A stretch of DNA of 64,000 nt. It comes from Lachnospiraceae bacterium. Lineage in GTDB: Bacteria; Bacillota; Clostridia; Lachnospirales; Lachnospiraceae. The number at the start of each line of letters is the position of its first letter. Within the stretch, counting starts at the first letter, position 1. Below are positions 1-64,000 of this stretch, piece by piece. Where the stretch lies: NCBI GenBank assembly GCA_017509985.1, contig JAFWOE010000005.1, positions 1-64,000 of the forward strand, in the 5' to 3' direction. The notes beneath the pieces are model-generated. The model did no database searches, had not been told where the DNA came from, and was given only the letters and a program-made list of their open reading frames with translations. The translations under genes and the position numbers were made by a program.

Positions 1-48
1 ATTGAGATTTATTACAGCTTTGTCGGCAAGATTGACTTGCCCGAATAA
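1..48 (+). CDS. C-terminus of a large serine recombinase (partial)
   Basis: The window begins inside an open frame that ends at a TAA at 46-48. Its last residues read IEIYYSFVGKIDLPE. From memory of the family, this is the typical tail of clostridial large serine recombinases (TnpX/Tn4451-like, DUF4368 type), which excise and insert mobile elements. Only 15 residues are visible, so the catalytic serine domain cannot be checked. A hairpin follows directly, and then a 5'-truncated Maff2 gene, which suggests that this recombinase belongs to an element inserted into Maff2. Confidence 0.55.
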   Translation: MEIYYSFVGKIDLPE

Positions 49-56
49 CCGCCCGA

Positions 57-104
57 CCTATCCGACACAATGGCCAAGTGTCGGATAGGAACGGCAAAAT
101 TTTT
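57..104 (+). terminator. Terminator hairpin after the recombinase
   Basis: A perfect 12-bp inverted repeat (57-68 with 78-89, arms CCTATCCGACAC and GTGTCGGATAGG) has a 9-nt loop. It is followed at 99-104 by a run of six T. It lies just after the recombinase stop codon and fits a rho-independent terminator at the end of the inserted element, although the T run starts about 9 nt after the stem. Confidence 0.55.
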
Positions 105-135
105 TGCACTTCTATTGCTTCTTTATCACACATAA

Positions 136-231
136 GCAAAATCGCAGGGAATGAAACAGCTGATGGCCGGCGGCGGGGTTGCCCTTATCGGCATTACCCT
201 GGTGCCACAGCTGGCCGCGCTGTTCGGATAG
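136..231 (+). pseudogene. Maff2-family small membrane protein, 5'-truncated
   Basis: The frame 136-231 reads A-K-S-Q-G, then MKQLMAGGGVALIGITLVPQ and LAALFG, then TAG. This is the conserved C-terminal half of Maff2, a roughly 60-70 residue pilin-like membrane protein that sits just before the VirB6/TrbL-like gene in clostridial conjugative elements. The N-terminal half is missing: a TAA stop stands at 133-135 in the same frame and recombinase-type DNA lies upstream. The 5' half should be on the far side of the inserted element, outside this window. A short in-frame start at 151 would give only a fragment. Confidence 0.6.
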
Positions 232-243
232 GGGTGAGATCAA

Positions 244-1104
244 ATGCTTGATTCGTTGCTGGAAAGCCTGAAACAGATCTTTGTCGATGGCATCCTGAAC
301 AACCTGTCCGGCTTGTTCGATTCCGTGAACAACCAGGTCTCAGGGATCGCGGGGCAGGTAGGGCTGACCCCTTCCTCCTGGAACGGCAGCATTTTCGGCA
401 TTGTCTACAGCCTGTCACAGGACATCATCCTGCCGATCGCAGGGATCATACTGACTTTTGTCATGTGTTATGAACTGATCCAGATTATTATCGAGAAGAA
501 TAACCTGCATGATATTGATACCTGGATCTTTTTTAAATGGATCTTTAAGACATTTGTCGCAGTCCTGATCGTTTCCAATACCTGGAACATCGTACTGGGC
601 GTGTTTGATGTTGCCCAGTCGGTCGTGAATTCCAGCAATGTGCTGATCTCCATGGACGCGAGCGTGGATCTTTCCACTGTCATGGACGGCCTGGAAGAGG
701 TTCTTATGGATAAGGAGTTGGGCCCGCTGATCGGGCTTTGGTTCACAACGCTGTTCGTCAGCCTGATGAACCAGATCCTGAGCATTTGTATCTTCCTGGT
801 TATTTATGGCAGGATGATCGAGATCTATCTGGTGACAAGCATGGCGCCGATCCCAATGGCGACCATGATGAACCGGGAGTGGGGCAATACCGGTCAGAAT
901 TATCTCCGGTCGGTGTTTGCACTGGCATTCCAGGGCTTCCTGATCATGGTATGCGTAGGAATCTATGCGGTGCTGATCCGGACCATTTCACTTGGAACGG
1001 ACCTTACGGCAGCGATGTGGGGCTGTGTCGGGTACACGGTTCTTTTATGCTTCACACTGTTTAAGACCGGCAGTTTATCAAAGAGCATTTTCGCTGCGCA
1101 CTGA
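244..1104 (+). CDS. VirB6/TrbL-like conjugation membrane protein
   Basis: This 286-residue multi-pass membrane protein has hydrophobic segments near residues 55-80, 95-125, 165-190, 230-250 and 255-275. It fits the TrbL/VirB6-like channel proteins of Firmicute conjugative elements in length and in position, directly before PrgI and VirB4. Such proteins form the inner-membrane part of the type IV secretion channel that moves the single-stranded element DNA. The start is ATG at 244, preceded by GGGGTGAG. Identification rests on gene order and topology rather than on a catalytic motif. Confidence 0.85.
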   Translation: MLDSLLESLKQIFVDGILNNLSGLFDSVNNQVSGIAGQVGLTPSSWNGSIFGIVYSLSQDIILPIAGIILTFVMCYELIQIIIEKNNLHDIDTWIFFKWIFKTFVAVLIVSNTWNIVLGVFDVAQSVVNSSNVLISMDASVDLSTVMDGLEEVLMDKELGPLIGLWFTTLFVSLMNQILSICIFLVIYGRMIEIYLVTSMAPIPMATMMNREWGNTGQNYLRSVFALAFQGFLIMVCVGIYAVLIRTISLGTDLTAAMWGCVGYTVLLCFTLFKTGSLSKSIFAAH

Positions 1105-1126
1105 TATGATCCAGGAGGAGAAATCT

Positions 1127-1504
1127 ATGATAAAAAAACCAATCCCCAAGGACCTTTCGAAGATCAAATCAAAGGTCCTTTTCAATTTAACGAAAAGGCA
1201 GCTAGCCTGCTTTACCCCGGCGGTGCTCACAGGAGTGCCGCTTTTCTTTTTGGCAAGGAATGCTGTCGGCAATACGGCTGCAACTCTCTGCATGATGCTG
1301 GTGATGATGCCGTTCTTTCTGCTTGCAATGTACGAGCATAACGGGCAGCCGCTGGAAAAGTATCTGAAGAACATGATCTTTGCGAAATTCATCCGGGACC
1401 CGGACCGGCCGTATAGGACGAACAACTATTACACGCTTCTGGAAAAGAAAGCAAAGATAAGAGAAGAGGTGAGAATGATTGTTTTTCGAAAGAAAAAAGA
1501 ATAA
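1127..1504 (+). CDS. PrgI-family conjugation protein
   Basis: This 125-residue protein has two membrane segments (about residues 28-47 and 52-70) and a basic C-terminal region. PrgI proteins are small VirB3-like membrane partners of VirB4 in Gram-positive type IV secretion. The start at 1127 has a strong AGGAGGAGA site 7 nt upstream; a longer frame reaching back to 992 only overlaps the previous gene. Its last 26 bp overlap the start of virB4, which indicates translational coupling. Confidence 0.85.
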   Translation: MIKKPIPKDLSKIKSKVLFNLTKRQLACFTPAVLTGVPLFFLARNAVGNTAATLCMMLVMMPFFLLAMYEHNGQPLEKYLKNMIFAKFIRDPDRPYRTNNYYTLLEKKAKIREEVRMIVFRKKKE

Positions 1505-3974
1505 AAAACAGCCGCAGGCTGCAGCGCGGAAAAGGGCAGATCCGTCCGCCGGGAAAGATGTAAGGAAAAAGAGCGGAAGGATACAGTCCATCCGCCTGAC
1601 CCGTTCCCAGAAAAAGGAGATCGAAGCCGTGTATGCGAGGGCAAGAGGGGACGGAAAGGTCCATACCGCCCAGGATACGATCCCCTATGAGCGGGTTTGG
1701 AAGGACGGCCTGATGAAAACAACGGACGGCAGGTATTCCAAAACGATCCTTTTCGAGGATATCAACTACCAGCTTGCCAGTCCGAATGATCAGGAGAACG
1801 CTTTTTCAAAATTCTGTGAGTTTTATAACTTCTTCGATTCATCCGTCCAGCTGCAGATCACGCTGATGAGCCATTTCGCGAATAAAACGGAGTGGGTGCG
1901 CAGCATCGATATTCCGTACCAGGATGACGAATTTAATGATGTCCGGGAAGAGTACACACAGATGCTTCGGGAAAAGCTTTCCTATGGCAACAACGGACTG
2001 GAGAAAACGAAACTGCTGACGATCAGTCTTGAGGCAGCGAACGAGAAGGAAGCCAGGAACCGATTAGGGAGGCTTGAGCTGGATACGATCAGCCATTTAA
2101 AGGCCATGGGCGTTGCCACAACGGTTTTGAACGGCCGGCAGAGACTGCTTGTCTTGTTCAATATTTTCCATCCGGACGGGGAGGCTTTTTACTTTGACTG
2201 GAAGTACCTGCCGGCGAGCGGCCTTTCCACGAAAGACTTCATTGTGCCGTCATCCTTTTCTTTCCGAAAAAGCAGGGAGTTCACTATGGGAGAGAAGCTT
2301 TGCCGTGTATCCTGCCTGCAGATCGCATCACCGGAGATGACAGACCGGATCCTTGCGGACTTCATGGATGCGGAGGAGGGAATTGTAATCAACCTGCATA
2401 TCAAAAGCATCGACCAGGTAAAGGCGATCAAGATGATCAAGCACAAGATCACGGATATCGACGCCATGAAGATCCAGGAGCAGAAGAAAGCCAGCCGGGA
2501 CGGGTATGACAGGGACATTATCCCTTCGGATATCAATGCATACGGCGGGGATGCCAAGAACCTGCTTTCCGAACTGATGGATAAGAACGAAAAAATGTTC
2601 CTTTTAACCTTCCTGATCATGAGCCTGGGGAACGATGAAAAAACTCTGAAAGACGCTGTTGCCCGGGCAGTGGGAATCGCAGAGCAGTATAACTGCAAGC
2701 TGATGAGCCTGGACTTCATGCAGGAGCCGGGACTCATTTCTTCCCTGCCTCTTGGGATGAACAGGATCCCAATCGAAAGGACACTGACGACATCAAGTAC
2801 TGCGATTTTCGTACCATTTACCTCCCAGGAGATCTTCCAGGGCGGGGAAGCATTGTATTACGGCTTGAACGCGATCTCCGGCAACATGATCCTTGCGGAC
2901 CGTAAGAAATTAAAGACCCCGAACGGGCTGATCATCGGAACGCCCGGTTCCGGCAAGTCCTTCGCTGCCAAAAGGGAGATCGCCAATGCCTTCCTGATCA
3001 CAAAGGATGACATCGTGATCTGTGATCCGGAAGGGGAGTATTCGCCTTTGACAGAACAGCTGCATGGGCAGGTCATAAAAGTCTCTTCCAACAGCCGGCA
3101 CTACATCAACCCGATGGACATCTCCATGGATTACGCAGAGGAGGATAACCCGCTGGATCTGAAGCTGGACTTTATCTTTTCCTTCTGCGAAACGATTATG
3201 GGATATCCACTGGACGGCGGGGAGAAGACCATTATCAAAAAAGCATCTGAACGGATCTACCAGCCGTATCTGGAAGACCCTGTGCCATCCAACATGCCGA
3301 TCCTGACCGATCTGCACCGGGCGATCAAGGATCAGGGCGGGCTGATTGCGGAGAAACTGGCCAATTCCATTGAGCTGTACCTTACAGGATCTTTCAGTAT
3401 TTTTAACCATCAGACCAACGTGGATATCAAGAACCGCCTGGTCTGTTTTGATATACGGGACCTGGGGAAGCATTTAAAACAGCTGGGCATGCTGATCATT
3501 CAGGACCAGATCTGGAACAGGGTGACAGCAAACCGGACAGCAGGAAAGTTCACCCGGTACTACATCGATGAGTTCCACCTGCTCCTGAAAGGTGAAATCG
3601 CGACGTGGAGCGTCAATATATGGAAGAGGTTTCGTAAGTGGGGCGGGATTCCTACAGGGATCACGCAGAACATCAAGGACTTCTTATCCAGTCCGGAGAT
3701 CTCCAACATCTTTGAGAACTCGGAGTTCATCTACATGCTGAACCAGGCACCGGGTGACCGGGAGATCCTGGCTTCCAAGCTTTCCATTTCTCCGGAGCAG
3801 CTTAAATATGTAACGAATTCGGAAGCCGGGGAGGGGCTGATCTTTTACGGGAACGTCATCCTTCCGTTTGTGGATCATTTCCCGAAGGATACAAAGCTTT
3901 ATAAGATCATGTCGACCAAACCGAATGAACTTGCCGGAACAGATAAAGGAAGCAAGGTGAAGAAAGATGGATAG
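1479..3974 (+). CDS. virB4: VirB4-like conjugation ATPase
   Basis: This 831-residue ATPase energises assembly of and transfer through the conjugation channel. Walker A is GTPGSGKS at residues 487-494 and Walker B is YYIDEFHLL with D697/E698. The N-terminal half (about 60-300) matches the CagE/TrbE/VirB N-domain arrangement, and the C-terminal half is the RecA-like motor. Length is normal for the clostridial class. The start is TTG at 1479, inside the end of prgI and preceded by AGAGGTGAG; the next in-frame ATG would remove N-terminal sequence. The gene appears intact, so the conjugation module may still work apart from Maff2. Confidence 0.92.
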   Translation: MFFERKKNKKQPQAAARKRADPSAGKDVRKKSGRIQSIRLTRSQKKEIEAVYARARGDGKVHTAQDTIPYERVWKDGLMKTTDGRYSKTILFEDINYQLASPNDQENAFSKFCEFYNFFDSSVQLQITLMSHFANKTEWVRSIDIPYQDDEFNDVREEYTQMLREKLSYGNNGLEKTKLLTISLEAANEKEARNRLGRLELDTISHLKAMGVATTVLNGRQRLLVLFNIFHPDGEAFYFDWKYLPASGLSTKDFIVPSSFSFRKSREFTMGEKLCRVSCLQIASPEMTDRILADFMDAEEGIVINLHIKSIDQVKAIKMIKHKITDIDAMKIQEQKKASRDGYDRDIIPSDINAYGGDAKNLLSELMDKNEKMFLLTFLIMSLGNDEKTLKDAVARAVGIAEQYNCKLMSLDFMQEPGLISSLPLGMNRIPIERTLTTSSTAIFVPFTSQEIFQGGEALYYGLNAISGNMILADRKKLKTPNGLIIGTPGSGKSFAAKREIANAFLITKDDIVICDPEGEYSPLTEQLHGQVIKVSSNSRHYINPMDISMDYAEEDNPLDLKLDFIFSFCETIMGYPLDGGEKTIIKKASERIYQPYLEDPVPSNMPILTDLHRAIKDQGGLIAEKLANSIELYLTGSFSIFNHQTNVDIKNRLVCFDIRDLGKHLKQLGMLIIQDQIWNRVTANRTAGKFTRYYIDEFHLLLKGEIATWSVNIWKRFRKWGGIPTGITQNIKDFLSSPEISNIFENSEFIYMLNQAPGDREILASKLSISPEQLKYVTNSEAGEGLIFYGNVILPFVDHFPKDTKLYKIMSTKPNELAGTDKGSKVKKDG

Positions 3975-4242
3975 GGTCTGGAGTTTTGAAGAATTCATTG
4001 AAGCTGTCATGCTTTGCTTCACCGACTGCTCACCCAGGGCGGAGAGATCCGTTTATGTCCGTCATGATCGCGAGTCCGGTCGCTATTTTGCCAGGCTTTC
4101 GTCCGGTGAAACGATCATCGGCCGTCCCGGGTCCTTTAAGGTAACGATGCGTTATCCGAACCACCAGCTGATGTTTGAGCTTCAGGGGAATAAGGAAGGA
4201 TGTGACCCTGCATGGGAACAAAAGATATCAGCAACAGCATAA
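3967..4242 (+). CDS. Small conjugative-element protein of unknown function
   Basis: This 91-residue soluble protein begins MDRVWSFEEFIEAVML and has no signal or membrane segment. Its start overlaps the end of virB4 by 8 bp, and its end overlaps the next gene by 31 bp in another frame. This tight coupling is the main reason for believing it is real. The start is preceded by AAGGTGAAGAAAG. I do not recognise the family. Confidence 0.6.
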   Translation: MDRVWSFEEFIEAVMLCFTDCSPRAERSVYVRHDRESGRYFARLSSGETIIGRPGSFKVTMRYPNHQLMFELQGNKEGCDPAWEQKISATA

Positions 4243-5372
4243 AGAACCGCATCGCTGAATTCGCCGGGTCACTGTTCGTTTCGCCAAAGACCATTGTTTT
4301 CATTGTTATGGTTCTTATTATGATGATGCTGGTCAGCCTGATGTCGTCTTTCACTGCAGCGGCCCTGACCGGGCTTGGGGGCGCAGCACAGGCTTATCAG
4401 GAGCAGGAAAGGCTTTCTTTAACAGCGGCAGAGTATGAAATCTGTGCTTTTTTCCGGGATAAAGGCTACGGGGACACCCAGATCGCAGCTGTTCTAGGGA
4501 ACTTAAAGCAGGAGAAGGGAGACTTCGACCCGGCCTATGATAACGGGAACGTTCTCGGGATCATGCAGTGGAGCGGAGGGCAGAGAACAAGGCTGATCGA
4601 ATGGTGCAATGCGAACGGGTATGGCGATCAGATCTACACAATCAAAGCCCAGCTGAATTACGCCTATGAGGTCTACATCCCGGGAAGCTGGTTCTTCCCG
4701 CAGTATGACGGGGATCACGCCTATCCGGAAGCCTATAACATCACTTACGATGAATTCCTTGCCCTGGAACCGAAAGATGTGGATTTGGCCGCAGCTGGCT
4801 TTTGTGCCTGCTGTGAGAAACCGTATTACAAAGACGCAAACGGCAACCAGAGCGAACTGAATGAGCACCGTATTCCTTTTGCCAGGGAATATTTGCAGAT
4901 ACTGCAAGGAGGCTGTCTGGACGATGCGGCCTATGTGACCTGGGCAGTCAGCATTGCGAATGACCCGGCGCATGGATATGACCAGGATAACCGGGACGGT
5001 CCGGATTACGACTGTTCCTCATTCGTTGCCTATGCTTTAAGATCAGCCGGATACAATGTGTGGATCTTTGATACGGACAGTGAGATCGGGCAGCTGGAAA
5101 GGATCGGTTTCAGGCGGCTTCCGTATGCCCCGTCGATCCTGCAGCCTGGAGATATCCTCTGGACGGACGGCCATACGGAGATCTGTGTCGGCAGCAACGA
5201 AGTCGTTGGTGCCCGCCAGAATGAATCCGGAGGGGTCAAGGACAGTATCCCGGGAGACCAGACCGGGGATGAGATCAGTGTTTGCCCGATATTTATGAAC
5301 TTCACCTATATCTTTAGGCTGCCGGAAGAACAAAGGACAATAAACCGGACATCCGCAGATGCAATTCCTTAG
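4212..5372 (+). CDS. Membrane-anchored lysozyme / NlpC-P60 peptidoglycan hydrolase of the conjugation system
   Basis: This 386-residue protein opens the cell wall for the conjugation channel. It has an N-terminal membrane anchor (about 28-52), then a phage-type lysozyme domain (about 75-225, FFRDKGYGDTQIAAVLGN with downstream acidic residues), then an NlpC/P60-type amidase/endopeptidase domain (about 240-375) with Cys268 in DYDCSSFV and His321 in DGHTEIC. This two-domain arrangement is standard for the VirB1-like hydrolase of clostridial conjugative elements, such as the CD1108 type in C. difficile transposons. It follows virB4 and the small unknown gene in the expected order. Confidence 0.88.
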   Translation: MGTKDISNSIKNRIAEFAGSLFVSPKTIVFIVMVLIMMMLVSLMSSFTAAALTGLGGAAQAYQEQERLSLTAAEYEICAFFRDKGYGDTQIAAVLGNLKQEKGDFDPAYDNGNVLGIMQWSGGQRTRLIEWCNANGYGDQIYTIKAQLNYAYEVYIPGSWFFPQYDGDHAYPEAYNITYDEFLALEPKDVDLAAAGFCACCEKPYYKDANGNQSELNEHRIPFAREYLQILQGGCLDDAAYVTWAVSIANDPAHGYDQDNRDGPDYDCSSFVAYALRSAGYNVWIFDTDSEIGQLERIGFRRLPYAPSILQPGDILWTDGHTEICVGSNEVVGARQNESGGVKDSIPGDQTGDEISVCPIFMNFTYIFRLPEEQRTINRTSADAIP

Positions 5373-5444
5373 TCAGACAATGCCCATTTTCATCCTGTCA
5401 TTTAAGAAGTATCCCGGTGAGGAAAATATCACGTATTGAATTGG

Positions 5445-5705
5445 TTATACAAGCTTTTCTTCAACCAGCGTTACGATATCATTTACTGTTATAGATGGGT
5501 TTGATGCCAGATCGTCATATTCCTCTGCGGATGTATCGATAAGGAATATGTCCTCGATCTCTGTGAAAAGACGGGCGATGTCAAGATCATCCATATGAAG
5601 ATCAGATTCCAGACTCGAGGTTTCTTTTATATCAAATTTGTTTGAGATATTAATGATTTCGGCAATACTATTCCTTACTTTTCTGAAAATCAGATCTCTG
5701 ACCAC
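5445..5705 (-). CDS. Acyl-carrier-protein-like protein lacking the phosphopantetheine serine
   Basis: This 86-residue acidic protein runs against the direction of the conjugation genes. Its pattern DLHMDDLDIARLFTEIED aligns with the ACP helix II motif (DLGADSLD...), but the serine that carries phosphopantetheine is replaced by aspartate. The ACP fold length and the four-helix pattern are retained. The start is GTG at 5705 with AAAGGAG about 11 nt upstream on the minus strand. It cannot be a normal acyl carrier. It may be a regulatory or structural ACP relative, or the remnant of a modified gene. No fatty-acid or polyketide genes are nearby. Confidence 0.6.
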   Translation of the reverse strand: MVRDLIFRKVRNSIAEIINISNKFDIKETSSLESDLHMDDLDIARLFTEIEDIFLIDTSAEEYDDLASNPSITVNDIVTLVEEKLV

Positions 5706-5918
5706 GGCAGTCTATTCTCCTTTTGACTCATGTTTTTGAGTGATTTAGCAAAACAACTGTCAGCAGTATATAATGGGATGCTTCTTATTGCAATGATATA
5801 CAGGTATGACTTAAAGAATTGAAACAAGGATGCTTACGTAAGACATCACAGGAAATCACAGGAAATACGATCCGGGCTAAGTCTTTCGGCCCGGAAACAC
5901 AGAAACGGAGGATAACAA
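5706..5918. other. Divergent intergenic region with inverted and direct repeats
   Basis: This stretch separates the minus-strand ACP-like gene from the DUF4315 operon. It contains a tandem direct repeat of ATCACAGGAA (5845-5864) and a perfect 6-bp inverted repeat CCGGGC/GCCCGG (5872-5877, 5889-5894) just before the AACGGAGG ribosome site of the next gene. Promoters in both directions are likely, but I cannot fix a convincing -35/-10 pair. Confidence 0.35.
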
Positions 5919-6224
5919 ATGGCAAACTCAGATAAACTGAAAAGGGCAGAAAACGAACTGGAGGCGGTGAGTAAACAGCTTACAACATTGCAGGAAAGGG
6001 CAGAAGCCGTCCGGCAGAGAGTTTTTAAACTCCGCAGCGAGAAGATCTTAGAGCTGGTGAAGAACGCCGGGATGGGACCGAATGAGATCAAGGAAATGCT
6101 TTCGGCCTATCGGGAGGGGAGAATGCTGCAGAGGTTTGATGCAGGATCCGGTTCTTCAGAAGGCGGCACGGGATGTACGAAAGACAATGGACGGGAGGTG
6201 GAAACAGAAAATGAAACGATTTAA
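5919..6224 (+). CDS. DUF4315 family protein
   Basis: This 101-residue protein is mostly one long coiled coil (about 1-65, KLKRAENELEAVSKQLTTL). DUF4315 proteins are found only in Firmicute conjugative elements, next to DUF4366 proteins, as here; their role is unknown but is thought to be connected to transfer. The start at 5919 follows GGAGGATAACAA. The end overlaps the next gene by 14 bp. Confidence 0.85.
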   Translation: MANSDKLKRAENELEAVSKQLTTLQERAEAVRQRVFKLRSEKILELVKNAGMGPNEIKEMLSAYREGRMLQRFDAGSGSSEGGTGCTKDNGREVETENETI

Positions 6225-7185
6225 GAAATGGCTTGCTGCGGCAGGCCTTTTATTATGCCTGACAGCAGGGACGTTAAGCGTTTATGCAGATCCTGATCCG
6301 GAAACGAAGACAACCCAGGAGAACGGTGAAAAACAGCAGACCGGTTCTGAGGACAGACAGTCACAAAAAGACAGGGAGCAGGATCAATCGGAAACACCGG
6401 TCTTAACAGAAACGCCTGTCCCGACAGAGCAGCCATCAGAGACGCAAGCACCGGTTTTAGCAGAGACTTTGCAGGCAGCGCAAATTCCCGCCGCATCAGA
6501 AACACCGGAAGTTACGGAAACGCCGGCCCCTGCAGATGCGTCAGAAACATTGGAGACTAACACACCGGATAATTCCGATGAAAAAGAACAGACGACGGAA
6601 AGCCCGGCAAAAGAGCTTCCAAAGGGCAACCTTACACTGGCGGAGGACATCGTTTCTAAAAAGAACGGCAACCGGGAGTTTTTGACAGTCTATTCCAGGG
6701 AAGGCGATTTCTTTTATATCATCATTGACCGTGATGCTGCCGGATCCGGAAACGTCTACTTCCTTAACATGGTCGATGACCAGGACCTTTATTCCCTAAG
6801 CGGGGATGCCATTCCGGACCGGACTGTGACAGAAGATCCCAAAACCAAAGCCTTTGGCCCGGAAGGCGGGAATGAAACGATCTGTACCTGTGTTTTTAGA
6901 TGTTCGGATGGAAACACAGATAGGAGCTGTGCGTTGTGCAAAGACGAACCGGAAAAATGCAAGGGTTTTAAGACTCCTGATAATTCGGATAAACAGGATG
7001 ACGGGCAAAAGAAACCGGAATTCAGCCTTAAGGCCATAGCCGTCGGTGCGGCAGCTTTACTTTTTCTGATCCTGTTCTATTCTTTGAAGATCCGGAAGAA
7101 GGAGAAAGAATCTTATGCACCGGAGTTAAACATCGAAGATTATTTAACGGATGCAGAGGAGGACAACAGCGATGACGTTAACTAA
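6211..7185 (+). CDS. DUF4366 surface protein (CD1107-like)
   Basis: This 324-residue exported protein has an N-terminal signal peptide (residues 1-26, ending near VYADP) and a Pro/Thr/Glu-rich low-complexity stalk (about 27-135, repeated ETPVPTE-type units). A conserved globular DUF4366 domain follows (about 140-250, FLTVYSREGDFFYIIIDRD), then a membrane anchor (about 274-296) with a short charged cytoplasmic tail. It is a standard component of clostridial conjugative elements and is probably wall-exposed. The start is taken at ATG 6211, with GGGAGGTGG upstream, because only this gives a signal peptide. Confidence 0.85.
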   Translation: MKRFKKWLAAAGLLLCLTAGTLSVYADPDPETKTTQENGEKQQTGSEDRQSQKDREQDQSETPVLTETPVPTEQPSETQAPVLAETLQAAQIPAASETPEVTETPAPADASETLETNTPDNSDEKEQTTESPAKELPKGNLTLAEDIVSKKNGNREFLTVYSREGDFFYIIIDRDAAGSGNVYFLNMVDDQDLYSLSGDAIPDRTVTEDPKTKAFGPEGGNETICTCVFRCSDGNTDRSCALCKDEPEKCKGFKTPDNSDKQDDGQKKPEFSLKAIAVGAAALLFLILFYSLKIRKKEKESYAPELNIEDYLTDAEEDNSDDVN

Positions 7186-8206
7186 TGCTGTGCTTGTACG
7201 GATCTGCAAACAATGCATGAAAAACCGGAAGAAGGGCAAAAACCCACAGAACCGTTTCAGAGGATCCGCTTTACAGGCGGATCCCCTGCTTGAGAAAGGA
7301 AAGGTGATCGCCATGAAGTTTGAATACGGGAAGGATTATCCCTTTGCGGCATGTATTACGAACCTTGGGAAATATAACGAAGGGGAGCTGATCGGAGAGT
7401 GGGTAAAATTCCCTGCTTCCCAGAAAGAGCTGGCAGCAACACTAAAACGAATCGGTATCGGGGAAAAGGATGAATTCGTCTGCCCCTATGAGGAATGGTT
7501 CATTACGGATTATGACTGCTATATTCCAGGCCTTTATAAGGTTGCGGGGGAGTATGAGAGCATTGATGAACTGAACATGCTGGCAAAGAAGCTTGTCGAG
7601 ATGCCGGAGGATGATTTCTTTAAGTTTTCTGCAGCAATCGAGGCCGGGGAGGGCGGATCCTCCCTTCAGGATCTGATCAACCTGGCGGGAAATTTGGATT
7701 ATTTCATTGTCTATCCGGATATCAAAAACGAAAAGGATCTTGGCAGGTATTACCTGGAAGAAAGCGGGATCTATGACCTGTCCGCGATCGGAAGACTGGC
7801 GGATTATATCGATACGGAGCGCTTCGGCCGGGACGTTTCCCTTGAAGAAGGCGGGACCTTTACAAATTACGGTTATGTGCTTTCGGACGCTTCAAACCTC
7901 CCGGTCATTTACGATGGGGAGGATGTCCCGGAGGAATACCGGATCATGGGAAAGGCTTTAGAATACCTGAAGAATGCGGAGATGTCATTCGAAGACGACT
8001 GCAACATGATAGACGGTCTCGTAAACAACGGCCCAAAACCTGGAAGCGGCAGGGAGACTGAAGAAAAAGCAGCGATCGCTCCGCCTTATGAAGGCAGGAT
8101 GTCCGTCCGGGAGGCATTGATGAAGATCTGTGAAGGATGCTGTCTGAAGGAAACTAGAAAAGATATCAGCAGGTTAAGCAGATCGAAAGCGGAGCCGGTT
8201 TTATAG
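7172..8206 (+). CDS. ardA: ArdA-family antirestriction protein with N-terminal extension
   Basis: The core (from about residue 48, FAACITNLGKYNEGELIGEW) matches ArdA, an acidic DNA mimic that blocks type I restriction enzymes and helps an incoming element survive. The protein is very acidic through most of its length. Two starts are possible. ATG 7172 (344 residues) has AGAGGAGG 9 nt upstream and overlaps the DUF4366 stop. ATG 7313 (304 residues) has AAAGGAAAGG upstream and starts at the ArdA core. The region between them carries a GGATCCGC/GCGGATCC hairpin (7260-7283), so translational control of the second start is conceivable. The C-terminal 40 residues lie outside the family core. Confidence 0.75.
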   Translation: MTLTNAVLVRICKQCMKNRKKGKNPQNRFRGSALQADPLLEKGKVIAMKFEYGKDYPFAACITNLGKYNEGELIGEWVKFPASQKELAATLKRIGIGEKDEFVCPYEEWFITDYDCYIPGLYKVAGEYESIDELNMLAKKLVEMPEDDFFKFSAAIEAGEGGSSLQDLINLAGNLDYFIVYPDIKNEKDLGRYYLEESGIYDLSAIGRLADYIDTERFGRDVSLEEGGTFTNYGYVLSDASNLPVIYDGEDVPEEYRIMGKALEYLKNAEMSFEDDCNMIDGLVNNGPKPGSGRETEEKAAIAPPYEGRMSVREALMKICEGCCLKETRKDISRLSRSKAEPVL

Positions 8207-8249
8207 AATACATTTAAAACAGGAGATAACAGAAGGAGGAGACGGATCA

Positions 8250-8759
8250 ATGAATATCACAAACGTGAAAGTCACAAGAGTACATTCGGACAGCAAATTA
8301 GAAGCAATGGCATCTGTCACGATCGATGATGCCATAAAGATCCAGGGGTTCAAAGTCATCGCCGGTGAGAAAGGGTATTTCGTCGCCATGCCGAACAAGC
8401 AGGAAAAAAACGGTGAGTATAAGGATACGGTCTATCCGGTCACGGCAGAGGCGAGAAAGGAACTGACAGAAGCTGTCCTGGCCGGGTTCACAAAAGACCG
8501 GCTTGAAAAGGAAGAGGCAGCCAAGGATCCTGACCCTGCAAGGGGAGTGAAGCTGCCATGGGAAACGAAAGAGGATTCCTATGGGAAAGAAACGATCAAA
8601 GCTGACAAAGAGAATGCAAAGGGAACAAAAGAAAAAGCATCTGTCCGCGAGCAGCTGGCGAAGTTTGGCAAGATAGATGGTGTGAAAGCGGCCAAAACAG
8701 AGAAAACACTCAAAGCTGAAAAAACGATCGAAGCGGCCAAGGAGGGGATCAGCATATGA
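8250..8759 (+). CDS. spoVG: SpoVG-like protein with extended C-terminus
   Basis: Residues 1-85 (MNITNVKVTRVHSDSKLEAM, then FKVIAGEKGYFVAMPNK) are a clear SpoVG domain, a small nucleic-acid-binding regulator family. SpoVG copies are common inside Firmicute conjugative elements. Here an extra lysine- and glutamate-rich tail of about 80 residues follows, which is longer than the roughly 90-residue chromosomal SpoVG. It is likely a regulator of element genes rather than the sporulation protein itself. AGAAGGAGGAG precedes the start. Confidence 0.85.
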   Translation: MNITNVKVTRVHSDSKLEAMASVTIDDAIKIQGFKVIAGEKGYFVAMPNKQEKNGEYKDTVYPVTAEARKELTEAVLAGFTKDRLEKEEAAKDPDPARGVKLPWETKEDSYGKETIKADKENAKGTKEKASVREQLAKFGKIDGVKAAKTEKTLKAEKTIEAAKEGISI

Positions 8760-8817
8760 AAAATAAGCTTAACTGTAACAGATGAAGCTTTTATGAATGA
8801 AATCGAAAGGAGAAAAA

Positions 8818-9072
8818 ATGAACAGAATGAAGATCTCTGTGCCGGGCATCGACCCGGCATATTTAAACTATGAAACCGCAAAAGAGCATCTTTACATACG
8901 GCTTTGCAGCCCAAAGGAGAATCGGGACTTTTTAAAGAATGTCCCCCATACGTCTGTGCAGGATATGGAAGCTACTTATCATCTTCTTCTTCCCGGGGAC
9001 GGAAACGGGATCACATCCATTATCGTTGACCATGAAGTTTTCGGGCATTTCAATACCGTGAAGTGTTCTTAA
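8818..9072 (+). CDS. Small conjugative-element protein of unknown function
   Basis: This 84-residue protein starts MNRMKISVPGID at 8818, preceded by AAAGGAGAAAAA. Its end overlaps the next gene by 10 bp, which supports coupled translation. I see no signal peptide, membrane segment or catalytic motif, and I do not recognise the family. Confidence 0.6.
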   Translation: MNRMKISVPGIDPAYLNYETAKEHLYIRLCSPKENRDFLKNVPHTSVQDMEATYHLLLPGDGNGITSIIVDHEVFGHFNTVKCS

Positions 9073-9557
9073 AAGGAAAGCCCAGTCATGACCGTTATGA
9101 CGCTTTCAGGGCCCGACACCCGGAAATGAGCCGGGGAAAACGGGCGAAAATCTTTGCACCGTTTGATGCCCTGAAAGGATTTGATGAAGCAGTTTCCGCA
9201 AAGAATGTTTTGTATCAGAAGAAAAAGTCACTCAACCAGGAGGATTCCGCTGAACTTTCACGCAGGCTTCAGATCCTGCATGAAAAAACATACAACAGCC
9301 GTCTTGCCAGAGCAAACAATGTGGCAGTCAGCGTGACCTGGTATGAACCATGCAGCGATATAAACCATGAGGATTATGGGGTGTGCGGACAATACCGGAC
9401 TATAAAAGGCATATGCAGAAACGTGGATGTTGAAATCACACAAACGATCCGGGTCGACAGATTCAGAATCCCGATCGATGATATTTTGAACATTGAAGCG
9501 GATGGAAATCTGTTTTTGAAGAGTGAGACAGAACTGTCAGCAGACTGGGAAGCGTAA
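9063..9557 (+). CDS. YolD-like protein
   Basis: This 164-residue protein has the YolD-like signature: a segment of the form MSRGKRAKIFAPFDALKGFD near residues 22-41, a helical middle, and a C-terminal beta-rich part ending with PIDDI. YolD-like proteins often accompany Y-family polymerases or sit in mobile elements; their function is unclear. It starts with GTG at 9063, overlapping the preceding gene. No UmuC-type polymerase is seen in the window. Confidence 0.65.
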   Translation: MFLKGKPSHDRYDAFRARHPEMSRGKRAKIFAPFDALKGFDEAVSAKNVLYQKKKSLNQEDSAELSRRLQILHEKTYNSRLARANNVAVSVTWYEPCSDINHEDYGVCGQYRTIKGICRNVDVEITQTIRVDRFRIPIDDILNIEADGNLFLKSETELSADWEA

Positions 9558-9572
9558 AAGAGGGAGCATCGA

Positions 9573-10805
9573 TTGTATCCGCCAATACACGAAAAACCAA
9601 ACGAAGTATTATCCTTTGACCGATTGGAAATGCTGTGGGAGCGTTATCCGAGGTATCATGAAAGGACGACTTTTTCCACAATGGAGGAACTCCTTTTAGA
9701 GCATGAGAAGTGGCAGGAGGATTTCGAAGAACTGCGGGAAGAATACTACGCAGGACAGAATGACCGGTTCCTGGTGCAGCTGTCCTGGTCGGATCTTCCT
9801 TACCGTTATGAGACAGGAAGAATGATCCGTCAGTCTGGTCCGCTAAACATAAATCCGTATGTGCAATCTTTTATGGATCAGTTTGCCGGGCTGGATACGG
9901 ACCATAAAGCATATTTTCTTTTTCCGGAAAGTTTTGTCACCCAGTTTTTTGTGATCCTTGAAGTCTGCAAAAGAGCGGAATCCATCCGGCCGATCCAAAG
10001 TCTTTTTCCGGATGAGGAGAAAAAGCATTACCTGGCGGTGTTTGACAAACAGGATATGGAGAATGTCCTGTTGATGTTTCATCTGCTGTATACCAATGCT
10101 TCGGAAGACCTGTATGGGGGATACTCCCTTTACGATTATTCCCTGCCTTGGTATCAGACTCATTTGATAGAAAACGAAAGGGTCCTGCGATCGCCGTATC
10201 TGCCGGATCAGACGGCGAAGTTCCAGGGAAATCTGCCCTGGCATTTTAATCCGATTAAGACCGTTTATGTCAGGAGAAATATCCGTTATATTCTGGATCG
10301 CGGATATTTTTCCTCCGAACTGGAATTTTTCCGTAATCTTACAGAGATTATTATGCCCTTTTTCCAGTGGTGGTATAAGGACCTGTTACTCTACGAGGAG
10401 AAGGACGGATATAAAGCAAATTGGCGGCTGGAACGGACCAGGATCCGAACGAAGCTGACGGCAGAAGGAATCATCAAGCCGAAATGGAAGCATGAACTGT
10501 CTCTGTTTTATGCCGTGAAGGAAAAATACCCGGATACCCTGTATCAGTATCGGCCGGAATGGCTGGGCAGGCAGAGTCTGGATCTTTATATCCCGTCTCT
10601 TAGCACCGCTATTGAATACCAGGGGATCCAGCATTACCTTCCAGTTGATTTTTTCGGCGGGGAAGAAGCGCTAACGCAGCGCCGGGAGCTGGATCTTCAG
10701 AAAAGGAAGTTATGCGAAGAAAACGGCATCCGTTTAATCGAATGGTCCTATGAGACGCCTCCTACCGCTTCAAATATAAAGATGATTCTTTCAGAAACCG
10801 TATAG
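9573..10805 (+). CDS. Putative PD-(D/E)XK-type nuclease protein
   Basis: This 410-residue protein is not recognised over its N-terminal 300 residues, which are rich in aromatic and acidic residues. The C-terminal 100 residues (about 305-400) look like a PD-(D/E)XK nuclease core: LDLYIPSLSTAIEYQGIQHY gives the Asp and the E-x-Q pair, followed by a helix with DLQKRKLCEENGIRLIEW. The start is a TTG at 9573 after AGAGGGAG; later ATGs are possible. As the last long gene of the element module it may be cargo, perhaps defensive or DNA-processing. The function is inferred from the motif only. Confidence 0.5.
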   Translation: MYPPIHEKPNEVLSFDRLEMLWERYPRYHERTTFSTMEELLLEHEKWQEDFEELREEYYAGQNDRFLVQLSWSDLPYRYETGRMIRQSGPLNINPYVQSFMDQFAGLDTDHKAYFLFPESFVTQFFVILEVCKRAESIRPIQSLFPDEEKKHYLAVFDKQDMENVLLMFHLLYTNASEDLYGGYSLYDYSLPWYQTHLIENERVLRSPYLPDQTAKFQGNLPWHFNPIKTVYVRRNIRYILDRGYFSSELEFFRNLTEIIMPFFQWWYKDLLLYEEKDGYKANWRLERTRIRTKLTAEGIIKPKWKHELSLFYAVKEKYPDTLYQYRPEWLGRQSLDLYIPSLSTAIEYQGIQHYLPVDFFGGEEALTQRRELDLQKRKLCEENGIRLIEWSYETPPTASNIKMILSETV

Positions 10806-11243
10806 TCCGATATTATTCCGAGCAAAGTACGATAAAGAACCATCCTTCAGCCTACTGAAAGTCCGACCCGCTCTGGTGTAAGGTACATACACCGGAAGGG
10901 AGGCAATCATTAAAACTCAAATAAGAATCGAAGATAAGCCTCTCTTCCGGAAGGAAGCGGGGCTTATTTCTGTCTGTAATTACACATCTGATCATCTGAC
11001 AGATCCAAAGATTTCGCATCCGTAACAAACAACAAAATATCGAAAGCCTACGGGTGCGCAACGCTGGCAGGGATACATATTGCATCATCGTTTCAATCAG
11101 GAAACAGGGATGATGCAACGGTATTCTTACTTCGCTGCGTACTTTTTTGCATGGCCGTAAGATGCCGGAAATATCGGTCAAGATCAGAGCTTACTTCATG
11201 ATTCCTGCCGCGTTTTAACCCACTGGCGGAAAGGACGCAGGAC
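10806..11243. other. Intergenic region after the nuclease gene
   Basis: I see no supported gene in these 438 bases. They hold a terminator hairpin (10934-10967) and a separate perfect 10-bp inverted repeat TTGCATCATC/GATGATGCAA (11080-11089, 11109-11118) with a 19-nt spacer, whose role is unknown. Confidence 0.5.
10934..10967 (+). terminator. Hairpin terminator
   Basis: The outer stem ATAAGCC/GGCTTAT (10934-10940, 10961-10967) encloses an inner CTTCC/GGAAG stem and is followed by TTCTGTCTG. It lies 130 bp downstream of the nuclease gene and probably ends the conjugation-module transcript. Confidence 0.5.
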
Positions 11244-11672
11244 ATGATTAAGAAGTATGAGGATGCATGCAGGCAAGCAGGACTGAGTGAGGAGCAGATT
11301 AAAAAAATCAGACAAGTGTTTGATGATGAGAAAAAAAGACTAAAACGCGAAACAATAGAGAAGGCTAAAAATCATATATGGTTTATACCGATTTCTGAAT
11401 TGCAAAAACACTGCGAATGGATGGAACAGGAGTGGGAGATTCCGGATGCGGATACCAACGTAGAAGAAACAGCCATGAATAATACACTTCTGGAACAATT
11501 GGAATATGAATTGAGTTTGCTGGAGGTCAAAGACAGAGAATTGATTTTAATGTGCTTTGATCCAACAGTTTCCCTCAGGGAATATGCAAGAAGGACCGAT
11601 ATTCCCCTGACAACCTTAATCAACAGGAGGGACCGTATTTTGAACAGGCTGAAAAAGAAATTTCAAACATAA
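11244..11672 (+). CDS. Sigma-70-like HTH regulator
   Basis: This 142-residue protein has a charged helical N-terminus and a C-terminal helix-turn-helix (about 88-138; LEVKDRELILMCFDPTVSLR then a second helix ending in RILNRLKKKF), like sigma-70 region 4. Small sigma-like or Orf7-like proteins regulate many Firmicute conjugative elements, and its position beside the module fits that role. GGAAAGGACGCAGGAC precedes ATG 11244. It lacks a region 2, so it is probably not a complete sigma factor. Confidence 0.65.
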   Translation: MIKKYEDACRQAGLSEEQIKKIRQVFDDEKKRLKRETIEKAKNHIWFIPISELQKHCEWMEQEWEIPDADTNVEETAMNNTLLEQLEYELSLLEVKDRELILMCFDPTVSLREYARRTDIPLTTLINRRDRILNRLKKKFQT

Positions 11673-11698
11673 TAAAACTGTTCCATACATTCAGGTCG

Positions 11699-11730
11699 AA
11701 ACTGTCCCTATATTAATCAGAGACAGTTTT
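11699..11730 (+). terminator. Terminator of the sigma-like gene
   Basis: A perfect 8-bp stem AAACTGTC/GACAGTTT (11699-11706, 11722-11729) is followed by TTGC. It is 27 bp beyond the stop of the sigma-like gene. Confidence 0.55.
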
Positions 11731-11840
11731 GCTCATCCGGATATATCAATGCACAGGTTGTCAACGAACTGCCGGCAGCCTGAAGGAACGGTTCAGCGCA
11801 AACAGAATAAGCGCAGCAGACCAGGCGTATGATCAAAAAA

Positions 11841-11864
11841 CCGCCGCAGAGTTCTCTGCGGCGG
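11841..11864 (-). terminator. Strong terminator of hsp20
   Basis: A perfect 10-bp GC-rich stem CCGCCGCAGA/TCTGCGGCGG has a 4-nt loop and is followed on the minus strand by TTTTTT. It sits 17 bp past the hsp20 stop codon. Confidence 0.9.
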
Positions 11865-11881
11865 TCCGTACTTCAAAATGT

Positions 11882-12331
11882 TTATCCTTCGATCAGGATG
11901 GTTTTCTTTTCGGGAAGTTTTTCCTCCTGCTGTTTCGGAACGCAAAGCTTCAGAACACCATGTTCGAATTTAGCCTTCACATCTTCTTCCTTCACGTTGT
12001 CGCCAACGTAGAAGCTTCTCTGCATGGAACCCATGTAACGTTCCTGACGGATCAGTTTGCCTTTTTTGCTCTTGCCTTCCTCGTCGAGTCCCTTGGACGC
12101 ACTGACAACAAGGTAACCTTTGTTCAGTTCGATTGTGATTTCTTCTTTCTTGAAGCCCGGCAGATCGATATCAAGCTCATAGTGGTCTTCATGCTCATGC
12201 ACATCGGTTTTCATCACCCTGTCCGCGTGTCTGCCATAAAGCTTTCGCTCGGTCTTGTCCAGATCTCTGAAATCCGGAAAATTAAACCAGTCATCAAACA
12301 GATTCTCTCCAAAAATACTCGGTACTAACAT
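11882..12331 (-). CDS. hsp20: Hsp20 small heat-shock protein
   Basis: This 149-residue ATP-independent chaperone holds unfolding proteins in a refoldable state. The alpha-crystallin domain spans about 40-135 (HYELDIDLPGFKKEEITIEL, and the FEHGVLKL edge strand before the C-terminal extension). The start at 12331 has AAGGAGG 8 nt upstream. A CIRCE operator lies about 140 bp upstream, so HrcA repression with induction on heat shock is likely. The gene is monocistronic with a strong terminator and is an ordinary chromosomal-type gene next to the conjugative element. Confidence 0.95.
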   Translation of the reverse strand: MLVPSIFGENLFDDWFNFPDFRDLDKTERKLYGRHADRVMKTDVHEHEDHYELDIDLPGFKKEEITIELNKGYLVVSASKGLDEEGKSKKGKLIRQERYMGSMQRSFYVGDNVKEEDVKAKFEHGVLKLCVPKQQEEKLPEKKTILIEG

Positions 12332-12766
12332 TGTTTTATCCTCCTTATCTCGTTTTGGCTTTTGACCATTTATGAGAGCAAGGGGACGGAGTGTTTGGAT
12401 CGTTGGAAGCTTTCAGTCCTTACGGTCTTCTCTGTTCCTCTGTTCGATTATGATTATACGCAAATTGTTAGCACTGTCAATAGTTGAGTGCTAATTATAT
12501 GTGAATTATCTGTGAACTCCTCATTCCGGCAGGTCATTTTCTTCAACTGTCAGGGTGAGAGATCGAAAGTTCCTTTGATTTCCTTGATGGTATTGCAGGT
12601 CATCGCTTAACAGCTATAATGAAAGTAGCAGATCCACCTATATAACTACATAGCACAAGCGTAGTAGATCCGTAAGAATGTATTCTATCAATTAGGTATT
12701 GATAATATTATACAGTTAATGAAATTATCACCATTTCATATACGCAGTCATTAAGAAAAGGGGAAA
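12332..12766. other. Divergent intergenic region between hsp20 and the NUDIX cassette
   Basis: These 435 bases hold the CIRCE operator (12468-12494) and hsp20 leader on the minus strand. The plus-strand side (12600-12766) is very AT-rich, with a 7-bp inverted repeat TGATAAT/ATTATCA (12700-12706, 12724-12730) before the AAGAAAAGGGG ribosome site of the next gene. No gene is supported here. Confidence 0.5.
12468..12494 (-). promoter_or_regulatory. CIRCE operator (HrcA binding site)
   Basis: TTAGCACTG, a 9-nt spacer and GAGTGCTAA match the CIRCE consensus TTAGCACTC-N9-GAGTGCTAA with one mismatch (the last base of the left arm). HrcA represses heat-shock genes through this element in Firmicutes. 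It lies upstream of hsp20 on the minus strand. Confidence 0.92.
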
Positions 12767-13858
12767 ATGAAAGCTTCAATTTTTTTAATCCGCCATGGAG
12801 AATCATTGAAGAATACTTTGAATACTTATACAACAGCCTCTGGTAAAGAGCCACTTACAAAATATGGGAAATATCAGGCGGAAAGCATTGCAGACGGATT
12901 GATAACATATGTTGAAACAAATGATTTTAAAGATGTGGTATTGTTCTCAGGAAACGATATTCGATCTTTGGATTCTGCATATTCTATCTCAAAAAAGCTA
13001 AATATCCCACTTATGGTACGAGATGAACTGGATTCTATTGCGGGGAATAGTTCTAGTGGAAAACTGGCAGAAGAGCTATATGAGGAGAATCCGGTCTTTG
13101 GAAAGAGCATTCGTCTATATCGTGCAGGGCTGCGTTCTGCGTATGAGGTTCCTTGGCCATCCGTAACGACGATGGAATTAGAGCATATACTCAGTCCATT
13201 TTTGGAAGAAATCCTTGTGTGTGATGATACATTGTCCATTGTGATATCTCATAAATCTATCATTACATGCTTGGCAATTCAGTTGCTAAGAAAGTTTGGT
13301 CAATATCCTTTGGATTATTACGGGTATGTTGATATTCCTTTAGGAACAGGCTTTCTTTTCGAGATTAATAATGATACTCTGAAACTTTCCATTCATACCT
13401 TTGCCAAAGAGAAGAAAAAAACAAAAACGGATGTGGTTGTTGACAATGGTATTATTCGCTTTCCGGAATCGGCGTGTGCCATTTGTTGGGAAAAGGATAA
13501 ACTATTACTTGTAAAACAATCTCGTCCAGGTCGGGACACATGGGAACTTCCCGGGGGGAAAATAGAACTCTTAGAAAGCCCAATTGAAGCAGCAGCAAGA
13601 GAACTAACAGAAGAGACGGGCTTTGCGGCTGATAATGGGAAATTGCTTCTAAGCTTAGATTTGGATTTATCCATCTCTTTCCATCGTATTCATCTGGTGG
13701 AATTCACACATATATGCCATGGAGCAGGCAAATATCAGAACGCTGCCTGGATTGGCATTAGTGAATTGGATAAGTTGATAAACATGGGCATAATTACTCA
13801 TGCGCCAACAATTACAGCTTACTTATTGGAGAAGAACAGAAAAGAAATGGAGAATTGA
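12767..13858 (+). CDS. Histidine phosphatase-NUDIX hydrolase fusion
   Basis: This is a 363-residue two-domain protein. The N-terminal half (1-200) is a histidine phosphatase with the phosphohistidine motif LIRHGES at 6-12 and a second His in VISHKS. The C-terminal half (about 225-355) has a complete NUDIX box starting at GGKIELLES and ending at RELTEETGF. The first domain removes phosphates and the second hydrolyses nucleoside-diphosphate derivatives, so a nucleotide metabolite is the likely substrate. Its stop abuts the ATG of the next gene. The pair is clearly more AT-rich than its surroundings, which suggests acquisition. Confidence 0.85.
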   Translation: MKASIFLIRHGESLKNTLNTYTTASGKEPLTKYGKYQAESIADGLITYVETNDFKDVVLFSGNDIRSLDSAYSISKKLNIPLMVRDELDSIAGNSSSGKLAEELYEENPVFGKSIRLYRAGLRSAYEVPWPSVTTMELEHILSPFLEEILVCDDTLSIVISHKSIITCLAIQLLRKFGQYPLDYYGYVDIPLGTGFLFEINNDTLKLSIHTFAKEKKKTKTDVVVDNGIIRFPESACAICWEKDKLLLVKQSRPGRDTWELPGGKIELLESPIEAAARELTEETGFAADNGKLLLSLDLDLSISFHRIHLVEFTHICHGAGKYQNAAWIGISELDKLINMGIITHAPTITAYLLEKNRKEMEN

Positions 13859-14593
13859 ATGAATAATACATTTTATGACGTTGCAATTAACCTTGGAAGC
13901 GCTGTCCTCTTTTTTCTGTTGGGAATTTTTGTTCAATATATTATACGAGTTTGGAGGCAACGGGGGAAAAGAGCAATTTGGAAATTATTGAACAATGGAA
14001 AAGATTTATCAATTGCGCTAACAACACGAGATGGTCCTGAATTAACATCTTCTCCCCGTGCAACGTTCGACGAAGTCCTTGCATTAACAGGTGCTTTTTC
14101 TATACTCCAACAGATGCCAATTAAATATAGCCTAATCGATGATAATGAGACGTTTAGAGTCAATCCGGCAGTTAATATACTGAGTATTGGAGGAGAAAAA
14201 GCGAACAAGATCTCTTCTAGAATTTGGAATGAATACAGCCAGAATCTTCCTGTCCGGATAGAACGTGATCCGTATTCTGTAGTGATTGGAGAAAAAAGGT
14301 ACACCACGGAATATGCTGATGATGAGAAAAGAATCGTAGCTGATTATGGTGTTGTTTTGGTAGTGTGTACTCGTGACAGCCTGGGTAAAACTGTGTGTCG
14401 GATGGTGGCTTTCGGTTTGAGGGGGTTTGGAACACGCGGTGCAGTGCAGAGTATTTCTAGTCGGGAGATGATAAAGCGCTTTCGAAGACATTCTAAAACG
14501 GATTCTTTCGTTGCGGTCGTTCGTATCACCGAAAACAATGAAGAGATTCGCTCCACAGTCGAGGAATTCTATCCGCTAGATAGTTATCAATGA
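13859..14593 (+). CDS. Membrane-anchored protein of unknown function, paired with the NUDIX fusion
   Basis: This 244-residue protein has one N-terminal membrane segment (about 10-32) and a cytoplasmic domain. The domain has conserved-looking motifs: LSIGGEKANKISSR (about 102-115), DYGVV (about 161-165) and a glycine-rich FGLRGFGTRGAV (about 184-195). These resemble a ligand-binding or sensor fold, but I cannot name the family. It starts immediately at the stop of the phosphatase-NUDIX gene, so the two are made together. A membrane protein coupled to a nucleotide hydrolase would suit a signalling or defence cassette; that is inference. Confidence 0.6.
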   Translation: MNNTFYDVAINLGSAVLFFLLGIFVQYIIRVWRQRGKRAIWKLLNNGKDLSIALTTRDGPELTSSPRATFDEVLALTGAFSILQQMPIKYSLIDDNETFRVNPAVNILSIGGEKANKISSRIWNEYSQNLPVRIERDPYSVVIGEKRYTTEYADDEKRIVADYGVVLVVCTRDSLGKTVCRMVAFGLRGFGTRGAVQSISSREMIKRFRRHSKTDSFVAVVRITENNEEIRSTVEEFYPLDSYQ

Positions 14594-14695
14594 CAAGAGC
14601 CTGATTATTTGGTTTCAACCTATCCAAATGAATAGAGCACAATATTTTTTGCAGAACACTGTGCCAGTGACGACACCGGCGCTCACACCGGTGTA

Positions 14696-14734
14696 AAAAG
14701 CAGGACAAGGGAAACGTTCCCTTGTCCTGCTTTT
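14696..14734. terminator. Bidirectional terminator
   Basis: A perfect stem (AAAAGCAGGACAAGGGAA with its complement, 3-nt loop) has A runs on the left and T runs on the right, so it works in both directions. It ends the NUDIX cassette from the left and glcD from the right. Confidence 0.92.
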
Positions 14735-14752
14735 TGTATTGAAGGCTGCCGG

Positions 14753-16384
14753 TTATCTTCGCGCCGCTGCCTGTGCTACGCTGGCTGCCGCCTCCGCCAC
14801 ACTGGCCGCTGCCTGCGCCACATTGGCCGCTGCCTGTGCCACACCGGCTGCTGACTGATTCAGTGCCTTGTTTGGTTCATTCGCCACCGCTATTGTATCT
14901 GCCGCAGGTGCTGCCGCACTACCTGCCAGGGCCGGAACGGCGGCATCTCTTTCCTCTTCTTTGCCAAGCTCATAGCTGACCTTGCCGGGATTTAAGATCA
15001 GGTTCGGATCAAAAACTTTCTTGATGCCATACATGAGCTCCATGTTCTTTTTCCCGATGCTTTCTTCCAGGAAACGGATCTTCCCAAGTCCGATACCGTG
15101 CTCGCCGGATACCAGTCCTCCGACTTCCGTAGCTTTTTTATAAAGAATATGGAAATACTTTTCGACTCTGCGTTTGAATTCCTCTTCTTCCAGATCATTG
15201 CTGCACTGATAAATGTGAAGGTTTCCGTCTCCGGCATGGCCGAAGCTCTTGATAGTCAGTCCGCATTCCTCCCCTGTCTTTGTGGCGAATGTCAGGAAGT
15301 CTGCAATTTCATTGATCGGAACCACTACATCACATTCGTCCAGAAGCTTCGTTTCTTCCAGAATCGCATCCAGCAGACTCGAGCGCGCTGCCCACGCATC
15401 TTTCATCTTCGGCGGCGTGTCCGCGATGAGCACATCGATCGCGCCGTTTTCCATAACGATATTGACGGCCTGGTCAATCATGCCGTTTACCGCCTCTTCC
15501 GTATCTCCGTCAAAAGTGATGAGCAGATACGCGTTGGCCGGCACACCGTCCACTTCCTTAGGGAAGGTGCTCTTGCCGATATAACGTTCAGAAGCAAGAA
15601 GGGCTTCTTTCTCCATAAATTCAAGCGCCTGAGGATCCAGATTCGCATTTTTAATACGCGGCACATTAGAAATGGCAGTCGCAAGATCCGGGAAGGGAAC
15701 GATCATGCTGGTAATAACTTTCGGCGCCGGAATCACCTTTAATGTCAGTTCCGTGATAATGCCCAGAGTGCCTTCTGAGCCGATCATCAGGTCGATCAGC
15801 GAGTAGCCGGAGCTGGTCTTTGAGACCTTTGCGCCGAAATGTGTGATCTCACCGGTAGGAAGGACTACGGTCATCTCCCGGACATAATCCCTTGTGGTTC
15901 CGTATTTCACCGCGCGCATGCCGCCCGCGTTGGTCGATACATTTCCGCCGACACAGGCAAGCTTCTCCCCCGGATCCGGCGGGTACATAAGCCCTTTTGT
16001 GCCACAGTCATTCGCAAGATCCTGAAGAAGAACACCCGGCTCGATGGTAACCACCATGTTCTCCAGATCATAAGAAAGGATCCGGTTCATTTTGCTCATG
16101 TCAATCAGTACGCCGCCCGCTACGGGAACTGCCGCGCCGACGAGACCCGTTCCGGCGCCTCTTGGCGTGACCGGAATTTTGTTGTCATTACAGATCTTTA
16201 CAATAGCGGCAACATCTTCGGTGCTCTGCGCGACAACGGCAAGATCCGGCATATGCGTCCCGTAAATCGGCATTTCGTCCTTCTTGTAGTCCTCGTTGAT
16301 ATCGCTGCCTTCATAAACGGTTCCTTTGACTTCTGCCTTGATCTGACGGATCAGTTCCGGCGTCAATTTGTTGTACTTGGGCAT
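14753..16384 (-). CDS. glcD: GlcD-like FAD-linked oxidase (2-hydroxyacid dehydrogenase)
   Basis: This 543-residue flavoenzyme oxidises a 2-hydroxyacid, most likely lactate or glycolate. The FAD_binding_4 (PCMH) domain is at about 35-215 with PRGAGTGLVGAAVPVAGGV, and the FAD-oxidase C domain is at about 215-465 with SFGHAGDGNLHIY. The core ends near residue 470 (LNPGKVSYELG). An unusual alanine-rich tail of about 70 residues follows, with 7-residue repeats. It lies directly downstream of a lactate permease on the same strand, which supports lactate use. GlcE/GlcF or Etf partners are not present in the window. Confidence 0.88.
   Translation of the reverse strand: MPKYNKLTPELIRQIKAEVKGTVYEGSDINEDYKKDEMPIYGTHMPDLAVVAQSTEDVAAIVKICNDNKIPVTPRGAGTGLVGAAVPVAGGVLIDMSKMNRILSYDLENMVVTIEPGVLLQDLANDCGTKGLMYPPDPGEKLACVGGNVSTNAGGMRAVKYGTTRDYVREMTVVLPTGEITHFGAKVSKTSSGYSLIDLMIGSEGTLGIITELTLKVIPAPKVITSMIVPFPDLATAISNVPRIKNANLDPQALEFMEKEALLASERYIGKSTFPKEVDGVPANAYLLITFDGDTEEAVNGMIDQAVNIVMENGAIDVLIADTPPKMKDAWAARSSLLDAILEETKLLDECDVVVPINEIADFLTFATKTGEECGLTIKSFGHAGDGNLHIYQCSNDLEEEEFKRRVEKYFHILYKKATEVGGLVSGEHGIGLGKIRFLEESIGKKNMELMYGIKKVFDPNLILNPGKVSYELGKEEERDAAVPALAGSAAAPAADTIAVANEPNKALNQSAAGVAQAAANVAQAAASVAEAAASVAQAAARR
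14762..14845 (-). repeat. 21-bp tandem repeats encoding the GlcD tail
   Basis: Four imperfect 21-bp units encode VAQAAAS-like heptads at the extreme C-terminus of the oxidase. The unit length is a multiple of three, so copy changes would keep the frame. Confidence 0.75.
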
Positions 16385-16459
16385 TCGGTTTTCCTCCTTA
16401 TAAAAATTGATGGCACCTGTCCAGCACTTCAGGTTGCCGGACAGATACCATAAATATCG

Positions 16460-18028
16460 CTAAAATGAAATGATAAAAGAGCCAAAAAGCTTCGGTATGA
16501 AAAAGCAGAGCAAGCCGGAAATAACGGCAAAAACGACCACATACTTAAATGCCGTACCGATGATCTTGTTTTCTTTGCCGGAAAGCCCCGCTGCCGCCGC
16601 CCCGATAGCAACATTTGACGGAGAGATCATCTTGCCGATACCGGCGCCCAGAGAGTTGGACGCAGCCAGCCACTGAGGCGCTATGCCGATTACCTCCGCC
16701 GTGCCGGCCTGCATCGGACCGAACAGCACGCAAGTGGACGTACCGCTTCCGGTAACGAAAGCACCCAGGATGCCCACCAGCGGCGACAGGAACGGAAAAT
16801 ACCTTCCGGTCACTGCCACCAGTGTAGTCGCCACATCCATGGTCATACCGGAAAACTGCATGATCTTGGCAGTTGCCAGAACCGAACAGATGGTGATGAT
16901 GGTCTTCCAGTTTCCGGCAGCTGTCCGGAAAAAGACTTTCAGGATCTCACCGAAAGGCATCCCCTGAATCAGGCCGCCAATGATGCCGCTGATAATAATC
17001 CATACTCCCGGTGTATTGATCCAGGTAAAGGATAGCATTTTTGACGGATCTCCTGAAAAGATATTGACCGTCGTCTTGATCGTCGAGAGCGGCTGGTTAA
17101 TGAAAGGAACCAGGCTGCTGGTAAGAACGAGCAGTACTGCGATCAGAATGAACGGCGACCATGCGCGGACTGCCTCTCCAGCTGTGAGCTGCGATCCGCC
17201 TTCCTGCCCGGACATGCGGTATTCTTCCGGAATGGAACGTTTCCTGGTAAGCAGCGCCAGCGCAACGGTCACGCCAAGACAGACAATCGATCCGATGATG
17301 TCCGGCAACTGCGGCCCGACAAAAAGGCCGAAAACAAACTCGGGAATAATCATGGCCATCGAAGAAAGCAGAACAATATGCCAGATTCCCTTTAATGCCT
17401 TTACTCCTTTTCCGATGATACAAACCATGATAAAGGGGGAAATAAACATAAGGACTGCTTCGATGATAATGGTGTTGGATGAAAGCGCCAGTTCGGACAG
17501 ACCGGTCACACTGGCCAGTGTAACCGTCGGAACGCCGACACTGCCAAAAGCTGTCGGCGGGCCATTCACAACCAAAAGCGCTAAAACGGTGGGAAGAGGA
17601 TCAAAGCCCATTGCCACCAGAATACCTGCCGGAATAGCCACGGCCGTACCGAATCCCGCCATGCCTTCCATGAAAAAGCCAAAACCGAATCCGATGATCA
17701 GTGCCAGGATCCGCTTGTCTTTGGATACACCGGACAACATTTTTTTGATCGTCTCCATGCCGCCTGTCTTCAAAGACAGGTTATAAACGAACAGGGCAGC
17801 GATGATTACAAGAAGAATCGGCCACAGGGCATTTAATGCGCCGTCCAGCGCGGCCGTCGCCATATCCGCCACCGGCATCGTCTTATAGAACACGGCGACC
17901 ACAGCAGCAAAAAGAATCGCTGTCGAACAGGAAATGTAACCGGGAAGCTTTATGGCTGTAAGCGCAATGACAAGCCAGATAATGGGCAGCAAACCCAAAA
18001 GAAATTGAACCAGTAACTCCATGGACAC
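16460..18028 (-). CDS. lctP: L-lactate permease
   Basis: This 522-residue membrane protein has about 12-14 hydrophobic segments and clear LctP family signatures, such as GFGFGFFMEGMAGFGTAVAIP (split here at residues 115-135) and GSGTSTCVLFG. It takes up lactate or glycolate with protons. The gene is 75 bp upstream of glcD in the same orientation, so import and oxidation of the same acid are probably linked. It is the usual length. Confidence 0.93.
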   Translation of the reverse strand: MSMELLVQFLLGLLPIIWLVIALTAIKLPGYISCSTAILFAAVVAVFYKTMPVADMATAALDGALNALWPILLVIIAALFVYNLSLKTGGMETIKKMLSGVSKDKRILALIIGFGFGFFMEGMAGFGTAVAIPAGILVAMGFDPLPTVLALLVVNGPPTAFGSVGVPTVTLASVTGLSELALSSNTIIIEAVLMFISPFIMVCIIGKGVKALKGIWHIVLLSSMAMIIPEFVFGLFVGPQLPDIIGSIVCLGVTVALALLTRKRSIPEEYRMSGQEGGSQLTAGEAVRAWSPFILIAVLLVLTSSLVPFINQPLSTIKTTVNIFSGDPSKMLSFTWINTPGVWIIISGIIGGLIQGMPFGEILKVFFRTAAGNWKTIITICSVLATAKIMQFSGMTMDVATTLVAVTGRYFPFLSPLVGILGAFVTGSGTSTCVLFGPMQAGTAEVIGIAPQWLAASNSLGAGIGKMISPSNVAIGAAAAGLSGKENKIIGTAFKYVVVFAVISGLLCFFIPKLFGSFIISF

Positions 18029-18307
18029 ACCCCTTAGTATGTTTCGGAAGGAACCCCCTTTTCATGCAGCGGGTCAACCCGAATTAAAAACGCTGATGCA
18101 GAAATACAGATCTCATAAATATTATTTTAGCACAATCCGGAAGCTTTTTCCAGAAAACTGACGCTTGATTATCAGCAGTCGGACTTGAATCACTTCTTTT
18201 GGCATCATTTGACATCAGATAAGGGTGCTTTAAGATATAGAGTGACAGGCCGGGATAATCGTTTTGAAGGTTCGGAAAGTACTATGAAATAGCTATTACC
18301 GAAGAAA

Positions 18308-18332
18308 AAGACAGCCTATGACAGGCCGTCTT
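18308..18332 (-). terminator. Terminator, probably the original tRNA-Pro terminator
   Basis: The stem AAGACAGCC/GGCCGTCTT (one mismatch, 7-nt loop) is followed on the minus strand by TTTTTC. It stands 7 bp beyond the duplicated tRNA-Pro 3' end, as expected if it ended tRNA-Pro before the island came in. Confidence 0.6.
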
Positions 18333-18339
18333 GAAAAGG

Positions 18340-18377
18340 AATCGGGGTTACAGGATTTGAACCTGCGACCTCACGGC
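18340..18377 (-). repeat. Attachment-site copy: 3' end of tRNA-Pro
   Basis: These 38 bases are identical to 21036-21073, the 3' end of the intact tRNA-Pro gene, in the same orientation. Identity stops exactly within the anticodon arm. Direct duplication of a tRNA 3' end is the usual trace of integration by a tyrosine recombinase. Confidence 0.88.
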
Positions 18378-18624
18378 TTGGACAAGTGACGGAAACGCCT
18401 GTTTTACAGGCAAAAATGAGAACCAAGGGAGCCCAAAACCAAAATGAGCCCAATATAAGAGAAAGGAGAAGCCTGTGCATCCTCGGGGCTCAGAAACTCT
18501 GGCCGTGGTGTGATACCGGGTAACGGGAAATAATCAGTATCCATTTGCTGACAAATATACATTGCAATGACCGGGAAAACCTGTTATATTCGAAGTAAGA
18601 AAATCTTACATCGGAGGTGCTTAT

Positions 18625-18891
18625 ATGGGCATAGATGTTTTAACCGTTTCTTCAAAAGGACAGGTTGTTATTCCTGCGGAAATGAGAAAAAAACTTTCCA
18701 TAGAAAGCGGATCAAAACTTGCAGCTTATGTTTCCGGAGATGTGATCATGTTAATGCCCATCGTGGTTCCGACAGAACAGGACTTCGCAGACAGATTGGA
18801 TGAGGCAAAAGAATGGGCGGCGTCTGTCGGCTATGTTGAATCCGATGTCGCGGATATCATAAAAGATGTCAGAAGGAAGAAGCACGCATGA
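18625..18891 (+). CDS. AbrB/MazE-like antitoxin
   Basis: This 88-residue protein has an N-terminal SpoVT/AbrB DNA-binding domain (VSSKGQVVIPAEMRKKLSI, residues 8-26) and a C-terminal part that would bind a PIN toxin. Its stop overlaps the ATG of a PIN gene by 4 bp, the normal arrangement for this toxin-antitoxin type. The PIN gene is truncated, so the antitoxin probably has no target here and may remain only as a DNA-binding protein. GGAGGTG lies 8 nt upstream of the start. Confidence 0.85.
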   Translation: MGIDVLTVSSKGQVVIPAEMRKKLSIESGSKLAAYVSGDVIMLMPIVVPTEQDFADRLDEAKEWAASVGYVESDVADIIKDVRRKKHA

Positions 18892-19010
18892 AGATCGTAA
18901 TCGATACCAATGTGGTTATTTCCGGGACATTTTTTGGAGGCTTTCCCAGAAAAGTATTGGAGGAGATGTGGGAGACCGAGCAGTATCGGAAGCTTCCACC
19001 GCTGGATTGA
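18888..19010 (+). pseudogene. PIN-domain toxin, truncated
   Basis: The frame starts MKIVIDTNVVISGTFFGG, the first strand of a PIN ribonuclease with its first catalytic aspartate (D6). It ends after 40 residues (family about 130-140). After about residue 31 the sequence no longer looks like PIN and runs into the leader of the next gene, consistent with an internal deletion. The remaining catalytic acids are lost, so the toxin should be inactive. Confidence 0.8.
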
Positions 19011-19011
19011 T

Positions 19012-19467
19012 ATGTTTCATAAAGCAACAGAACTCAATTTTAAAGAGGGGACTCTGCTGGAACTGACTTTTCAGGATGGGAAAGTCAAAGAGTATGATAT
19101 GGCTTTGCTCTTTGATAAATATCCGCAGCTGCGTGCGTTGGAAGATCGGCAGCTTTTCCTTTCCGGAAAGCTCCTGGGAGCTTACGGTATTATGTGGAAT
19201 GATGACCTGGATATCGAAGCGGAAACAATCTATGAAGAAGGAAAAACGGTTCGAACAGAACGACCGGCCGCCTATATCATGGTTGGAGAAGCAGTTGCTG
19301 CCGCAAGAGCAAAAAAAGGGATCTCCCAAAAAGAACTTTCACAGGCAACAGGTATTGATCAGTCGGATATTTCCAAGATCGAAAGAGGGGTTGCAAATCC
19401 TTCTATTGGTACATTGAACAGAATAGCAAAGGCTCTGGATGCGAACTTGAGTATATCCATTGCTTAA
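19012..19467 (+). CDS. DUF2442-HTH (XRE) antitoxin-like regulator
   Basis: This 151-residue protein has an N-terminal DUF2442 domain (1-80, LLELTFQDGKVKEYDMALLF) and a C-terminal XRE helix-turn-helix (about 92-148, KKGISQKELSQATGIDQSDI). Such proteins normally follow a DUF4160 partner in a toxin-antitoxin-like pair. Here the partner gene is missing and the PIN fragment stands in its place. The ATG at 19012 is 2 bp after that fragment's stop, with no good ribosome site of its own, so expression may depend on coupling. Confidence 0.75.
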   Translation: MFHKATELNFKEGTLLELTFQDGKVKEYDMALLFDKYPQLRALEDRQLFLSGKLLGAYGIMWNDDLDIEAETIYEEGKTVRTERPAAYIMVGEAVAAARAKKGISQKELSQATGIDQSDISKIERGVANPSIGTLNRIAKALDANLSISIA

Positions 19468-19786
19468 TACCGCTAAAGCAAAAGCTATGCGTTAGCAGTC
19501 TGGCATTACGTCACAGGGCTGAATGACGGAAACGTTTCAACCTCCCGGTTTGGAAAGAAGAGTGGAAAAGACATGCATATTTGCATTACTTAGGAGATCC
19601 GCTTTTTTTCGGCGGATTGTTTTTTGTATGAAGATGAGGTGCTTATTAAAGGTTGAGATGACATGGGAATATATGAGGGATCTCACTGGGACTCTTTCAT
19701 CATCTTTAGTATTCAGTTTTCGATTCGTTTTACAGTTCGCTTGCAGTCCAATTTACAGTCCGCAGTCCGGACTGTAAATCACACTA
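19468..19786. other. Non-coding stretch in the island
   Basis: No gene is supported in these 319 bases. A terminator hairpin (19597-19617) lies here, and the motif TGACGGAAACG at 19523 also occurs at 18387 near the left border, so it may belong to the old element. Confidence 0.45.
19597..19617 (+). terminator. Terminator after the DUF2442-HTH gene
   Basis: A short stem ATCCGC/GCGGAT (loop of 9, mostly T) is followed by TGTTTTTTG. It is 130 bp downstream of the gene. Confidence 0.6.
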
Positions 19787-20134
19787 TCAATCCAGTATTC
19801 TCCAGTATCCATCCTTATCAGACCCAACACGTTCGATCAGCCCTTTATTCTTCAGTGCCTTGATGCGGGTAGAAATTGTGGTGCGTCCAACGGAAAGCTT
19901 CTTGGCAATAGTTTCATAACTATATCCGGGATCCTCCATGAGAACTGCCAGAACTGCAGCTTCCTCTGCTGTGACTTGTTTTCCCAACCGTTCTGGAATT
20001 GTTTTGACTGTTTCACCAGGGCCAAGCACAACGCGCTCAGCAGGAGCTGAGAACTTCACCATCACATCACTCGGATGAATCGTATATTCCGGTAAGGTGT
20101 TCCTGTGTTCTTTTATTTGTCTTTTTACATCTTC
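19787..20134 (-). pseudogene. C-terminal remnant of an AlbA_2/ATP-binding type regulator (winged HTH)
   Basis: The open frame from 20134 down to 19787 reads ...NTLPEYTIHPSDVMVKFSAP and ends with a winged helix-turn-helix (YSYETIAKKLSVGRTTISTR). This is the usual C-terminal end of much larger putative DNA-binding/ATP-binding proteins (about 450-550 residues). The sense frame continues upstream of the apparent start at 20065 to a stop at 20135-20137, so the N-terminal two-thirds have been lost. A 92-residue product from the GTG at 20065 could still bind DNA. Confidence 0.6.
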
Positions 20135-20216
20135 TTAGACGATTAGAGCATCTTTTAATTGAGCAAGAGTTGCATATAAAAGCAAAAAACAAAGATGCAA
20201 ATATTGCTTTCTGGAA

Positions 20217-20245
20217 TTGACAAATATGTGCAAATATTGCATATT
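20217..20245 (+). promoter_or_regulatory. Promoter of the MntA-like gene
   Basis: TTGACA (20217-20222), a 17-bp spacer and CATATT (20240-20245) form a good sigma-A promoter. Its -10 region is covered by the left arm of a long inverted repeat. Confidence 0.75.
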
Positions 20246-20273
20246 AGTAATACAAACAATATGCAATATTTGC
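20230..20273. promoter_or_regulatory. Autoregulatory operator of the HTH-MntA antitoxin
   Basis: A perfect 16-bp inverted repeat GCAAATATTGCATATT/AATATGCAATATTTGC (20230-20245, 20258-20273) has a 12-nt spacer. A third half-copy, GCAAATATTGC, lies at about 20197. It overlaps the promoter -10 box, as expected for repression by the HTH domain of the encoded antitoxin. Confidence 0.7.
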
Positions 20274-20302
20274 CTGTTATCAAGCAGCAGGAGGTGCAGA
20301 AC

Positions 20303-20776
20303 GTGACAGAACTTAAAGCGTGTCGAATCAATAAAAAACTCACTCAGCAGGACGCTTCTCGAATTCTGGGGGTCTCACTCCGATCATACATTACATATGA
20401 AAATGACGAGAGTAAGCAGGGAACACCAAAGTATCGTTTTTTATTGCAGGAAATAAAAAACATTAATCCATTGGACGAAGAGCACGGGATTCTGACAATA
20501 GATGATATAAAAAATGTCTGTGCAGAGGTGTTCACAGATTATCCTGTGGATTATTGTTATTTGTTCGGTTCTTATGCAAAAGGAACGGCAGTTGGAACAA
20601 ATGATGTGGATTTGCTTGTTTCGACAGAAACAACAGGACTCAGGTTTTATGAACTGACAGAACGGCTGCGGGAAGAACTCCATAAAAAAGTGGATCTTTT
20701 GGATCTGAAACAGCTTATGAAGAATGAGACCCTTCTGAAGGAAGTGCTGAAAGGAGGAGTCCGCATTTATGGATAA
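20303..20776 (+). CDS. mntA: HTH-MntA minimal nucleotidyltransferase antitoxin
   Basis: This 157-residue protein joins an N-terminal XRE-type helix-turn-helix (about 1-45) to a minimal nucleotidyltransferase domain (about 75-155) with the active-site pattern GSYAKGTAVGTNDVDLLV (GSx10DxD). MntA enzymes adenylylate and thereby silence their HEPN toxin partner. The GTG start at 20303 is chosen because of CAGGAGGTG 6 nt upstream; a longer frame from 20195 runs through the operator. The HEPN gene overlaps the stop but is broken, so the enzyme probably lacks its target. Confidence 0.82.
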   Translation: MTELKACRINKKLTQQDASRILGVSLRSYITYENDESKQGTPKYRFLLQEIKNINPLDEEHGILTIDDIKNVCAEVFTDYPVDYCYLFGSYAKGTAVGTNDVDLLVSTETTGLRFYELTERLREELHKKVDLLDLKQLMKNETLLKEVLKGGVRIYG

Positions 20777-20846
20777 TTTCAAAACAGATCATTATTATGC
20801 AGAAAAGATTTGTATGCTTAAATCGAAGAACAAGAAAGCTTTGTGA
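20769..20846 (+). pseudogene. hepT: HEPN (HepT) toxin, truncated
   Basis: The frame starts MDNFKTDHYYAEKI, the typical first helix of HepT-type HEPN ribonucleases. It stops after 25 residues (family about 110-140). The RX4-6H catalytic motif is missing. It overlaps the MntA stop in the usual operon arrangement. Confidence 0.7.
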
Positions 20847-20941
20847 ACCGGATGTACACCGTAAAAAGAGATATTCTACGAGATGTACACCAGACGTATA
20901 CCAAAAATCACCTCTACAAACATATCTATAAAAAACAAAAA

Positions 20942-21021
20942 TGCCTATTTTTGATATGCTCCTCATATGGTTTTGAATGTTTCCATTGTCTACCATATGG
21001 GGAGCATATCTGAAATAGGCA
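20942..21021. repeat. Long inverted repeat beside tRNA-Pro
   Basis: Two 30-nt arms (20942-20971 and 20992-21021) match at 27 of 30 positions around a 20-nt loop. The arms start TGCCTATTT and contain GATATGCTCC. It ends 16 bp from the tRNA 3' end, inside the island. It may be a recombination (core or arm-type) site, an excisionase or regulator site, or a folded RNA. Confidence 0.7.
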
Positions 21022-21035
21022 CTTCTTAATTAAAA

Positions 21036-21073
21036 AATCGGGGTTACAGGATTTGAACCTGCGACCTCACGGC
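21036..21073 (-). repeat. Attachment-site copy within intact tRNA-Pro
   Basis: This is the 38-bp partner of 18340-18377 and contains the T arm, the acceptor 3' strand and the 3' half of the anticodon stem. Confidence 0.88.
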
Positions 21074-21112
21074 CCCCAGCCGTGCGCTCTAGCCAAACTG
21101 AGCCAAACCCCG
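21038..21112 (-). tRNA. tRNA-Pro (anticodon GGG)
   Basis: On the minus strand the sequence folds into a full cloverleaf: acceptor stem CGGGGTT/AACCCCG, D arm with GGCTCAGTTTGGC-type loop, anticodon stem CACGG/CCGTG around loop CTGGGGG (anticodon GGG), T arm with GGTTCAAATCC, and discriminator A. CCA is not encoded. A T run follows the 3' end. Confidence 0.95.
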
Positions 21113-21243
21113 AGTCAGCTTTCATATTTTATCATACGTTTTTGCCGTTGTAAAGGATGGATATTCCAAAAGTGTATCTGGAATTATTCTGTCTGCTGCA
21201 TATTTAAGTGAATGCTGTTTCCGTGACAGAATAATGTCTGTCA

Positions 21244-21272
21244 TTGAATCTTATCTTGTTTTATGAGATAAT
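21244..21272 (+). promoter_or_regulatory. Promoter of the surface-glycan operon
   Basis: TTGAAT (21244-21249), 17 bp and GATAAT (21267-21272) make a good sigma-A promoter 30 bp before the first gene, whose ribosome site is GTGGAGG. No other promoter of this quality is seen until after 35.9 kb. Confidence 0.75.
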
Positions 21273-21301
21273 ATTCTATCAAATCTCAGTGGAGGCAATT
21301 A

Positions 21302-22495
21302 ATGGATCAGCTTTATGTTGATATTATGAAATTAGTCAAATCCGGTATTACAGGTGAACCATGTGAAGCGGTTTCTGTTTCCGACTGGGATAAAGTCTTA
21401 AAGATCTCCCGAGTACAGGATTTGAGCGGTATTATATACCGAGCTATACGCCTCTCGAAAAACAATATTACCCCGCCTGAAAGCTTTTTAACTGCCTTAA
21501 AACTTCAGTTTACCAACGATCTTCGAACAGACCGTGTTCAGCGTTCGGAACTGTCTAACTTATTCAGAACTTTTGATGAGAAAAACATCGATTATCTGCC
21601 GCTGAAAGGAATCGTTATGAAGGAGTATTATCCTTCTCCAGAGCTTCGTTTTATGGCAGATGCGGATATCCTTATACGTCAGTCTCAGTATAAAAAGATA
21701 GCAGATATCGTTAAGAAGGCAGGTTATTCTTTTTGTGAAGAGAGTGATTATGAGATCCCCTGGAGAAAGGGCTTAGCACTTCTGGAATTTCATATAGTCG
21801 TATTTAATCCGAATCATACTGATTACTCCAGCTTTTTCGAAGATGCTTTTTCGATGGCAGCAAATATACCGGGCACGAATCGATATGTGTTTGAACCTAC
21901 AGACCTGCTCATATATTCCGTAGCTCACTTTGCCAAACACTTTGTAACAGGAGGAACTAGGCTGAGGAACCTTACAGATATCCGATATCTTTTAAATGAG
22001 GGGAATGCAGACCTGCAAAAAGTGAATGATTCTTTAGAAGAGCTTGGCCTGGCTGATTTCTTTTCAATTGTTCTGTCAGCTATAGACCAATGGTTCAACG
22101 GGCAGCCCTTTAGTTTGGAAAGTGAACTTCTCTTCAAAGCAATGATGGCGGAATCATACGATGAAGATTTTGATAAATACTACACGCTGGGAGCTGCCAG
22201 AGAGTTCGGAGGTCACACTGAATTATCCATAATGAATAGAATCAGGTATTACCTAAAAAGGCTTTTCCCACCGCTTTCTTTTATGAGCCGGCCGTATCAT
22301 ATACTGACAAAACTGCCTTTTCTTCTTCCGTTTTTTTGGTTGTGGAGAATCATTAAGACTTCTTTTACAGGGAAGAAACATATTGAACAGCTATGGAACA
22401 TTCAGGTAAAAGACACTTCAAATGCTATAGAACAGTATATGGATATAATGAAAGTGCTTCATCTTGATCAGATTGCTGTCCCGGAGGAAATATGA
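21302..22495 (+). CDS. NTP_transf_5-type nucleotidyltransferase
   Basis: This 397-residue protein has the family core LPLKGIVMKEYYPSPELRFM (about 100-119) followed by DADILI, the metal-binding acidic motif. Members occur in exosortase and lasso-peptide clusters and next to PqqD and HprK-like genes, as here. The substrate is unknown; transfer of a nucleotide to a sugar, peptide or protein is possible. It is the first gene of the operon, and its stop overlaps the next start by 4 bp (ATGA). The C-terminal 90 residues are basic and hydrophobic and may touch the membrane. Confidence 0.8.
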   Translation: MDQLYVDIMKLVKSGITGEPCEAVSVSDWDKVLKISRVQDLSGIIYRAIRLSKNNITPPESFLTALKLQFTNDLRTDRVQRSELSNLFRTFDEKNIDYLPLKGIVMKEYYPSPELRFMADADILIRQSQYKKIADIVKKAGYSFCEESDYEIPWRKGLALLEFHIVVFNPNHTDYSSFFEDAFSMAANIPGTNRYVFEPTDLLIYSVAHFAKHFVTGGTRLRNLTDIRYLLNEGNADLQKVNDSLEELGLADFFSIVLSAIDQWFNGQPFSLESELLFKAMMAESYDEDFDKYYTLGAAREFGGHTELSIMNRIRYYLKRLFPPLSFMSRPYHILTKLPFLLPFFWLWRIIKTSFTGKKHIEQLWNIQVKDTSNAIEQYMDIMKVLHLDQIAVPEEI

Positions 22496-23523
22496 CAGAT
22501 TGTAGTCCATATGAAAAAGAAATATTTGATCATTTTTTTTCAGAAGAAGACTGTATACTGATACGGGCACTAGACGGAGTGGAGTTTAATGAAGCGTCTG
22601 CTCAGAAACTGACGAAGGGTCTTGATATAGACAGTTCGGATGTATTGTATCTTCTTTTGCTCGGAATTGTAGGATATCGTTCCGGCTGGGAGTACTTTCC
22701 TCAAAATATGACGCCGCGCTTTCAGGGCCTCCACAGGTATTATCAGGTCAGAAATGCCGCGGAATCTGTTTACCTCAGAAAAAAACTTGATAATTTCAGA
22801 TCCGAAGGCATACCGGCAATGCTCTCCGGTGCTGCAGCAACACGATCCGTCTTTCTTTCGGATACTCCACGGTTTATCAGCGGCTATGATCTCACAGTGC
22901 CTTCCTGCAGTTATGAAAAGGCTCTGGCTATTTTTGAACATGGAGATACTGCGCCGCAGGATACGAAAGCTGACAGTGTTATGGTAAAAGAACCCTTGTT
23001 CAGGCTTCATCGCGGCACTCCGGATAGAAGATTATTCTCTGAAACGAGTGTGTGGGAATCTGCTTTAAAGACAAAGCTTCAGGATTATGATATATTTGTT
23101 CCGTCTCTTGAACACACCCTGCTCTTTCATCTTTGCGTTCCTTATGGAGGCTGGGTTGTGGGAGAACGCCATACAGACAAGGTTCTAAGGATCACAGAAG
23201 CGCTGAATATTATAAGCAAAAATGCCCGTCCGGATGTTTTTGCAGAAGCAGCAGAAGAGGCAGGCCTTCGGGCTGTTGCCAGACTGTATTTTGTATTGTT
23301 GAGATCCGTTATTCCGGAAACATCCCGCGCAGATGACTTTCTGTCATATCTGCCGGAAGACCATTTTTATCTTGATTATACAAAACAGCTTGCAAAGCTG
23401 TGCCGCCTTTTCGGGCCGGGTGCTGAAAGCCTTTCCTTAAGAAAAAAAGTTTCCCTGCATAATGGGAGAAAACACATACAGAAAATGATTGAAAAGCAGA
23501 AGGAAAAGACAGATGTCAGGTAA
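22492..23523 (+). CDS. Second nucleotidyltransferase-like protein (divergent)
   Basis: This 343-residue protein resembles the preceding one in layout: an N-terminal helical part, then IPAMLSGAAATRSVFL with YDLTVP in place of the DADILI motif, then a C-terminal helical part with LLFHLCVPYGGWVVGER. It looks like a paralog whose active-site acids are partly lost, so it may be a non-catalytic partner. It overlaps genes on both sides, which supports co-expression. Family assignment is tentative. Confidence 0.55.
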   Translation: MTDCSPYEKEIFDHFFSEEDCILIRALDGVEFNEASAQKLTKGLDIDSSDVLYLLLLGIVGYRSGWEYFPQNMTPRFQGLHRYYQVRNAAESVYLRKKLDNFRSEGIPAMLSGAAATRSVFLSDTPRFISGYDLTVPSCSYEKALAIFEHGDTAPQDTKADSVMVKEPLFRLHRGTPDRRLFSETSVWESALKTKLQDYDIFVPSLEHTLLFHLCVPYGGWVVGERHTDKVLRITEALNIISKNARPDVFAEAAEEAGLRAVARLYFVLLRSVIPETSRADDFLSYLPEDHFYLDYTKQLAKLCRLFGPGAESLSLRKKVSLHNGRKHIQKMIEKQKEKTDVR

Positions 23524-24520
23524 GAAGCTTACAGACTATTTTAAAGCAGTCGAACGACGGTTTGAGAAACTTGGCCCGGAAGAGGGCTCCGCAGTCCAGA
23601 TCATGATTTGCGGCAGCGTCGTTGAAATGCGTTTTCTCACAAAAGAACATGCGGACAATGTAAAAAAATATCTTTATACTCCTGTTATAGAGAAATACAC
23701 GGAGCCTTCGGCTGTACTTTATTACTGGCTTGACGATCTTTACGAATACACTCCTGAAGGAGCAAGAAATGTTACCGCGGTATGGACCAGTAAAGACGAC
23801 ACAGGCGAACTCATGATAAATCCGGATCTGAGGATGGTCGGGATCGATTATGCAAGGAATGTTTATTATCAATGCCATAAACCTTTTGAGGGTACCGACT
23901 ACACGATCCACGGTCATTCCATGGCGCCCCTGCTTTCAAGATGGGCGCTCAGAAACGGGGCGGTCATGCTTCACAGCGCGTGTCTGGGATACAACGGTAA
24001 GGGAGTGATGCTGGCCGGTATGGGCGGTGACGGCAAATCGACGCTGACGATCGCATGTATGCTGGACGGCTGTGATTTTGTCTCTGACGATTATATTTGT
24101 GTCAGCCAGCAGGGCCCGCTTACAGCAATGCCGGTATATCGCCTGATAGGCATTAATCAGGACATGGCGGCGATCCTGAAGCCGGATCTGCCCGTACTCC
24201 GCACAGAGCCTAAAAGGGCCAACAAGCTTTTTCTGGATGCTTCGGCCTGCGGAATAAAGGATTCCCTCCCTGTTAATGCAATCATCTGGCCTCACAAATG
24301 CGATGCCAAGCAGCCGGAGATCATAAAAGCACAGACCGGTCCGGTCATGATCAAAATAATAAAGAGCACAGCGGCCAATATGCAGAATTATCGTGATCCC
24401 GAGACCTACCGCATCATCGCCCAGCGCCTTATGAAGTTGCCGATTTATGAGTTCCGGCTTACCACGGACCTTTTCAGAAACCGTGACTATTTAAAAGAGT
24501 TTATAATTAATGAATTATAA
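23513..24520 (+). CDS. HprK-like kinase
   Basis: This 335-residue protein resembles the C-terminal kinase domain of HPr kinase/phosphorylase: a P-loop GMGGDGKSTL at 169-178 and a downstream FVSDDYICV strand. HprK-related kinases without a carbon-control role occur in lasso-peptide (paeninodin-type) and exosortase clusters, where they phosphorylate a peptide or an unknown partner. The start at 23513 follows AAGGAAAAGACAG and overlaps the preceding gene by 11 bp. It is followed by the PqqD-like gene, an association seen in such clusters. Confidence 0.78.
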   Translation: MSGKKLTDYFKAVERRFEKLGPEEGSAVQIMICGSVVEMRFLTKEHADNVKKYLYTPVIEKYTEPSAVLYYWLDDLYEYTPEGARNVTAVWTSKDDTGELMINPDLRMVGIDYARNVYYQCHKPFEGTDYTIHGHSMAPLLSRWALRNGAVMLHSACLGYNGKGVMLAGMGGDGKSTLTIACMLDGCDFVSDDYICVSQQGPLTAMPVYRLIGINQDMAAILKPDLPVLRTEPKRANKLFLDASACGIKDSLPVNAIIWPHKCDAKQPEIIKAQTGPVMIKIIKSTAANMQNYRDPETYRIIAQRLMKLPIYEFRLTTDLFRNRDYLKEFIINEL

Positions 24521-24531
24521 GGAGATAAAAA

Positions 24532-24945
24532 ATGTACAAGCTTAATGAGGAAAAAATGTTCTTTGACATTGCGGACGGACAGGCCGTAGTTATCAACTTT
24601 GTGACCGGCATGTATTACGGCACAAGCACGCTTGGATCGGCAGTTCTGGAAGCGCTTGTGAAAGGTGCCGAGCCTGCCCTGATCGCAGAAGAAATTCGGA
24701 AAGCGGACGGATGTCCCGCTGATTTTGAGGAGCAGCTTAAGATCTTTACGGATACCCTTGTTGAGAAAGAAATAATCATTCCGGCCGAGGGCAATGGTGA
24801 ACCGGCAAGCATTGATGCGGCAGCATACAGCGACGGCTTCGAACTTACTGTAGATGAATTTGCAGAGGTTCAGGATCTGCTGCTGGCAGACCCGGTCCAT
24901 GATGTTAATGTAGAACAAGGCTGGCCCATCATGAAGGAAGAGTAA
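24532..24945 (+). CDS. PqqD-like RiPP-recognition protein with C-terminal tail
   Basis: This 137-residue protein has a PqqD/RRE-type domain (1-85: NEEKMFFDIADGQAVVINFV, then a helix with LIAEEIRKADGC). PqqD proteins bind a leader peptide and present it to a modifying enzyme. An extra acidic tail of about 45 residues follows, ending DPVHDVNVEQGWPIMKEE. No separate precursor peptide is seen in the operon, so the tail itself might be the modified part; that is speculative. The start is ATG 24532 after AAGGAGATAAAA. Confidence 0.75.
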   Translation: MYKLNEEKMFFDIADGQAVVINFVTGMYYGTSTLGSAVLEALVKGAEPALIAEEIRKADGCPADFEEQLKIFTDTLVEKEIIIPAEGNGEPASIDAAAYSDGFELTVDEFAEVQDLLLADPVHDVNVEQGWPIMKEE

Positions 24946-25626
24946 ATGCCGAAAGTATCAGTGCTTATTCCGGTATTCAACGGGGAAAAATATCTCGCTG
25001 AAGCAATTGAAAGTGTTTTAAACCAGACTTTCAAAGAGTTTGAACTGATCATTGTCGATGACGGATCCACGGATGATTCCGGAATCATTGCGGAAAGTTA
25101 TCCTTCGGTGCAGTATATTCGAAAGCAGCATTCCGGCGTCTCGGATTCCCGGAATGCTGCTGTTAAGAATGCCGCCGGGGAATGGATCGTTTTTCTGGAT
25201 GCCGATGATGTTCTGGAGCCGGACGCACTGGAAAAAGAAATGGCTTTCATCTCATCCCATCCGGAATGCGATATCCTTTTCTGTAAATGCCGGAATTTCA
25301 CGGAGCTTCCCGATGAGCAGCTGACGGAGAGGCAGAAGGTCCTTCTTTCTGCGAAAATGGATAATATCATCCCCGGAGCCTGCATACGAAAAGAATTATT
25401 CGAAAAATACGGTGCTTTCGATACAAAATATCACTACGGCGAAGACACGGAATGGGTCACAAGACTGAAACTCCAGGGAGTTGATTTCTCGAACTGTCTT
25501 GATGAGGACCTTTATTTAAGGCGTATCCATAACGAAAACATTTCACTCGGACACAAAACGCCCGGCAAAAAAGAGTACCTTTCCCTTATGGCAGCTGCAA
25601 TAAGAAACAGGAAACAAGGATCATGA
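24946..25626 (+). CDS. GT2 glycosyltransferase
   Basis: This 226-residue GT-A glycosyltransferase has an N-terminal VSVLIPVFNGEKYL, the VDDGSTDDS nucleotide-binding loop (about 37-45) and the DADDV metal-binding motif (about 86-90). It transfers a sugar from a nucleotide sugar. It is short for GT2 and lacks membrane segments. It begins 1 bp after the PqqD stop and shares the ATGA overlap with the next gene. It is related to the GT2 gene at 27948. Confidence 0.88.
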   Translation: MPKVSVLIPVFNGEKYLAEAIESVLNQTFKEFELIIVDDGSTDDSGIIAESYPSVQYIRKQHSGVSDSRNAAVKNAAGEWIVFLDADDVLEPDALEKEMAFISSHPECDILFCKCRNFTELPDEQLTERQKVLLSAKMDNIIPGACIRKELFEKYGAFDTKYHYGEDTEWVTRLKLQGVDFSNCLDEDLYLRRIHNENISLGHKTPGKKEYLSLMAAAIRNRKQGS

Positions 25627-26780
25627 ATACCGACAAAGGAACTTTAAAAATAGGGAAGACCTGGATCGAGCACGCAGAAGGGCAGGCAAGGCTCTGTTCG
25701 CACATCCGGATCAACGGCCGGGAGGAAGTGATCTGGTACGGCGTAAACAGCGAACAGGAAAAATACCTTATCAGGGACCGGTCCGATCCTTTTGTGATGC
25801 TCCTCCTTCCGACTGCCATGCGCGGCTCCCTGACAATGACAAGTGAAGATCCCATGTCCGAACGTCTGCATTACCAGCTTCAGGACCTTCTTATGCCGGC
25901 CTTATGCAGCAAGGGTGACCGTTATCATTATGTAAACATCTTTACGCCGCTTACAAATGAGCCTGTATCCTCTGAAGGAGCAGTCGTTACCGGCTTTTCA
26001 GGGGGTGTGGATTCTCTTTATACTATTTTTACGCATGGAAAAGACAGTCTGCTGCCCGTTACGCATCTTACGGTCTTTAATTCCGGCGTTTACGAAGGAA
26101 GAAATTATCGCAGGAATTTTCAGCGGTTCAGCGAGAACTGCAGACGGTTTGCCGATGAGCTGGGTCTTAAGACGATCTTTGTAGACTCCAATGTATACGA
26201 AGCGCTTCCGGAAGATTACATTTCCGTAGTGTCCTACCGCCTGCTTTCTTTTGCCCTGGCGATCCAGCCCCTGGCTTCCGTATATCTTCTGTCCAGCGGC
26301 TATCAGGCAGAACTTTTTCATATCAGCTCTGAAAGAGCTGCTTACAATGATCTGCTCACGGTCAGCTGTGCAGGCACGGAAAGCCTGCGGATCTATCTTC
26401 CCGGGGCCGAAACGACCCGCATAGGAAAGCTTGAAGCGATCTCCTCCTGGGATCCTTCTTTCCGATGGCTCAGTTCGTGCATCTGGACGGATTCGGGCAA
26501 AAAGAACTGCGGTCACTGCAAAAAATGCATGTGGGATCTCGCGGCTTTGTATGCTATGGGCAGGCTGGAGAATTACAGCCCTGTTTTTGATATAGAAGAC
26601 TACAAGAAGCATCTCCCTCAGAGAATCGGTTTTGTCCTCTCCAACACAGTTGATCTGCACTGCCGGGAAAGTGCAGCCTATTTAAAACAAAGCGGAGCAT
26701 ACATTCCGCCCCTTGCTTATAAGTGTGCCGAACTGTTTCGTGATGCAGTGGATAAGGGAGAAAAGAAAAATGAGAGATAA
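25623..26780 (+). CDS. PP-loop ATPase-like protein 1
   Basis: This 385-residue protein has a PP-loop signature SGGVDS at 126-131 and a C-terminal metal-binding cluster GHCKKC preceded by KKNC (about 297-303). Its layout recalls QueC/ExsB-like and other adenine-nucleotide alpha-hydrolase enzymes, which activate a carboxyl or similar group through adenylation. Placement between two glycosyltransferases suggests that a sugar or peptide carboxylate is activated. The gene is paired with a paralog directly downstream. Confidence 0.7.
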   Translation: MNTDKGTLKIGKTWIEHAEGQARLCSHIRINGREEVIWYGVNSEQEKYLIRDRSDPFVMLLLPTAMRGSLTMTSEDPMSERLHYQLQDLLMPALCSKGDRYHYVNIFTPLTNEPVSSEGAVVTGFSGGVDSLYTIFTHGKDSLLPVTHLTVFNSGVYEGRNYRRNFQRFSENCRRFADELGLKTIFVDSNVYEALPEDYISVVSYRLLSFALAIQPLASVYLLSSGYQAELFHISSERAAYNDLLTVSCAGTESLRIYLPGAETTRIGKLEAISSWDPSFRWLSSCIWTDSGKKNCGHCKKCMWDLAALYAMGRLENYSPVFDIEDYKKHLPQRIGFVLSNTVDLHCRESAAYLKQSGAYIPPLAYKCAELFRDAVDKGEKKNER

Positions 26781-27951
26781 AGCATTAATTCTTTCTGCAC
26801 CATATATTATTGCCTCGGAAAACAGTTCGAAATTATGCTGTGACATCACCTGTTCAGACCGTTCATTTACCGCCTGGTTTGAAGTCACATCAGAGTATTC
26901 GCGCTATCTTACGGCAGATCGACTGGATGCTTTTGCTGTCGTTTTTCTTCCGTTGGCAATGCGTGAAAACGCGGATATGATCTGCAAAGCGCCGGTATCG
27001 CCCGAGCTGATCTATCAGATCAATCATTATCTGACGCCTGTACTGGGAAAAAACATAAAAGAATACAATGCCATAACGCTGAATGCAAAACCTGCCGGAG
27101 AAAGGATCCAAAGTGAAGGAGCAGCGGGTACAGGCTGGACCGGCGGTGTGGACAGCATGTACACGCTTAAAACGAGACTTAAGGCTTCGGAACCTCATAT
27201 GAGGCTTACTCATCTTGTGATTGCAAATATAGGAACTCTTGAAAGCTCGGATAATGAAGGCCTTCTGGATATAATGGTTAAGAGGGCGGAAGCGGGGATC
27301 TGCGCAGATACGGGTCTTAAATGCGTCGGGATCAATTCAAATCTGGATACGGTCCTGCCTGAAAACTATCTGGCGGTTGCGGGCTACAGGCTTCCTGCCG
27401 CCGTGCTTGCCCTGCAGGGCCTGTTTTCCGTTTTTTATCATTCCGGTGCCTATGAATTCGATACGTTCACTTTTGCAGGTGAAAACAGCGCTTACTATGA
27501 AATGTTCCTACTGCCATGTCTTTCAACAGATGCTACCGTTTTTTATTCGTCCGGAAGTTCGATTTCGAGGATAGAAAAATTAAAAGAACTGTCCGATTAT
27601 CCGTACGCCGAACAATACCTGCATCCGTGCATTTACGCCAAAACAGGAAAAAACTGCGGGAAATGCGGGAAGTGCATACGCACCATAGCCGCCCTGTACG
27701 CTTTGGGGACTCTTGACCGGTTTGACAAGGTCTTTGACACCAGCGACTTTTATAATAATAAAGATCATTATCTTGCCAATGTGATCAGCAACAGGCACAG
27801 ACAGCACTATAAAGAATCCTATGATATGATGACGGAAAAAGGCCTTATAACTGTAAAATCGATGCAGCTTTCCAAAATGCAGAACGCGGCAAAGATTATA
27901 GCCGACAGAAACAGGAGCACGCTTGAAAAAGTATTAGGTAAAGAAAAATGA
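26770..27951 (+). CDS. PP-loop ATPase-like protein 2
   Basis: This 393-residue protein is paralogous to the preceding one. The PP-loop reads TGGVDS at 124-129 (first Ser replaced by Thr), and the zinc-type cluster reads GKNCGKCGKC (about 296-305). ATG 26770 is preferred because of AAGGGAG upstream; it overlaps the previous gene by 11 bp. The two paralogs may form a heterodimer or act in succession. The Thr change may reduce activity. Confidence 0.68.
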   Translation: MRDKALILSAPYIIASENSSKLCCDITCSDRSFTAWFEVTSEYSRYLTADRLDAFAVVFLPLAMRENADMICKAPVSPELIYQINHYLTPVLGKNIKEYNAITLNAKPAGERIQSEGAAGTGWTGGVDSMYTLKTRLKASEPHMRLTHLVIANIGTLESSDNEGLLDIMVKRAEAGICADTGLKCVGINSNLDTVLPENYLAVAGYRLPAAVLALQGLFSVFYHSGAYEFDTFTFAGENSAYYEMFLLPCLSTDATVFYSSGSSISRIEKLKELSDYPYAEQYLHPCIYAKTGKNCGKCGKCIRTIAALYALGTLDRFDKVFDTSDFYNNKDHYLANVISNRHRQHYKESYDMMTEKGLITVKSMQLSKMQNAAKIIADRNRSTLEKVLGKEK

Positions 27952-28619
27952 AAGATCTTCTTTCGGTAGTAATACCGGCTTACAATGCTGAAAAGTACAT
28001 ATCGGAAGCCATTGCTTCGGTCAAGGACCAGGTCTGGAACGGTCCTGTGGAGATGATCGTGACGGATGACGGCTCTTCGGACCGCACGACGGAGATCGCC
28101 GAAAAAGCCGGGTGTATTGTTATCCGGCAGGACCACGGCGGAGCAGCTGCAGCCAGAAATGCAGGCATAAAAGCATCAAAAGGAGAGTGGATCCTTCTGC
28201 TTGACGCGGATGATGTTTTCAGCGAAGGCGCGTTGGAAGCCCTGTCCCTTCCGTTTGAAAAGGACCCTGAATTAAAAGCCGTATTCGGAAAAGCAGAAGA
28301 TTTTATTTCTCCGGAGCTCAGCCCTTTGCAGGCGGCAGAACTGAAAGTCCGCGAAGGCAGCTATGACGGCATCCTTCCGGGATGTTCGCTGATACACCGT
28401 ACAGTTTTTGAACAGGTAGGCCTGTTTGATTCTTCCTTAAGCAGTGCGGAAACCGTCGACTGGATGATGAAACTGAAAGACAACCGTATTAAAACGCAGC
28501 GTATCGATACCGTTACCTTAAGAAGAAGGCTTCACCTTTCCAATACGGGACGCATACAGGCGCATTCGGAAATGAAAAACTATGCCGCGCTTCTCAGAAA
28601 GAGGTTGAAAGGCAGATGA
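27948..28619 (+). CDS. GT2 glycosyltransferase
   Basis: This 223-residue GT-A protein has LSVVIPAYNAEKYI at the start, the VTDDGSSDRT loop (about 35-44) and the DADDV motif (about 85-89). Its length and C-terminal part (WMMKLKDNRIKTQRIDTVTL) match the GT2 gene at 24946, so the two are probably a duplicated pair, one beside each PP-loop gene. ATGA overlaps occur on both sides. Confidence 0.86.
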   Translation: MKDLLSVVIPAYNAEKYISEAIASVKDQVWNGPVEMIVTDDGSSDRTTEIAEKAGCIVIRQDHGGAAAARNAGIKASKGEWILLLDADDVFSEGALEALSLPFEKDPELKAVFGKAEDFISPELSPLQAAELKVREGSYDGILPGCSLIHRTVFEQVGLFDSSLSSAETVDWMMKLKDNRIKTQRIDTVTLRRRLHLSNTGRIQAHSEMKNYAALLRKRLKGR

Positions 28620-29470
28620 TTAGACCGTTAGTTTCCCTTATTTCTCCGGTTTATCAGTCTGCTCCGTACCTTGATGCTTTTCTGGACTGTGTTAGGGACC
28701 AGACATGGCGCCCGCTCGAATTCATTATTGCCGATGACGGTTCGATAGACCGGTCGGTGGATATAATCAGAGACAGAATTCCCGGGCTGCAGGCTTCGGG
28801 CATCGACGTAACGCTTTTACAGCTTGAGCATCAGGGACAGGCAGGCGCAGTCAATGCGGCTTTAAAGCATGTTGCCGGGAAATACCTTACATGGTGTGAT
28901 CCCGATGACTATATGCTTCCGGAATGCATAGAAAAAAAGGCTGATTATCTGGAATCGCATCCGGATATCCGGATGGTGCGAAATGACGGGCTGGTCATTA
29001 ACGGTGATACCGGTGAGATACTCGCTCACAGTGCGCGTAAGGGGGATATGCATACCCAGAATATTTTTGACGCACTGCTCTCCGAAACGACCTACTGCTA
29101 TGCCGGCTGTTACATGATCAGTATGGAGCTGTTCGATCTCTGCTATCCGGACCATGAGATCCCCCTTTCTCCGGAAGGACAGAACCTTCAGCTGCTGCTT
29201 CCTCCTGCGAGCAGGACGGAATGCGGGTATGTACCTGACGTTCTGCACCATTATCTTCGCAGAGCATCGGGACATTCAAGTAAGAAGAGAAGCTATACCC
29301 AGGCGCGCGGACGGATTTTAAATTTTTTAACACTGACGCGCCGGATACTTCCTTACTGCAGCTGTGATCAGGAAAAATATACGAAAAGAATCGAAGAAAT
29401 AAAAGACAAAAGGCTGGAACAGCTGAAATACTCTGCTGTTCTGCAGGCGAAGGAGGCGTTTAAAAAATGA
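28616..29470 (+). CDS. GT2 glycosyltransferase
   Basis: This 284-residue GT-A protein has VSLISPVYQSAPYL at the start, ADDGSIDRS (about 39-47) and a CDPDDY motif (about 93-98). It differs from the two shorter GT2 proteins in the operon and probably adds another sugar. ATGA overlaps link it to the genes on both sides. Confidence 0.86.
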   Translation: MIRPLVSLISPVYQSAPYLDAFLDCVRDQTWRPLEFIIADDGSIDRSVDIIRDRIPGLQASGIDVTLLQLEHQGQAGAVNAALKHVAGKYLTWCDPDDYMLPECIEKKADYLESHPDIRMVRNDGLVINGDTGEILAHSARKGDMHTQNIFDALLSETTYCYAGCYMISMELFDLCYPDHEIPLSPEGQNLQLLLPPASRTECGYVPDVLHHYLRRASGHSSKKRSYTQARGRILNFLTLTRRILPYCSCDQEKYTKRIEEIKDKRLEQLKYSAVLQAKEAFKK

Positions 29471-30528
29471 AGGCAGGGATTCTTACTTTTCACGAAGCCG
29501 ATAACTACGGCGCGGTCATGCAGGCATACGCCCTGCAGCAGACATTGAAAAAGCTCGGAGCAGACAGTGAATTCGTTACGATTCACTCAGAAAAAAAAGA
29601 AGAGCCGGATGAACCGGCAATGCCCTCTAGCGCTGCTGTTTTTGCAAAAATGCTCAAGAAAGAGGGCGTGAAAAGATCCGCTTTGTTTTCTCAGTTCCGT
29701 GATGAGCATCTGGTGTCTTCATCTCCGTATGAAAAAAGCGATCTGAAACAATGCAATGATGATTACGATGTATTTATCGCCGGAAGCGACCAGATCTGGA
29801 ACTTCCGCATTCCGGGTGCCGACGAACGCTATTTCCTTCCGTTTGCAGACCCCGGGAAGCGTTTTTCTTATGCGGCAAGCTTTGGAGCGGAAGACCTGCC
29901 CGAACAGGCTAAGCCATGGTGCGCAAAGCAGCTTGGTGAATTTAAAGGACTTTCGGTCAGAGAAAAATCCGGCGTGAAAATCATTCAGGAACTGACCGGA
30001 CGGGAAGCACAGGTCTGTCTTGACCCGACCCTTCTTCTTGACCGTTCAGACTGGGAATTGCTTATTAAAGAAAAGCCGGAAGAACCCTATATGCTTTTGT
30101 TTATGCTGAAATATGACCCTGTCCTGACAGATGCCGCAAAAAAGAAAGCAGCCGAATCGGGCCTGCAGCTTAAGAGTGTAACCTCTTCCTTTATGCCTCA
30201 GTTTGGTTTTGGCAGCTGGAGCAGTGTCGGTGTTAAGGACTGGTTAACTCTTATTGCAAATGCGGAAGGAGTATTTACCAATTCATTCCATGGAACGGTT
30301 TTTTCACTCCTGTTCGGGCGTCCTTTCCATACCGCAATGCTCACCGGTGAACTCGGGTCCCGCAACGGCCGGATCGTGGAACTGCTTACTCTTGCAGGAG
30401 TACCGGAGGGTCAGGCAGAGGATCTTATTTTAATAAAAACTGACAATTTTGAAAACCGTATCAGCAAGGCAAAAGAATCGTCGATCAGCTATCTGAAAGA
30501 AGTAGTGAATTATGCAGAAACTATTTGA
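29467..30528 (+). CDS. Polysaccharide pyruvyl transferase
   Basis: This 353-residue protein has the family start ILTFHEADNYGAVMQAYALQ, the VFIAGSDQIWNF motif and the late NSFHGTVFSLLFGRPF motif. Such enzymes add pyruvate as a ketal to sugars of surface polysaccharides, using phosphoenolpyruvate. It overlaps the next gene, a partner often found beside this family in Firmicute and Bacteroidetes capsule loci. Confidence 0.9.
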   Translation: MKAGILTFHEADNYGAVMQAYALQQTLKKLGADSEFVTIHSEKKEEPDEPAMPSSAAVFAKMLKKEGVKRSALFSQFRDEHLVSSSPYEKSDLKQCNDDYDVFIAGSDQIWNFRIPGADERYFLPFADPGKRFSYAASFGAEDLPEQAKPWCAKQLGEFKGLSVREKSGVKIIQELTGREAQVCLDPTLLLDRSDWELLIKEKPEEPYMLLFMLKYDPVLTDAAKKKAAESGLQLKSVTSSFMPQFGFGSWSSVGVKDWLTLIANAEGVFTNSFHGTVFSLLFGRPFHTAMLTGELGSRNGRIVELLTLAGVPEGQAEDLILIKTDNFENRISKAKESSISYLKEVVNYAETI

Positions 30529-31600
30529 ATCAAAAAAACAATGCTTCGGCTGCAGTGCATGTCAGAACGTATGTCCCTGTGATGCCGTTGTTATGAAAGC
30601 AGATGCCGAGGGATTTTTATACCCGGAGATCCGTGAAGAAAAATGCGTCGGCTGCGGGAAGTGCGTTGACGTATGCCCCATCGGTAAGTCATTCGGCTCT
30701 GATAAGCCAAAGGCCTATGCCATGCGGACAAATGATGCAAAGCTTCTTTCTGCAAGTACTTCAGGCGGGGCATTCTCGCTCATTGCAAAGTATATCTTGC
30801 AGAAAGGAGGCATTGTCTGCGGCGCTGTATTTGATGCGGATCTTACTGTAAAGCATGTTCTTTCCGCCGACATATCGGGAATGCGAAAATCCAAGTATGT
30901 TCAGAGCGATATTTCGGACTGCCCTAAAGAGATCCGGGATGCATTAAATCAGGGAAAGACCGTTCTTTTTTCCGGCACCCCATGCCAGTGCCATGCAATA
31001 AAGAATCTGTTTCCGGATAACGATGGCCTGTTTCTTGCGGCTTTGATCTGCAGGGGAGTGCTTTCGCCGGAATTATGGAAAGAATACCTCCATTATCTTT
31101 CAGCGGACAGCATTCCCGATTATTTCTGTTTCCGGGATAAACGGATTGATAATGATGCTCATACGGTGGCATGGAGCATTAACGGCACAGAGCGCACAAA
31201 TGAGTTCCAGCGGGATCCGTTCTGTCGTATATACTCCAAAGAACTGCCTCTGCGTCCTTCATGCTACGCCTGTCCCTATACCACTCCTCTAAGGGATTTT
31301 GATTTTACGATAGGAGATTTCTGGGGGATAAAAGAACTGGACCCGGCTCTGGACGACGGAAAAGGTACTTCCCTGGTGCTGGCACACAGCAGGCATGCGG
31401 CTCTCATAACAGAGGAAATACAAAAATCCGGCGAGGCGATGGTACTGCCTGCGGATGATGAAAAAAGCTGGATGCAGATTGCTCTTGAGCAGCCGGCGAA
31501 AGAAACGATGCTTCGCCGCTTCCTTTATAAAGATCTGAACACTAGAGACGGCAGCGGACACTGCAATATGGAACTGATTCTGAAAAAATACGGATTCTGA
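30512..31600 (+). CDS. F420 hydrogenase/dehydrogenase beta-subunit-like Fe-S protein
   Basis: This 362-residue protein has two N-terminal 4Fe-4S motifs (C11, C14, C17, C21 and C45, C48, C51, C55) and the FrhB/FdhB C-terminal domain (about 75-330), including FSGTPCQCHAIKNL and a late CYACPY. Proteins of this type in polysaccharide clusters are found next to pyruvyl transferases and probably reduce a sugar or cofactor with ferredoxin or flavin. This is not evidence of coenzyme F420. It overlaps the preceding gene by 17 bp. Confidence 0.85.
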   Translation: MQKLFESKKQCFGCSACQNVCPCDAVVMKADAEGFLYPEIREEKCVGCGKCVDVCPIGKSFGSDKPKAYAMRTNDAKLLSASTSGGAFSLIAKYILQKGGIVCGAVFDADLTVKHVLSADISGMRKSKYVQSDISDCPKEIRDALNQGKTVLFSGTPCQCHAIKNLFPDNDGLFLAALICRGVLSPELWKEYLHYLSADSIPDYFCFRDKRIDNDAHTVAWSINGTERTNEFQRDPFCRIYSKELPLRPSCYACPYTTPLRDFDFTIGDFWGIKELDPALDDGKGTSLVLAHSRHAALITEEIQKSGEAMVLPADDEKSWMQIALEQPAKETMLRRFLYKDLNTRDGSGHCNMELILKKYGF

Positions 31601-31617
31601 TTTTCTGGAGAGGACCA

Positions 31618-33297
31618 TTGAAACGGTTAAAAATTGACAAATCCGTCGTAAAATGGCTTTTGAAAGCAGCCGGCACAGTTAAAGGCAGCCTGATCTTTCT
31701 TTTTGCCGTAAAGATCCTTCAGGGCATAATGGGAATCATCTTTGCCTTCTTTCTCCGTTCGGTCATCGATGCTGCCGTAGCCAAAGACTGGGATACCTTT
31801 ACAAGGTCTATTTTCTTCGGCTGCGGGATCGTAGCATGTGAAATCGCTTTGTATTGGCTGGCGTATTATTTTAAAGAAAAACCGGCTGCAGAGCTTTCAA
31901 AAAACTTAAGATCAAGAGTATTCTCTGTCCTTCTGAACCGTTCCTACGCAGATGTTTCAAAAGTACATACCGGTGAATGGATGATCCGCATAACATCGGA
32001 TACCCAGGTCATCGCGAATGCCATTACGGCATTGATCCCCGGAACAGCGGGACTCATTGTTCAGCTGGTCTGTGCTTTCGGCGCTATGTTTATTGTACTT
32101 CCGAAACTGGCCTGGATCCTGATCCCCATAGGGGCAGGGATGATAACCGTATCCCTTTTCATGCGCCTTAAGATTAAAAATTTCCATAAGGCGGTTCAGG
32201 AATATGACGGGCAGTCGTACTCCTTCATTCAGGAGTCCCTGGGCAGCATGTCTATCCTTCGGACTTTCACACGGGAGGAATACTCAGTTAAAGAGGCCGG
32301 TGACAAACTGGATAAGGTTGTCTGCGCGAGACTGAACAGAGCCCGGTTCATCGCCACCTGTTCTTCCATTGTGTATGCGCTGATACGGTTAAGCTATTTT
32401 TTAGGTGTTGCAGTATGCGGGATACGTCTTTTTGAAGGGGTAATCACATATGGCATGATGGCTGCTGTTCTGCAGCTGATACGACAGGCCGATCTTCCTC
32501 TGGCCGAAGTTACGTCTGCCGTTCCCCAGTTTTTCAATATGATCGCCAGCGCAGAGCGCCTGATTGAGATCGAAAAGCTTGAACCTGATTATAATGATGA
32601 ATTTGTTTCGTCTGAAGCAGCACGCGAATACTATGATCATAAACTGTCTTCCATCGGCTTTGAAAAGGTTTCCTTTTCCTATGATGAAGACAACCGGGAA
32701 ATGGTTCTTAACCGCTTTGATCTGGAAATCGAAAAGGGCAGCTACATCGCTTTTACAGGTGAGTCAGGCTGCGGCAAGAGTACGACAATGAACCTGCTCA
32801 TGGGAATGTACAAACCCGACGAGGGTACTCTTTATATAAAAGATACCAACGGCCGTTGTGAAGAGCTCAATGCAGGATGGCGGGCTCTCTTTGCATATGT
32901 TCCTCAGGAAAATCTGCTGATGAGCGGCAGGATAAGGGACGTTGTTGCCTTTTCTGATCCGGATAGGAACTATGACGACGATACGATCTGGACAGCGCTT
33001 AAGATCGCCTGCGCGGAAAGCTTTGTCCGGACTCTTCCTTCAGGCCTTGATACGGAACTCGGCGAACGCGGCGCAGGACTGTCAGAGGGCCAGATGCAGC
33101 GCCTAGCCATAGCAAGGGCCGTCTTTTCCGGGCGCCCGATCCTGATGCTCGATGAATCGACCAGTGCGCTGGATGAAAGGACAGAAAGGCAGGTTCTGGA
33201 CAATCTGAAGGCCATGACAGATGTTACGGTCGTGATCATTACGCATCGCCCGGCCGCACTGCAGATCTGTAATAAGATTGTGGAATTCAAAAGGTAA
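31618..33297 (+). CDS. ABC exporter (membrane-ATPase fusion)
   Basis: This 559-residue half-transporter has six membrane segments (about 15-300) and an ATPase domain with Walker A GESGCGKST, signature LSEGQMQRLAI and Walker B LMLDESTSALDE. The catalytic glutamate is present, so a homodimer could work. It probably flips or exports the product of the operon. It starts with TTG at 31618 after CTGGAGAGG. The protein ends very soon after the H-loop (ITHRPAA). Confidence 0.88.
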   Translation: MKRLKIDKSVVKWLLKAAGTVKGSLIFLFAVKILQGIMGIIFAFFLRSVIDAAVAKDWDTFTRSIFFGCGIVACEIALYWLAYYFKEKPAAELSKNLRSRVFSVLLNRSYADVSKVHTGEWMIRITSDTQVIANAITALIPGTAGLIVQLVCAFGAMFIVLPKLAWILIPIGAGMITVSLFMRLKIKNFHKAVQEYDGQSYSFIQESLGSMSILRTFTREEYSVKEAGDKLDKVVCARLNRARFIATCSSIVYALIRLSYFLGVAVCGIRLFEGVITYGMMAAVLQLIRQADLPLAEVTSAVPQFFNMIASAERLIEIEKLEPDYNDEFVSSEAAREYYDHKLSSIGFEKVSFSYDEDNREMVLNRFDLEIEKGSYIAFTGESGCGKSTTMNLLMGMYKPDEGTLYIKDTNGRCEELNAGWRALFAYVPQENLLMSGRIRDVVAFSDPDRNYDDDTIWTALKIACAESFVRTLPSGLDTELGERGAGLSEGQMQRLAIARAVFSGRPILMLDESTSALDERTERQVLDNLKAMTDVTVVIITHRPAALQICNKIVEFKR

Positions 33298-33298
33298 T

Positions 33299-34714
33299 AT
33301 GCTTTTTTCGAGTATTGTTTTTATCTATCTTTTCCTTCCGGCGGTTGTCCTGGTCTATTTCGTTCTGCTCAGGAATCACAGGTCCGCACAGAATTGTTTT
33401 CTGTTTATCGCCAGTTTGTTTTTTTACGCCTGGGGAGAACCGAAATTTGTACTGATCCTGATCCTGTCCATAGTGATCAACTGGCTGATCGGGCTCTGTA
33501 TGGATTCCAGGGCGAATACCGTTTTCAGGAAGATCCTTTTTGTATGTAGTATTGTTTTCGATCTCGGGATCCTGTTCGTTTTCAAATACCTTACCTTTAC
33601 CGGAAGAGTGGCAAACCGGTTCCTCGGGACAGCTTTTAACATCCCTTCGATCGTATTGCCCATCGGCGTTTCTTTTTTTACATTTCAGGCTCTTTCTTAT
33701 GTGATCGATGTTTTCAGAGGAGATCAGAAGGCGCAGAAGAATCCACTGAATGTCGGACTGTATATTGCCTTTTTCCCACAATTGATTGCCGGCCCTATTG
33801 TCCGGTATGGTGACATCGCAAAACAGATACAGAACAGAAAAGAGACTCCGGATGATGTCTTCGACGGTTTTGCGCGATTTGTCGCAGGGCTGGCAAAAAA
33901 AGTCCTTCTGGCGAACACTTTAGCTGTCTTCGCTGACAAGGCATTCAGTCTCGGATCTTCGGGAAACGCTCTTTCGTGCGGCTTCGCATGGCTGGGATTG
34001 TCCGGCTATGTGCTCCAGCTGTATTTCGACTTCAGCGGGTACAGTGATATGGCGATCGGCCTCGGGAGGATGTTCGGATTTCATTTTCAGGAAAACTTCA
34101 ACTATCCCTTTATGTCTGATTCGATATCGGAATTCTGGAGAAGATGGCATATTTCCCTTGGAAGCTGGTTCCGGGACTATGTGTATATACCGATGGGAGG
34201 CAATCGAAGAAGCCGGTTCCGAAATGTGTTTAATCTGTTTGTCGTCTGGGCATTAACCGGATTCTGGCATGGCGCGAATTATACATTTATTCTTTGGGGC
34301 CTGTATTTCTTTGCATTGATTCTTTTTGAACGGGCTGTCGGGTTAAACAAACCTTCCGCCGGCAGGGTTCCTGTCCTCCGAAGAATTTATTCCGTTTTTT
34401 TCTTTATACTCAGCTTTTCCCTCTTTCGATCCGATTCTGTCGGTGCTGCCGTCAATTATCTGAAATGCCTGTTTCATTTTAACGGCAATCATGTGATAGA
34501 TGGGATTTTTACAGGATATTTCAAACAGAATATAATAATAATTATCGTTGGAATACTGGTCTGTACACCGCTTCCGAAGAAGATCATCAACAGGATGAAA
34601 CATCGGAATGCTTCAGATTTTATTCGGGTTTTATGCCTTATGGGCCTTTTCCTTCTGTCAACAGCATCAATTGTCAGCGGATCCTATAATCCTTTTATAT
34701 ACTTTAATTTTTGA
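33299..34714 (+). CDS. MBOAT acyltransferase (AlgI/DltB-like)
   Basis: This 471-residue multi-pass membrane protein has the MBOAT motifs FPQLIAGPIVRYGDI (about 160-175) and the catalytic histidine in LTGFWHGANYTFI (about 320). Such enzymes move acetyl or other acyl groups across the membrane to a surface polymer. ATG 33299 is 2 bp after the exporter stop. Its partner, a DHHW/AlgJ-like protein, follows directly, which is the usual pair for O-acetylation of a glycan. Confidence 0.93.
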   Translation: MLFSSIVFIYLFLPAVVLVYFVLLRNHRSAQNCFLFIASLFFYAWGEPKFVLILILSIVINWLIGLCMDSRANTVFRKILFVCSIVFDLGILFVFKYLTFTGRVANRFLGTAFNIPSIVLPIGVSFFTFQALSYVIDVFRGDQKAQKNPLNVGLYIAFFPQLIAGPIVRYGDIAKQIQNRKETPDDVFDGFARFVAGLAKKVLLANTLAVFADKAFSLGSSGNALSCGFAWLGLSGYVLQLYFDFSGYSDMAIGLGRMFGFHFQENFNYPFMSDSISEFWRRWHISLGSWFRDYVYIPMGGNRRSRFRNVFNLFVVWALTGFWHGANYTFILWGLYFFALILFERAVGLNKPSAGRVPVLRRIYSVFFFILSFSLFRSDSVGAAVNYLKCLFHFNGNHVIDGIFTGYFKQNIIIIIVGILVCTPLPKKIINRMKHRNASDFIRVLCLMGLFLLSTASIVSGSYNPFIYFNF

Positions 34715-34725
34715 ACGGAGGCGGC

Positions 34726-35946
34726 ATGAAAAGATTTAATAAAAATATAATACTCGCCGTGTTTGCCCTGGCGTTCATTATTGCCGGTATAACAGGAATC
34801 CGTTTTTCTGACATTATAGAGGATGCAGACAAAAGATTCAAAGGGCAGGGAAACGGCTTTTTTGAAAAGATGGAAGAAACAGCTGCCGATATTGAAAAGG
34901 TTTCGTCCAGAGGACTCGCCTATCACAATACATTGCTGGATATTCATTCCGCCAAGGAAAATATTCTCGGGAGCAGACTCTGTGTGAAAGGCGGAAGCAC
35001 TATTGCAAAAGCAGATAACGGAATGCTTGGTGAGTATGCTTCTTTATACCCGGAAGAATCGCTGGAGGAAATAGCGGAAGTGATAGGTGGTTTATACGAT
35101 AAAGCCTGTGAATGCGAATCGGCGTTTCTTTATATTGCTGCCCCGCAAAAGAATTATTACCTTCAGATGCCGGAAAACATAAAAGATCGTGGAAGAGAAA
35201 ACTACGAAAACTTTGTGAAAGTGATGGAAAAACACTCTATCCCTACTTTGAATGTTGATGCTGCATGGAAAAGGTCCGGCATCAAAGGAGAGAATATGTT
35301 TTTTGATACGGATCATCACTGGACGCCGAATGCCGGTTTGCTCACCTCGGAAGCCATTTGCAAAGAATTGAATGCCCTTTACGGGTTTTGGTACGAGCCG
35401 GAGTTATTTGATCCTGAAAACTACACCATTACCACATATGAGAATTATTTTTTGGGTTATTACGGGAAAAAAACCGGCAGGTTTTTCACCTGGAAAGGCG
35501 CCGATGACATCGATCTCATTGTTCCGAAGTTTGAAACGGATCTGACGGAAGAACAGCCTGTAAAAGGCGAAGTGCGAAACGGGGCTTTCCAGGATACGGT
35601 TTTGGATCAAGAATTAATAGAAGAAAAGGATTATTACAACCTGAATCCGTATGCAACATACAGCGGCGGTGATTTCCGGTTACAGATAATGCGGAACAAT
35701 TTGAATCATAACGGAAAGACCGCAGTCCTGATCCGGGATTCCTTCGGCTGCGTTATTGCTCCTTTCCTTTCACTTCAGTTCAAGGAACTGCACGTAGTTG
35801 ACCTGAGGGATTTCAGCGCCATGGTCGGTGAAAAAATCAATGTTTATGAATACATTGAAGAAATAAACCCGGACTATGTATTTGTTTTGTATGGCGGCGT
35901 GATCACTTTTCCCTATGCGGCCGGAAGATATGATTTTTCGGGCTGA
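34726..35946 (+). CDS. DHHW/AlgJ-like acetylation protein
   Basis: This 406-residue protein has an N-terminal signal anchor (about 6-25) and an SGNH-like extracellular domain. The DTDHHWTPNAG motif (about 194-204) and the late IRDSFG motif (about 338-343) carry the catalytic residues expected in AlgJ/AlgX relatives. These transfer acetyl groups supplied by the MBOAT partner to sugars outside the membrane. The start at ATG 34726 follows ACGGAGGCGG. It is the last gene of the operon. Confidence 0.88.
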   Translation: MKRFNKNIILAVFALAFIIAGITGIRFSDIIEDADKRFKGQGNGFFEKMEETAADIEKVSSRGLAYHNTLLDIHSAKENILGSRLCVKGGSTIAKADNGMLGEYASLYPEESLEEIAEVIGGLYDKACECESAFLYIAAPQKNYYLQMPENIKDRGRENYENFVKVMEKHSIPTLNVDAAWKRSGIKGENMFFDTDHHWTPNAGLLTSEAICKELNALYGFWYEPELFDPENYTITTYENYFLGYYGKKTGRFFTWKGADDIDLIVPKFETDLTEEQPVKGEVRNGAFQDTVLDQELIEEKDYYNLNPYATYSGGDFRLQIMRNNLNHNGKTAVLIRDSFGCVIAPFLSLQFKELHVVDLRDFSAMVGEKINVYEYIEEINPDYVFVLYGGVITFPYAAGRYDFSG

Positions 35947-36086
35947 TCTCTTTTTGGAGCTGAACGGTTTAACGGTATAATGAAAGTGTTTCCTGAAGTC
36001 CAGCAGTTACTGCAATTCCGATTACTCCTGGCAGAGTCCTGTATCATTGACATTTACCGCCATCGTGCTAGATTATATCTTATCAT

Positions 36087-36110
36087 CCCCGGAAGTTACG
36101 GGGGCTTTTA
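36087..36110 (+). terminator. Hairpin terminator between the glycan operon and the AEC gene
   Basis: CCCCG/CGGGG (36087-36091, 36099-36103) has a 7-nt loop and is followed by GCTTTTA. It lies close to the next start, so it may alternatively act as a leader element of that gene. Confidence 0.5.
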
Positions 36111-36120
36111 AGGTGATTTC

Positions 36121-37077
36121 ATGCTTGCTTCATTCCTGAATTCTATAGAAGCTGTCGTGCTGATCCTTCTGCTTACTGCAGTGGGCTTTTTCTGCGCGGC
36201 AAAAGGGTGGTTTTCGGATGCGGCAAAGGCGTTTCTGAGCAAATTTATCATGAATGTGGCTGTGCCTTTCATGTGCATCTATACGCTGCGGTACCGCCTG
36301 ACCAGAGAGATGGTCTTTGAGGCAGGCCCGATGCTCCTGGTGCCGTTCCTTGTCATGGCGATCCTATATATTCTGTCTTTCGCGGCTGGAAAGCTGATGA
36401 AACTGCCCAGAAAGAGCATGGGTGTTTTCATGATGATGGCTTCGCTTTCCAATACGCTGTTTATCGGTTATCCTATGTGTACGGAGCTGTTTGGAGCAGA
36501 TGCGGAGCCTTACATCATTATGTATTATCTGGTAGGGACCTGTTTCACACAGGGGCTGGGCATCACGCTGATCCGGTTCACCGGGGAAGGAGAGAGCAAG
36601 AAGCAGACAGTAGGAGGCGTGCTGAAAAAGCTGATCACGACGCCTCCGATCATCGGGATCATCATCGGGATCACGGTGGTGATGCTGGATATCCGTCTGC
36701 CGAACCTCGTCATGACGTTCAGCAGGTATATGAACCAGGTGGTCACGCCGATGGCACTGCTGGTTACAGGAAAGATCATTTACGATATCGGGCTGAAGAA
36801 CTTAAAAATCGATTTCAAAATGCTTGTTACGCTGATCTTCCGATTCCTTTTGAGTCCGGGACTCTGCTTTTTGTTCTGCCATGTTTTCGGGATCAAAGGG
36901 CTTGCCATGAATGTCTTCATGGTTCAGGCCGCGATGCCGGTCGTATCGCAGACTGTCGTAGCCGCTGCGGAATACAAGGCAGATGACGGTTTTGCCGCGC
37001 GGGGCGCTGCGACGACTACGATCGCATCCTTTGTGGTCATTCCGCTGCTGATGCTTTTCCTGAACGCGGCGGGGTAA
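36121..37077 (+). CDS. AEC-family (auxin efflux carrier-like) transporter
   Basis: This 318-residue membrane protein has about 10 hydrophobic segments and the AEC pattern of two inverted five-segment halves (ending VQAAMPVVSQTVVAA and GAATTTIASFVVIPLLM). Bacterial members move organic acids such as malate or malonate. AAGGTGATTTC precedes ATG 36121. The next gene starts 7 bp after its stop, so the two are co-transcribed, although the functions look unrelated. Confidence 0.85.
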   Translation: MLASFLNSIEAVVLILLLTAVGFFCAAKGWFSDAAKAFLSKFIMNVAVPFMCIYTLRYRLTREMVFEAGPMLLVPFLVMAILYILSFAAGKLMKLPRKSMGVFMMMASLSNTLFIGYPMCTELFGADAEPYIIMYYLVGTCFTQGLGITLIRFTGEGESKKQTVGGVLKKLITTPPIIGIIIGITVVMLDIRLPNLVMTFSRYMNQVVTPMALLVTGKIIYDIGLKNLKIDFKMLVTLIFRFLLSPGLCFLFCHVFGIKGLAMNVFMVQAAMPVVSQTVVAAAEYKADDGFAARGAATTTIASFVVIPLLMLFLNAAG

Positions 37078-37084
37078 GGGAGCA

Positions 37085-37825
37085 ATGAAGACCTATGCAC
37101 CGGCCTATTATAAAGACTTTCACTGTACTGCAGACCGCTGCCGGCATACCTGCTGTGCCGGCTGGGATGTGGACATCGATGAAGATAGCCTGGGCATATA
37201 CAAAGCAATGACCGGGGAATTCGCCGGCCGTCTGAAAAAATGCATCGATTTCGGAAAGAATCCGCATTTTATCCTTACCCCGAAGGGAAGATGTCCGCTG
37301 CTGAATGAAAACAATCTGTGTGAGCTGATCCTGCATGAAGGCGAAGAGGCCCTTTGCCAGATCTGCAGGGATCACCCGAGGTTCCGGAACTACTGGACCG
37401 ACCGGATCGAGGTAGGCCTCGGCATGGCCTGCGAAGAGGCAGCTAGACTGATCCTTTCGCAAAAGGAACCTTTCCGGCTGGAAGTGATCGAAGAGGATGA
37501 CACTGCGGATCCGGAAGGCCTGCCGGAGGATGAACAGTATCTGATGCAGGTGCGCGAAGACCTTTTGGAGGAAGCGGCCGCAGTAGAGAGCGCACCCCTT
37601 GCCCGGCTGCTGGAATATCTGATCTACCGCCATATTGCGGATGCGCTGTATGACGACCGGCTGGAGGAGAGAATCGCCTTTATCCGGGACACTTTTTATG
37701 AACTGGCCGGCCGGTGGACCGACGGAAAGCCCGAAAGCCTCACAGAAATCGTACGGAGCTGGTCTGCCGAATACGAATATGATACGGATAAGATCCGCGA
37801 TCTGCTGGATACGAAGTATAAATGA
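37085..37825 (+). CDS. fliB: FliB-like flagellin lysine-N-methylase
   Basis: This 246-residue protein has the family's N-terminal cysteine-rich motif (HCTADRCRHTCCAGWDVDID, residues 12-31) and further paired cysteines (CPLLNENNLCELI and CQICRDHPRF). FliB methylates surface lysines of flagellin in some bacteria. It is shorter than Salmonella FliB (about 400), as many clostridial homologues are. No flagellar genes lie in the window, so the real substrate is open. Confidence 0.8.
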   Translation: MKTYAPAYYKDFHCTADRCRHTCCAGWDVDIDEDSLGIYKAMTGEFAGRLKKCIDFGKNPHFILTPKGRCPLLNENNLCELILHEGEEALCQICRDHPRFRNYWTDRIEVGLGMACEEAARLILSQKEPFRLEVIEEDDTADPEGLPEDEQYLMQVREDLLEEAAAVESAPLARLLEYLIYRHIADALYDDRLEERIAFIRDTFYELAGRWTDGKPESLTEIVRSWSAEYEYDTDKIRDLLDTKYK

Positions 37826-37853
37826 AACACCCAATCCTTTCCGGAGTTGATCA

Positions 37854-39443
37854 ATGCCAGGAAGTAAGATGAAATCGATTGAAATCAAAAACATATCGGA
37901 TTTTGAAAAAGCGCAGAAATTCGTGTTGGAAATACTGAACAGAAAGCGGATCGCAAAATCCGTCGCTTCGGAAACCATGCTGGTTTTTGAAGCCCTTTTC
38001 CACGAGATCCTTTCTCAGAAAAAAGATGCAGAAACGCCAGTCACGATCCGGAGCCGGGAGCGACTGGGAAATGTTTCGATCCTGTTCACCTTCGAGGGCG
38101 GGATGTATGTTCCCGGCAGCGAAGAAGCGGATATAGAATCCGCGGAAGAGAAGATCTTAAGGGCGTATTCCGATAAAATCGACTACAGCTATCAGCTTGG
38201 ATTCAACACGATCCGGATCACGATCCAAAACAGCCACGCGAAAGCCATGCTGCCCTGTGGCGTTGCGGTACTGCTTGGGATCCTGGTGGTTTTCTTCCTG
38301 CGTATTCCCGGAAACGAAAACATGAAAGAGAGCATCCTTTCCAATTTTGTTCTTCCCATGGAGATCCTGTTCGGAAACGCAATGCTGATGGTCGGTGCGC
38401 CGGTCACTTTCTTTTCCCTTTTAAAAAATCTGACAAATGTCTATATCGTATCGGAGCGCAGCTCCTATGTCCGGATGCTGCGGAGGACGATCATCCTGAC
38501 TTCGGTCATTTCGGTACTGCTTGCCGTAGCGGCTTCGAGGCTGACGGCCGGGATCGTATCGCAACCGATGTCTTTTACAGGCTATACGACCATGAGGGTC
38601 AACATGACGCTTCCGGATTTTATTGCGTCGATCGTGCCTTCCGATATTTTCGCACCGTTCCAGATGATCTCGCCTTTCCCGCTGATCATCGTTGCAGCGG
38701 TCGTTGTTGTTGCCCTGTGTTCTGTAGGGAAATACTTTGACAAACTGAAAACAGCCGTTGATGCCTGCTATGCATTGTTTTCCAGAATGCTCGGCATCAT
38801 AATGACGGTACTTCCGTTTTTTGTGTTTCTGGCCTTTCTGCATATGCTGCTGACAGACGGTCCTTTTGCTTTCCTGTATATGGCAGAGCTGACGCTTGCT
38901 GTGGTAGTGAGTCTGGCATTTATGGCAGCGTTTTACTGGATCCGCCTGAAGAAGAGCGGTATCGGGGTCCTGCAGTTTGCGAAAAAGATGGGACCTTTAC
39001 TGGCAGAAAGCTATAAGATCGGGTCATCACTGGATGCGGCCCCGTTTACGATCCGGTATTGTTCCAGGGAATTCAATATGGAGCGTAAAAAACTGGAGCT
39101 TTCGATACCGGTACTGGCCCAGATCAACCTTGACGGAAACTGCTTTATCATCACCTGTGTTACACTGATTTTAATGCTGGCCAGCAAAAAAACAGCCGGC
39201 TGGGTCGATATCGCTTTGATCGCCCTGCTGGTATTCTTCCTTTCTCTGGGTGCGCCGAATCAGCCGGGTTCCTGCCTGATCGGGGTATTGATTATCCTGA
39301 GCTACATGAACGCACTGGAACTGATTCCCCTGGCCATTTTCAGCGAATTGGTATTCGGCAGCCTTCAGAACCTGATCAATGTTGTCGGCGATATCGTTAC
39401 CGCCGCAGAATTCGAGCCGGACAAAAAGATACATGCAACCTAA
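37854..39443 (+). CDS. SDF-family (dicarboxylate/amino acid) symporter with N-terminal ATPase-like domain
   Basis: This is a 529-residue protein. Residues 1-115 are soluble and resemble an anti-sigma/histidine-kinase-type ATPase fold (ASETMLVFEALFHEILSQ as an N-box-like helix). Residues 125-525 form a membrane transporter of the sodium/proton:dicarboxylate symporter type, with the late APNQPGSCLIGVLIIL and NLINVVGDIVTA motifs. A cytoplasmic regulatory domain fused to such a carrier is unusual. ATG 37854 has GGAG 7 nt upstream. The substrate is not predictable beyond an anionic amino or dicarboxylic acid. Confidence 0.75.
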   Translation: MPGSKMKSIEIKNISDFEKAQKFVLEILNRKRIAKSVASETMLVFEALFHEILSQKKDAETPVTIRSRERLGNVSILFTFEGGMYVPGSEEADIESAEEKILRAYSDKIDYSYQLGFNTIRITIQNSHAKAMLPCGVAVLLGILVVFFLRIPGNENMKESILSNFVLPMEILFGNAMLMVGAPVTFFSLLKNLTNVYIVSERSSYVRMLRRTIILTSVISVLLAVAASRLTAGIVSQPMSFTGYTTMRVNMTLPDFIASIVPSDIFAPFQMISPFPLIIVAAVVVVALCSVGKYFDKLKTAVDACYALFSRMLGIIMTVLPFFVFLAFLHMLLTDGPFAFLYMAELTLAVVVSLAFMAAFYWIRLKKSGIGVLQFAKKMGPLLAESYKIGSSLDAAPFTIRYCSREFNMERKKLELSIPVLAQINLDGNCFIITCVTLILMLASKKTAGWVDIALIALLVFFLSLGAPNQPGSCLIGVLIILSYMNALELIPLAIFSELVFGSLQNLINVVGDIVTAAEFEPDKKIHAT

Positions 39444-39480
39444 ACTGAAATCAGAATAAGGAATCATTCACGCAGCTTCG

Positions 39481-41193
39481 ATGAAACTTCTCGGTAAATA
39501 TATCAGAAAATACGCGAAAGAAAGCATCCTGGCCCCGGTATTCAAAATGCTGGAGGCTCTTTTTGAGCTGCTGATCCCCGTTATCGTCGCCCGGATCATT
39601 GATACGGACATCGGACTGGGCGGCAGTGCTGTCATCAAAGACGTGATCCTGATGATCGTTCTGGGACTGGTCGGCTTTGTCAGTGCCGTTTCCGCCCAGT
39701 ACTTTGCAGCGAAGAGTGCGGCATGCACCGGAGCGGATATCCGCAGCGATCTTTTCAGGCACATCAATACATTAAGCTATAAGGAAATCGATTCCGTCGG
39801 AACGTCCGTGCTCATCACCCGTATGACAAGCGATGTGAACCAGCTTCAGAACGCCGTAAACATGTTCCTGAGGCTTTTCCTGCGCGCCCCGATCATCGTG
39901 ATCGGCTCAACGGCTGCGGCGTGCATCATCGGAAAAAAGACGAACCTGTTATTCGGGATCACGGTACCGGGACTTTTTGCCCTGGTCTTTCTGATCCTCG
40001 CCCTTTCGATGCCGTTAAATTCAAAAGTCCAGCAGGTACTGGAGAAGATCACGCTGTCTGTCAAGGAAAATATCAGCGGCGCACGGGTGATCCGTGCGTT
40101 TGGCCGGCAGAATGCCGAAGCAAAAGAGTTTAGGGAACGCTCGGGAGAACTGTACAAAAGGCAGCTTGCCTTCGGCGCGGTATCCGGGCTTTTAAATCCT
40201 TTTGCCTATGCGGTCATCAACCTGGCCATCGTCGGGATCATCTATATCGGCGGAGGGGAAGTATATGAAGGAGTGCTGACCCGCGGTACGGTCGTCGCTC
40301 TTGTCAATTACATGTCGCAGATCCTGCTGGAACTGATCAAACTGGCCAATCTGATCATCATCGAATCCAGAGGCCTTGCCAGCTTAAAACGGATCAATGA
40401 ACTGTTTGAGATCAAAAACTCCCTTGCCGACGGAGACCAGGAGATCTGCCCGGAAGAACCTGCCGCTGTCTGCTTCGACAGAGTCAGCTTCAGTTACGGT
40501 GAAAACGCCGCACCGGCGGTTTCGGACGTATCGTTTTCGATCCTTCCCGGCCAGACGGTCGGCCTGATCGGTAATACCGGATCGGGCAAGACGACGTTAG
40601 TCAACCTGCTTCTGAGAAATTATGAGGCGGGAGAGGGCAGTATCACGGTGGACGGGATCCCTGTTAAGAAGATCCGGCGTTCGGTACTGCAGTCTGCCGC
40701 AGCGGTCGTTCCGCAGAAAGCCGCGCTGTTTTCCGGAACTCTGCGCGCCAATCTGAGCATGGGAAGGGAGATCTCGGACGAGGAGGCCTGGCAGGCTCTT
40801 TCCACCGCCCAGGCTAAAGGCTTTGTGGAAGAAAAAGGAGAAGGGCTGGGCCTGCGCATCGAAGAAGGCGGGTCGAACCTCTCCGGCGGTCAGAAGCAGC
40901 GGCTGACGATCGCCCGTGCGCTGGTTAGAAACTCCGGCCTTCTGATCCTGGATGACAGTTCATCCGCCTTGGATTTCGCAACGGAAGCCGCGCTTCGAAA
41001 AGCCTTAAAAGAAGATCCTAAAGACCGCACGACCATCATTATTTCCCAGAGGATCTCTTCCATAAAGGACGCAGACAAGATTATCGTCATGGATGGCGGA
41101 AAAACAGCCGGGATCGGAACGCATTCCGAGCTTCTTTCAGGCTGCCCCGTTTACCGGGAGATCTATGAGACGCAGGAGGGTACGAATGGATAA
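39481..41193 (+). CDS. ABC exporter, degenerate half
   Basis: This 570-residue protein has an exporter membrane domain (about 15-305) and an ATPase domain with Walker A GNTGSGKTT and signature LSGGQKQRL. Walker B reads LLILDDSSSALD, so the catalytic glutamate is aspartate. In heterodimeric exporters (BmrCD, TM287/288) one half carries exactly this change. It overlaps the next gene by 8 bp and must work with it. Confidence 0.88.
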   Translation: MKLLGKYIRKYAKESILAPVFKMLEALFELLIPVIVARIIDTDIGLGGSAVIKDVILMIVLGLVGFVSAVSAQYFAAKSAACTGADIRSDLFRHINTLSYKEIDSVGTSVLITRMTSDVNQLQNAVNMFLRLFLRAPIIVIGSTAAACIIGKKTNLLFGITVPGLFALVFLILALSMPLNSKVQQVLEKITLSVKENISGARVIRAFGRQNAEAKEFRERSGELYKRQLAFGAVSGLLNPFAYAVINLAIVGIIYIGGGEVYEGVLTRGTVVALVNYMSQILLELIKLANLIIIESRGLASLKRINELFEIKNSLADGDQEICPEEPAAVCFDRVSFSYGENAAPAVSDVSFSILPGQTVGLIGNTGSGKTTLVNLLLRNYEAGEGSITVDGIPVKKIRRSVLQSAAAVVPQKAALFSGTLRANLSMGREISDEEAWQALSTAQAKGFVEEKGEGLGLRIEEGGSNLSGGQKQRLTIARALVRNSGLLILDDSSSALDFATEAALRKALKEDPKDRTTIIISQRISSIKDADKIIVMDGGKTAGIGTHSELLSGCPVYREIYETQEGTNG

Positions 41194-42925
41194 GAAGAAA
41201 CCCTCCACCTTAAGAAGACTTTTATCGTATTTAAAGCCGCAGGCCTTCTTCGTGGTACTGTCTTTTGTACTGTCTGCAGCGTCCGTGGGACTGACGCTTG
41301 CGATCCCGGTGCTTATCGGCCGGGCTGTGGACTTCATCATCGGACCGGAGAATGTTGACTTTGCCGCGATCACGGCCATCGTCATCAAAATGGCTGCGGT
41401 CATTGCTGCCACGGCGGTCTGCCAGTGGTGCGGCAACCTGATCAACAACTCGATCTCCATGGGAACTGCCAGAAGGCTCCGTACCGAGGTCGTGGAGCAT
41501 CTGCACCGGCTTCCGATATCCTACCTGGACAGACATCCGCACGGGGATATCCTATCTCGGGCGGTCACCGATATCGAGCAGATCTCAGACGGTCTGCTTC
41601 TAGGATCCACGCAGCTTTTCAGCGGGGTTTTGACCATCCTTGTGACGCTGGTACTGATGCTGCTTGCCGATCCTCTGATCACCCTGATCGTTGTAGCGCT
41701 TACACCTGTTTCGTTCCTGGTGGCAAGATATGTGGCAAAGAATTCCAGAAAAATGTTCGAGGAGCAGGCAAAAGCCCGCGGAAAACTCACGGCTTATACA
41801 GAAGAAAGGATATCGAACATAAAACTGGTCGGCGTTTTCGGCAGTCAGGATGAAGTATGCGCCGGGCATGACCGTATCAATGAAGAACTGAGGGGATTCA
41901 GCCTCAGGGCAACATTTTATTCTTCCCTAGTAAATCCTTCCACCCGGCTGATCCATGCCGCAATCTACGCAGCTGTTGCGGCTTTCGGCGGTTTTGCGGT
42001 CATGGGAGCAAGAATGAGCGTCGGCATGCTGGTGACGTTCCTCGGATACACCAATCAGTATTCCAAGCCTTTCAACGAGATCACGGGCGTGATCACGGAG
42101 TTTCAGAATGCCATGGCCGGCGCGGAAAGAGTCTTTGAACTGCTGGATGAAAAACCGGAGTCCGATGAAGGAAAGATCGGAGAGATGGAAGAAAAGTGCC
42201 GCTCGATCGGTTTCGACCATGTGAACTTTTCCTATGATCCGGAAAAACCGCTGATCCGTGACTTTAACGTCTGTATCCCGGCCGGGAAAAAGGCAGCGAT
42301 CGTCGGACCGACCGGCTGCGGAAAGACGACGATGATCAACCTGATTATGAGGTTTTATGATGCAGACTCCGGAAAGATCTGTCTGGACGATGTTCCGGTC
42401 GATGATCTGAAACGGACGGAGCTGAGAAATCAGTTTGCAATGGTCCTGCAGGATACCTGGCTGAAGACCGATACGATCCGGAACAACATTGCCTACGGAA
42501 GGCCGGACGCCTCATTTGAGGAGATCGAGAAAGCGGCAAAGGAAGCCGCCGCCGATGACTTTATCCGAAAACTGCCGGACGGCTATGATACGGTGATCAC
42601 CGATGACGGCAGTATTTCGGCAGGAGAGCGGCAGCTGATCTGTATCGCCCGGGTCATGCTCGATCCGCCGCAGATGCTGATTCTGGACGAGGCGACTTCC
42701 TCGATCGACTCGCTTACCGAGCAGCGGATCACAAATGATTTCGACAAGATCATGCAGGGGAGGACCAGCCTGATCGTTGCCCACCGGCTTTCGACAATAA
42801 AAAGTGCCGATGTCATCATCGCGATGAAGGACGGGCAGATCATCGAAAAAGGCACTCACAGGGAACTGCTGGAGAAAGGCGGCTTTTACGCGGATCTTTT
42901 CAACAGCCAGTACAATGTGGGTTGA
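41186..42925 (+). CDS. ABC exporter, catalytic half
   Basis: This 579-residue partner has Walker A GPTGCGKTT, Walker B MLILDEATSSID with the glutamate intact, and an unusual signature ISAGERQLICIAR. In a heterodimer the altered signature pairs with the degenerate Walker site of the preceding protein, so the two changes agree. The start at ATG 41186 follows GCAGGAGGGTACG. A multidrug or peptide exporter is likely. Confidence 0.88.
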   Translation: MDKKKPSTLRRLLSYLKPQAFFVVLSFVLSAASVGLTLAIPVLIGRAVDFIIGPENVDFAAITAIVIKMAAVIAATAVCQWCGNLINNSISMGTARRLRTEVVEHLHRLPISYLDRHPHGDILSRAVTDIEQISDGLLLGSTQLFSGVLTILVTLVLMLLADPLITLIVVALTPVSFLVARYVAKNSRKMFEEQAKARGKLTAYTEERISNIKLVGVFGSQDEVCAGHDRINEELRGFSLRATFYSSLVNPSTRLIHAAIYAAVAAFGGFAVMGARMSVGMLVTFLGYTNQYSKPFNEITGVITEFQNAMAGAERVFELLDEKPESDEGKIGEMEEKCRSIGFDHVNFSYDPEKPLIRDFNVCIPAGKKAAIVGPTGCGKTTMINLIMRFYDADSGKICLDDVPVDDLKRTELRNQFAMVLQDTWLKTDTIRNNIAYGRPDASFEEIEKAAKEAAADDFIRKLPDGYDTVITDDGSISAGERQLICIARVMLDPPQMLILDEATSSIDSLTEQRITNDFDKIMQGRTSLIVAHRLSTIKSADVIIAMKDGQIIEKGTHRELLEKGGFYADLFNSQYNVG

Positions 42926-43039
42926 CCGTATGGATATTCTCCGCAAAGCGTGTTAAAATCAGTAATAACGTATAAACGAACTGTTAAGACGTCAACAGGA
43001 CTGTTGAATGATCAAATAAGAAAGCATGAGGTATCGGAA

Positions 43040-43621
43040 ATGAAAGTATTAATGCTGAACGGCAGCAGAAGGCCGAAAGGGTGCACCTATACCGCCCTGA
43101 CAGAGGTAGCAAAAGTTCTGAATGCGGAAGGCATCGAAACCGAGATCATCCATATCGGCAGCGATGCGGTGAACGGAAACATCAATAATACCGCTGTTTA
43201 TGTAGCGGATCTGCTCCGGGATATGGACGGGCTGATCGTCGGCTCCCCGGTATACTACGCCGCTCCTTCGGGAGAGATCTCCGCGTTCCTTGACCGGGTG
43301 TTCATGATCGCGGGTGAGAACCTCCGCTTAAAACCCGGTGCCGCCATCGTTTCCGCAAGAAGAGCCGGAACGACCGCCGCCCTGGACGCTCTGAACAAGT
43401 ATTTCACGATCGCCGAAATGCCCATCGTATCTTCCCGCTACTGGAACATGGTCCACGGTTCCGAACCGGAAGATATCTATAAAGATGAAGAGGGAATGCA
43501 GGTCCTCCAGGTTCTCGGAAAGAACATGGCCTGGCTGCTCAAGTGCATCGAAGCCGGGAAGGCTGCCGGAGTGGAAACTCCCGAAGCCGTTGAGAAGACC
43601 TGGACTAACTTCATCCGGTAA
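43040..43621 (+). CDS. Flavodoxin-like NAD(P)H:FMN reductase
   Basis: This 193-residue protein has the FMN-phosphate loop LNGSRRPKGCTYT at 5-17 and the GLIVGSPVYYAAPSGEISAF motif typical of iron-sulfur-flavoprotein-like and NADPH-dependent FMN reductases. The start at 43040 is chosen because it begins the fold; a frame reaching 42950 adds unrelated residues. It stands alone between the ABC pair and the peptidase. The substrate is unknown. Confidence 0.88.
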   Translation: MKVLMLNGSRRPKGCTYTALTEVAKVLNAEGIETEIIHIGSDAVNGNINNTAVYVADLLRDMDGLIVGSPVYYAAPSGEISAFLDRVFMIAGENLRLKPGAAIVSARRAGTTAALDALNKYFTIAEMPIVSSRYWNMVHGSEPEDIYKDEEGMQVLQVLGKNMAWLLKCIEAGKAAGVETPEAVEKTWTNFIR

Positions 43622-43708
43622 GATTTCTCAGCAACAGGATAAAGCTTTCTGCAGCAGGTCTGATGGCGTTTTCAGGCCTGCTGATAATATGGACAAAGGA
43701 GTTTTGAC

Positions 43709-45247
43709 ATGAACGAAACACAATACAGCGGTCTGACGATCGCCGAAGCACAGGAAAAACTGCTGGCTCTTCAGGGAAGAATCAGCGCTTATCAGCATGC
43801 CGTCGAACTGCTGATGTACGACGGAATGACGACCGCGCCCAAAGGGACCGCCGCGAATCGTGCTCATTCCCTTGGGATCCTTACGGAGGAGATCTATAAG
43901 CTTTCCACCGGGAAAGATACGGTGGATCTTCTGGAATATCTGGATGAAAAGATCAAAGGCGCGCCTGACGAAGCGGATCCGAAACTGAAGCGCATGGTTT
44001 ATCTGATGTTAAAAGACATCCGCCAGATGCAGAAGATCCCGATGGATGAATATGTCGCCTATCAGGAGCTGCTTGTGCAGGCGGACGATATCTGGCACAA
44101 GGCGAAAGAGCAAAGCGACTTCCCGATGTTCCTGCCGGTTCTAGAAAAAGTCTTTGAGACCGTGAAGCGTTTTGCAGGATACTGCGCACCGGAAAAGGAT
44201 CCGTATGATTACTGGCTGAATGAGTACGAGACCGGCCTGAATAAAAAGATTTTGGACGAGTTTTTCGGTACGCTGAAAAGCAGGCTGGTTCCCCTGATCA
44301 AAGAGATCACGGCGGCAAAGCAGGTCGACGACAGCTTCCTGAAAGGTGATTTTCCGGATTACAAACAGGAGAAACTCGCATATTTCCTGATGGATAAGAT
44401 CGGTCTGGACCGTGACCACGTAGGCTTTGCCACGACAGAGCATCCGTTCACGATCTCTCTGGGTTCCCATCTGGACGAACGGATCACGACCAATTATAAA
44501 CCGCATACTTTTGTTTCTTCCATGTTCAGCGTGATCCACGAAGGCGGCCATGCGCTTTACGATACCGGGTCCGCGGATGATCTGGCATTTACCGTGCTGG
44601 ACTGCGGCGTATCCATGGGCATCCATGAAAGCCAGAGCCGGTTCTATGAGAACATCATCGGCCGCAGCCGCGGGTTTACGGCTGCGATCCTGCCGAAGGT
44701 AAAAGAACTCTTTCCGGAAACCATGAAAGATGTGGACGAAGAAAGATTTTATAAAGCGGTCAACAAAGTCGAACCTTCGCTGATCCGTACCGAATCGGAT
44801 GAAGTGACCTACTGCCTGCATGTCATGATCCGTTATGAGATCGAGAAGATGGTTTTATCCGGGCAGCTGGAAGTAAAGGATATCCCGGTGGAGTGGAACC
44901 GGCTGTACAAAGAATATCTGGGCGTGGACGTACCCGATGACCGGCACGGCGTGCTTCAGGACAGCCACTGGTCCGGAGGAAACATCGGTTATTTTCCGTC
45001 TTATGCGCTCGGAAACGCGTACGGGGCGCAGTTCCTTAAGAAGATGAAGGAGACTGTGGATGTGGACGCTTGTGTGGCATCCGGCAACCTGGCTGCGGTC
45101 AACGACTGGAACCGTGAGCACATCTGGCAGTATGGCAGCCTGTATGAGCCGAATGAGCTGCTGGAGAGAGTGCTTGGGGAGAAATTTGATCCCGGTGTTT
45201 ATATGGATTATCTGGAAGAAAAATACAGGGATATTTACGGGATATAG
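43709..45247 (+). CDS. M32-family metallocarboxypeptidase
   Basis: This 512-residue cytoplasmic carboxypeptidase of the Taq/Pfu type removes C-terminal residues from peptides. The zinc motif HEGGH is at 277-281, with a downstream MGIHESQSRFYEN that supplies the third ligand. Length is normal (about 500). AAAGGAG precedes ATG 43709. An 18-bp perfect hairpin 50 bp past the stop could also serve as its terminator, although it lacks a T run. Confidence 0.93.
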   Translation: MNETQYSGLTIAEAQEKLLALQGRISAYQHAVELLMYDGMTTAPKGTAANRAHSLGILTEEIYKLSTGKDTVDLLEYLDEKIKGAPDEADPKLKRMVYLMLKDIRQMQKIPMDEYVAYQELLVQADDIWHKAKEQSDFPMFLPVLEKVFETVKRFAGYCAPEKDPYDYWLNEYETGLNKKILDEFFGTLKSRLVPLIKEITAAKQVDDSFLKGDFPDYKQEKLAYFLMDKIGLDRDHVGFATTEHPFTISLGSHLDERITTNYKPHTFVSSMFSVIHEGGHALYDTGSADDLAFTVLDCGVSMGIHESQSRFYENIIGRSRGFTAAILPKVKELFPETMKDVDEERFYKAVNKVEPSLIRTESDEVTYCLHVMIRYEIEKMVLSGQLEVKDIPVEWNRLYKEYLGVDVPDDRHGVLQDSHWSGGNIGYFPSYALGNAYGAQFLKKMKETVDVDACVASGNLAAVNDWNREHIWQYGSLYEPNELLERVLGEKFDPGVYMDYLEEKYRDIYGI

Positions 45248-45297
45248 TAATTAAACAGACTTATTTCTTTTCAGATAATTCAATTCAGACTGTTTTT

Positions 45298-45340
45298 CAG
45301 CGCGTCTCACAATGCAATAATAGCATTGTGAGACGCGCTG
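45298..45340. promoter_or_regulatory. Operator 1: long palindrome upstream of the glycyl radical enzyme
   Basis: A perfect 18-bp inverted repeat (45298-45315, 45323-45340; outer part CAGCGCGTC, inner part TCACAATGC/GCATTGTGA) has a 7-nt centre. The inner 25 bp (45307-45331) recur at 51272-51296 (22 of 25 identical) and on the minus strand at 58289-58313. The copy here ends exactly 15 bp before a TTGACT -35 box. This position (centre about -63) suits a LysR-type activator. Confidence 0.8.
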
Positions 45341-45346
45341 AGTTCG

Positions 45347-45375
45347 TTGACTGAAAAAACGCATTCTATTATACT
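45347..45375 (+). promoter_or_regulatory. Promoter of the glycyl radical enzyme operon
   Basis: TTGACT (45347-45352), a 17-bp spacer and TATACT (45370-45375) form a near-consensus sigma-A promoter about 95 bp before the start codon. Confidence 0.8.
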
Positions 45376-45470
45376 TTTATTTAGAAATTTCTATCAGCCT
45401 AAAACGGTGCACTTTATCCTTAACAACGGCCTTTTGAATTCGATGGTTTAATCAGAAGAGGAGATACAAA

Positions 45471-47915
45471 ATGAATAATATAGACAATTCATTGCTGGAG
45501 AGAATTGACCGGATCTCACTCAGCCCCGCCAATACGGCATGGCGTGAAGCTGTCCGGACCGCTTCCTGGCATATCCATGCCGACCGTGAGCGCTGGACGG
45601 TCAAATCCTGGCTTGAAACCGAAGGGGAGGACCTGGAGATCCGCAGGGCAAAACTGCTGAAGTGCGTTCTGGACAACCTGACGATCGACATCCTTCCCTT
45701 TGACCAGATCGTCGCGCGTGCTACGCCTTCCGTCATCGGCTGCGCAACGGCCATGGACATAGCGGGAGATTATATTCCGGCCATCTGGAACGAAGACGGC
45801 GTGGTGGACGCTACCATGGATGCCAGTGTAAAAATCGATAACGAAAGTCTCGAAATACTGCGTACCGCTGCCAGGACCTTCGGCGGGAAAAGTGCCCCGG
45901 ATATGAGCTACAAAGCCTGGGAAGCTGCCATGGGTTCCTGGGGAAGGGATGCGGAGGATGCCAAATTAAAAGATCCTTCACTGGATGCATCCGTTTACGG
46001 ACAGGTCACGACCTCGCTGAACTGGGATAAGATCGTTAAAGTCGGCCTCCGAAGCTATATCGATGAAGCAAAGGCTCATCTGGAAGAATTCCGCTCCGGT
46101 ACGGATACGGATATCAATAAGGCCTATTTCTGGGAAGCGGCTATCATCGTACTGGAAGCGGTGATCGACCATGCTCACCGTTACGCGGATCTGGCCAGGG
46201 AAAAAGCCGCAGCCGAAGAGGACGGCTTCCGAAAAAAGCAGCTGCTTGAAATAGCAGAGATCTGTGAATATGTGCCGGAAAATGCGCCGCGAACTTTCCA
46301 GGAAGCGCTGCAGCTGATGAGTTTCTGCGGTGTGGCAAAGATCATGGAGCATCCGATGCACGGGAATCCTCACTGGGGAAGGGCAGACCAGTATCTCTAT
46401 CCGTTCTTCAAAAAGGATATCGAAAACGGCACGATAACGGTAGAACGTGCAGCAGAACTGATCGCGGACCTGATCGGCCGATGGGGAACCCAGTGTTTTG
46501 TCCAGCCGAAGAGCCAGAAACTTTCCCATCAGATCAATTTCTGCATCAACAACATCATGGTCGGCGGTGTAAATGCAGACGGTACCGATGCAAGCAACGA
46601 ACTCAGCTACCTGATCCTGCATGTGGTCGGCCTGCTGAAGATCTCCTCGCCGACAGTCGGCCTGAAATGGAGCCGGGTAACGCCTGACTGGCTTATCAAG
46701 AAAGCAATACGGACAAACATAGAAACAAAAGGCGGCATCCCGCTGTTTGAAAACGACGATGTCGTCATCGATCATTATGTGAAGGACGGTATTTCCTATA
46801 AGGATGCCGTAGAATGGAGCGGTCTGGGCTGTGTTTATCCCTGTATTCCTACGAGGGCGGAGCATACGGGAGCGCACGGGCTAGGAGCCTTCAACGTAGC
46901 CGGCTGCCTGCATCTGGCCCTTCACAATGGCATTGATATCAACGGAAAACAGACTGGCCTTGCAACCGGCGACCCGAGAACATTCAAAAGCTTTGAAGAA
47001 CTATATGATGCATTCTTAAAGCAGCATAAGAACTTAAGCCACCGCTGCTTCCGCCTCGGAAACATTGCAAGGAGGATCGAAAAGGATTACATCCGCCTTC
47101 CGCTGATCTCGGCCCTGGGCTTGCAGTTCTGCATGGACGCCGGAAGGGATACGGTCGATGCCGATCCGGACCATATGCTGCAGGGTATCGGAGACCGAGG
47201 CATCATCGATGCAGCCGATTCTCTTGAAGCCATCCGGTATCTGGTCTTTGATAAAAAACTTCTCTCCATGGAAGAGCTGATGGATGCCCTGGAAAACGAC
47301 TTTTCGGGAGAACGCGGGGAAGAGATCCGGCAGCTCTGCCTCAAGGCACCGAAATTCGGCAACGATATTGAAGAAGCGGACCTGATGGCCAGACGTGTCA
47401 GCGACGATTCCGCACGCATCATCCACAGTTACGACAACTCCCCGTTCAATAAGATCATGATCGCGAGGGAGGGCCTTGCCTGGCACTATTTCGGAGGCCT
47501 GGGCGTCGGAGCGCTGCCGAACGGACGAAAAGCCCTGGAACCGCTGGATGACGGTTCGATCTCGCCCATGCGCGGAATGGATACCAACGGTCCGACAGCC
47601 GTGCTCCATTCGGTATTGACGGCCCAGTTCAAGGATTCCTATGCCCAGGTGCTGAACCAGAAATTCAGCGCGGCCCTTTTAAAGGACGAGCAAGGGATCG
47701 ACAAGCTGGTCGCTTATACGAAAGCCTTTATGGCAGCCGGCGGAACCCACATCCAGTATAACATCATGGATTCCGAACAGCTGAAGGAAGCAAAAGTAAA
47801 ACCCGAAGACAACAAGGACCTCATTGTCCGTATCGGCGGCTTTTCGGCATACTTTGTCCAGCTCAGCAATGAGATCCAGGATGACGTCATTTATCGAAGC
47901 GAAATGGAACTGTAA
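45471..47915 (+). CDS. Glycyl radical enzyme of unassigned class
   Basis: This 814-residue protein belongs to the pyruvate formate-lyase/diol dehydratase-like superfamily. The radical glycine is Gly790 in RIGGFSAYF (787-795), and the active-site thiyl cysteine is Cys454 in GLGCVYPCIP. In glycerol dehydratase, CutC and related eliminases the cysteine is followed two residues later by a catalytic Glu (CVE); here that position is Tyr, so the reaction is probably different. The start at ATG 45471 follows AGAGGAG. A sulfatase gene follows after 27 bp. No activating radical-SAM enzyme is seen in the window, so it must be encoded elsewhere. Confidence 0.88.
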   Translation: MNNIDNSLLERIDRISLSPANTAWREAVRTASWHIHADRERWTVKSWLETEGEDLEIRRAKLLKCVLDNLTIDILPFDQIVARATPSVIGCATAMDIAGDYIPAIWNEDGVVDATMDASVKIDNESLEILRTAARTFGGKSAPDMSYKAWEAAMGSWGRDAEDAKLKDPSLDASVYGQVTTSLNWDKIVKVGLRSYIDEAKAHLEEFRSGTDTDINKAYFWEAAIIVLEAVIDHAHRYADLAREKAAAEEDGFRKKQLLEIAEICEYVPENAPRTFQEALQLMSFCGVAKIMEHPMHGNPHWGRADQYLYPFFKKDIENGTITVERAAELIADLIGRWGTQCFVQPKSQKLSHQINFCINNIMVGGVNADGTDASNELSYLILHVVGLLKISSPTVGLKWSRVTPDWLIKKAIRTNIETKGGIPLFENDDVVIDHYVKDGISYKDAVEWSGLGCVYPCIPTRAEHTGAHGLGAFNVAGCLHLALHNGIDINGKQTGLATGDPRTFKSFEELYDAFLKQHKNLSHRCFRLGNIARRIEKDYIRLPLISALGLQFCMDAGRDTVDADPDHMLQGIGDRGIIDAADSLEAIRYLVFDKKLLSMEELMDALENDFSGERGEEIRQLCLKAPKFGNDIEEADLMARRVSDDSARIIHSYDNSPFNKIMIAREGLAWHYFGGLGVGALPNGRKALEPLDDGSISPMRGMDTNGPTAVLHSVLTAQFKDSYAQVLNQKFSAALLKDEQGIDKLVAYTKAFMAAGGTHIQYNIMDSEQLKEAKVKPEDNKDLIVRIGGFSAYFVQLSNEIQDDVIYRSEMEL

Positions 47916-47942
47916 AGACTCCTCTTAAGAAAGGGACTGAAA

Positions 47943-50210
47943 ATGGAAGACAATTTCAAGGGAAAAATTGAAATAAAATACAGCGATTCGACCCCTTACT
48001 GGGAAAAACCGAAATCCGCACCGGAGGGTGCTCCGAATGTACTGTATATCCTGCTGGATGATACCGGTTACGCCCAGGTCGGCTGTTACGGAAGCCTGAT
48101 CGAAACACCGAACATCGATGCGCTGGCTGCAGACGGTATACGATACAGGGATTTTCATGTGAATGCCATGTGTTCACCCACACGTGCAAGCCTGCTGACC
48201 GGATGCAACAACCATACGGTAGGTTTCTGCTGGCTGGGGGACAATGACTTTGGTTTCCCGAACCTGAGAGGAGAAGTTGATCCGAAATACGGCTTTATCA
48301 GTGAAACTCTTCATGAAGCCGGTTATTATACTTTCACTGTAGGAAAATGGCATTTGATCAATCATGAACATATGAGTCCTGCCGGCCCGTTTGACCAGTG
48401 GCCGAGCGGACGCGGGTTTGACAAGTCCTATACGCTTTTAAAAGCCTGCACCAGTCAGTGGAATCCCTTCCTGGTCCAGGGCAACGAGATCGTAGACCCG
48501 CCGAAATCCGCGGAAGAAGGATACCAGTTCAGTGAAGACATAGTAGATAAAGCAATCAAATACATCGGCGAACAGAAGTCCTTCGCTCCGGACCAGCCTT
48601 TCTTCGGATATGTAGCTTTCGGAGCCATGCATGGTCCTCATCATGCGCCGAAAGAGTATATCGACCGCTTCAAGGGGCAGTTTGACGAAGGCTGGGATGT
48701 ATACAGAGAAAAAGTATTTGCCCGCCAGAAAGAACTCGGCATTATTCCCGAAAACGCTGAACTTACCGAACGAAACAGCAAGGCACAGCCCTGGGACTCC
48801 TTAAATGATTATCAGAAAAAGGCTTTTGCCAGGTATATGGAAGTGTTTGCAGGCTTCTTGACCTATACGGATGATCAGATCGGACGCCTGGTCGATTATT
48901 TAAAGGAGATAGGGCAGTATGACAACACGATCATCGTCTTTATGACGGATAACGGCGCTTCTCCCGAAGGCGGCACACAGGGATGCTACAATGAGTTCTA
49001 CCACATCTTCACTCATGAGTGGGAAGGCCTTTTAAGCGATGAACTGCTGGAAAGCATGGGATCTGCACGGTCAAACTGCAACTATCCGAGCGGTTGGGCC
49101 TGGGCCGGAAATACACCTCTTAAGTGGTATAAATCCTGGGTACATGCCGGCGGCGTGAAAGTGCCCTGCATTATCACCTGGCCGAACGGTATTAAGGCCA
49201 AAGGTGAAGTAAGAAATCAGTTCCATCATGTCATCGACATTTATCCGACGATACTGGAACTGTGCGGCGTGAAACAGCCTGAGTATATCAAGGGAGTCAG
49301 ACAGGAAGCAAAGGCCGGCGTAAGTATGGCCTATACTTTTGATCATCCGGACGCACCCACAGAAAGGCACGTGCAGTATTTTGAGATGCACGGCAACCGC
49401 GGCATCTGGAAAGACGGATGGAAAGCAGTAACCGATCATGTGGATTCTCCTTCCTTCGAACAGGATATATGGGAGCTCTACAACACGGATGAGGACTTTT
49501 CCGAAGCACATGACCTGGCTTCGGTTTATCCGGAAAAGCTGGAGAAGCTTAAAACCCTCTGGTGGCATGAAGCCGGAAAATACGGTGTATTGCCTCTTAT
49601 AGAGAGCCATCACCGTACCCGTGACGGGTTTATGATCAATAAGATGTGGGTTCATTCCCCTTATGAGAACAGGACACATTACAGGCTTTATCCGGTTATG
49701 ATGCCAAGCCTTGCAAAACCGTATTTCGGCGGAAAGGATTTCAGCATTGTCACGCGGGCTGAGTTCAAAAAAGGCGACGAAGGAGTTCTTTTCTCTGTCG
49801 GACAAAATGCCGGAGGCTTCGCGGTTTACATTGAAGACGGAAAGCTTTCATTCCACAATAATTTCCTGATGAAGAGGGGCATTGATATTATTGCTGAATC
49901 ACCGGTCCCTGAAGGCCTGCATGACCTGGAATTCCTCTTTGAAAAGAAAGGACCGGACGCCGGAACCGGTTATCTGAAGATCGACGGACAGATCGTCGGA
50001 AAAGGAGAGATCGTCTGTTCACCGCTTTTCCCGGCACCCGGAGCAATGGCTGTGGGCAGATACGGCTCCAGTGTGATCAAACTGGAACACGAAGGCCGCG
50101 GTTTTTATAAGTACACCGGTAAGATCTCCTATGTGGATGTGGATCTGGACCGCCCGAACAGTGAATATGATACCCAGGTGCTGCTGCATCAGGCTCTTCA
50201 GTCTGAATAA
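47943..50210 (+). CDS. Cytoplasmic Cys-type sulfatase 1
   Basis: This 755-residue arylsulfatase-family enzyme hydrolyses sulfate esters. It has the metal-binding LLDDTGYAQ (about 35-43), formylglycine motif CSPTRASLLTG with Cys77, GKWHLIN and a late MTDNGA. Residues 560-755 form an additional beta-rich domain with GDEGVLFSVGQNAGGF that is shared by all four sulfatases here. There is no signal peptide, so it should act in the cytosol. The cysteine needs conversion to formylglycine by an anSME-type enzyme not present in the window. It lies 27 bp after the glycyl radical enzyme. Confidence 0.93.
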   Translation: MEDNFKGKIEIKYSDSTPYWEKPKSAPEGAPNVLYILLDDTGYAQVGCYGSLIETPNIDALAADGIRYRDFHVNAMCSPTRASLLTGCNNHTVGFCWLGDNDFGFPNLRGEVDPKYGFISETLHEAGYYTFTVGKWHLINHEHMSPAGPFDQWPSGRGFDKSYTLLKACTSQWNPFLVQGNEIVDPPKSAEEGYQFSEDIVDKAIKYIGEQKSFAPDQPFFGYVAFGAMHGPHHAPKEYIDRFKGQFDEGWDVYREKVFARQKELGIIPENAELTERNSKAQPWDSLNDYQKKAFARYMEVFAGFLTYTDDQIGRLVDYLKEIGQYDNTIIVFMTDNGASPEGGTQGCYNEFYHIFTHEWEGLLSDELLESMGSARSNCNYPSGWAWAGNTPLKWYKSWVHAGGVKVPCIITWPNGIKAKGEVRNQFHHVIDIYPTILELCGVKQPEYIKGVRQEAKAGVSMAYTFDHPDAPTERHVQYFEMHGNRGIWKDGWKAVTDHVDSPSFEQDIWELYNTDEDFSEAHDLASVYPEKLEKLKTLWWHEAGKYGVLPLIESHHRTRDGFMINKMWVHSPYENRTHYRLYPVMMPSLAKPYFGGKDFSIVTRAEFKKGDEGVLFSVGQNAGGFAVYIEDGKLSFHNNFLMKRGIDIIAESPVPEGLHDLEFLFEKKGPDAGTGYLKIDGQIVGKGEIVCSPLFPAPGAMAVGRYGSSVIKLEHEGRGFYKYTGKISYVDVDLDRPNSEYDTQVLLHQALQSE

Positions 50211-50213
50211 TGA

Positions 50214-51146
50214 TTATTGATCCGCTTCCGAGGACGTTATCTGGGAAGCCGCAATCGAACCGATCAGGTCTCGTATGGTGTTGCTGCTTTTTGAGGGACA
50301 CCATGCGAGACTTATATAATGGTTTTCATTCGGAGCATGATGGACAGGAAAGAGCCGTATCTGGTCACCAAAACGGGTTCCGAATCCACTGCCTACGACA
50401 AATATATATTTTCTGCCGTTCTTGATCAGATCGAAGAGTTCTTCGCCTTCGGAAACATATCGGATGCCTCTCGGCTCGAACCCGGTTGCGCGGCAGAGCC
50501 TGAGTGCCCGCTCATGTGCCCCGTACTGCTGTTCCTGAAGAAAAGAACACAGGTCATATCTGTGCAGACGCCCGTAATCCAGCTTGTTTCCCTTGACCGC
50601 ATCGGCATTTGCGGAAACCGCAAAATAGGAAGGCATTTTTTTTATATCATAGATCTCTGTCCCGGTCAGGGTGGAAACCGCGGCATGAAAGGAAAAAATA
50701 CAGTCAAACGAACCGCTGATCAGTCCCTCTCTTAGCATCCTCAGATCGACAATATTGACATCAACTGCAGTTTCGGGATGCTGGTTCTGGAAACGCTGGA
50801 TCATAGGCGTACATTCATTATAGATTTCGTTCACATTCATAATGGCGATGTGCAGGCAGTTTCCGTCATCTCGGATCCTCTGTTTGTTGCGAAGCACTGC
50901 ATTGACTGTCTGGAAGGCGGGAATCAGTTCCTGATACAGCATTCTTCCGTCCTCGGTCAGGGTCAGCCCGCGGTTTGAGCGTGTGAACAGCGTCAGATTC
51001 AGTGTTTCTTCCAGCTTCTGGATCCGTCTGGTCACCGAACTCTGGCTTAAATACATGGAATCCGCCACCTGTGTCACATTATGATACTCCGCAACACGCA
51101 GAAACAATTCCATCTGAAGCAGCGATATTTCACCGAAATTATCCAT
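50214..51146 (-). CDS. LysR-type regulator
   Basis: This 310-residue regulator has an N-terminal winged helix-turn-helix (about 8-66, FLRVAEYHNVTQVADSMYLS) and a substrate-binding-like effector domain (about 95-300). It faces away from the first dctP gene and converges on sulfatase 1 with a 3-bp gap. The shared 25-bp dyad lies in its divergent upstream region, and LysR proteins typically bind dyads near -65 of target promoters, so it is the best candidate to control this regulon. GGGAGGATC precedes the start. Confidence 0.9.
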   Translation of the reverse strand: MDNFGEISLLQMELFLRVAEYHNVTQVADSMYLSQSSVTRRIQKLEETLNLTLFTRSNRGLTLTEDGRMLYQELIPAFQTVNAVLRNKQRIRDDGNCLHIAIMNVNEIYNECTPMIQRFQNQHPETAVDVNIVDLRMLREGLISGSFDCIFSFHAAVSTLTGTEIYDIKKMPSYFAVSANADAVKGNKLDYGRLHRYDLCSFLQEQQYGAHERALRLCRATGFEPRGIRYVSEGEELFDLIKNGRKYIFVVGSGFGTRFGDQIRLFPVHHAPNENHYISLAWCPSKSSNTIRDLIGSIAASQITSSEADQ

Positions 51147-51271
51147 TTGATGATCCTCCCGACTATATATTAACTTTTATGTTTTTTAAAGGCAAGAGCA
51201 TGCAGCAGCATCAAAGGCAAACGTGCACTAATGAGAAAAGACGTATGTTTAGCCATTTGGTTATATTAGTT

Positions 51272-51296
51272 TCACAATGCAATAATTGCATGATGA
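51272..51296. promoter_or_regulatory. Operator 2: shared dyad upstream of dctP1
   Basis: TCACAATGCAATAATTGCAT plus GATGA matches operator 1 at 22 of 25 positions. It ends exactly 15 bp before the TTGACT box at 51312, the same spacing as in the other two copies. It also lies upstream of the divergent lysR. Confidence 0.85.
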
Positions 51297-51311
51297 AGGC
51301 CGATGCCTCCG

Positions 51312-51341
51312 TTGACTTGAGATGCTTGACGATAATAGAAT
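51312..51341 (+). promoter_or_regulatory. Promoter of the dctP1-sulfatase 2 operon
   Basis: TTGACT (51312-51317), an 18-bp spacer and TAGAAT (51336-51341). The 30-bp element is nearly identical to the promoter before dctQ (58273-58244 on the minus strand), including the spacer. Confidence 0.75.
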
Positions 51342-51405
51342 TAATATAAATAAAAAATGATAACTGAGTGAAAACAATACAATAGGTATAGAAGGAGATT
51401 CTGAA

Positions 51406-52626
51406 ATGAAGAAAAAGCTTTTATCTATCGTAATTATTACATCTATGCTTTTCGCACTGTGCTCCTGCGGAGGAAGTTCGAACACTTCACCAGCTGCAGC
51501 TGCAAGTTCAGCGAAAAGTGATACTTCTGCTGCTGCAGCATCTTCCGCAAAGAGTGAAGCTCCCGCAGCAGCCTCATCTTCCGCAAAGAGCGAAGCTCCT
51601 GCAGCCGAAGTATCTTCCGCAGCCAGCGAAGCTTCTGCAGCTGAAACAGCCGACATTCCGGAAGTATCCGCAGACGGCCCGACTTTTAAACTGAAATTTG
51701 CCTCTTCCGAGAACGAAAATACTCTGCGTTATCAGCTGATCGAGAAACCGGTTATGGATCTGATCACTGAGAGAACCAACGGAAGGATTACTTTTGACTT
51801 TTTCCCGAGCAGCACACTGGCAGGCCCCGGAAGCATCATCAAGGGTATGCAGGACGGAACCGTTGATATGGGTATGGATAACATCAACTCTTATCCGGGT
51901 GTTTTCCTCTATTCCGAGCTGCTGACCTATCCCGGCATATACCTTGGCGCGGATCATGATGAAAAAACTGAAAATATCTTTGAGTATAGTCGTAAATATG
52001 CTGCACAGGAATATGCTGCCAACGGCGCTCATCAGATCATGACCGCCCCGTCCGCCGGCAACGTAGTTTTAATGACCACATTCCCGGTCGAATCCGTAGA
52101 TTCCTTTAACGGAAAAACTATCTGCATCAATGGTGCCATTACAGATATGTTTAACAATTCCGGCGCAGCCATTACCTGGACTGTTCCCCCCGAGCAGTAC
52201 GAAGCATTCCACCTGAATGTCATTGACGGCACTGTGAACGGACCTGCCGTACTGGAGGGATTCAAACTCTACGAAGTGCTGGATTACGCATACTATATTC
52301 CCTTCGCGATCGTTACACAGTCTATGTACATCAGCCAGAAGACCTATGAGTCTCTTCCCGAAGACCTGCAGGCTGCGATCGATGCCATCTGCCTTAGCGA
52401 AGAAGTAAAAGAAATCAACAAAAAATATGTGGAAGCAATGACCAAGCAGGTTGAAGAAGCCTGTGCGACAAATCCCAACTTTGTTTTTGCTGATCTGCCG
52501 GATGAGGTTTCAGAATTCATGCAGCAGCAGTGTGCTGCCGGAATCGAAGAAAAAATAGCCGAGTTGAATGCAGCCGGTCTTGACGGCGACGGCGCTATGG
52601 AGCTCCTGAACTCTTTCAAGAAGTAA
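51406..52626 (+). CDS. dctP: TRAP transporter solute-binding lipoprotein (DctP) 1
   Basis: This 406-residue lipoprotein has a signal peptide with lipid Cys21 (ALCSCGG), a Ser/Ala/Lys/Glu-rich repeat linker (about 30-80) and a DctP domain (about 90-400) with LITERTNGRITFDFFPSSTL and FHLNVIDGTVNG. It captures an organic acid outside the cell for a TRAP carrier. It is closely related to the second DctP at 58452. No membrane subunits are adjacent; it probably shares the DctQM pair encoded at 56-58 kb. GAAGGAGATTCTGAA precedes the start. Confidence 0.92.
   Translation: MKKKLLSIVIITSMLFALCSCGGSSNTSPAAAASSAKSDTSAAAASSAKSEAPAAASSSAKSEAPAAEVSSAASEASAAETADIPEVSADGPTFKLKFASSENENTLRYQLIEKPVMDLITERTNGRITFDFFPSSTLAGPGSIIKGMQDGTVDMGMDNINSYPGVFLYSELLTYPGIYLGADHDEKTENIFEYSRKYAAQEYAANGAHQIMTAPSAGNVVLMTTFPVESVDSFNGKTICINGAITDMFNNSGAAITWTVPPEQYEAFHLNVIDGTVNGPAVLEGFKLYEVLDYAYYIPFAIVTQSMYISQKTYESLPEDLQAAIDAICLSEEVKEINKKYVEAMTKQVEEACATNPNFVFADLPDEVSEFMQQQCAAGIEEKIAELNAAGLDGDGAMELLNSFKK
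51493..51645 (+). repeat. Repeat-coded linker in DctP1
   Basis: In-frame repeats encode units like ASSAKSEAPAA. They tether the binding domain to the lipid anchor. Confidence 0.7.
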
Positions 52627-52665
52627 TTACCTTACCAGCCATATACCAAAAAACAAACAACGAAC

Positions 52666-52707
52666 AGAGAACCGCAGCGCTTTGTTATCAAAGAATTGCG
52701 GTTCTCT
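52666..52707 (+). terminator. Attenuating hairpin between dctP1 and sulfatase 2
   Basis: A perfect 11-bp stem AGAGAACCGCA/TGCGGTTCTCT encloses an inner CTTTG/CAAAG stem and is followed by TTTAAAAAGG. It may partly stop transcription or protect the 3' end of the dctP mRNA, lowering sulfatase relative to binding protein. Confidence 0.65.
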
Positions 52708-52725
52708 TTAAAAAGGAGAAGCAGT

Positions 52726-55002
52726 GTGAAGAATGAGGATTTTAAAGGTGTAATCAATATGAGGTTTTCGGATTCCACCCCATGGTGGAAAGAAGAAAAA
52801 CATGCCCCAAAGGATGCGCCAAATGTTATTTTTATCGTATTGGATGATACCGGTTATTCTCAGCTTGGCTGTTACGGATCCTTGATCCCCACTCCCAACA
52901 TTGATGCGATTGCGAAAGACGGACTGCGCTACACGGATTTCAACACCTGTGCGCTTTGTTCACCTTCCAGGGCAAGCCTCTTGACCGGATATGACAATCA
53001 TACGGTCGGAATGGGCTTTTTGGCGGAGATTGATATGGGCTTTCCGTCACTGACAGGGACAGTGGGAGAGCAGTATGGCTTTTTAAGCGAAGTCCTTAAG
53101 GATAACGGGTATTCCACCTATTGCATCGGAAAATGGCATCTTTGCAGGGATGAAGAAGTCTCCGGTGCGGGTCCGTTTGATCACTGGCCCTTAGGCCGCG
53201 GATTCGAACGCTATTACGGTTTTCTGCGCGGGGATACCAACCAGTTCTATCCCGAGCTTGTTCAGGACAACAGCATCATCGATCCGCCTGCACTGCCGGA
53301 GGACGGTTATCATTTAAGCAGTGATCTGACAGACAAGGCGATTCGTTTCATTGCTACCGGAAAGTCCGTCCGTCCAGAGAAACCGTTTTTCTGTTATCTG
53401 GCTTACGGAGCGACACATTCCCCTTACCATGCCCCGCAGGAATACATTGACCGTTTTAAGGGTGTATTTGACGAAGGCTACGAAGTATATCGTGAAAAAG
53501 TCTTTAGACGCCAGCAGAAAATGGGCCTTTTGCCGGAAGGTGCGGAGTTGACGGAGATCAATGAATTCACCTGTCCCTGGGATTCTCTCGACGACTGGCA
53601 TAAAAAGGTATTCGTACGCTATATGGAAGCGTTTGCAGGACTTTTATTTTATACCGATGAGCAGATCGGGCGCTTGACAGACTATTTAAAGAAGATCGGC
53701 GAATATGACAACACCATGATCGTCCTGCTTTCGGATAACGGTGCTTCAGCAGAAGGCGGCGTCAACGGCTGCATGTCGGAATTCTACCATTTTTCGACGA
53801 GACAGCAGCCGCCGTTCCCGACTAAAGAGGAGTACGAACGGATCGGTACTGCGGAAAGCTTTACTGTGTATCCCACCGGATGGGCCTGGGCAGGCGATAC
53901 CCCTCTGAAACTGTATAAACACTGGGTACATAACGGGGGAGTTAAAGTTCCGTGTATCATCAGCTATCCGTCAAAGATTCAGGAAAAAGGAGCGTATCGG
54001 AGGCAGTTCCATCATATCACCGATATCTTCCCGACAGTCTTAGATGTCTGCGGTATTAAGACGCCCGAAAAGATCCACGGTTATGTGCAGGAGCCGCGCC
54101 CGGGCATCAGCATGCGCTACAGCTTCGATGCTGATGCGGATGCACCTTCCATGAGGCATGTCCAGTTTTTCGAGAACGAAGGCAACCGGGCTTTGTGGAA
54201 GGACGGATGGAAAGCAGTAGCAAATCACGTGATAAGCCCCGATTTTGATGAGGATCAGTGGGAGCTTTACGATACTTCAAAAGATTTTTGTGAAAACCAC
54301 GATCTTGCGGATCAGTATCCCGAAAAGCTTCAGGAGCTTAAAGATCTTTGGCAGCAGGAAGCGGAAAAAGTCGGGGCCTTCCCGATGATCGAAAGCCATC
54401 TGCGCACAATCAATAATTTTGATATCGGAAAACAGCGCCAGCCGAGACCGAGAAAACCGATAACGCATTATACTTATCTTCCTGAAATGGATATCAACGC
54501 GCCGGTTCCGATGCTTTCTGACAAATCCTTTGAGATCACAGCCAATGTGGATTATAAAGCCGGCGATGAAGGCGTTCTGTTCAGCAGCGGATTCAATATC
54601 GGAGGATACGTCCTTTTCATTCTGGACGGAAAACTGCGTTTCCATTACAATTTCCAGGCAATCCGTTATTTTGATGTGGAAAGCTCGACTCCTTTGCCGG
54701 AAGGCCGTCACCTGTTCGGCTTTGCCTTCCGCTTTGAGGAAAAGGGCAGGGGATACGGCGTAATGACCATAGACCATAAACCGGTGGGAGAGGAAGTTGA
54801 GTTTTCGGATACAGGATTCCTTCTTCGGATCTGCGTCGGTGTGGGACGCTACGCCGGTTCACCGGTCTATGCAGGACATAAAGGTACCAGGGATTACTGT
54901 AAGTATAAGGGCGTCTTTGACCGGACAGATATATGGATCAGTCATCCGGAAACGGAAGAGGACCAGTACGAAAAACTGCGCTATGCTTGGGAGAAAGAGT
55001 GA
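52726..55002 (+). CDS. Cytoplasmic Cys-type sulfatase 2
   Basis: This 758-residue sulfatase is paralogous to the others here. It has VLDDTGYSQ, the formylglycine motif CSPSRASLLTG with Cys78, CIGKWHLC and LSDNGAS. The C-terminal beta-rich domain contains GDEGVLFSSGFNIGGYVLF. GTG 52726 is chosen as the start because AAAAAGGAG lies upstream and it aligns with the N-termini of sulfatases 1 and 3; the longer frame from TTG 52696 runs through the hairpin. No signal peptide is present. Confidence 0.92.
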   Translation: MKNEDFKGVINMRFSDSTPWWKEEKHAPKDAPNVIFIVLDDTGYSQLGCYGSLIPTPNIDAIAKDGLRYTDFNTCALCSPSRASLLTGYDNHTVGMGFLAEIDMGFPSLTGTVGEQYGFLSEVLKDNGYSTYCIGKWHLCRDEEVSGAGPFDHWPLGRGFERYYGFLRGDTNQFYPELVQDNSIIDPPALPEDGYHLSSDLTDKAIRFIATGKSVRPEKPFFCYLAYGATHSPYHAPQEYIDRFKGVFDEGYEVYREKVFRRQQKMGLLPEGAELTEINEFTCPWDSLDDWHKKVFVRYMEAFAGLLFYTDEQIGRLTDYLKKIGEYDNTMIVLLSDNGASAEGGVNGCMSEFYHFSTRQQPPFPTKEEYERIGTAESFTVYPTGWAWAGDTPLKLYKHWVHNGGVKVPCIISYPSKIQEKGAYRRQFHHITDIFPTVLDVCGIKTPEKIHGYVQEPRPGISMRYSFDADADAPSMRHVQFFENEGNRALWKDGWKAVANHVISPDFDEDQWELYDTSKDFCENHDLADQYPEKLQELKDLWQQEAEKVGAFPMIESHLRTINNFDIGKQRQPRPRKPITHYTYLPEMDINAPVPMLSDKSFEITANVDYKAGDEGVLFSSGFNIGGYVLFILDGKLRFHYNFQAIRYFDVESSTPLPEGRHLFGFAFRFEEKGRGYGVMTIDHKPVGEEVEFSDTGFLLRICVGVGRYAGSPVYAGHKGTRDYCKYKGVFDRTDIWISHPETEEDQYEKLRYAWEKE

Positions 55003-55070
55003 TCTGAAATCATATATGACCGGGAACAGTACTTTTTCGGCTCTATAAAAATCGAATAACAGACAAAAAA

Positions 55071-55100
55071 ATGTCCCCCAGGTCACGATCTGAGGGACAT
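55071..55100 (-). terminator. Terminator of the UroD-family gene
   Basis: ATGTCCC/GGGACAT stem (55071-55077, 55094-55100) is followed on the minus strand by TTTTTT. It separates two convergent operons and may also serve sulfatase 2. Confidence 0.8.
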
Positions 55101-55148
55101 CTTCTTGATTGAGTTGTACGGGAGTCTATCCCGATTATGAATGTGTGT

Positions 55149-56228
55149 TTACCCGAGCGCGATCCTGCTGTATTTGTAGATCGCGTCTTTATATGCCTGC
55201 GGGTGGCCGAAGTCGGGCACGAAGAACGGACGTTCTTTAAAGCCGGGAGCAAATTCATCCACATAGGCTTTAGCCAGGGCGTCCAGCGTTTCGACGTCGG
55301 CGTCGGGAGGGAGAACGGGGGGATGGATTCCGATCATCAGCTTGTCGCCGTACTCGGCACGAATCATCCGTGCGTCGTTCATCGGCTGCGGCATCCACAT
55401 GTCGTCTCCCTGGTCGAGCATGGCCGGAACCGTCATTTCATTCAGCCCGCAGCTATGGTGCAGGAACCAGAGGCCTTCGCTGTGGCAGTAGTCCACGATG
55501 CGCTTGATGGCCGGAGCGACGATTTCCTGGCAGGTGGCACAGGAGAACATGGGACCGCGCTGAGTACCCCAGTCGTCGTGAAAGTGCACACCGTCAAAGC
55601 TGAAACAGCTGCGCAGACGTCCGATCAGTTCGATATAAAGATCGGCCAGCTTGTCAAAAAGGGCGCTCACGTCCTCCTGGGAATCTTCGTCAATGAGGGC
55701 AACCACAGCGCCTTCAAAGCCCATAAAGGAAATCAGGCGTTCGAACATCCCGTTGTGGAAGGTTACGAAGCGGGCTCGGTCGTCGTTTTCGATGGCGGCA
55801 TTGATCTTTTTCGCCGACTCCCAGTCAAAAGTGTCGGGATCGGGGAAGGTTACGGTGCTTTCCCAGTCTTCGACATCCTCGAACACATGTGGATATTTGG
55901 GATCCTCCATGGACCCGTGGGCTTCCGGCATAAAGATCCAGGGGATACCGAACATATCAGGCCCGCCCTTTTCTTCGTCACTCATCGCCGGACCAAGATC
56001 GCGGACTTCGCCGCGGGCGATGCAGTCCGGGATAACACGGGAGTTGAACTGCAGGATATCAGTAGTGAAACTGGGGATCCATAGGGCTCCTTCACGCCGC
56101 AGAGCCCGGTTCAGATTTTCGCGCGGACTGATAGGATAGTCACGCCTCGGAACGGGAGGCCATCCGGGACAGATCGTGAAGGTTCCCGTAATATTCAGTT
56201 CACTTTCAGAAAAAGCAGAAATATTCAT
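55149..56228 (-). CDS. Uroporphyrinogen-decarboxylase-family protein
   Basis: This 359-residue TIM-barrel protein resembles URO-D relatives, including methyltransferases such as MtaA, more than haem-pathway HemE. A zinc-ligand-like HHSCG motif lies near residue 240, VHFHDDWG is near 203-210, and PPVLPPDADVETL is in the late part. The second MtaA cysteine is not obvious. It is the last gene after dctQ and dctM, so it probably acts on the imported compound, by methyl transfer or decarboxylation. No corrinoid protein or partner methyltransferase is in the window. Confidence 0.78.
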   Translation of the reverse strand: MNISAFSESELNITGTFTICPGWPPVPRRDYPISPRENLNRALRREGALWIPSFTTDILQFNSRVIPDCIARGEVRDLGPAMSDEEKGGPDMFGIPWIFMPEAHGSMEDPKYPHVFEDVEDWESTVTFPDPDTFDWESAKKINAAIENDDRARFVTFHNGMFERLISFMGFEGAVVALIDEDSQEDVSALFDKLADLYIELIGRLRSCFSFDGVHFHDDWGTQRGPMFSCATCQEIVAPAIKRIVDYCHSEGLWFLHHSCGLNEMTVPAMLDQGDDMWMPQPMNDARMIRAEYGDKLMIGIHPPVLPPDADVETLDALAKAYVDEFAPGFKERPFFVPDFGHPQAYKDAIYKYSRIALG

Positions 56229-56253
56229 CAGAGCTGTTCCTTTCTATGTGCAT

Positions 56254-57564
56254 TTATGTATACAGCATGTTGGGAAGCCACATGGCGATTCCCGGGAAGA
56301 TCGCCATAAGAATGGCAACAATAATGTACGGAATGATAAATGGTACACAACCTTTGAAACATTTCTCCAGGGGGATTCCGGTGATACCGGAAGTAACATA
56401 ACAGCCCATGCCTACAGGAGGAGTGATTGCACCAAGGCCCGTTACCATAACAGCGTAGCAGCCGTACCAGATGGGGCTGTAGCCAAATCCTGCAAGGATC
56501 GGCAGGAAAAGAGGCGCTGTGACCAGTACACCTGCCATCGCATCCATGAAGCAGCCAAGGATTGCGAAAATGACCGTCAGGATCATGACAAAGGCGAATC
56601 CGGAAAGATTCATCGCGGTTACCCAGTTTCCAATTTTGGTGGAAAGGCCGCTTAAGGTAAAGAACTTGCCGAATACGTTAGTTCCTGCAAGCAGGCAGTA
56701 CATCATGCCGGCAAGCATTAAGGAATTCAGGATCGCATTGCCCAGCATCTTGATGGAAAAGCGTCTGTGAGCGATAACGACGATAAGCATCAGCACGATA
56801 CCGACAACACCGGCTTCGGTCGGAGTAAACCATCCGGTAAACATACCGATAAAGGAGGCGGCGAATACAAGGACGACTTCAATGACATAACCGTCTTTGA
56901 GCGCTTTCATCTTTTCCTTAAATGTGGTCTTTTCCCCGCGGGGAGCAGCAGACGGGTTTATGCGGACCCAGATTTGGATTATAAGGATGAATGTCAGCAT
57001 CAGAACAATACCGGTAAAGATACCGCCCATAAAAAGCTGGCCGATGGAAGCCTGCACAGAGGCACCATAGGTTATCAGCGGGAGGGATGGTGGGATCAGG
57101 GTCGAAAGAGTCGCACCGGCACCAACGGCACCTGACGAAAGTTCATCACTGTATCCGTGCTTCTTCATTTCCGGGATGGCTACACGGCACATCAGGCCGC
57201 TGGTTGCAACTGCGGAACCGCAGATCGCACCGAAGACCGCACAGGAGATCTGAACCGCACTGCCCATGCCTCCGGGGATCCTGCCAAGGACGACCTTGAA
57301 GGACTTGAACAGATTTGCACCGATCCCGGATTCCGATGCGATCTCGCCCATCAGCATGAACATCGGTGCAACGGAAACCGTATAGCTTGTAAATGTATTA
57401 ATAAACGCATCACTTAAGAATGAGGATGCCGCGGAAAAGCTTTTCAGCAGGATTGCGCATCCTACCAGGCCGCAGCTCATCATACAGATATAAATCGGAA
57501 CACCGAGGAATATCAGGATCAGGAATACTGCCAGGAAAATACCGGCTATAGCTCCGCTTGACAT
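56254..57564 (-). CDS. dctM: TRAP transporter large permease (DctM)
   Basis: This 436-residue membrane protein has about 12 segments and DctM motifs such as PMFMLMGEIASESGI, GATLSTLIPPSLPLITYG and the late GLGAITPPVGMGCYVT. It is the transport-catalysing subunit that moves the acid with sodium ions. Its start shares 1 bp with the stop of dctQ, and it is followed by the UroD-family gene after 25 bp. Confidence 0.95.
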   Translation of the reverse strand: MSSGAIAGIFLAVFLILIFLGVPIYICMMSCGLVGCAILLKSFSAASSFLSDAFINTFTSYTVSVAPMFMLMGEIASESGIGANLFKSFKVVLGRIPGGMGSAVQISCAVFGAICGSAVATSGLMCRVAIPEMKKHGYSDELSSGAVGAGATLSTLIPPSLPLITYGASVQASIGQLFMGGIFTGIVLMLTFILIIQIWVRINPSAAPRGEKTTFKEKMKALKDGYVIEVVLVFAASFIGMFTGWFTPTEAGVVGIVLMLIVVIAHRRFSIKMLGNAILNSLMLAGMMYCLLAGTNVFGKFFTLSGLSTKIGNWVTAMNLSGFAFVMILTVIFAILGCFMDAMAGVLVTAPLFLPILAGFGYSPIWYGCYAVMVTGLGAITPPVGMGCYVTSGITGIPLEKCFKGCVPFIIPYIIVAILMAIFPGIAMWLPNMLYT

Positions 57565-58130
57565 TATGAATTCACCTCCTCATCCGATTTTAATGCTTCT
57601 TTTGTCTGTTGGATCATTTCATCGGCTTCATCCACGACGGGGGCCATTCCCGCATCTGGATAAAAGAGCCGGATAAGATTCAGCACAAAGGTAAACGCCG
57701 TAACGACCAGGCCGATGCTCATAACCATGTAAACAAGATAGATCGGGATCTTGTAGCGTTCGGTTGACAGTCCGGACGCATAAGTCTGCGGGATGTACCG
57801 TATGCAGACCCATGCCGCAATGCCTACAAGCGCTGCAGAAAGAACAAGGTCGAATATATCAATGATGCGTTTAGGGATCTTCGGGAGTTTTCCGGTGATT
57901 ATGGATACCGTAACATGACCGCCAGTCAGTGTCGTCCTTGCCATGGAAAGGACCATTACAAGGAGAACGCCGTACTGGACAATCTCGATCATTCCCGAAA
58001 TGGTTACGTTAAACAGTTTACGACCTACGATATTCACCGCGACAAGCATTACGATAACAAAGAAGATTACGGAAGCGATGCGGCATAATATCATTGATAG
58101 TTTGTCTACAAATTGAAAGAATTTTTCCAT
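57564..58130 (-). CDS. dctQ: TRAP transporter small permease (DctQ)
   Basis: This 188-residue protein has four membrane segments (about 15-38, 50-70, 90-110, 130-155) and a charged C-terminus. DctQ proteins support DctM in TRAP carriers. AGGGAAAGAC precedes the start. It has its own promoter with a copy of the shared operator, separate from the upstream dctP2. Confidence 0.92.
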   Translation of the reverse strand: MEKFFQFVDKLSMILCRIASVIFFVIVMLVAVNIVGRKLFNVTISGMIEIVQYGVLLVMVLSMARTTLTGGHVTVSIITGKLPKIPKRIIDIFDLVLSAALVGIAAWVCIRYIPQTYASGLSTERYKIPIYLVYMVMSIGLVVTAFTFVLNLIRLFYPDAGMAPVVDEADEMIQQTKEALKSDEEVNS

Positions 58131-58243
58131 GTCTTTCCCTCTGATTCCTGTCCGAACCGCGCCGGCGCAGCTGCGGACTGCTGACGTTTACAGGTAAAAA
58201 TGTGTTGTCTTCAATTGGACTTTGAGCGACTTCATCTACGATA

Positions 58244-58273
58244 ATTCTATTGTCGTCAAACATCTCCAGTCAA
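58244..58273 (-). promoter_or_regulatory. Promoter of dctQ-dctM-uroD
   Basis: On the minus strand: TTGACT (58273-58268), an 18-bp spacer and TAGAAT (58249-58244). Sequence and spacing match the dctP1 promoter closely. Confidence 0.75.
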
Positions 58274-58288
58274 CGAATGCATCGATCT

Positions 58289-58313
58289 TCATCATGCGAT
58301 TATTGCATTATGC
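58289..58313 (-). promoter_or_regulatory. Operator 3: shared dyad upstream of dctQ
   Basis: On the minus strand the core AATGCAATAATCGCATGATGA matches operator 2 at all but one position (T to C); with the flanking bases the difference is about four in 25. It ends 15 bp before the dctQ TTGACT box. Confidence 0.8.
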
Positions 58314-58401
58314 GAGCAATATAACCGTATGGATAAACAAATGCCCGTCTTAATAATAAGTGTCTGATTTTTATGTACCTGAAGAGGAGTCATAAGTTCG
58401 T

Positions 58402-58433
58402 TTTCGGGAGAACCTTGATGGGCCCTCCCGAAA
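58402..58433 (-). terminator. Hairpin after dctP2
   Basis: TTTCGGGAG/CTCCCGAAA (58402-58410, 58425-58433) is a perfect 9-bp stem 19 bp past the dctP2 stop. The T run is poor, so it may act as an mRNA 3' stabiliser or a weak terminator. Confidence 0.55.
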
Positions 58434-58451
58434 CAGATCAACATGTGATTA

Positions 58452-59669
58452 TTATTTAGAGAAGCTGTCCAGAAGTGCTTTTGCACCATCTGCATCAAGA
58501 CCGGCTGCCTTCAGCTCAGCGACTTTTGCTTCTACGCCTGCTGCACAGGATTCCTGCATGGAAGCAGCGACATCAGCCGGGAACTCTGCGAAAGCAAAGT
58601 TTGCATTTTCCTTACATGCCTCTGCTACCTGCTCGTTCATGGCTTCTACATAAGCCTTGTTGATTGCGATCAGTTCGTCACTGAACTGGATAGCGTCAAG
58701 AGCTGCCTGAAGATCTTCCGGCATGGAATCATATACTTTCTGGCTCATTACATAGGTGCTGGTAATTGTTGCAAACGGCATACTGTATGCATGGTCCAGA
58801 ACTTCGTATAATTTGAATGCCTGGAGAACGCCGGAACCGTTGATGGTTCCATCGATAACGTTCAGGTGGAAGGCTTCGTACTGCTCGGGGGGTACGGTCC
58901 AGGTAGTGGCTGCTCCGTTGTCTTCGAACATCTTCGCATAAGTGGCATTGCAGCAGATGGTCTTTCCGGCATAATCGGAAGTGCTGTTTACCGGGAAGGT
59001 GCACATAAGCACTGTATCAAGAGCCGGGCAGGTGCCAAGAAGGTAAATACCGTTGTCTTTGTATTCCTGAGTTGCATATGCATCGCAGTAAGCCTTAATG
59101 TTGGCTGCTTTTTCATCAAAGTTCGTTCCGAGCATAACGCCGGGTGTGGACATCAGTTCGGAGTAAAGGAAAACGCCGGGATAGGAGTTGATGTTGTCCG
59201 TACCGATATCGCAGGTGCCGTCCTGGCATCCCTTGATGACAGCGCCGCTGCCAACTAGAGAGGAGCTCGGGAAGAAAGTGAAGGTGATCCTTCCGTTTGT
59301 TCTTTCGGTGATGAGTTCCATGATCGGTTTCTCAAGCATCTGGTAACGGAGCGTTCCTTCGTTTTCTGTGGAAGCGAATTTCAGATTGAAGGTGGGGCCG
59401 TCTGCAGATACTTCCGGAATGTCAGCTGCTGCGGGAGCGTCGCTTTCTGCGGAAGAAGCTTCAGCTGCGGGAGCTTCACTTTTTGCGGAAGAAGCTGCTG
59501 CTGCGGGGGCTTCACTCTTTGCGGAGCTGGCCGCTGCTGCGGGAGCTTCGCTTTTAGCTGAACTTGCAGCCGCTGCAGGAGCAGCGCTGCTTCCTGATGA
59601 TGAGCCGCCGCATGCGCACATGGACAGTACCATTGCTGCAGCGAGAAGGGTTGCAATAATCTTTTTCAT
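58452..59669 (-). CDS. dctP: TRAP transporter solute-binding lipoprotein (DctP) 2
   Basis: This 405-residue paralog of DctP1 has a signal peptide with lipid Cys20 (SMCACGG), a repeat linker (29-81) and a DctP domain starting near ADGPTFNLKFAST. The ligand-region sequences TWTVPPEQYEAFHLNVIDGT and the C-terminal LDADGAKALLDSFSK are almost the same as in DctP1, so both may bind similar compounds. It lies between sulfatase 3 and dctQ. GAAAGGAAAGAATT precedes the start. Confidence 0.92.
   Translation of the reverse strand: MKKIIATLLAAAMVLSMCACGGSSSGSSAAPAAAASSAKSEAPAAAASSAKSEAPAAAASSAKSEAPAAEASSAESDAPAAADIPEVSADGPTFNLKFASTENEGTLRYQMLEKPIMELITERTNGRITFTFFPSSSLVGSGAVIKGCQDGTCDIGTDNINSYPGVFLYSELMSTPGVMLGTNFDEKAANIKAYCDAYATQEYKDNGIYLLGTCPALDTVLMCTFPVNSTSDYAGKTICCNATYAKMFEDNGAATTWTVPPEQYEAFHLNVIDGTINGSGVLQAFKLYEVLDHAYSMPFATITSTYVMSQKVYDSMPEDLQAALDAIQFSDELIAINKAYVEAMNEQVAEACKENANFAFAEFPADVAASMQESCAAGVEAKVAELKAAGLDADGAKALLDSFSK
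59427..59585 (-). repeat. Repeat-coded linker in DctP2
   Basis: Four to five in-frame units encode AASSAKSEAPAA-like repeats. They are more regular than in DctP1, which suggests recent expansion by slippage. Confidence 0.75.
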
Positions 59670-59757
59670 AATTCTTTCCTTTCTTTGCTTTTTGTGTTAA
59701 AAGCTTTTGTGTTTCTTTTTATTTCCTTCGCCGGAAAATCACCGGCATGGCAACGTT

Positions 59758-62034
59758 TTATTCGCTCTCGCGGTGGAGCTCGATGGCATCGATGCGGTCT
59801 TCGTGAGTCTCCGGTGTTCCGATATCGAATTCCACGCGTTTGTACGAGCCGGTGTAGGCAAAGTGGTTCGGGCGGCTGTGATGACTGTGCTTAACGGCGG
59901 AAGCAGAGTAGCGCCCTACGCCGATACAGCTTTTTACCATAAATCCGCTGTCCGAAAACTCGACTTTGTCTCCTGCGGGCACGCCGTCGATCGTCATCTG
60001 GCCGAATCCATGACCGGGCTCTGTGCATTCGAAACGGAAGCCGAATTCATGCTGCCCCTCCGGGAGAACGGTGTTTGTCTCCACATCCGTGTAAACACTG
60101 TCCACAAAGTTGTAGTGGAAGCAGAGCTTTCCGTTTTCTACGAAGAGCGCATATCCTCCGATGTTGAAGCCGCAGGCGAAGAGGACACCTTCATCCCCGG
60201 TTTTATAATCCACCTGGGCAGTCAGCCGGAAGGACTTGTTTTTCAGTCTCGGCACCGGTGCATTGATATCCATTCCCGCAATATAGGTGAAATGCTGCTT
60301 TGGCGGCACGGGTTTAAGCTTTACAAGTGCGCCCCACTGAATGCCGTTCCGGGTGGAAAAGTGGCTTTCCATCATCGGGAATACGTTGTTCTTTTCCGCC
60401 TCCTGCCACCAAAGCTCTTTTAGCTCCTTAAGCTTTTCGGGGTAGACATCGCAGAGATCATTTGATTCGCAGAAATCTGCCTCCATATCGTAAAGCTCCC
60501 AGTGGTCAGCATCGAAGGACGGAGAATCCACATGATCAGCGACGGCTTTCCACTTTCCGCAGCGGATGCCGCGGTTGCCTTCCATTTCAAAGAACTGCAG
60601 TGCCTTACGTGTTGGCTCGTCCGGGTTGTCAAAGGTGTAGATCATGCTGATGCCTGGACGGGGCTCCTGTTTGTAGCCGTTTACAACTTCGGGCATCGGG
60701 ATGCCGGCAGCCTCTAAAACAGTCGGCCAGAGGTCCGTTACATAATGGAACTGGCGCCGGTAGCTGCCTTTGTCCTTGATACGGTCCGGCCAGGTCATCA
60801 CGAAGGGCACCCTGACACCTCCGTTATGCACCCAGGCCTTGTAGAGCCTCAAGGGTGTATTGCCGGCCCAGGCCCAGCCTGCGGGATAAAGATTCAGACT
60901 GTCGGGCGTGCCGATCCGATTGTATTCTTCTTCAGTGATCATCGGCGGTTCCATACCAGTATGAATATGATAATGTTCGTTGAGACAGCCGTTCTTGCCG
61001 CCGCCTACTGCCGCGCCGTTGTCGGCCATGAGGACGATCAGTGTGTTGTCGTACTGGCCAATTTCCTTTAAGAAGGCAGTCAGACGGCCGATCTGCTCGT
61101 CCGTGTAGGCCATGAAGCCGGCAAAAGCTTCCATGTAACGGGCAAAGACTTTGCGCTCCCAGTTGTTTAGCTCACCCCAGGGGCGGACCCAGCGGTCGAT
61201 CTCTGTAAGCACCGCGCCTTCCGGAAGCAGGCCCATTTCCTGCTGGCGTTTAAAGACCTTTTCGCGGTAAACTTCGTAACCCTCATCAAACTGGCCGGCA
61301 AAGCGGTCGATATATTCAAGAGGTGCATGATGGGGTGAATGCATCGCGCCCAGCGCCAGATAGCAGAAGAAGGGCTTATCGGGATAGACGCTTTTTTCCG
61401 TACCGATATAGCGGATGGCATGGTCAATGAGGTCGGCGCTTAAGTGGTAGCCTTCTTCTGGTGTTGCCGGAGGATCGATCATCGTGTTGTCCTGAACCAG
61501 CTCAGGATAGAACTGGTTTGTGGCGCCGTTTAAAAACCCGTAATAACGCTCAAAACCGCGTCCAAGGGGCCAGTTGTCATACGGGCCGGCCGAAGTCATC
61601 TCGCTTTCGTTGCCGAGATGCCATTTACCGACGCAGAAAGTGGCGTAGCCGTTCTCACGCAGCACCTCCGGCAGAAAGCCATACTTTTTGTCAATGGTTC
61701 CCCGCAGATTGGGATAGCCCATGTCATTGGCGGAAAGAAAGCTCATGCCGACAGTCTGATTGTGGTAGCCTGTCATCAGACAGGAGCGGGTGGGAGAGCA
61801 CAGCGGACAGACATTAAAATCCGTATATCGCAGTCCGTCTGCCGCGATAGCATCCATGTTCGGTGTAGGCACTAGGCCTCCGTAGCAGCTTAAGTGCGAA
61901 TAGCCGGTATCATCCAGCAGAATATAGAGCACATTAGGCGCTCCTTTTGGAGCATGGGGCTTTTCGGGCCACCAGGGGGTGGAATCCAGGATACTGGTCT
62001 TTATAACACCCTTGAACTCTTCGTTTATAGCCAT
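59758..62034 (-). CDS. Cytoplasmic Cys-type sulfatase 3
   Basis: This 758-residue sulfatase has LLDDTGYSHLS, the formylglycine motif CSPTRSCLMTG with Cys79 (a second Cys where the other copies have Ala-Ser), VGKWHLGN and MADNGA. The beta-rich C-terminal domain (GDEGVLFACGFNIGGYALF) is retained. No signal peptide is present. It follows sulfatase 4 with a 21-bp gap and precedes dctP2 on the same strand. Confidence 0.93.
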   Translation of the reverse strand: MAINEEFKGVIKTSILDSTPWWPEKPHAPKGAPNVLYILLDDTGYSHLSCYGGLVPTPNMDAIAADGLRYTDFNVCPLCSPTRSCLMTGYHNQTVGMSFLSANDMGYPNLRGTIDKKYGFLPEVLRENGYATFCVGKWHLGNESEMTSAGPYDNWPLGRGFERYYGFLNGATNQFYPELVQDNTMIDPPATPEEGYHLSADLIDHAIRYIGTEKSVYPDKPFFCYLALGAMHSPHHAPLEYIDRFAGQFDEGYEVYREKVFKRQQEMGLLPEGAVLTEIDRWVRPWGELNNWERKVFARYMEAFAGFMAYTDEQIGRLTAFLKEIGQYDNTLIVLMADNGAAVGGGKNGCLNEHYHIHTGMEPPMITEEEYNRIGTPDSLNLYPAGWAWAGNTPLRLYKAWVHNGGVRVPFVMTWPDRIKDKGSYRRQFHYVTDLWPTVLEAAGIPMPEVVNGYKQEPRPGISMIYTFDNPDEPTRKALQFFEMEGNRGIRCGKWKAVADHVDSPSFDADHWELYDMEADFCESNDLCDVYPEKLKELKELWWQEAEKNNVFPMMESHFSTRNGIQWGALVKLKPVPPKQHFTYIAGMDINAPVPRLKNKSFRLTAQVDYKTGDEGVLFACGFNIGGYALFVENGKLCFHYNFVDSVYTDVETNTVLPEGQHEFGFRFECTEPGHGFGQMTIDGVPAGDKVEFSDSGFMVKSCIGVGRYSASAVKHSHHSRPNHFAYTGSYKRVEFDIGTPETHEDRIDAIELHRESE

Positions 62035-62055
62035 GTTACGATATTCTCCTATATC

Positions 62056-64000
62056 TTATTCCGCGTCGCGATGCAGCTCGATGGCATCCAGCTGGTCCTG
62101 GATCGTTTCTGGCGTGCCTATGAATAAGTCCACACGGCTGTAGTCACCGGTGTATGCGTAATAATCAGGTTTCGTCTTATGGCTGCGTTTAACGGCAGAG
62201 GAGGCGTAGCGGCCGATGCCGATGCAGCTTTTTACCATGAAACCGGTGTCGTTGAAACGGATCTTTTCGCCGGCCGGTATTCCGTCGACAGTAATGTAGC
62301 CGATGCCGGATCCGGGCTCTTCATAGTCAAAGGCGAATCCGAACTCGTGCTTTCCTTCCGGCAACGGGATTTCGCTTAATACCTCCGTTTCAGCCTCAGC
62401 TACATAGTTGTAATGGAAGCAAAGCTTTCTGTCTTCCACATAGAGCGCATAGCCGCCGATGTTGAAGCCGCATGCGAAGAGAACGCCTTCGTCGCCCGGT
62501 TTGTAGTCCACCTGGGCATTGATGCGGAATGATTTGTTCTTCAGTCGCGGGATGGGGGCATTGATCTCCATGCCTGCGTAGTAAGCGAAATGCTGGGTCA
62601 GGGGAGGCGGCGGTAGCTTGACCTGTGAACCGAAGGTAAAACCGTTGCGCCTTGTCATTATGCTTTCGAGCATGGGAAAGACCCCGTATTTCCCGGCTTC
62701 CTGCCACCAGAGATCGACGAGTTCCTTAAGTTTCTCCGGATATACCTGAGCCAGGTCCTTCGTCTCGCAGAAGTCTTCATCTACATGGTAGAGTTCCCAT
62801 ACATCTTCATCAAAAGAAGGGCTGTCCACATGATTGGCTACAGCCTTCCAGCCATCCTTCCAGATACCTCGGTTGCCTTCCACCTCAAAATACTGCATCT
62901 TTTTATGAGTTGGTTCGTCGGGATTGTCGAAAGTGTAGCACATGCTGACACCGGGGCGTTCCTCCTGCTCGTAGCCGCAGACTTTTTCAGGCATCGGGAT
63001 GCCGGCCGCTTCCAGTACTGTGGGCCAGAGGTCTGTTACATAATGGAACTGGCGGCGATAGCTGCCTTTGTCTTTAATACGGTCGGGCCAGGTCACGATG
63101 CAGGGAACCTTGACGCCGCCGTTGTGGATCCAGTGCTTATAAAGCTTGAGCGGGGTATTGCCTGCCCAGGCCCATCCGGGCGGATAAAGAGGATAGCTTT
63201 CCGGTCCGCCGATGGATTCGTACTGTTTTTCATTAACCAGTCCGGGTTCCCGGTCAGTGTTAATATGGTAAAGCTCGCTTAAAGCGCCGTATTTACCGCC
63301 GCAGGGCGCTGCGCCATTGTCGCTCATGAAAACGATCATCGTATTGTCGTACTGCCCGATCTCTTTAAGAAAGGCGATCAGACGGCCGATCTGTTCGTCA
63401 GTATAGTTTAAGAAGCCTGCGAAAGCTTCCATATAGCGGGCAAAAACTTTCTTTTCCCAGTCACTGAGTTCACCCCATGGACGTGCCCAGCGGTTGATTC
63501 CGGTGAGTTCCGCGTTTTCCGGAAGAATACCCAGTTCCTTCTGACGGGCGAAGACTTTTTCACGGTAGACTTCGTAACCTTCGTCAAAGAAGCCTTTGAA
63601 TTTTTCCATATATTCTGCGGGGGCATGATGAGGCGAATGCATGGCGCCAAGCGCAAGGTAACAGAAGAAGGGCTTGTCAGGATATACGCTCTTCTCTGTG
63701 CCGATATAACGAATTGCGTGATCGATAAGATCAGCGCTTAAGTGATAGCCTTCATCCGGTGAAGCCGGTGGATCGATCATCGTATTGTCCTGAACAAGCT
63801 CAGGGTAGAACTGATTCGTTGCACCGTTTAAGAAGCCGTAAAAACGTTCAAATCCACGGGAAAGCGGCCAGTGATCAAAGGGACCGGCACAGGTCATTTC
63901 GCTCTCATTACAGAGATGCCATTTACCTACGCAGAAAGTAGCATAACCGTTCTCACGAAGTACTTCGGACAGGAAGCCGTACTTCTTGTCGATGCGCCCT
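62056..64000 (-). CDS. Cytoplasmic Cys-type sulfatase 4 (5' end outside window)
   Basis: The frame is open to the window edge, so the start and the formylglycine motif lie beyond it. The visible 647 codons contain VGKWHLCN, MSDNGAAPCGGKYGAL and the same C-terminal domain (GDEGVLFACGFNIGGYALY). It is most similar to sulfatase 3, with long identical stretches, indicating a recent tandem duplication. It is the first visible gene of the minus-strand operon. Confidence 0.92.
   Translation of the reverse strand, partial: GRIDKKYGFLSEVLRENGYATFCVGKWHLCNESEMTCAGPFDHWPLSRGFERFYGFLNGATNQFYPELVQDNTMIDPPASPDEGYHLSADLIDHAIRYIGTEKSVYPDKPFFCYLALGAMHSPHHAPAEYMEKFKGFFDEGYEVYREKVFARQKELGILPENAELTGINRWARPWGELSDWEKKVFARYMEAFAGFLNYTDEQIGRLIAFLKEIGQYDNTMIVFMSDNGAAPCGGKYGALSELYHINTDREPGLVNEKQYESIGGPESYPLYPPGWAWAGNTPLKLYKHWIHNGGVKVPCIVTWPDRIKDKGSYRRQFHYVTDLWPTVLEAAGIPMPEKVCGYEQEERPGVSMCYTFDNPDEPTHKKMQYFEVEGNRGIWKDGWKAVANHVDSPSFDEDVWELYHVDEDFCETKDLAQVYPEKLKELVDLWWQEAGKYGVFPMLESIMTRRNGFTFGSQVKLPPPPLTQHFAYYAGMEINAPIPRLKNKSFRINAQVDYKPGDEGVLFACGFNIGGYALYVEDRKLCFHYNYVAEAETEVLSEIPLPEGKHEFGFAFDYEEPGSGIGYITVDGIPAGEKIRFNDTGFMVKSCIGIGRYASSAVKRSHKTKPDYYAYTGDYSRVDLFIGTPETIQDQLDAIELHRDAE

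Follow-up and report, generated by a model that had tools for sequence, protein, structure and literature searches.

The window analysed here is the whole 64,000-nucleotide stretch of DNA, and its focus is a gene encoding a glycyl radical enzyme (GRE, the query) that is followed by an island of sulfatase and transporter genes. The features, with window positions and the basis of each assignment, are as follows.

45471..47915, + strand: CVYP glycyl radical enzyme, 814 aa (open reading frame, PF02901 and PF01228, clade alignment and tree, AlphaFold2 model)
46830..46832, + strand: Cys454 codon TGT, expected thiyl site (alignment)
46836..46838, + strand: Tyr456 codon TAT, two residues after the cysteine (C+2), where eliminases have Glu (alignment)
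47838..47840, + strand: Gly790 codon GGC, expected glycyl radical site in RIGGFS (alignment)
47943..50210, + strand: S1-type arylsulfatase, probably cytosolic, formylglycine site CSPTR, separated from the GRE gene by 28 bp (PF00884; 280 bits to 1hdh; motif, N-terminus)
50214..51146, − strand: LysR-type regulator
51406..52626, + strand: TRAP transporter solute-binding protein DctP (NF037995 above cut-off)
52696..55002, + strand: second arylsulfatase-type sulfatase, CSPSR (Pfam, motif)
55149..56228, − strand: 359-aa protein, URO-D/methyltransferase-like by eye (inspection)
56254..57564, − strand: TRAP large permease DctM (PF06808)
57564..58130, − strand: TRAP small permease DctQ (PF04290)
58452..59669, − strand: TRAP solute-binding protein DctP (PF03480)
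59758..62034, − strand: third arylsulfatase-type sulfatase, CSPTR (Pfam, motif)
62056..64000, − strand: fourth arylsulfatase-type sulfatase, extending beyond the window end (matched at C22:62095-64323; Pfam, motif)

The reading frame of the GRE has no internal stop and a good ribosome-binding site lies ahead of its start. The protein matched PF02901 with 446 bits (cut-off 24.3) and PF01228 with 88 bits (cut-off 22.2). The hallmark of the GRE superfamily is a C-terminal RVxG[FWY] motif together with a mid-protein cysteine (PMC11528403); residues 787-791 of the query read RIGGF, with Ile for the Val that is present in several of its relatives, and residues 453-454 read GC. An earlier note on this DNA had described Cys454 and Gly790 as intact and the Glu at C+2 as replaced by Tyr, and reading of the codons confirmed both statements, with Tyr or Trp at C+2 throughout the clade described below. 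A base-calling error at Tyr456 was excluded since the position is aromatic in 15 of 15 clade members and TAT is at least two base changes from a Glu codon. The second cysteine to which the note had drawn attention, Cys458, exists in the query, but four of the 13 aligned sequences have another residue there (two Ser, two Ala), which ruled it out as a second catalytic cysteine and leaves it no evident role.

To collect relatives, six short peptide patterns taken from the query were run against 84,980 species genomes, a procedure by which members can be missed. Close relatives turned up at seven loci, with 51-72% best-segment identity, and L023 among these loci carries two of them. Whole-genome searches added a paralogue in the same genome (C22:73683-76118, 63% identical to the query); two congeneric genomes contributed three further loci (51-61%) and another Bacillota genus two (63-64%). 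The clade comprises 15 sequences including the query, 14 with CVYP and one (L035) with CVWP, the other members being 51-72% identical to the query; L061 and L062 share the Cys loop with L020 and L026 and may come from the same organisms, and the count of 15 is perhaps slightly inflated. Hosts are Bacillota from herbivore guts and digesters, one Coriobacteriaceae bacterium and one groundwater Acidobacteriota. The clade is rare, since a search of 391 genomes from the class and 398 from the phylum found members only in the query's own genome and those two of the other Bacillota genus. Alignment and tree took in 13 members, L061 and L062 (both CVYP) being counted on top. The aligned sequences have Tyr (12) or Trp (1) at C+2, and the Trp of L035, a single sequence, suggests that the aromatic ring may matter more than the phenol proton. 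Invariant in all 13 are His353, Gln354, Trp400, Glu464, Arg542, Asp575, Arg576, Arg666, Glu667, Trp671 and His672.

No activase gene adjoins the query GRE, and to this extent the earlier note was right that the enzyme is not coupled to one. The contig nevertheless carries a GRE activase gene 28 kb away, approximately at C22:76157-77098 (TIGR02494 match above cut-off), and an activase-GRE pair is the usual arrangement in the clade. The C22 activase adjoins the 63% paralogue, which has the query's Gly loop and its LIVRIGGFSAYFVQLS stretch. Members encoded directly behind an activase gene are this paralogue, L020, L021, L022, the first copy of L023, L024, L025, L026 and L036, and a LysR gene, often divergent, stands beside the pair at the paralogue, L023, L036 and L025. 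The order at L023 is activase, GRE 1, sugar-type binding protein, permease, ATPase, permease, esterase fragment and GRE 2, and it is GRE 2 that is the query's nearest relative (72%). The lack of an adjacent activase is explained by the activase 28 kb away beside the paralogue and by L023, where one activase precedes two CVYP GREs; as a simple reading, we infer that the C22 activase serves both the query and its paralogue. The L023 esterase gene (L023:9529-9933), between the ABC genes and GRE 2, is seemingly reduced to a C-terminal fragment.

A Shine-Dalgarno-like AAAGGG lies ahead of the start of the adjoining sulfatase, and the GRE and sulfatase genes look like one operon. This sulfatase matched the Pseudomonas aeruginosa arylsulfatase 1hdh with 280 bits over residues 30-550 and has the C-x-P-x-R site in common with it, but carries about 200 extra C-terminal residues. 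C-x-P-[TS]-R is present in all four island sulfatases, and their hydrophilic N-termini make a cytosolic location probable. PF00884 matched six genes in the genome, the four strongest being those of the island and the other two, with lower scores, lying on another contig. The island also contains an anaerobic sulfatase maturase, the genome's only match at E 1e-40 or better (359 bits against a cut-off of 349). The maturase gene and all four arylsulfatase-type genes of the genome are no more than about 20 kb from the query GRE. Beyond the sulfatases are a permease judged by eye to be of the TSUP type and, further on, the paralogue operon, which includes a BD-FAE family esterase. The 359-aa URO-D-like protein had no match in Pfam, NCBIfam or PDB. 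From its gene content the island seems to import and desulfate small molecules.

Within the genus the maturase scored above cut-off in two of seven genomes, the two with these sulfatases; in the second genome (G004) they lie beside a flavin oxidoreductase-like gene, with no GRE before the contig end. The coupling of the GRE to a sulfatase, as the earlier note had put it, applies at this locus with its 28-bp gap but not to the other clade members, beside which no sulfatase was seen and esterases recur (esterase-like genes lie near four members: the own paralogue, L021, L023 and L037). A sulfatase as a general partner of the clade is unsupported, and because the link was found in this genome alone it says little about the clade's reaction. 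Hydrolysis of a sulfate or carboxylic ester ahead of the radical step would fit both the sulfatases here and the esterases near four members. Literature searches found no paper naming a GRE-sulfatase pair, and nothing relevant on uncharacterised GRE-esterase pairs.

The position of the clade was examined in a quick maximum likelihood tree of 41 sequences with CutC, HypD, a propanediol-dehydratase-like enzyme, YbiW, PflD and PflB as references, HPAD, IAD, AAD, PhdB, BssA and MasD being left out. The 13 members were united with an SH-aLRT of 100 on a long stem. The CMGY GRE on contig C32 of the same genome came out as their sister with support of 97, on a long branch about whose placement the program warns; like the clade, it has a GDRG loop and a GG in its Gly loop. 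The CIDG/CVDG GREs joined at 92, below the starred level. An NCBIfam search brought the query near the cut-off of no equivalog: among eliminases it scored 431 of 1000 bits for HpsG, 403 of 1100 for HypD and 353 of 1050 for CutC, it remained far under the cut-off for the decarboxylases HPAD (290 of 1150) and IAD (341 of 1100), and it reached 82 of 994 bits for pyr_form_ly_1. Its best solved relatives scored about 350 bits, with an identity of about 32% at most and of 29% or less over structural alignments. The CXE motif of GRE eliminases is CVY in the query, with Tyr or Trp in all members, and the adjacent CC of pyruvate formate-lyase is likewise absent. Unlike the aminoacyl (Ala/Ser/Thr) radical enzymes, in which the radical glycine is replaced, the query keeps Gly790. 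CVY was found in none of the known GRE classes compared, the Cys loops of PhdB and of arylacetate decarboxylase (AAD) lying outside the comparison; clustering with a known class that has the same CVY and a proven reaction, which the earlier note had named as the finding that would speak against it, is to that extent not in evidence. No description of the CVYP clade was found. Judged from the sequences compared, to which PhdB and AAD did not belong, CVYP is apparently an undescribed GRE clade within the known superfamily.

An AlphaFold2 model of the query, built from 11 sequences, had a pTM of 0.84 and a mean pLDDT of 77, with pLDDT below 50 for most of the Cys loop (455-471) and the Gly loop (788-799), in which confidence is lowest. 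It matched solved PFL-like GREs with Z of 27-38. The top matches, tied at 37.1-37.9, were propanediol, glycerol and hydroxyproline dehydratases, and eliminases as a whole scored 36.6-37.9, followed by AAD (35.2), MASS (34.1), HPAD (34.0), BSS (33.1) and PFL (27.2). We take such matches of a predicted structure to indicate the fold and not the reaction.

GRE eliminases (1r8w, 5i2g, 9rco; HplG 7vua; HypD 6vxc; CutC) resemble the query in fold, length, Cys and Gly loops and activase family. They differ from it in overall sequence (about 25-32% identity), in the CXE Glu that is Tyr in the query and in the radical site, which is AG in these enzymes and GG here. In glycerol dehydratase the substrate-binding residues, which we take to be His164, Ser282, Glu435 and Asp447, align with Thr180, Asn299, Tyr456 and Gly470 of the query. 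The diol site has therefore not merely lost its base, since His164, Ser282 and Asp447 are replaced as well. The decarboxylases HPAD, IAD and AAD have the GRE fold in common with the query, and Tyr456 stands where HPAD has Glu505 and IAD has Glu502. As both these enzymes cleave a C-C bond (PMC9248008) and yet keep the Glu, it is no clean marker of reaction type. A phenolic substrate, as for the decarboxylases, is thinkable because an arylsulfatase adjoins the query GRE. The non-CXE GREs that were read, BssA (CMSP) and PflB (CVSP), both make or break C-C bonds.

The residue pattern makes it probable that the query GRE is no CXE-type eliminase. Glu-assisted ketyl 1,2-elimination is improbable, given that neither the CXE Glu nor the remaining polar ligands of the dehydratases are retained. 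We tentatively favour a catalytically competent GRE of an undescribed clade for which C-C cleavage or rearrangement would be likelier than Glu-assisted elimination, and whose substrate would be freed from sulfate or carboxylic esters. The C-C chemistry itself is a guess, and the only positive argument for it, a thin one, is that the non-CXE BssA and PflB act on C-C bonds. In such a mechanism a radical-SAM activase, presumably the one 28 kb away, would make the Gly790 radical, which would draw a hydrogen atom from Cys454, and the resulting thiyl radical would take a hydrogen atom from a small and probably anionic substrate, its charge being a guess. The substrate radical would probably not pass through Glu-assisted ketyl 1,2-elimination and would more likely break or rearrange a C-C bond, we guess in a decarboxylation-like or retro-aldol-like step. 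Tyr456 may pack against or hydrogen-bond the substrate, and Asp575, Glu667 and the conserved arginines may hold its polar groups. In the present host, TRAP transporters would take up the substrate, or the alcohol or phenol at its core, esterified with sulfate, and, if the operon logic is followed, the sulfatase of the adjoining gene would free it. The earlier note had proposed an uncharacterised reaction (C-C, C-S or C-O cleavage, or an addition); this agrees with the absence of CVY from the known classes read, but C-O elimination of the dehydratase type has become less likely with the loss of the polar ligand set.

What counts against the favoured reading is that eliminases are nearest in overall sequence and in fold (Z 36-38, against 32-34 for X-succinate synthases and HPAD) and that the role of the base may have shifted to Asp575 or Glu667. 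The enzyme may then be a 1,2-eliminase (a dehydratase or C-X lyase) in which Asp575, Glu667 or His353 replaces the CXE Glu, a possibility to be taken seriously although we find it rather doubtful. The closest folds and bit scores are those of eliminases, Asp575 and Glu667 are invariant and by MASS spacing would lie on pocket-facing strand positions, and the neighbouring CIDG/CVDG group of the tree has an acid one carbon shorter at C+2. Against a moved base, the other diol ligands are replaced together with the Glu, and the CXE Glu is the residue at work in the structures of GRE eliminases that PMC8473560 discusses. One form of the favoured C-C chemistry would be an aryl- or alkyl-acetate decarboxylation as in PhdB, where the thiyl radical would take the hydrogen alpha to the carboxylate, CO2 would leave and a His would protonate the product. 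PhdB is proposed to abstract a hydrogen atom, a His serving as donor (PMC7670169, PMC9248008), and His353 and His672 are invariant in the clade; PhdB comes from sewage Acidobacteria (PMC9226047), and the clade includes one sequence from an Acidobacteriota and several from digesters. With decarboxylase scores as far under the cut-offs as those of HPAD and IAD, we consider this analogy improbable.

Addition of a substrate radical to fumarate, as in the X-succinate synthases (BssA/TutD 4pkc, MasD 9o8u), would be in keeping with BssA, in which C+2 is also not Glu, and with the distances from the cysteine to two pocket positions, which are those of MASS: Asp575 (+121) falls on Thr598 and Glu667 (+213) on Glu690, residues that line the fumarate site (PMC12358834), and TutD Ile619 aligns with Ile579 of the query in agreement with this spacing. 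However, the fumarate Arg at Cys+15 (BssA Arg508, MASS Arg492) is replaced in the clade by His, Glu, Asp469 or a gap, and the fold match is weaker. Small FeS subunit, CoA-transferase and beta-oxidation genes were not noticed beside any member among the gene calls, which were the sole source for small ORFs, and a fumarate-adding enzyme appears very unlikely. Equally small is the chance of a decayed or regulatory pseudoenzyme, which would accommodate the lost catalytic residue and the query copy's lack of an adjacent activase but not the full-length frame, the intact Gly loop, the invariant Cys and Gly and the many residues that are invariant across phyla.

The Glu at Cys+2 serves both to recognise and to explain GRE eliminases, and a clade spanning phyla in which this Glu and the polar site are replaced while the radical machinery is kept would point to new anaerobic radical chemistry. 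More broadly, the CVYP clade and its CMGY and C(I/V)DG neighbours from the same genus might form a major non-CXE branch of GREs with an undescribed reaction type, acting on organic compounds delivered in the form of sulfate or carboxylic esters, which we regard as conceivable and somewhat doubtful. The host genus may be a rich source of undescribed animal-gut reactions, as four of seven sampled species have 15-28 GRE-type genes per genome: PF02901 matches numbered 15 in the query's own 2.2-Mb genome, 28, 23 and 23 in three congeners, and 0 or 1 in the other three. A single contig of one genome (G005, C19) has nine of these matches.

Several of these other GREs have features of their own. The GCMGY GRE on contig C32 (L013:3365-5935; L049:13397-15937), likely sister of the CVYP clade, is preceded by a URO-D-like gene and by one that matches UGSC weakly; an activase gene lies downstream of it, and peptide-type ABC genes are in the vicinity. 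The own genome has 13 URO-D-family matches, 12 of them above cut-off, and several lie near GRE genes (C10, C32, C43, C48). GCIDG/GCVDG enzymes, with Asp for Glu at C+2, are encoded at L010:2401-4866, L010:12019-14415 and L037:7050-9362, the last directly before a CVYP GRE. Two further GREs, L016:2615-5134 (−) and L017:1875-4520 (+), pass the cut-off for (2S)-3-sulfopropanediol dehydratase of the HpfG type (1014 and 1057 against 1000 bits). Three GRE homologues on own-genome contigs C31 and C34 (L018:2412-4793, −; L011:1663-4080, +; L011:11804-14182, −) have Thr at the position of the radical Gly (RVATYS, RVSTWS); two of the three have CSLP or CTFP Cys loops, and all resemble the threonyl-type aminoacyl radical enzymes of PMC11528403.
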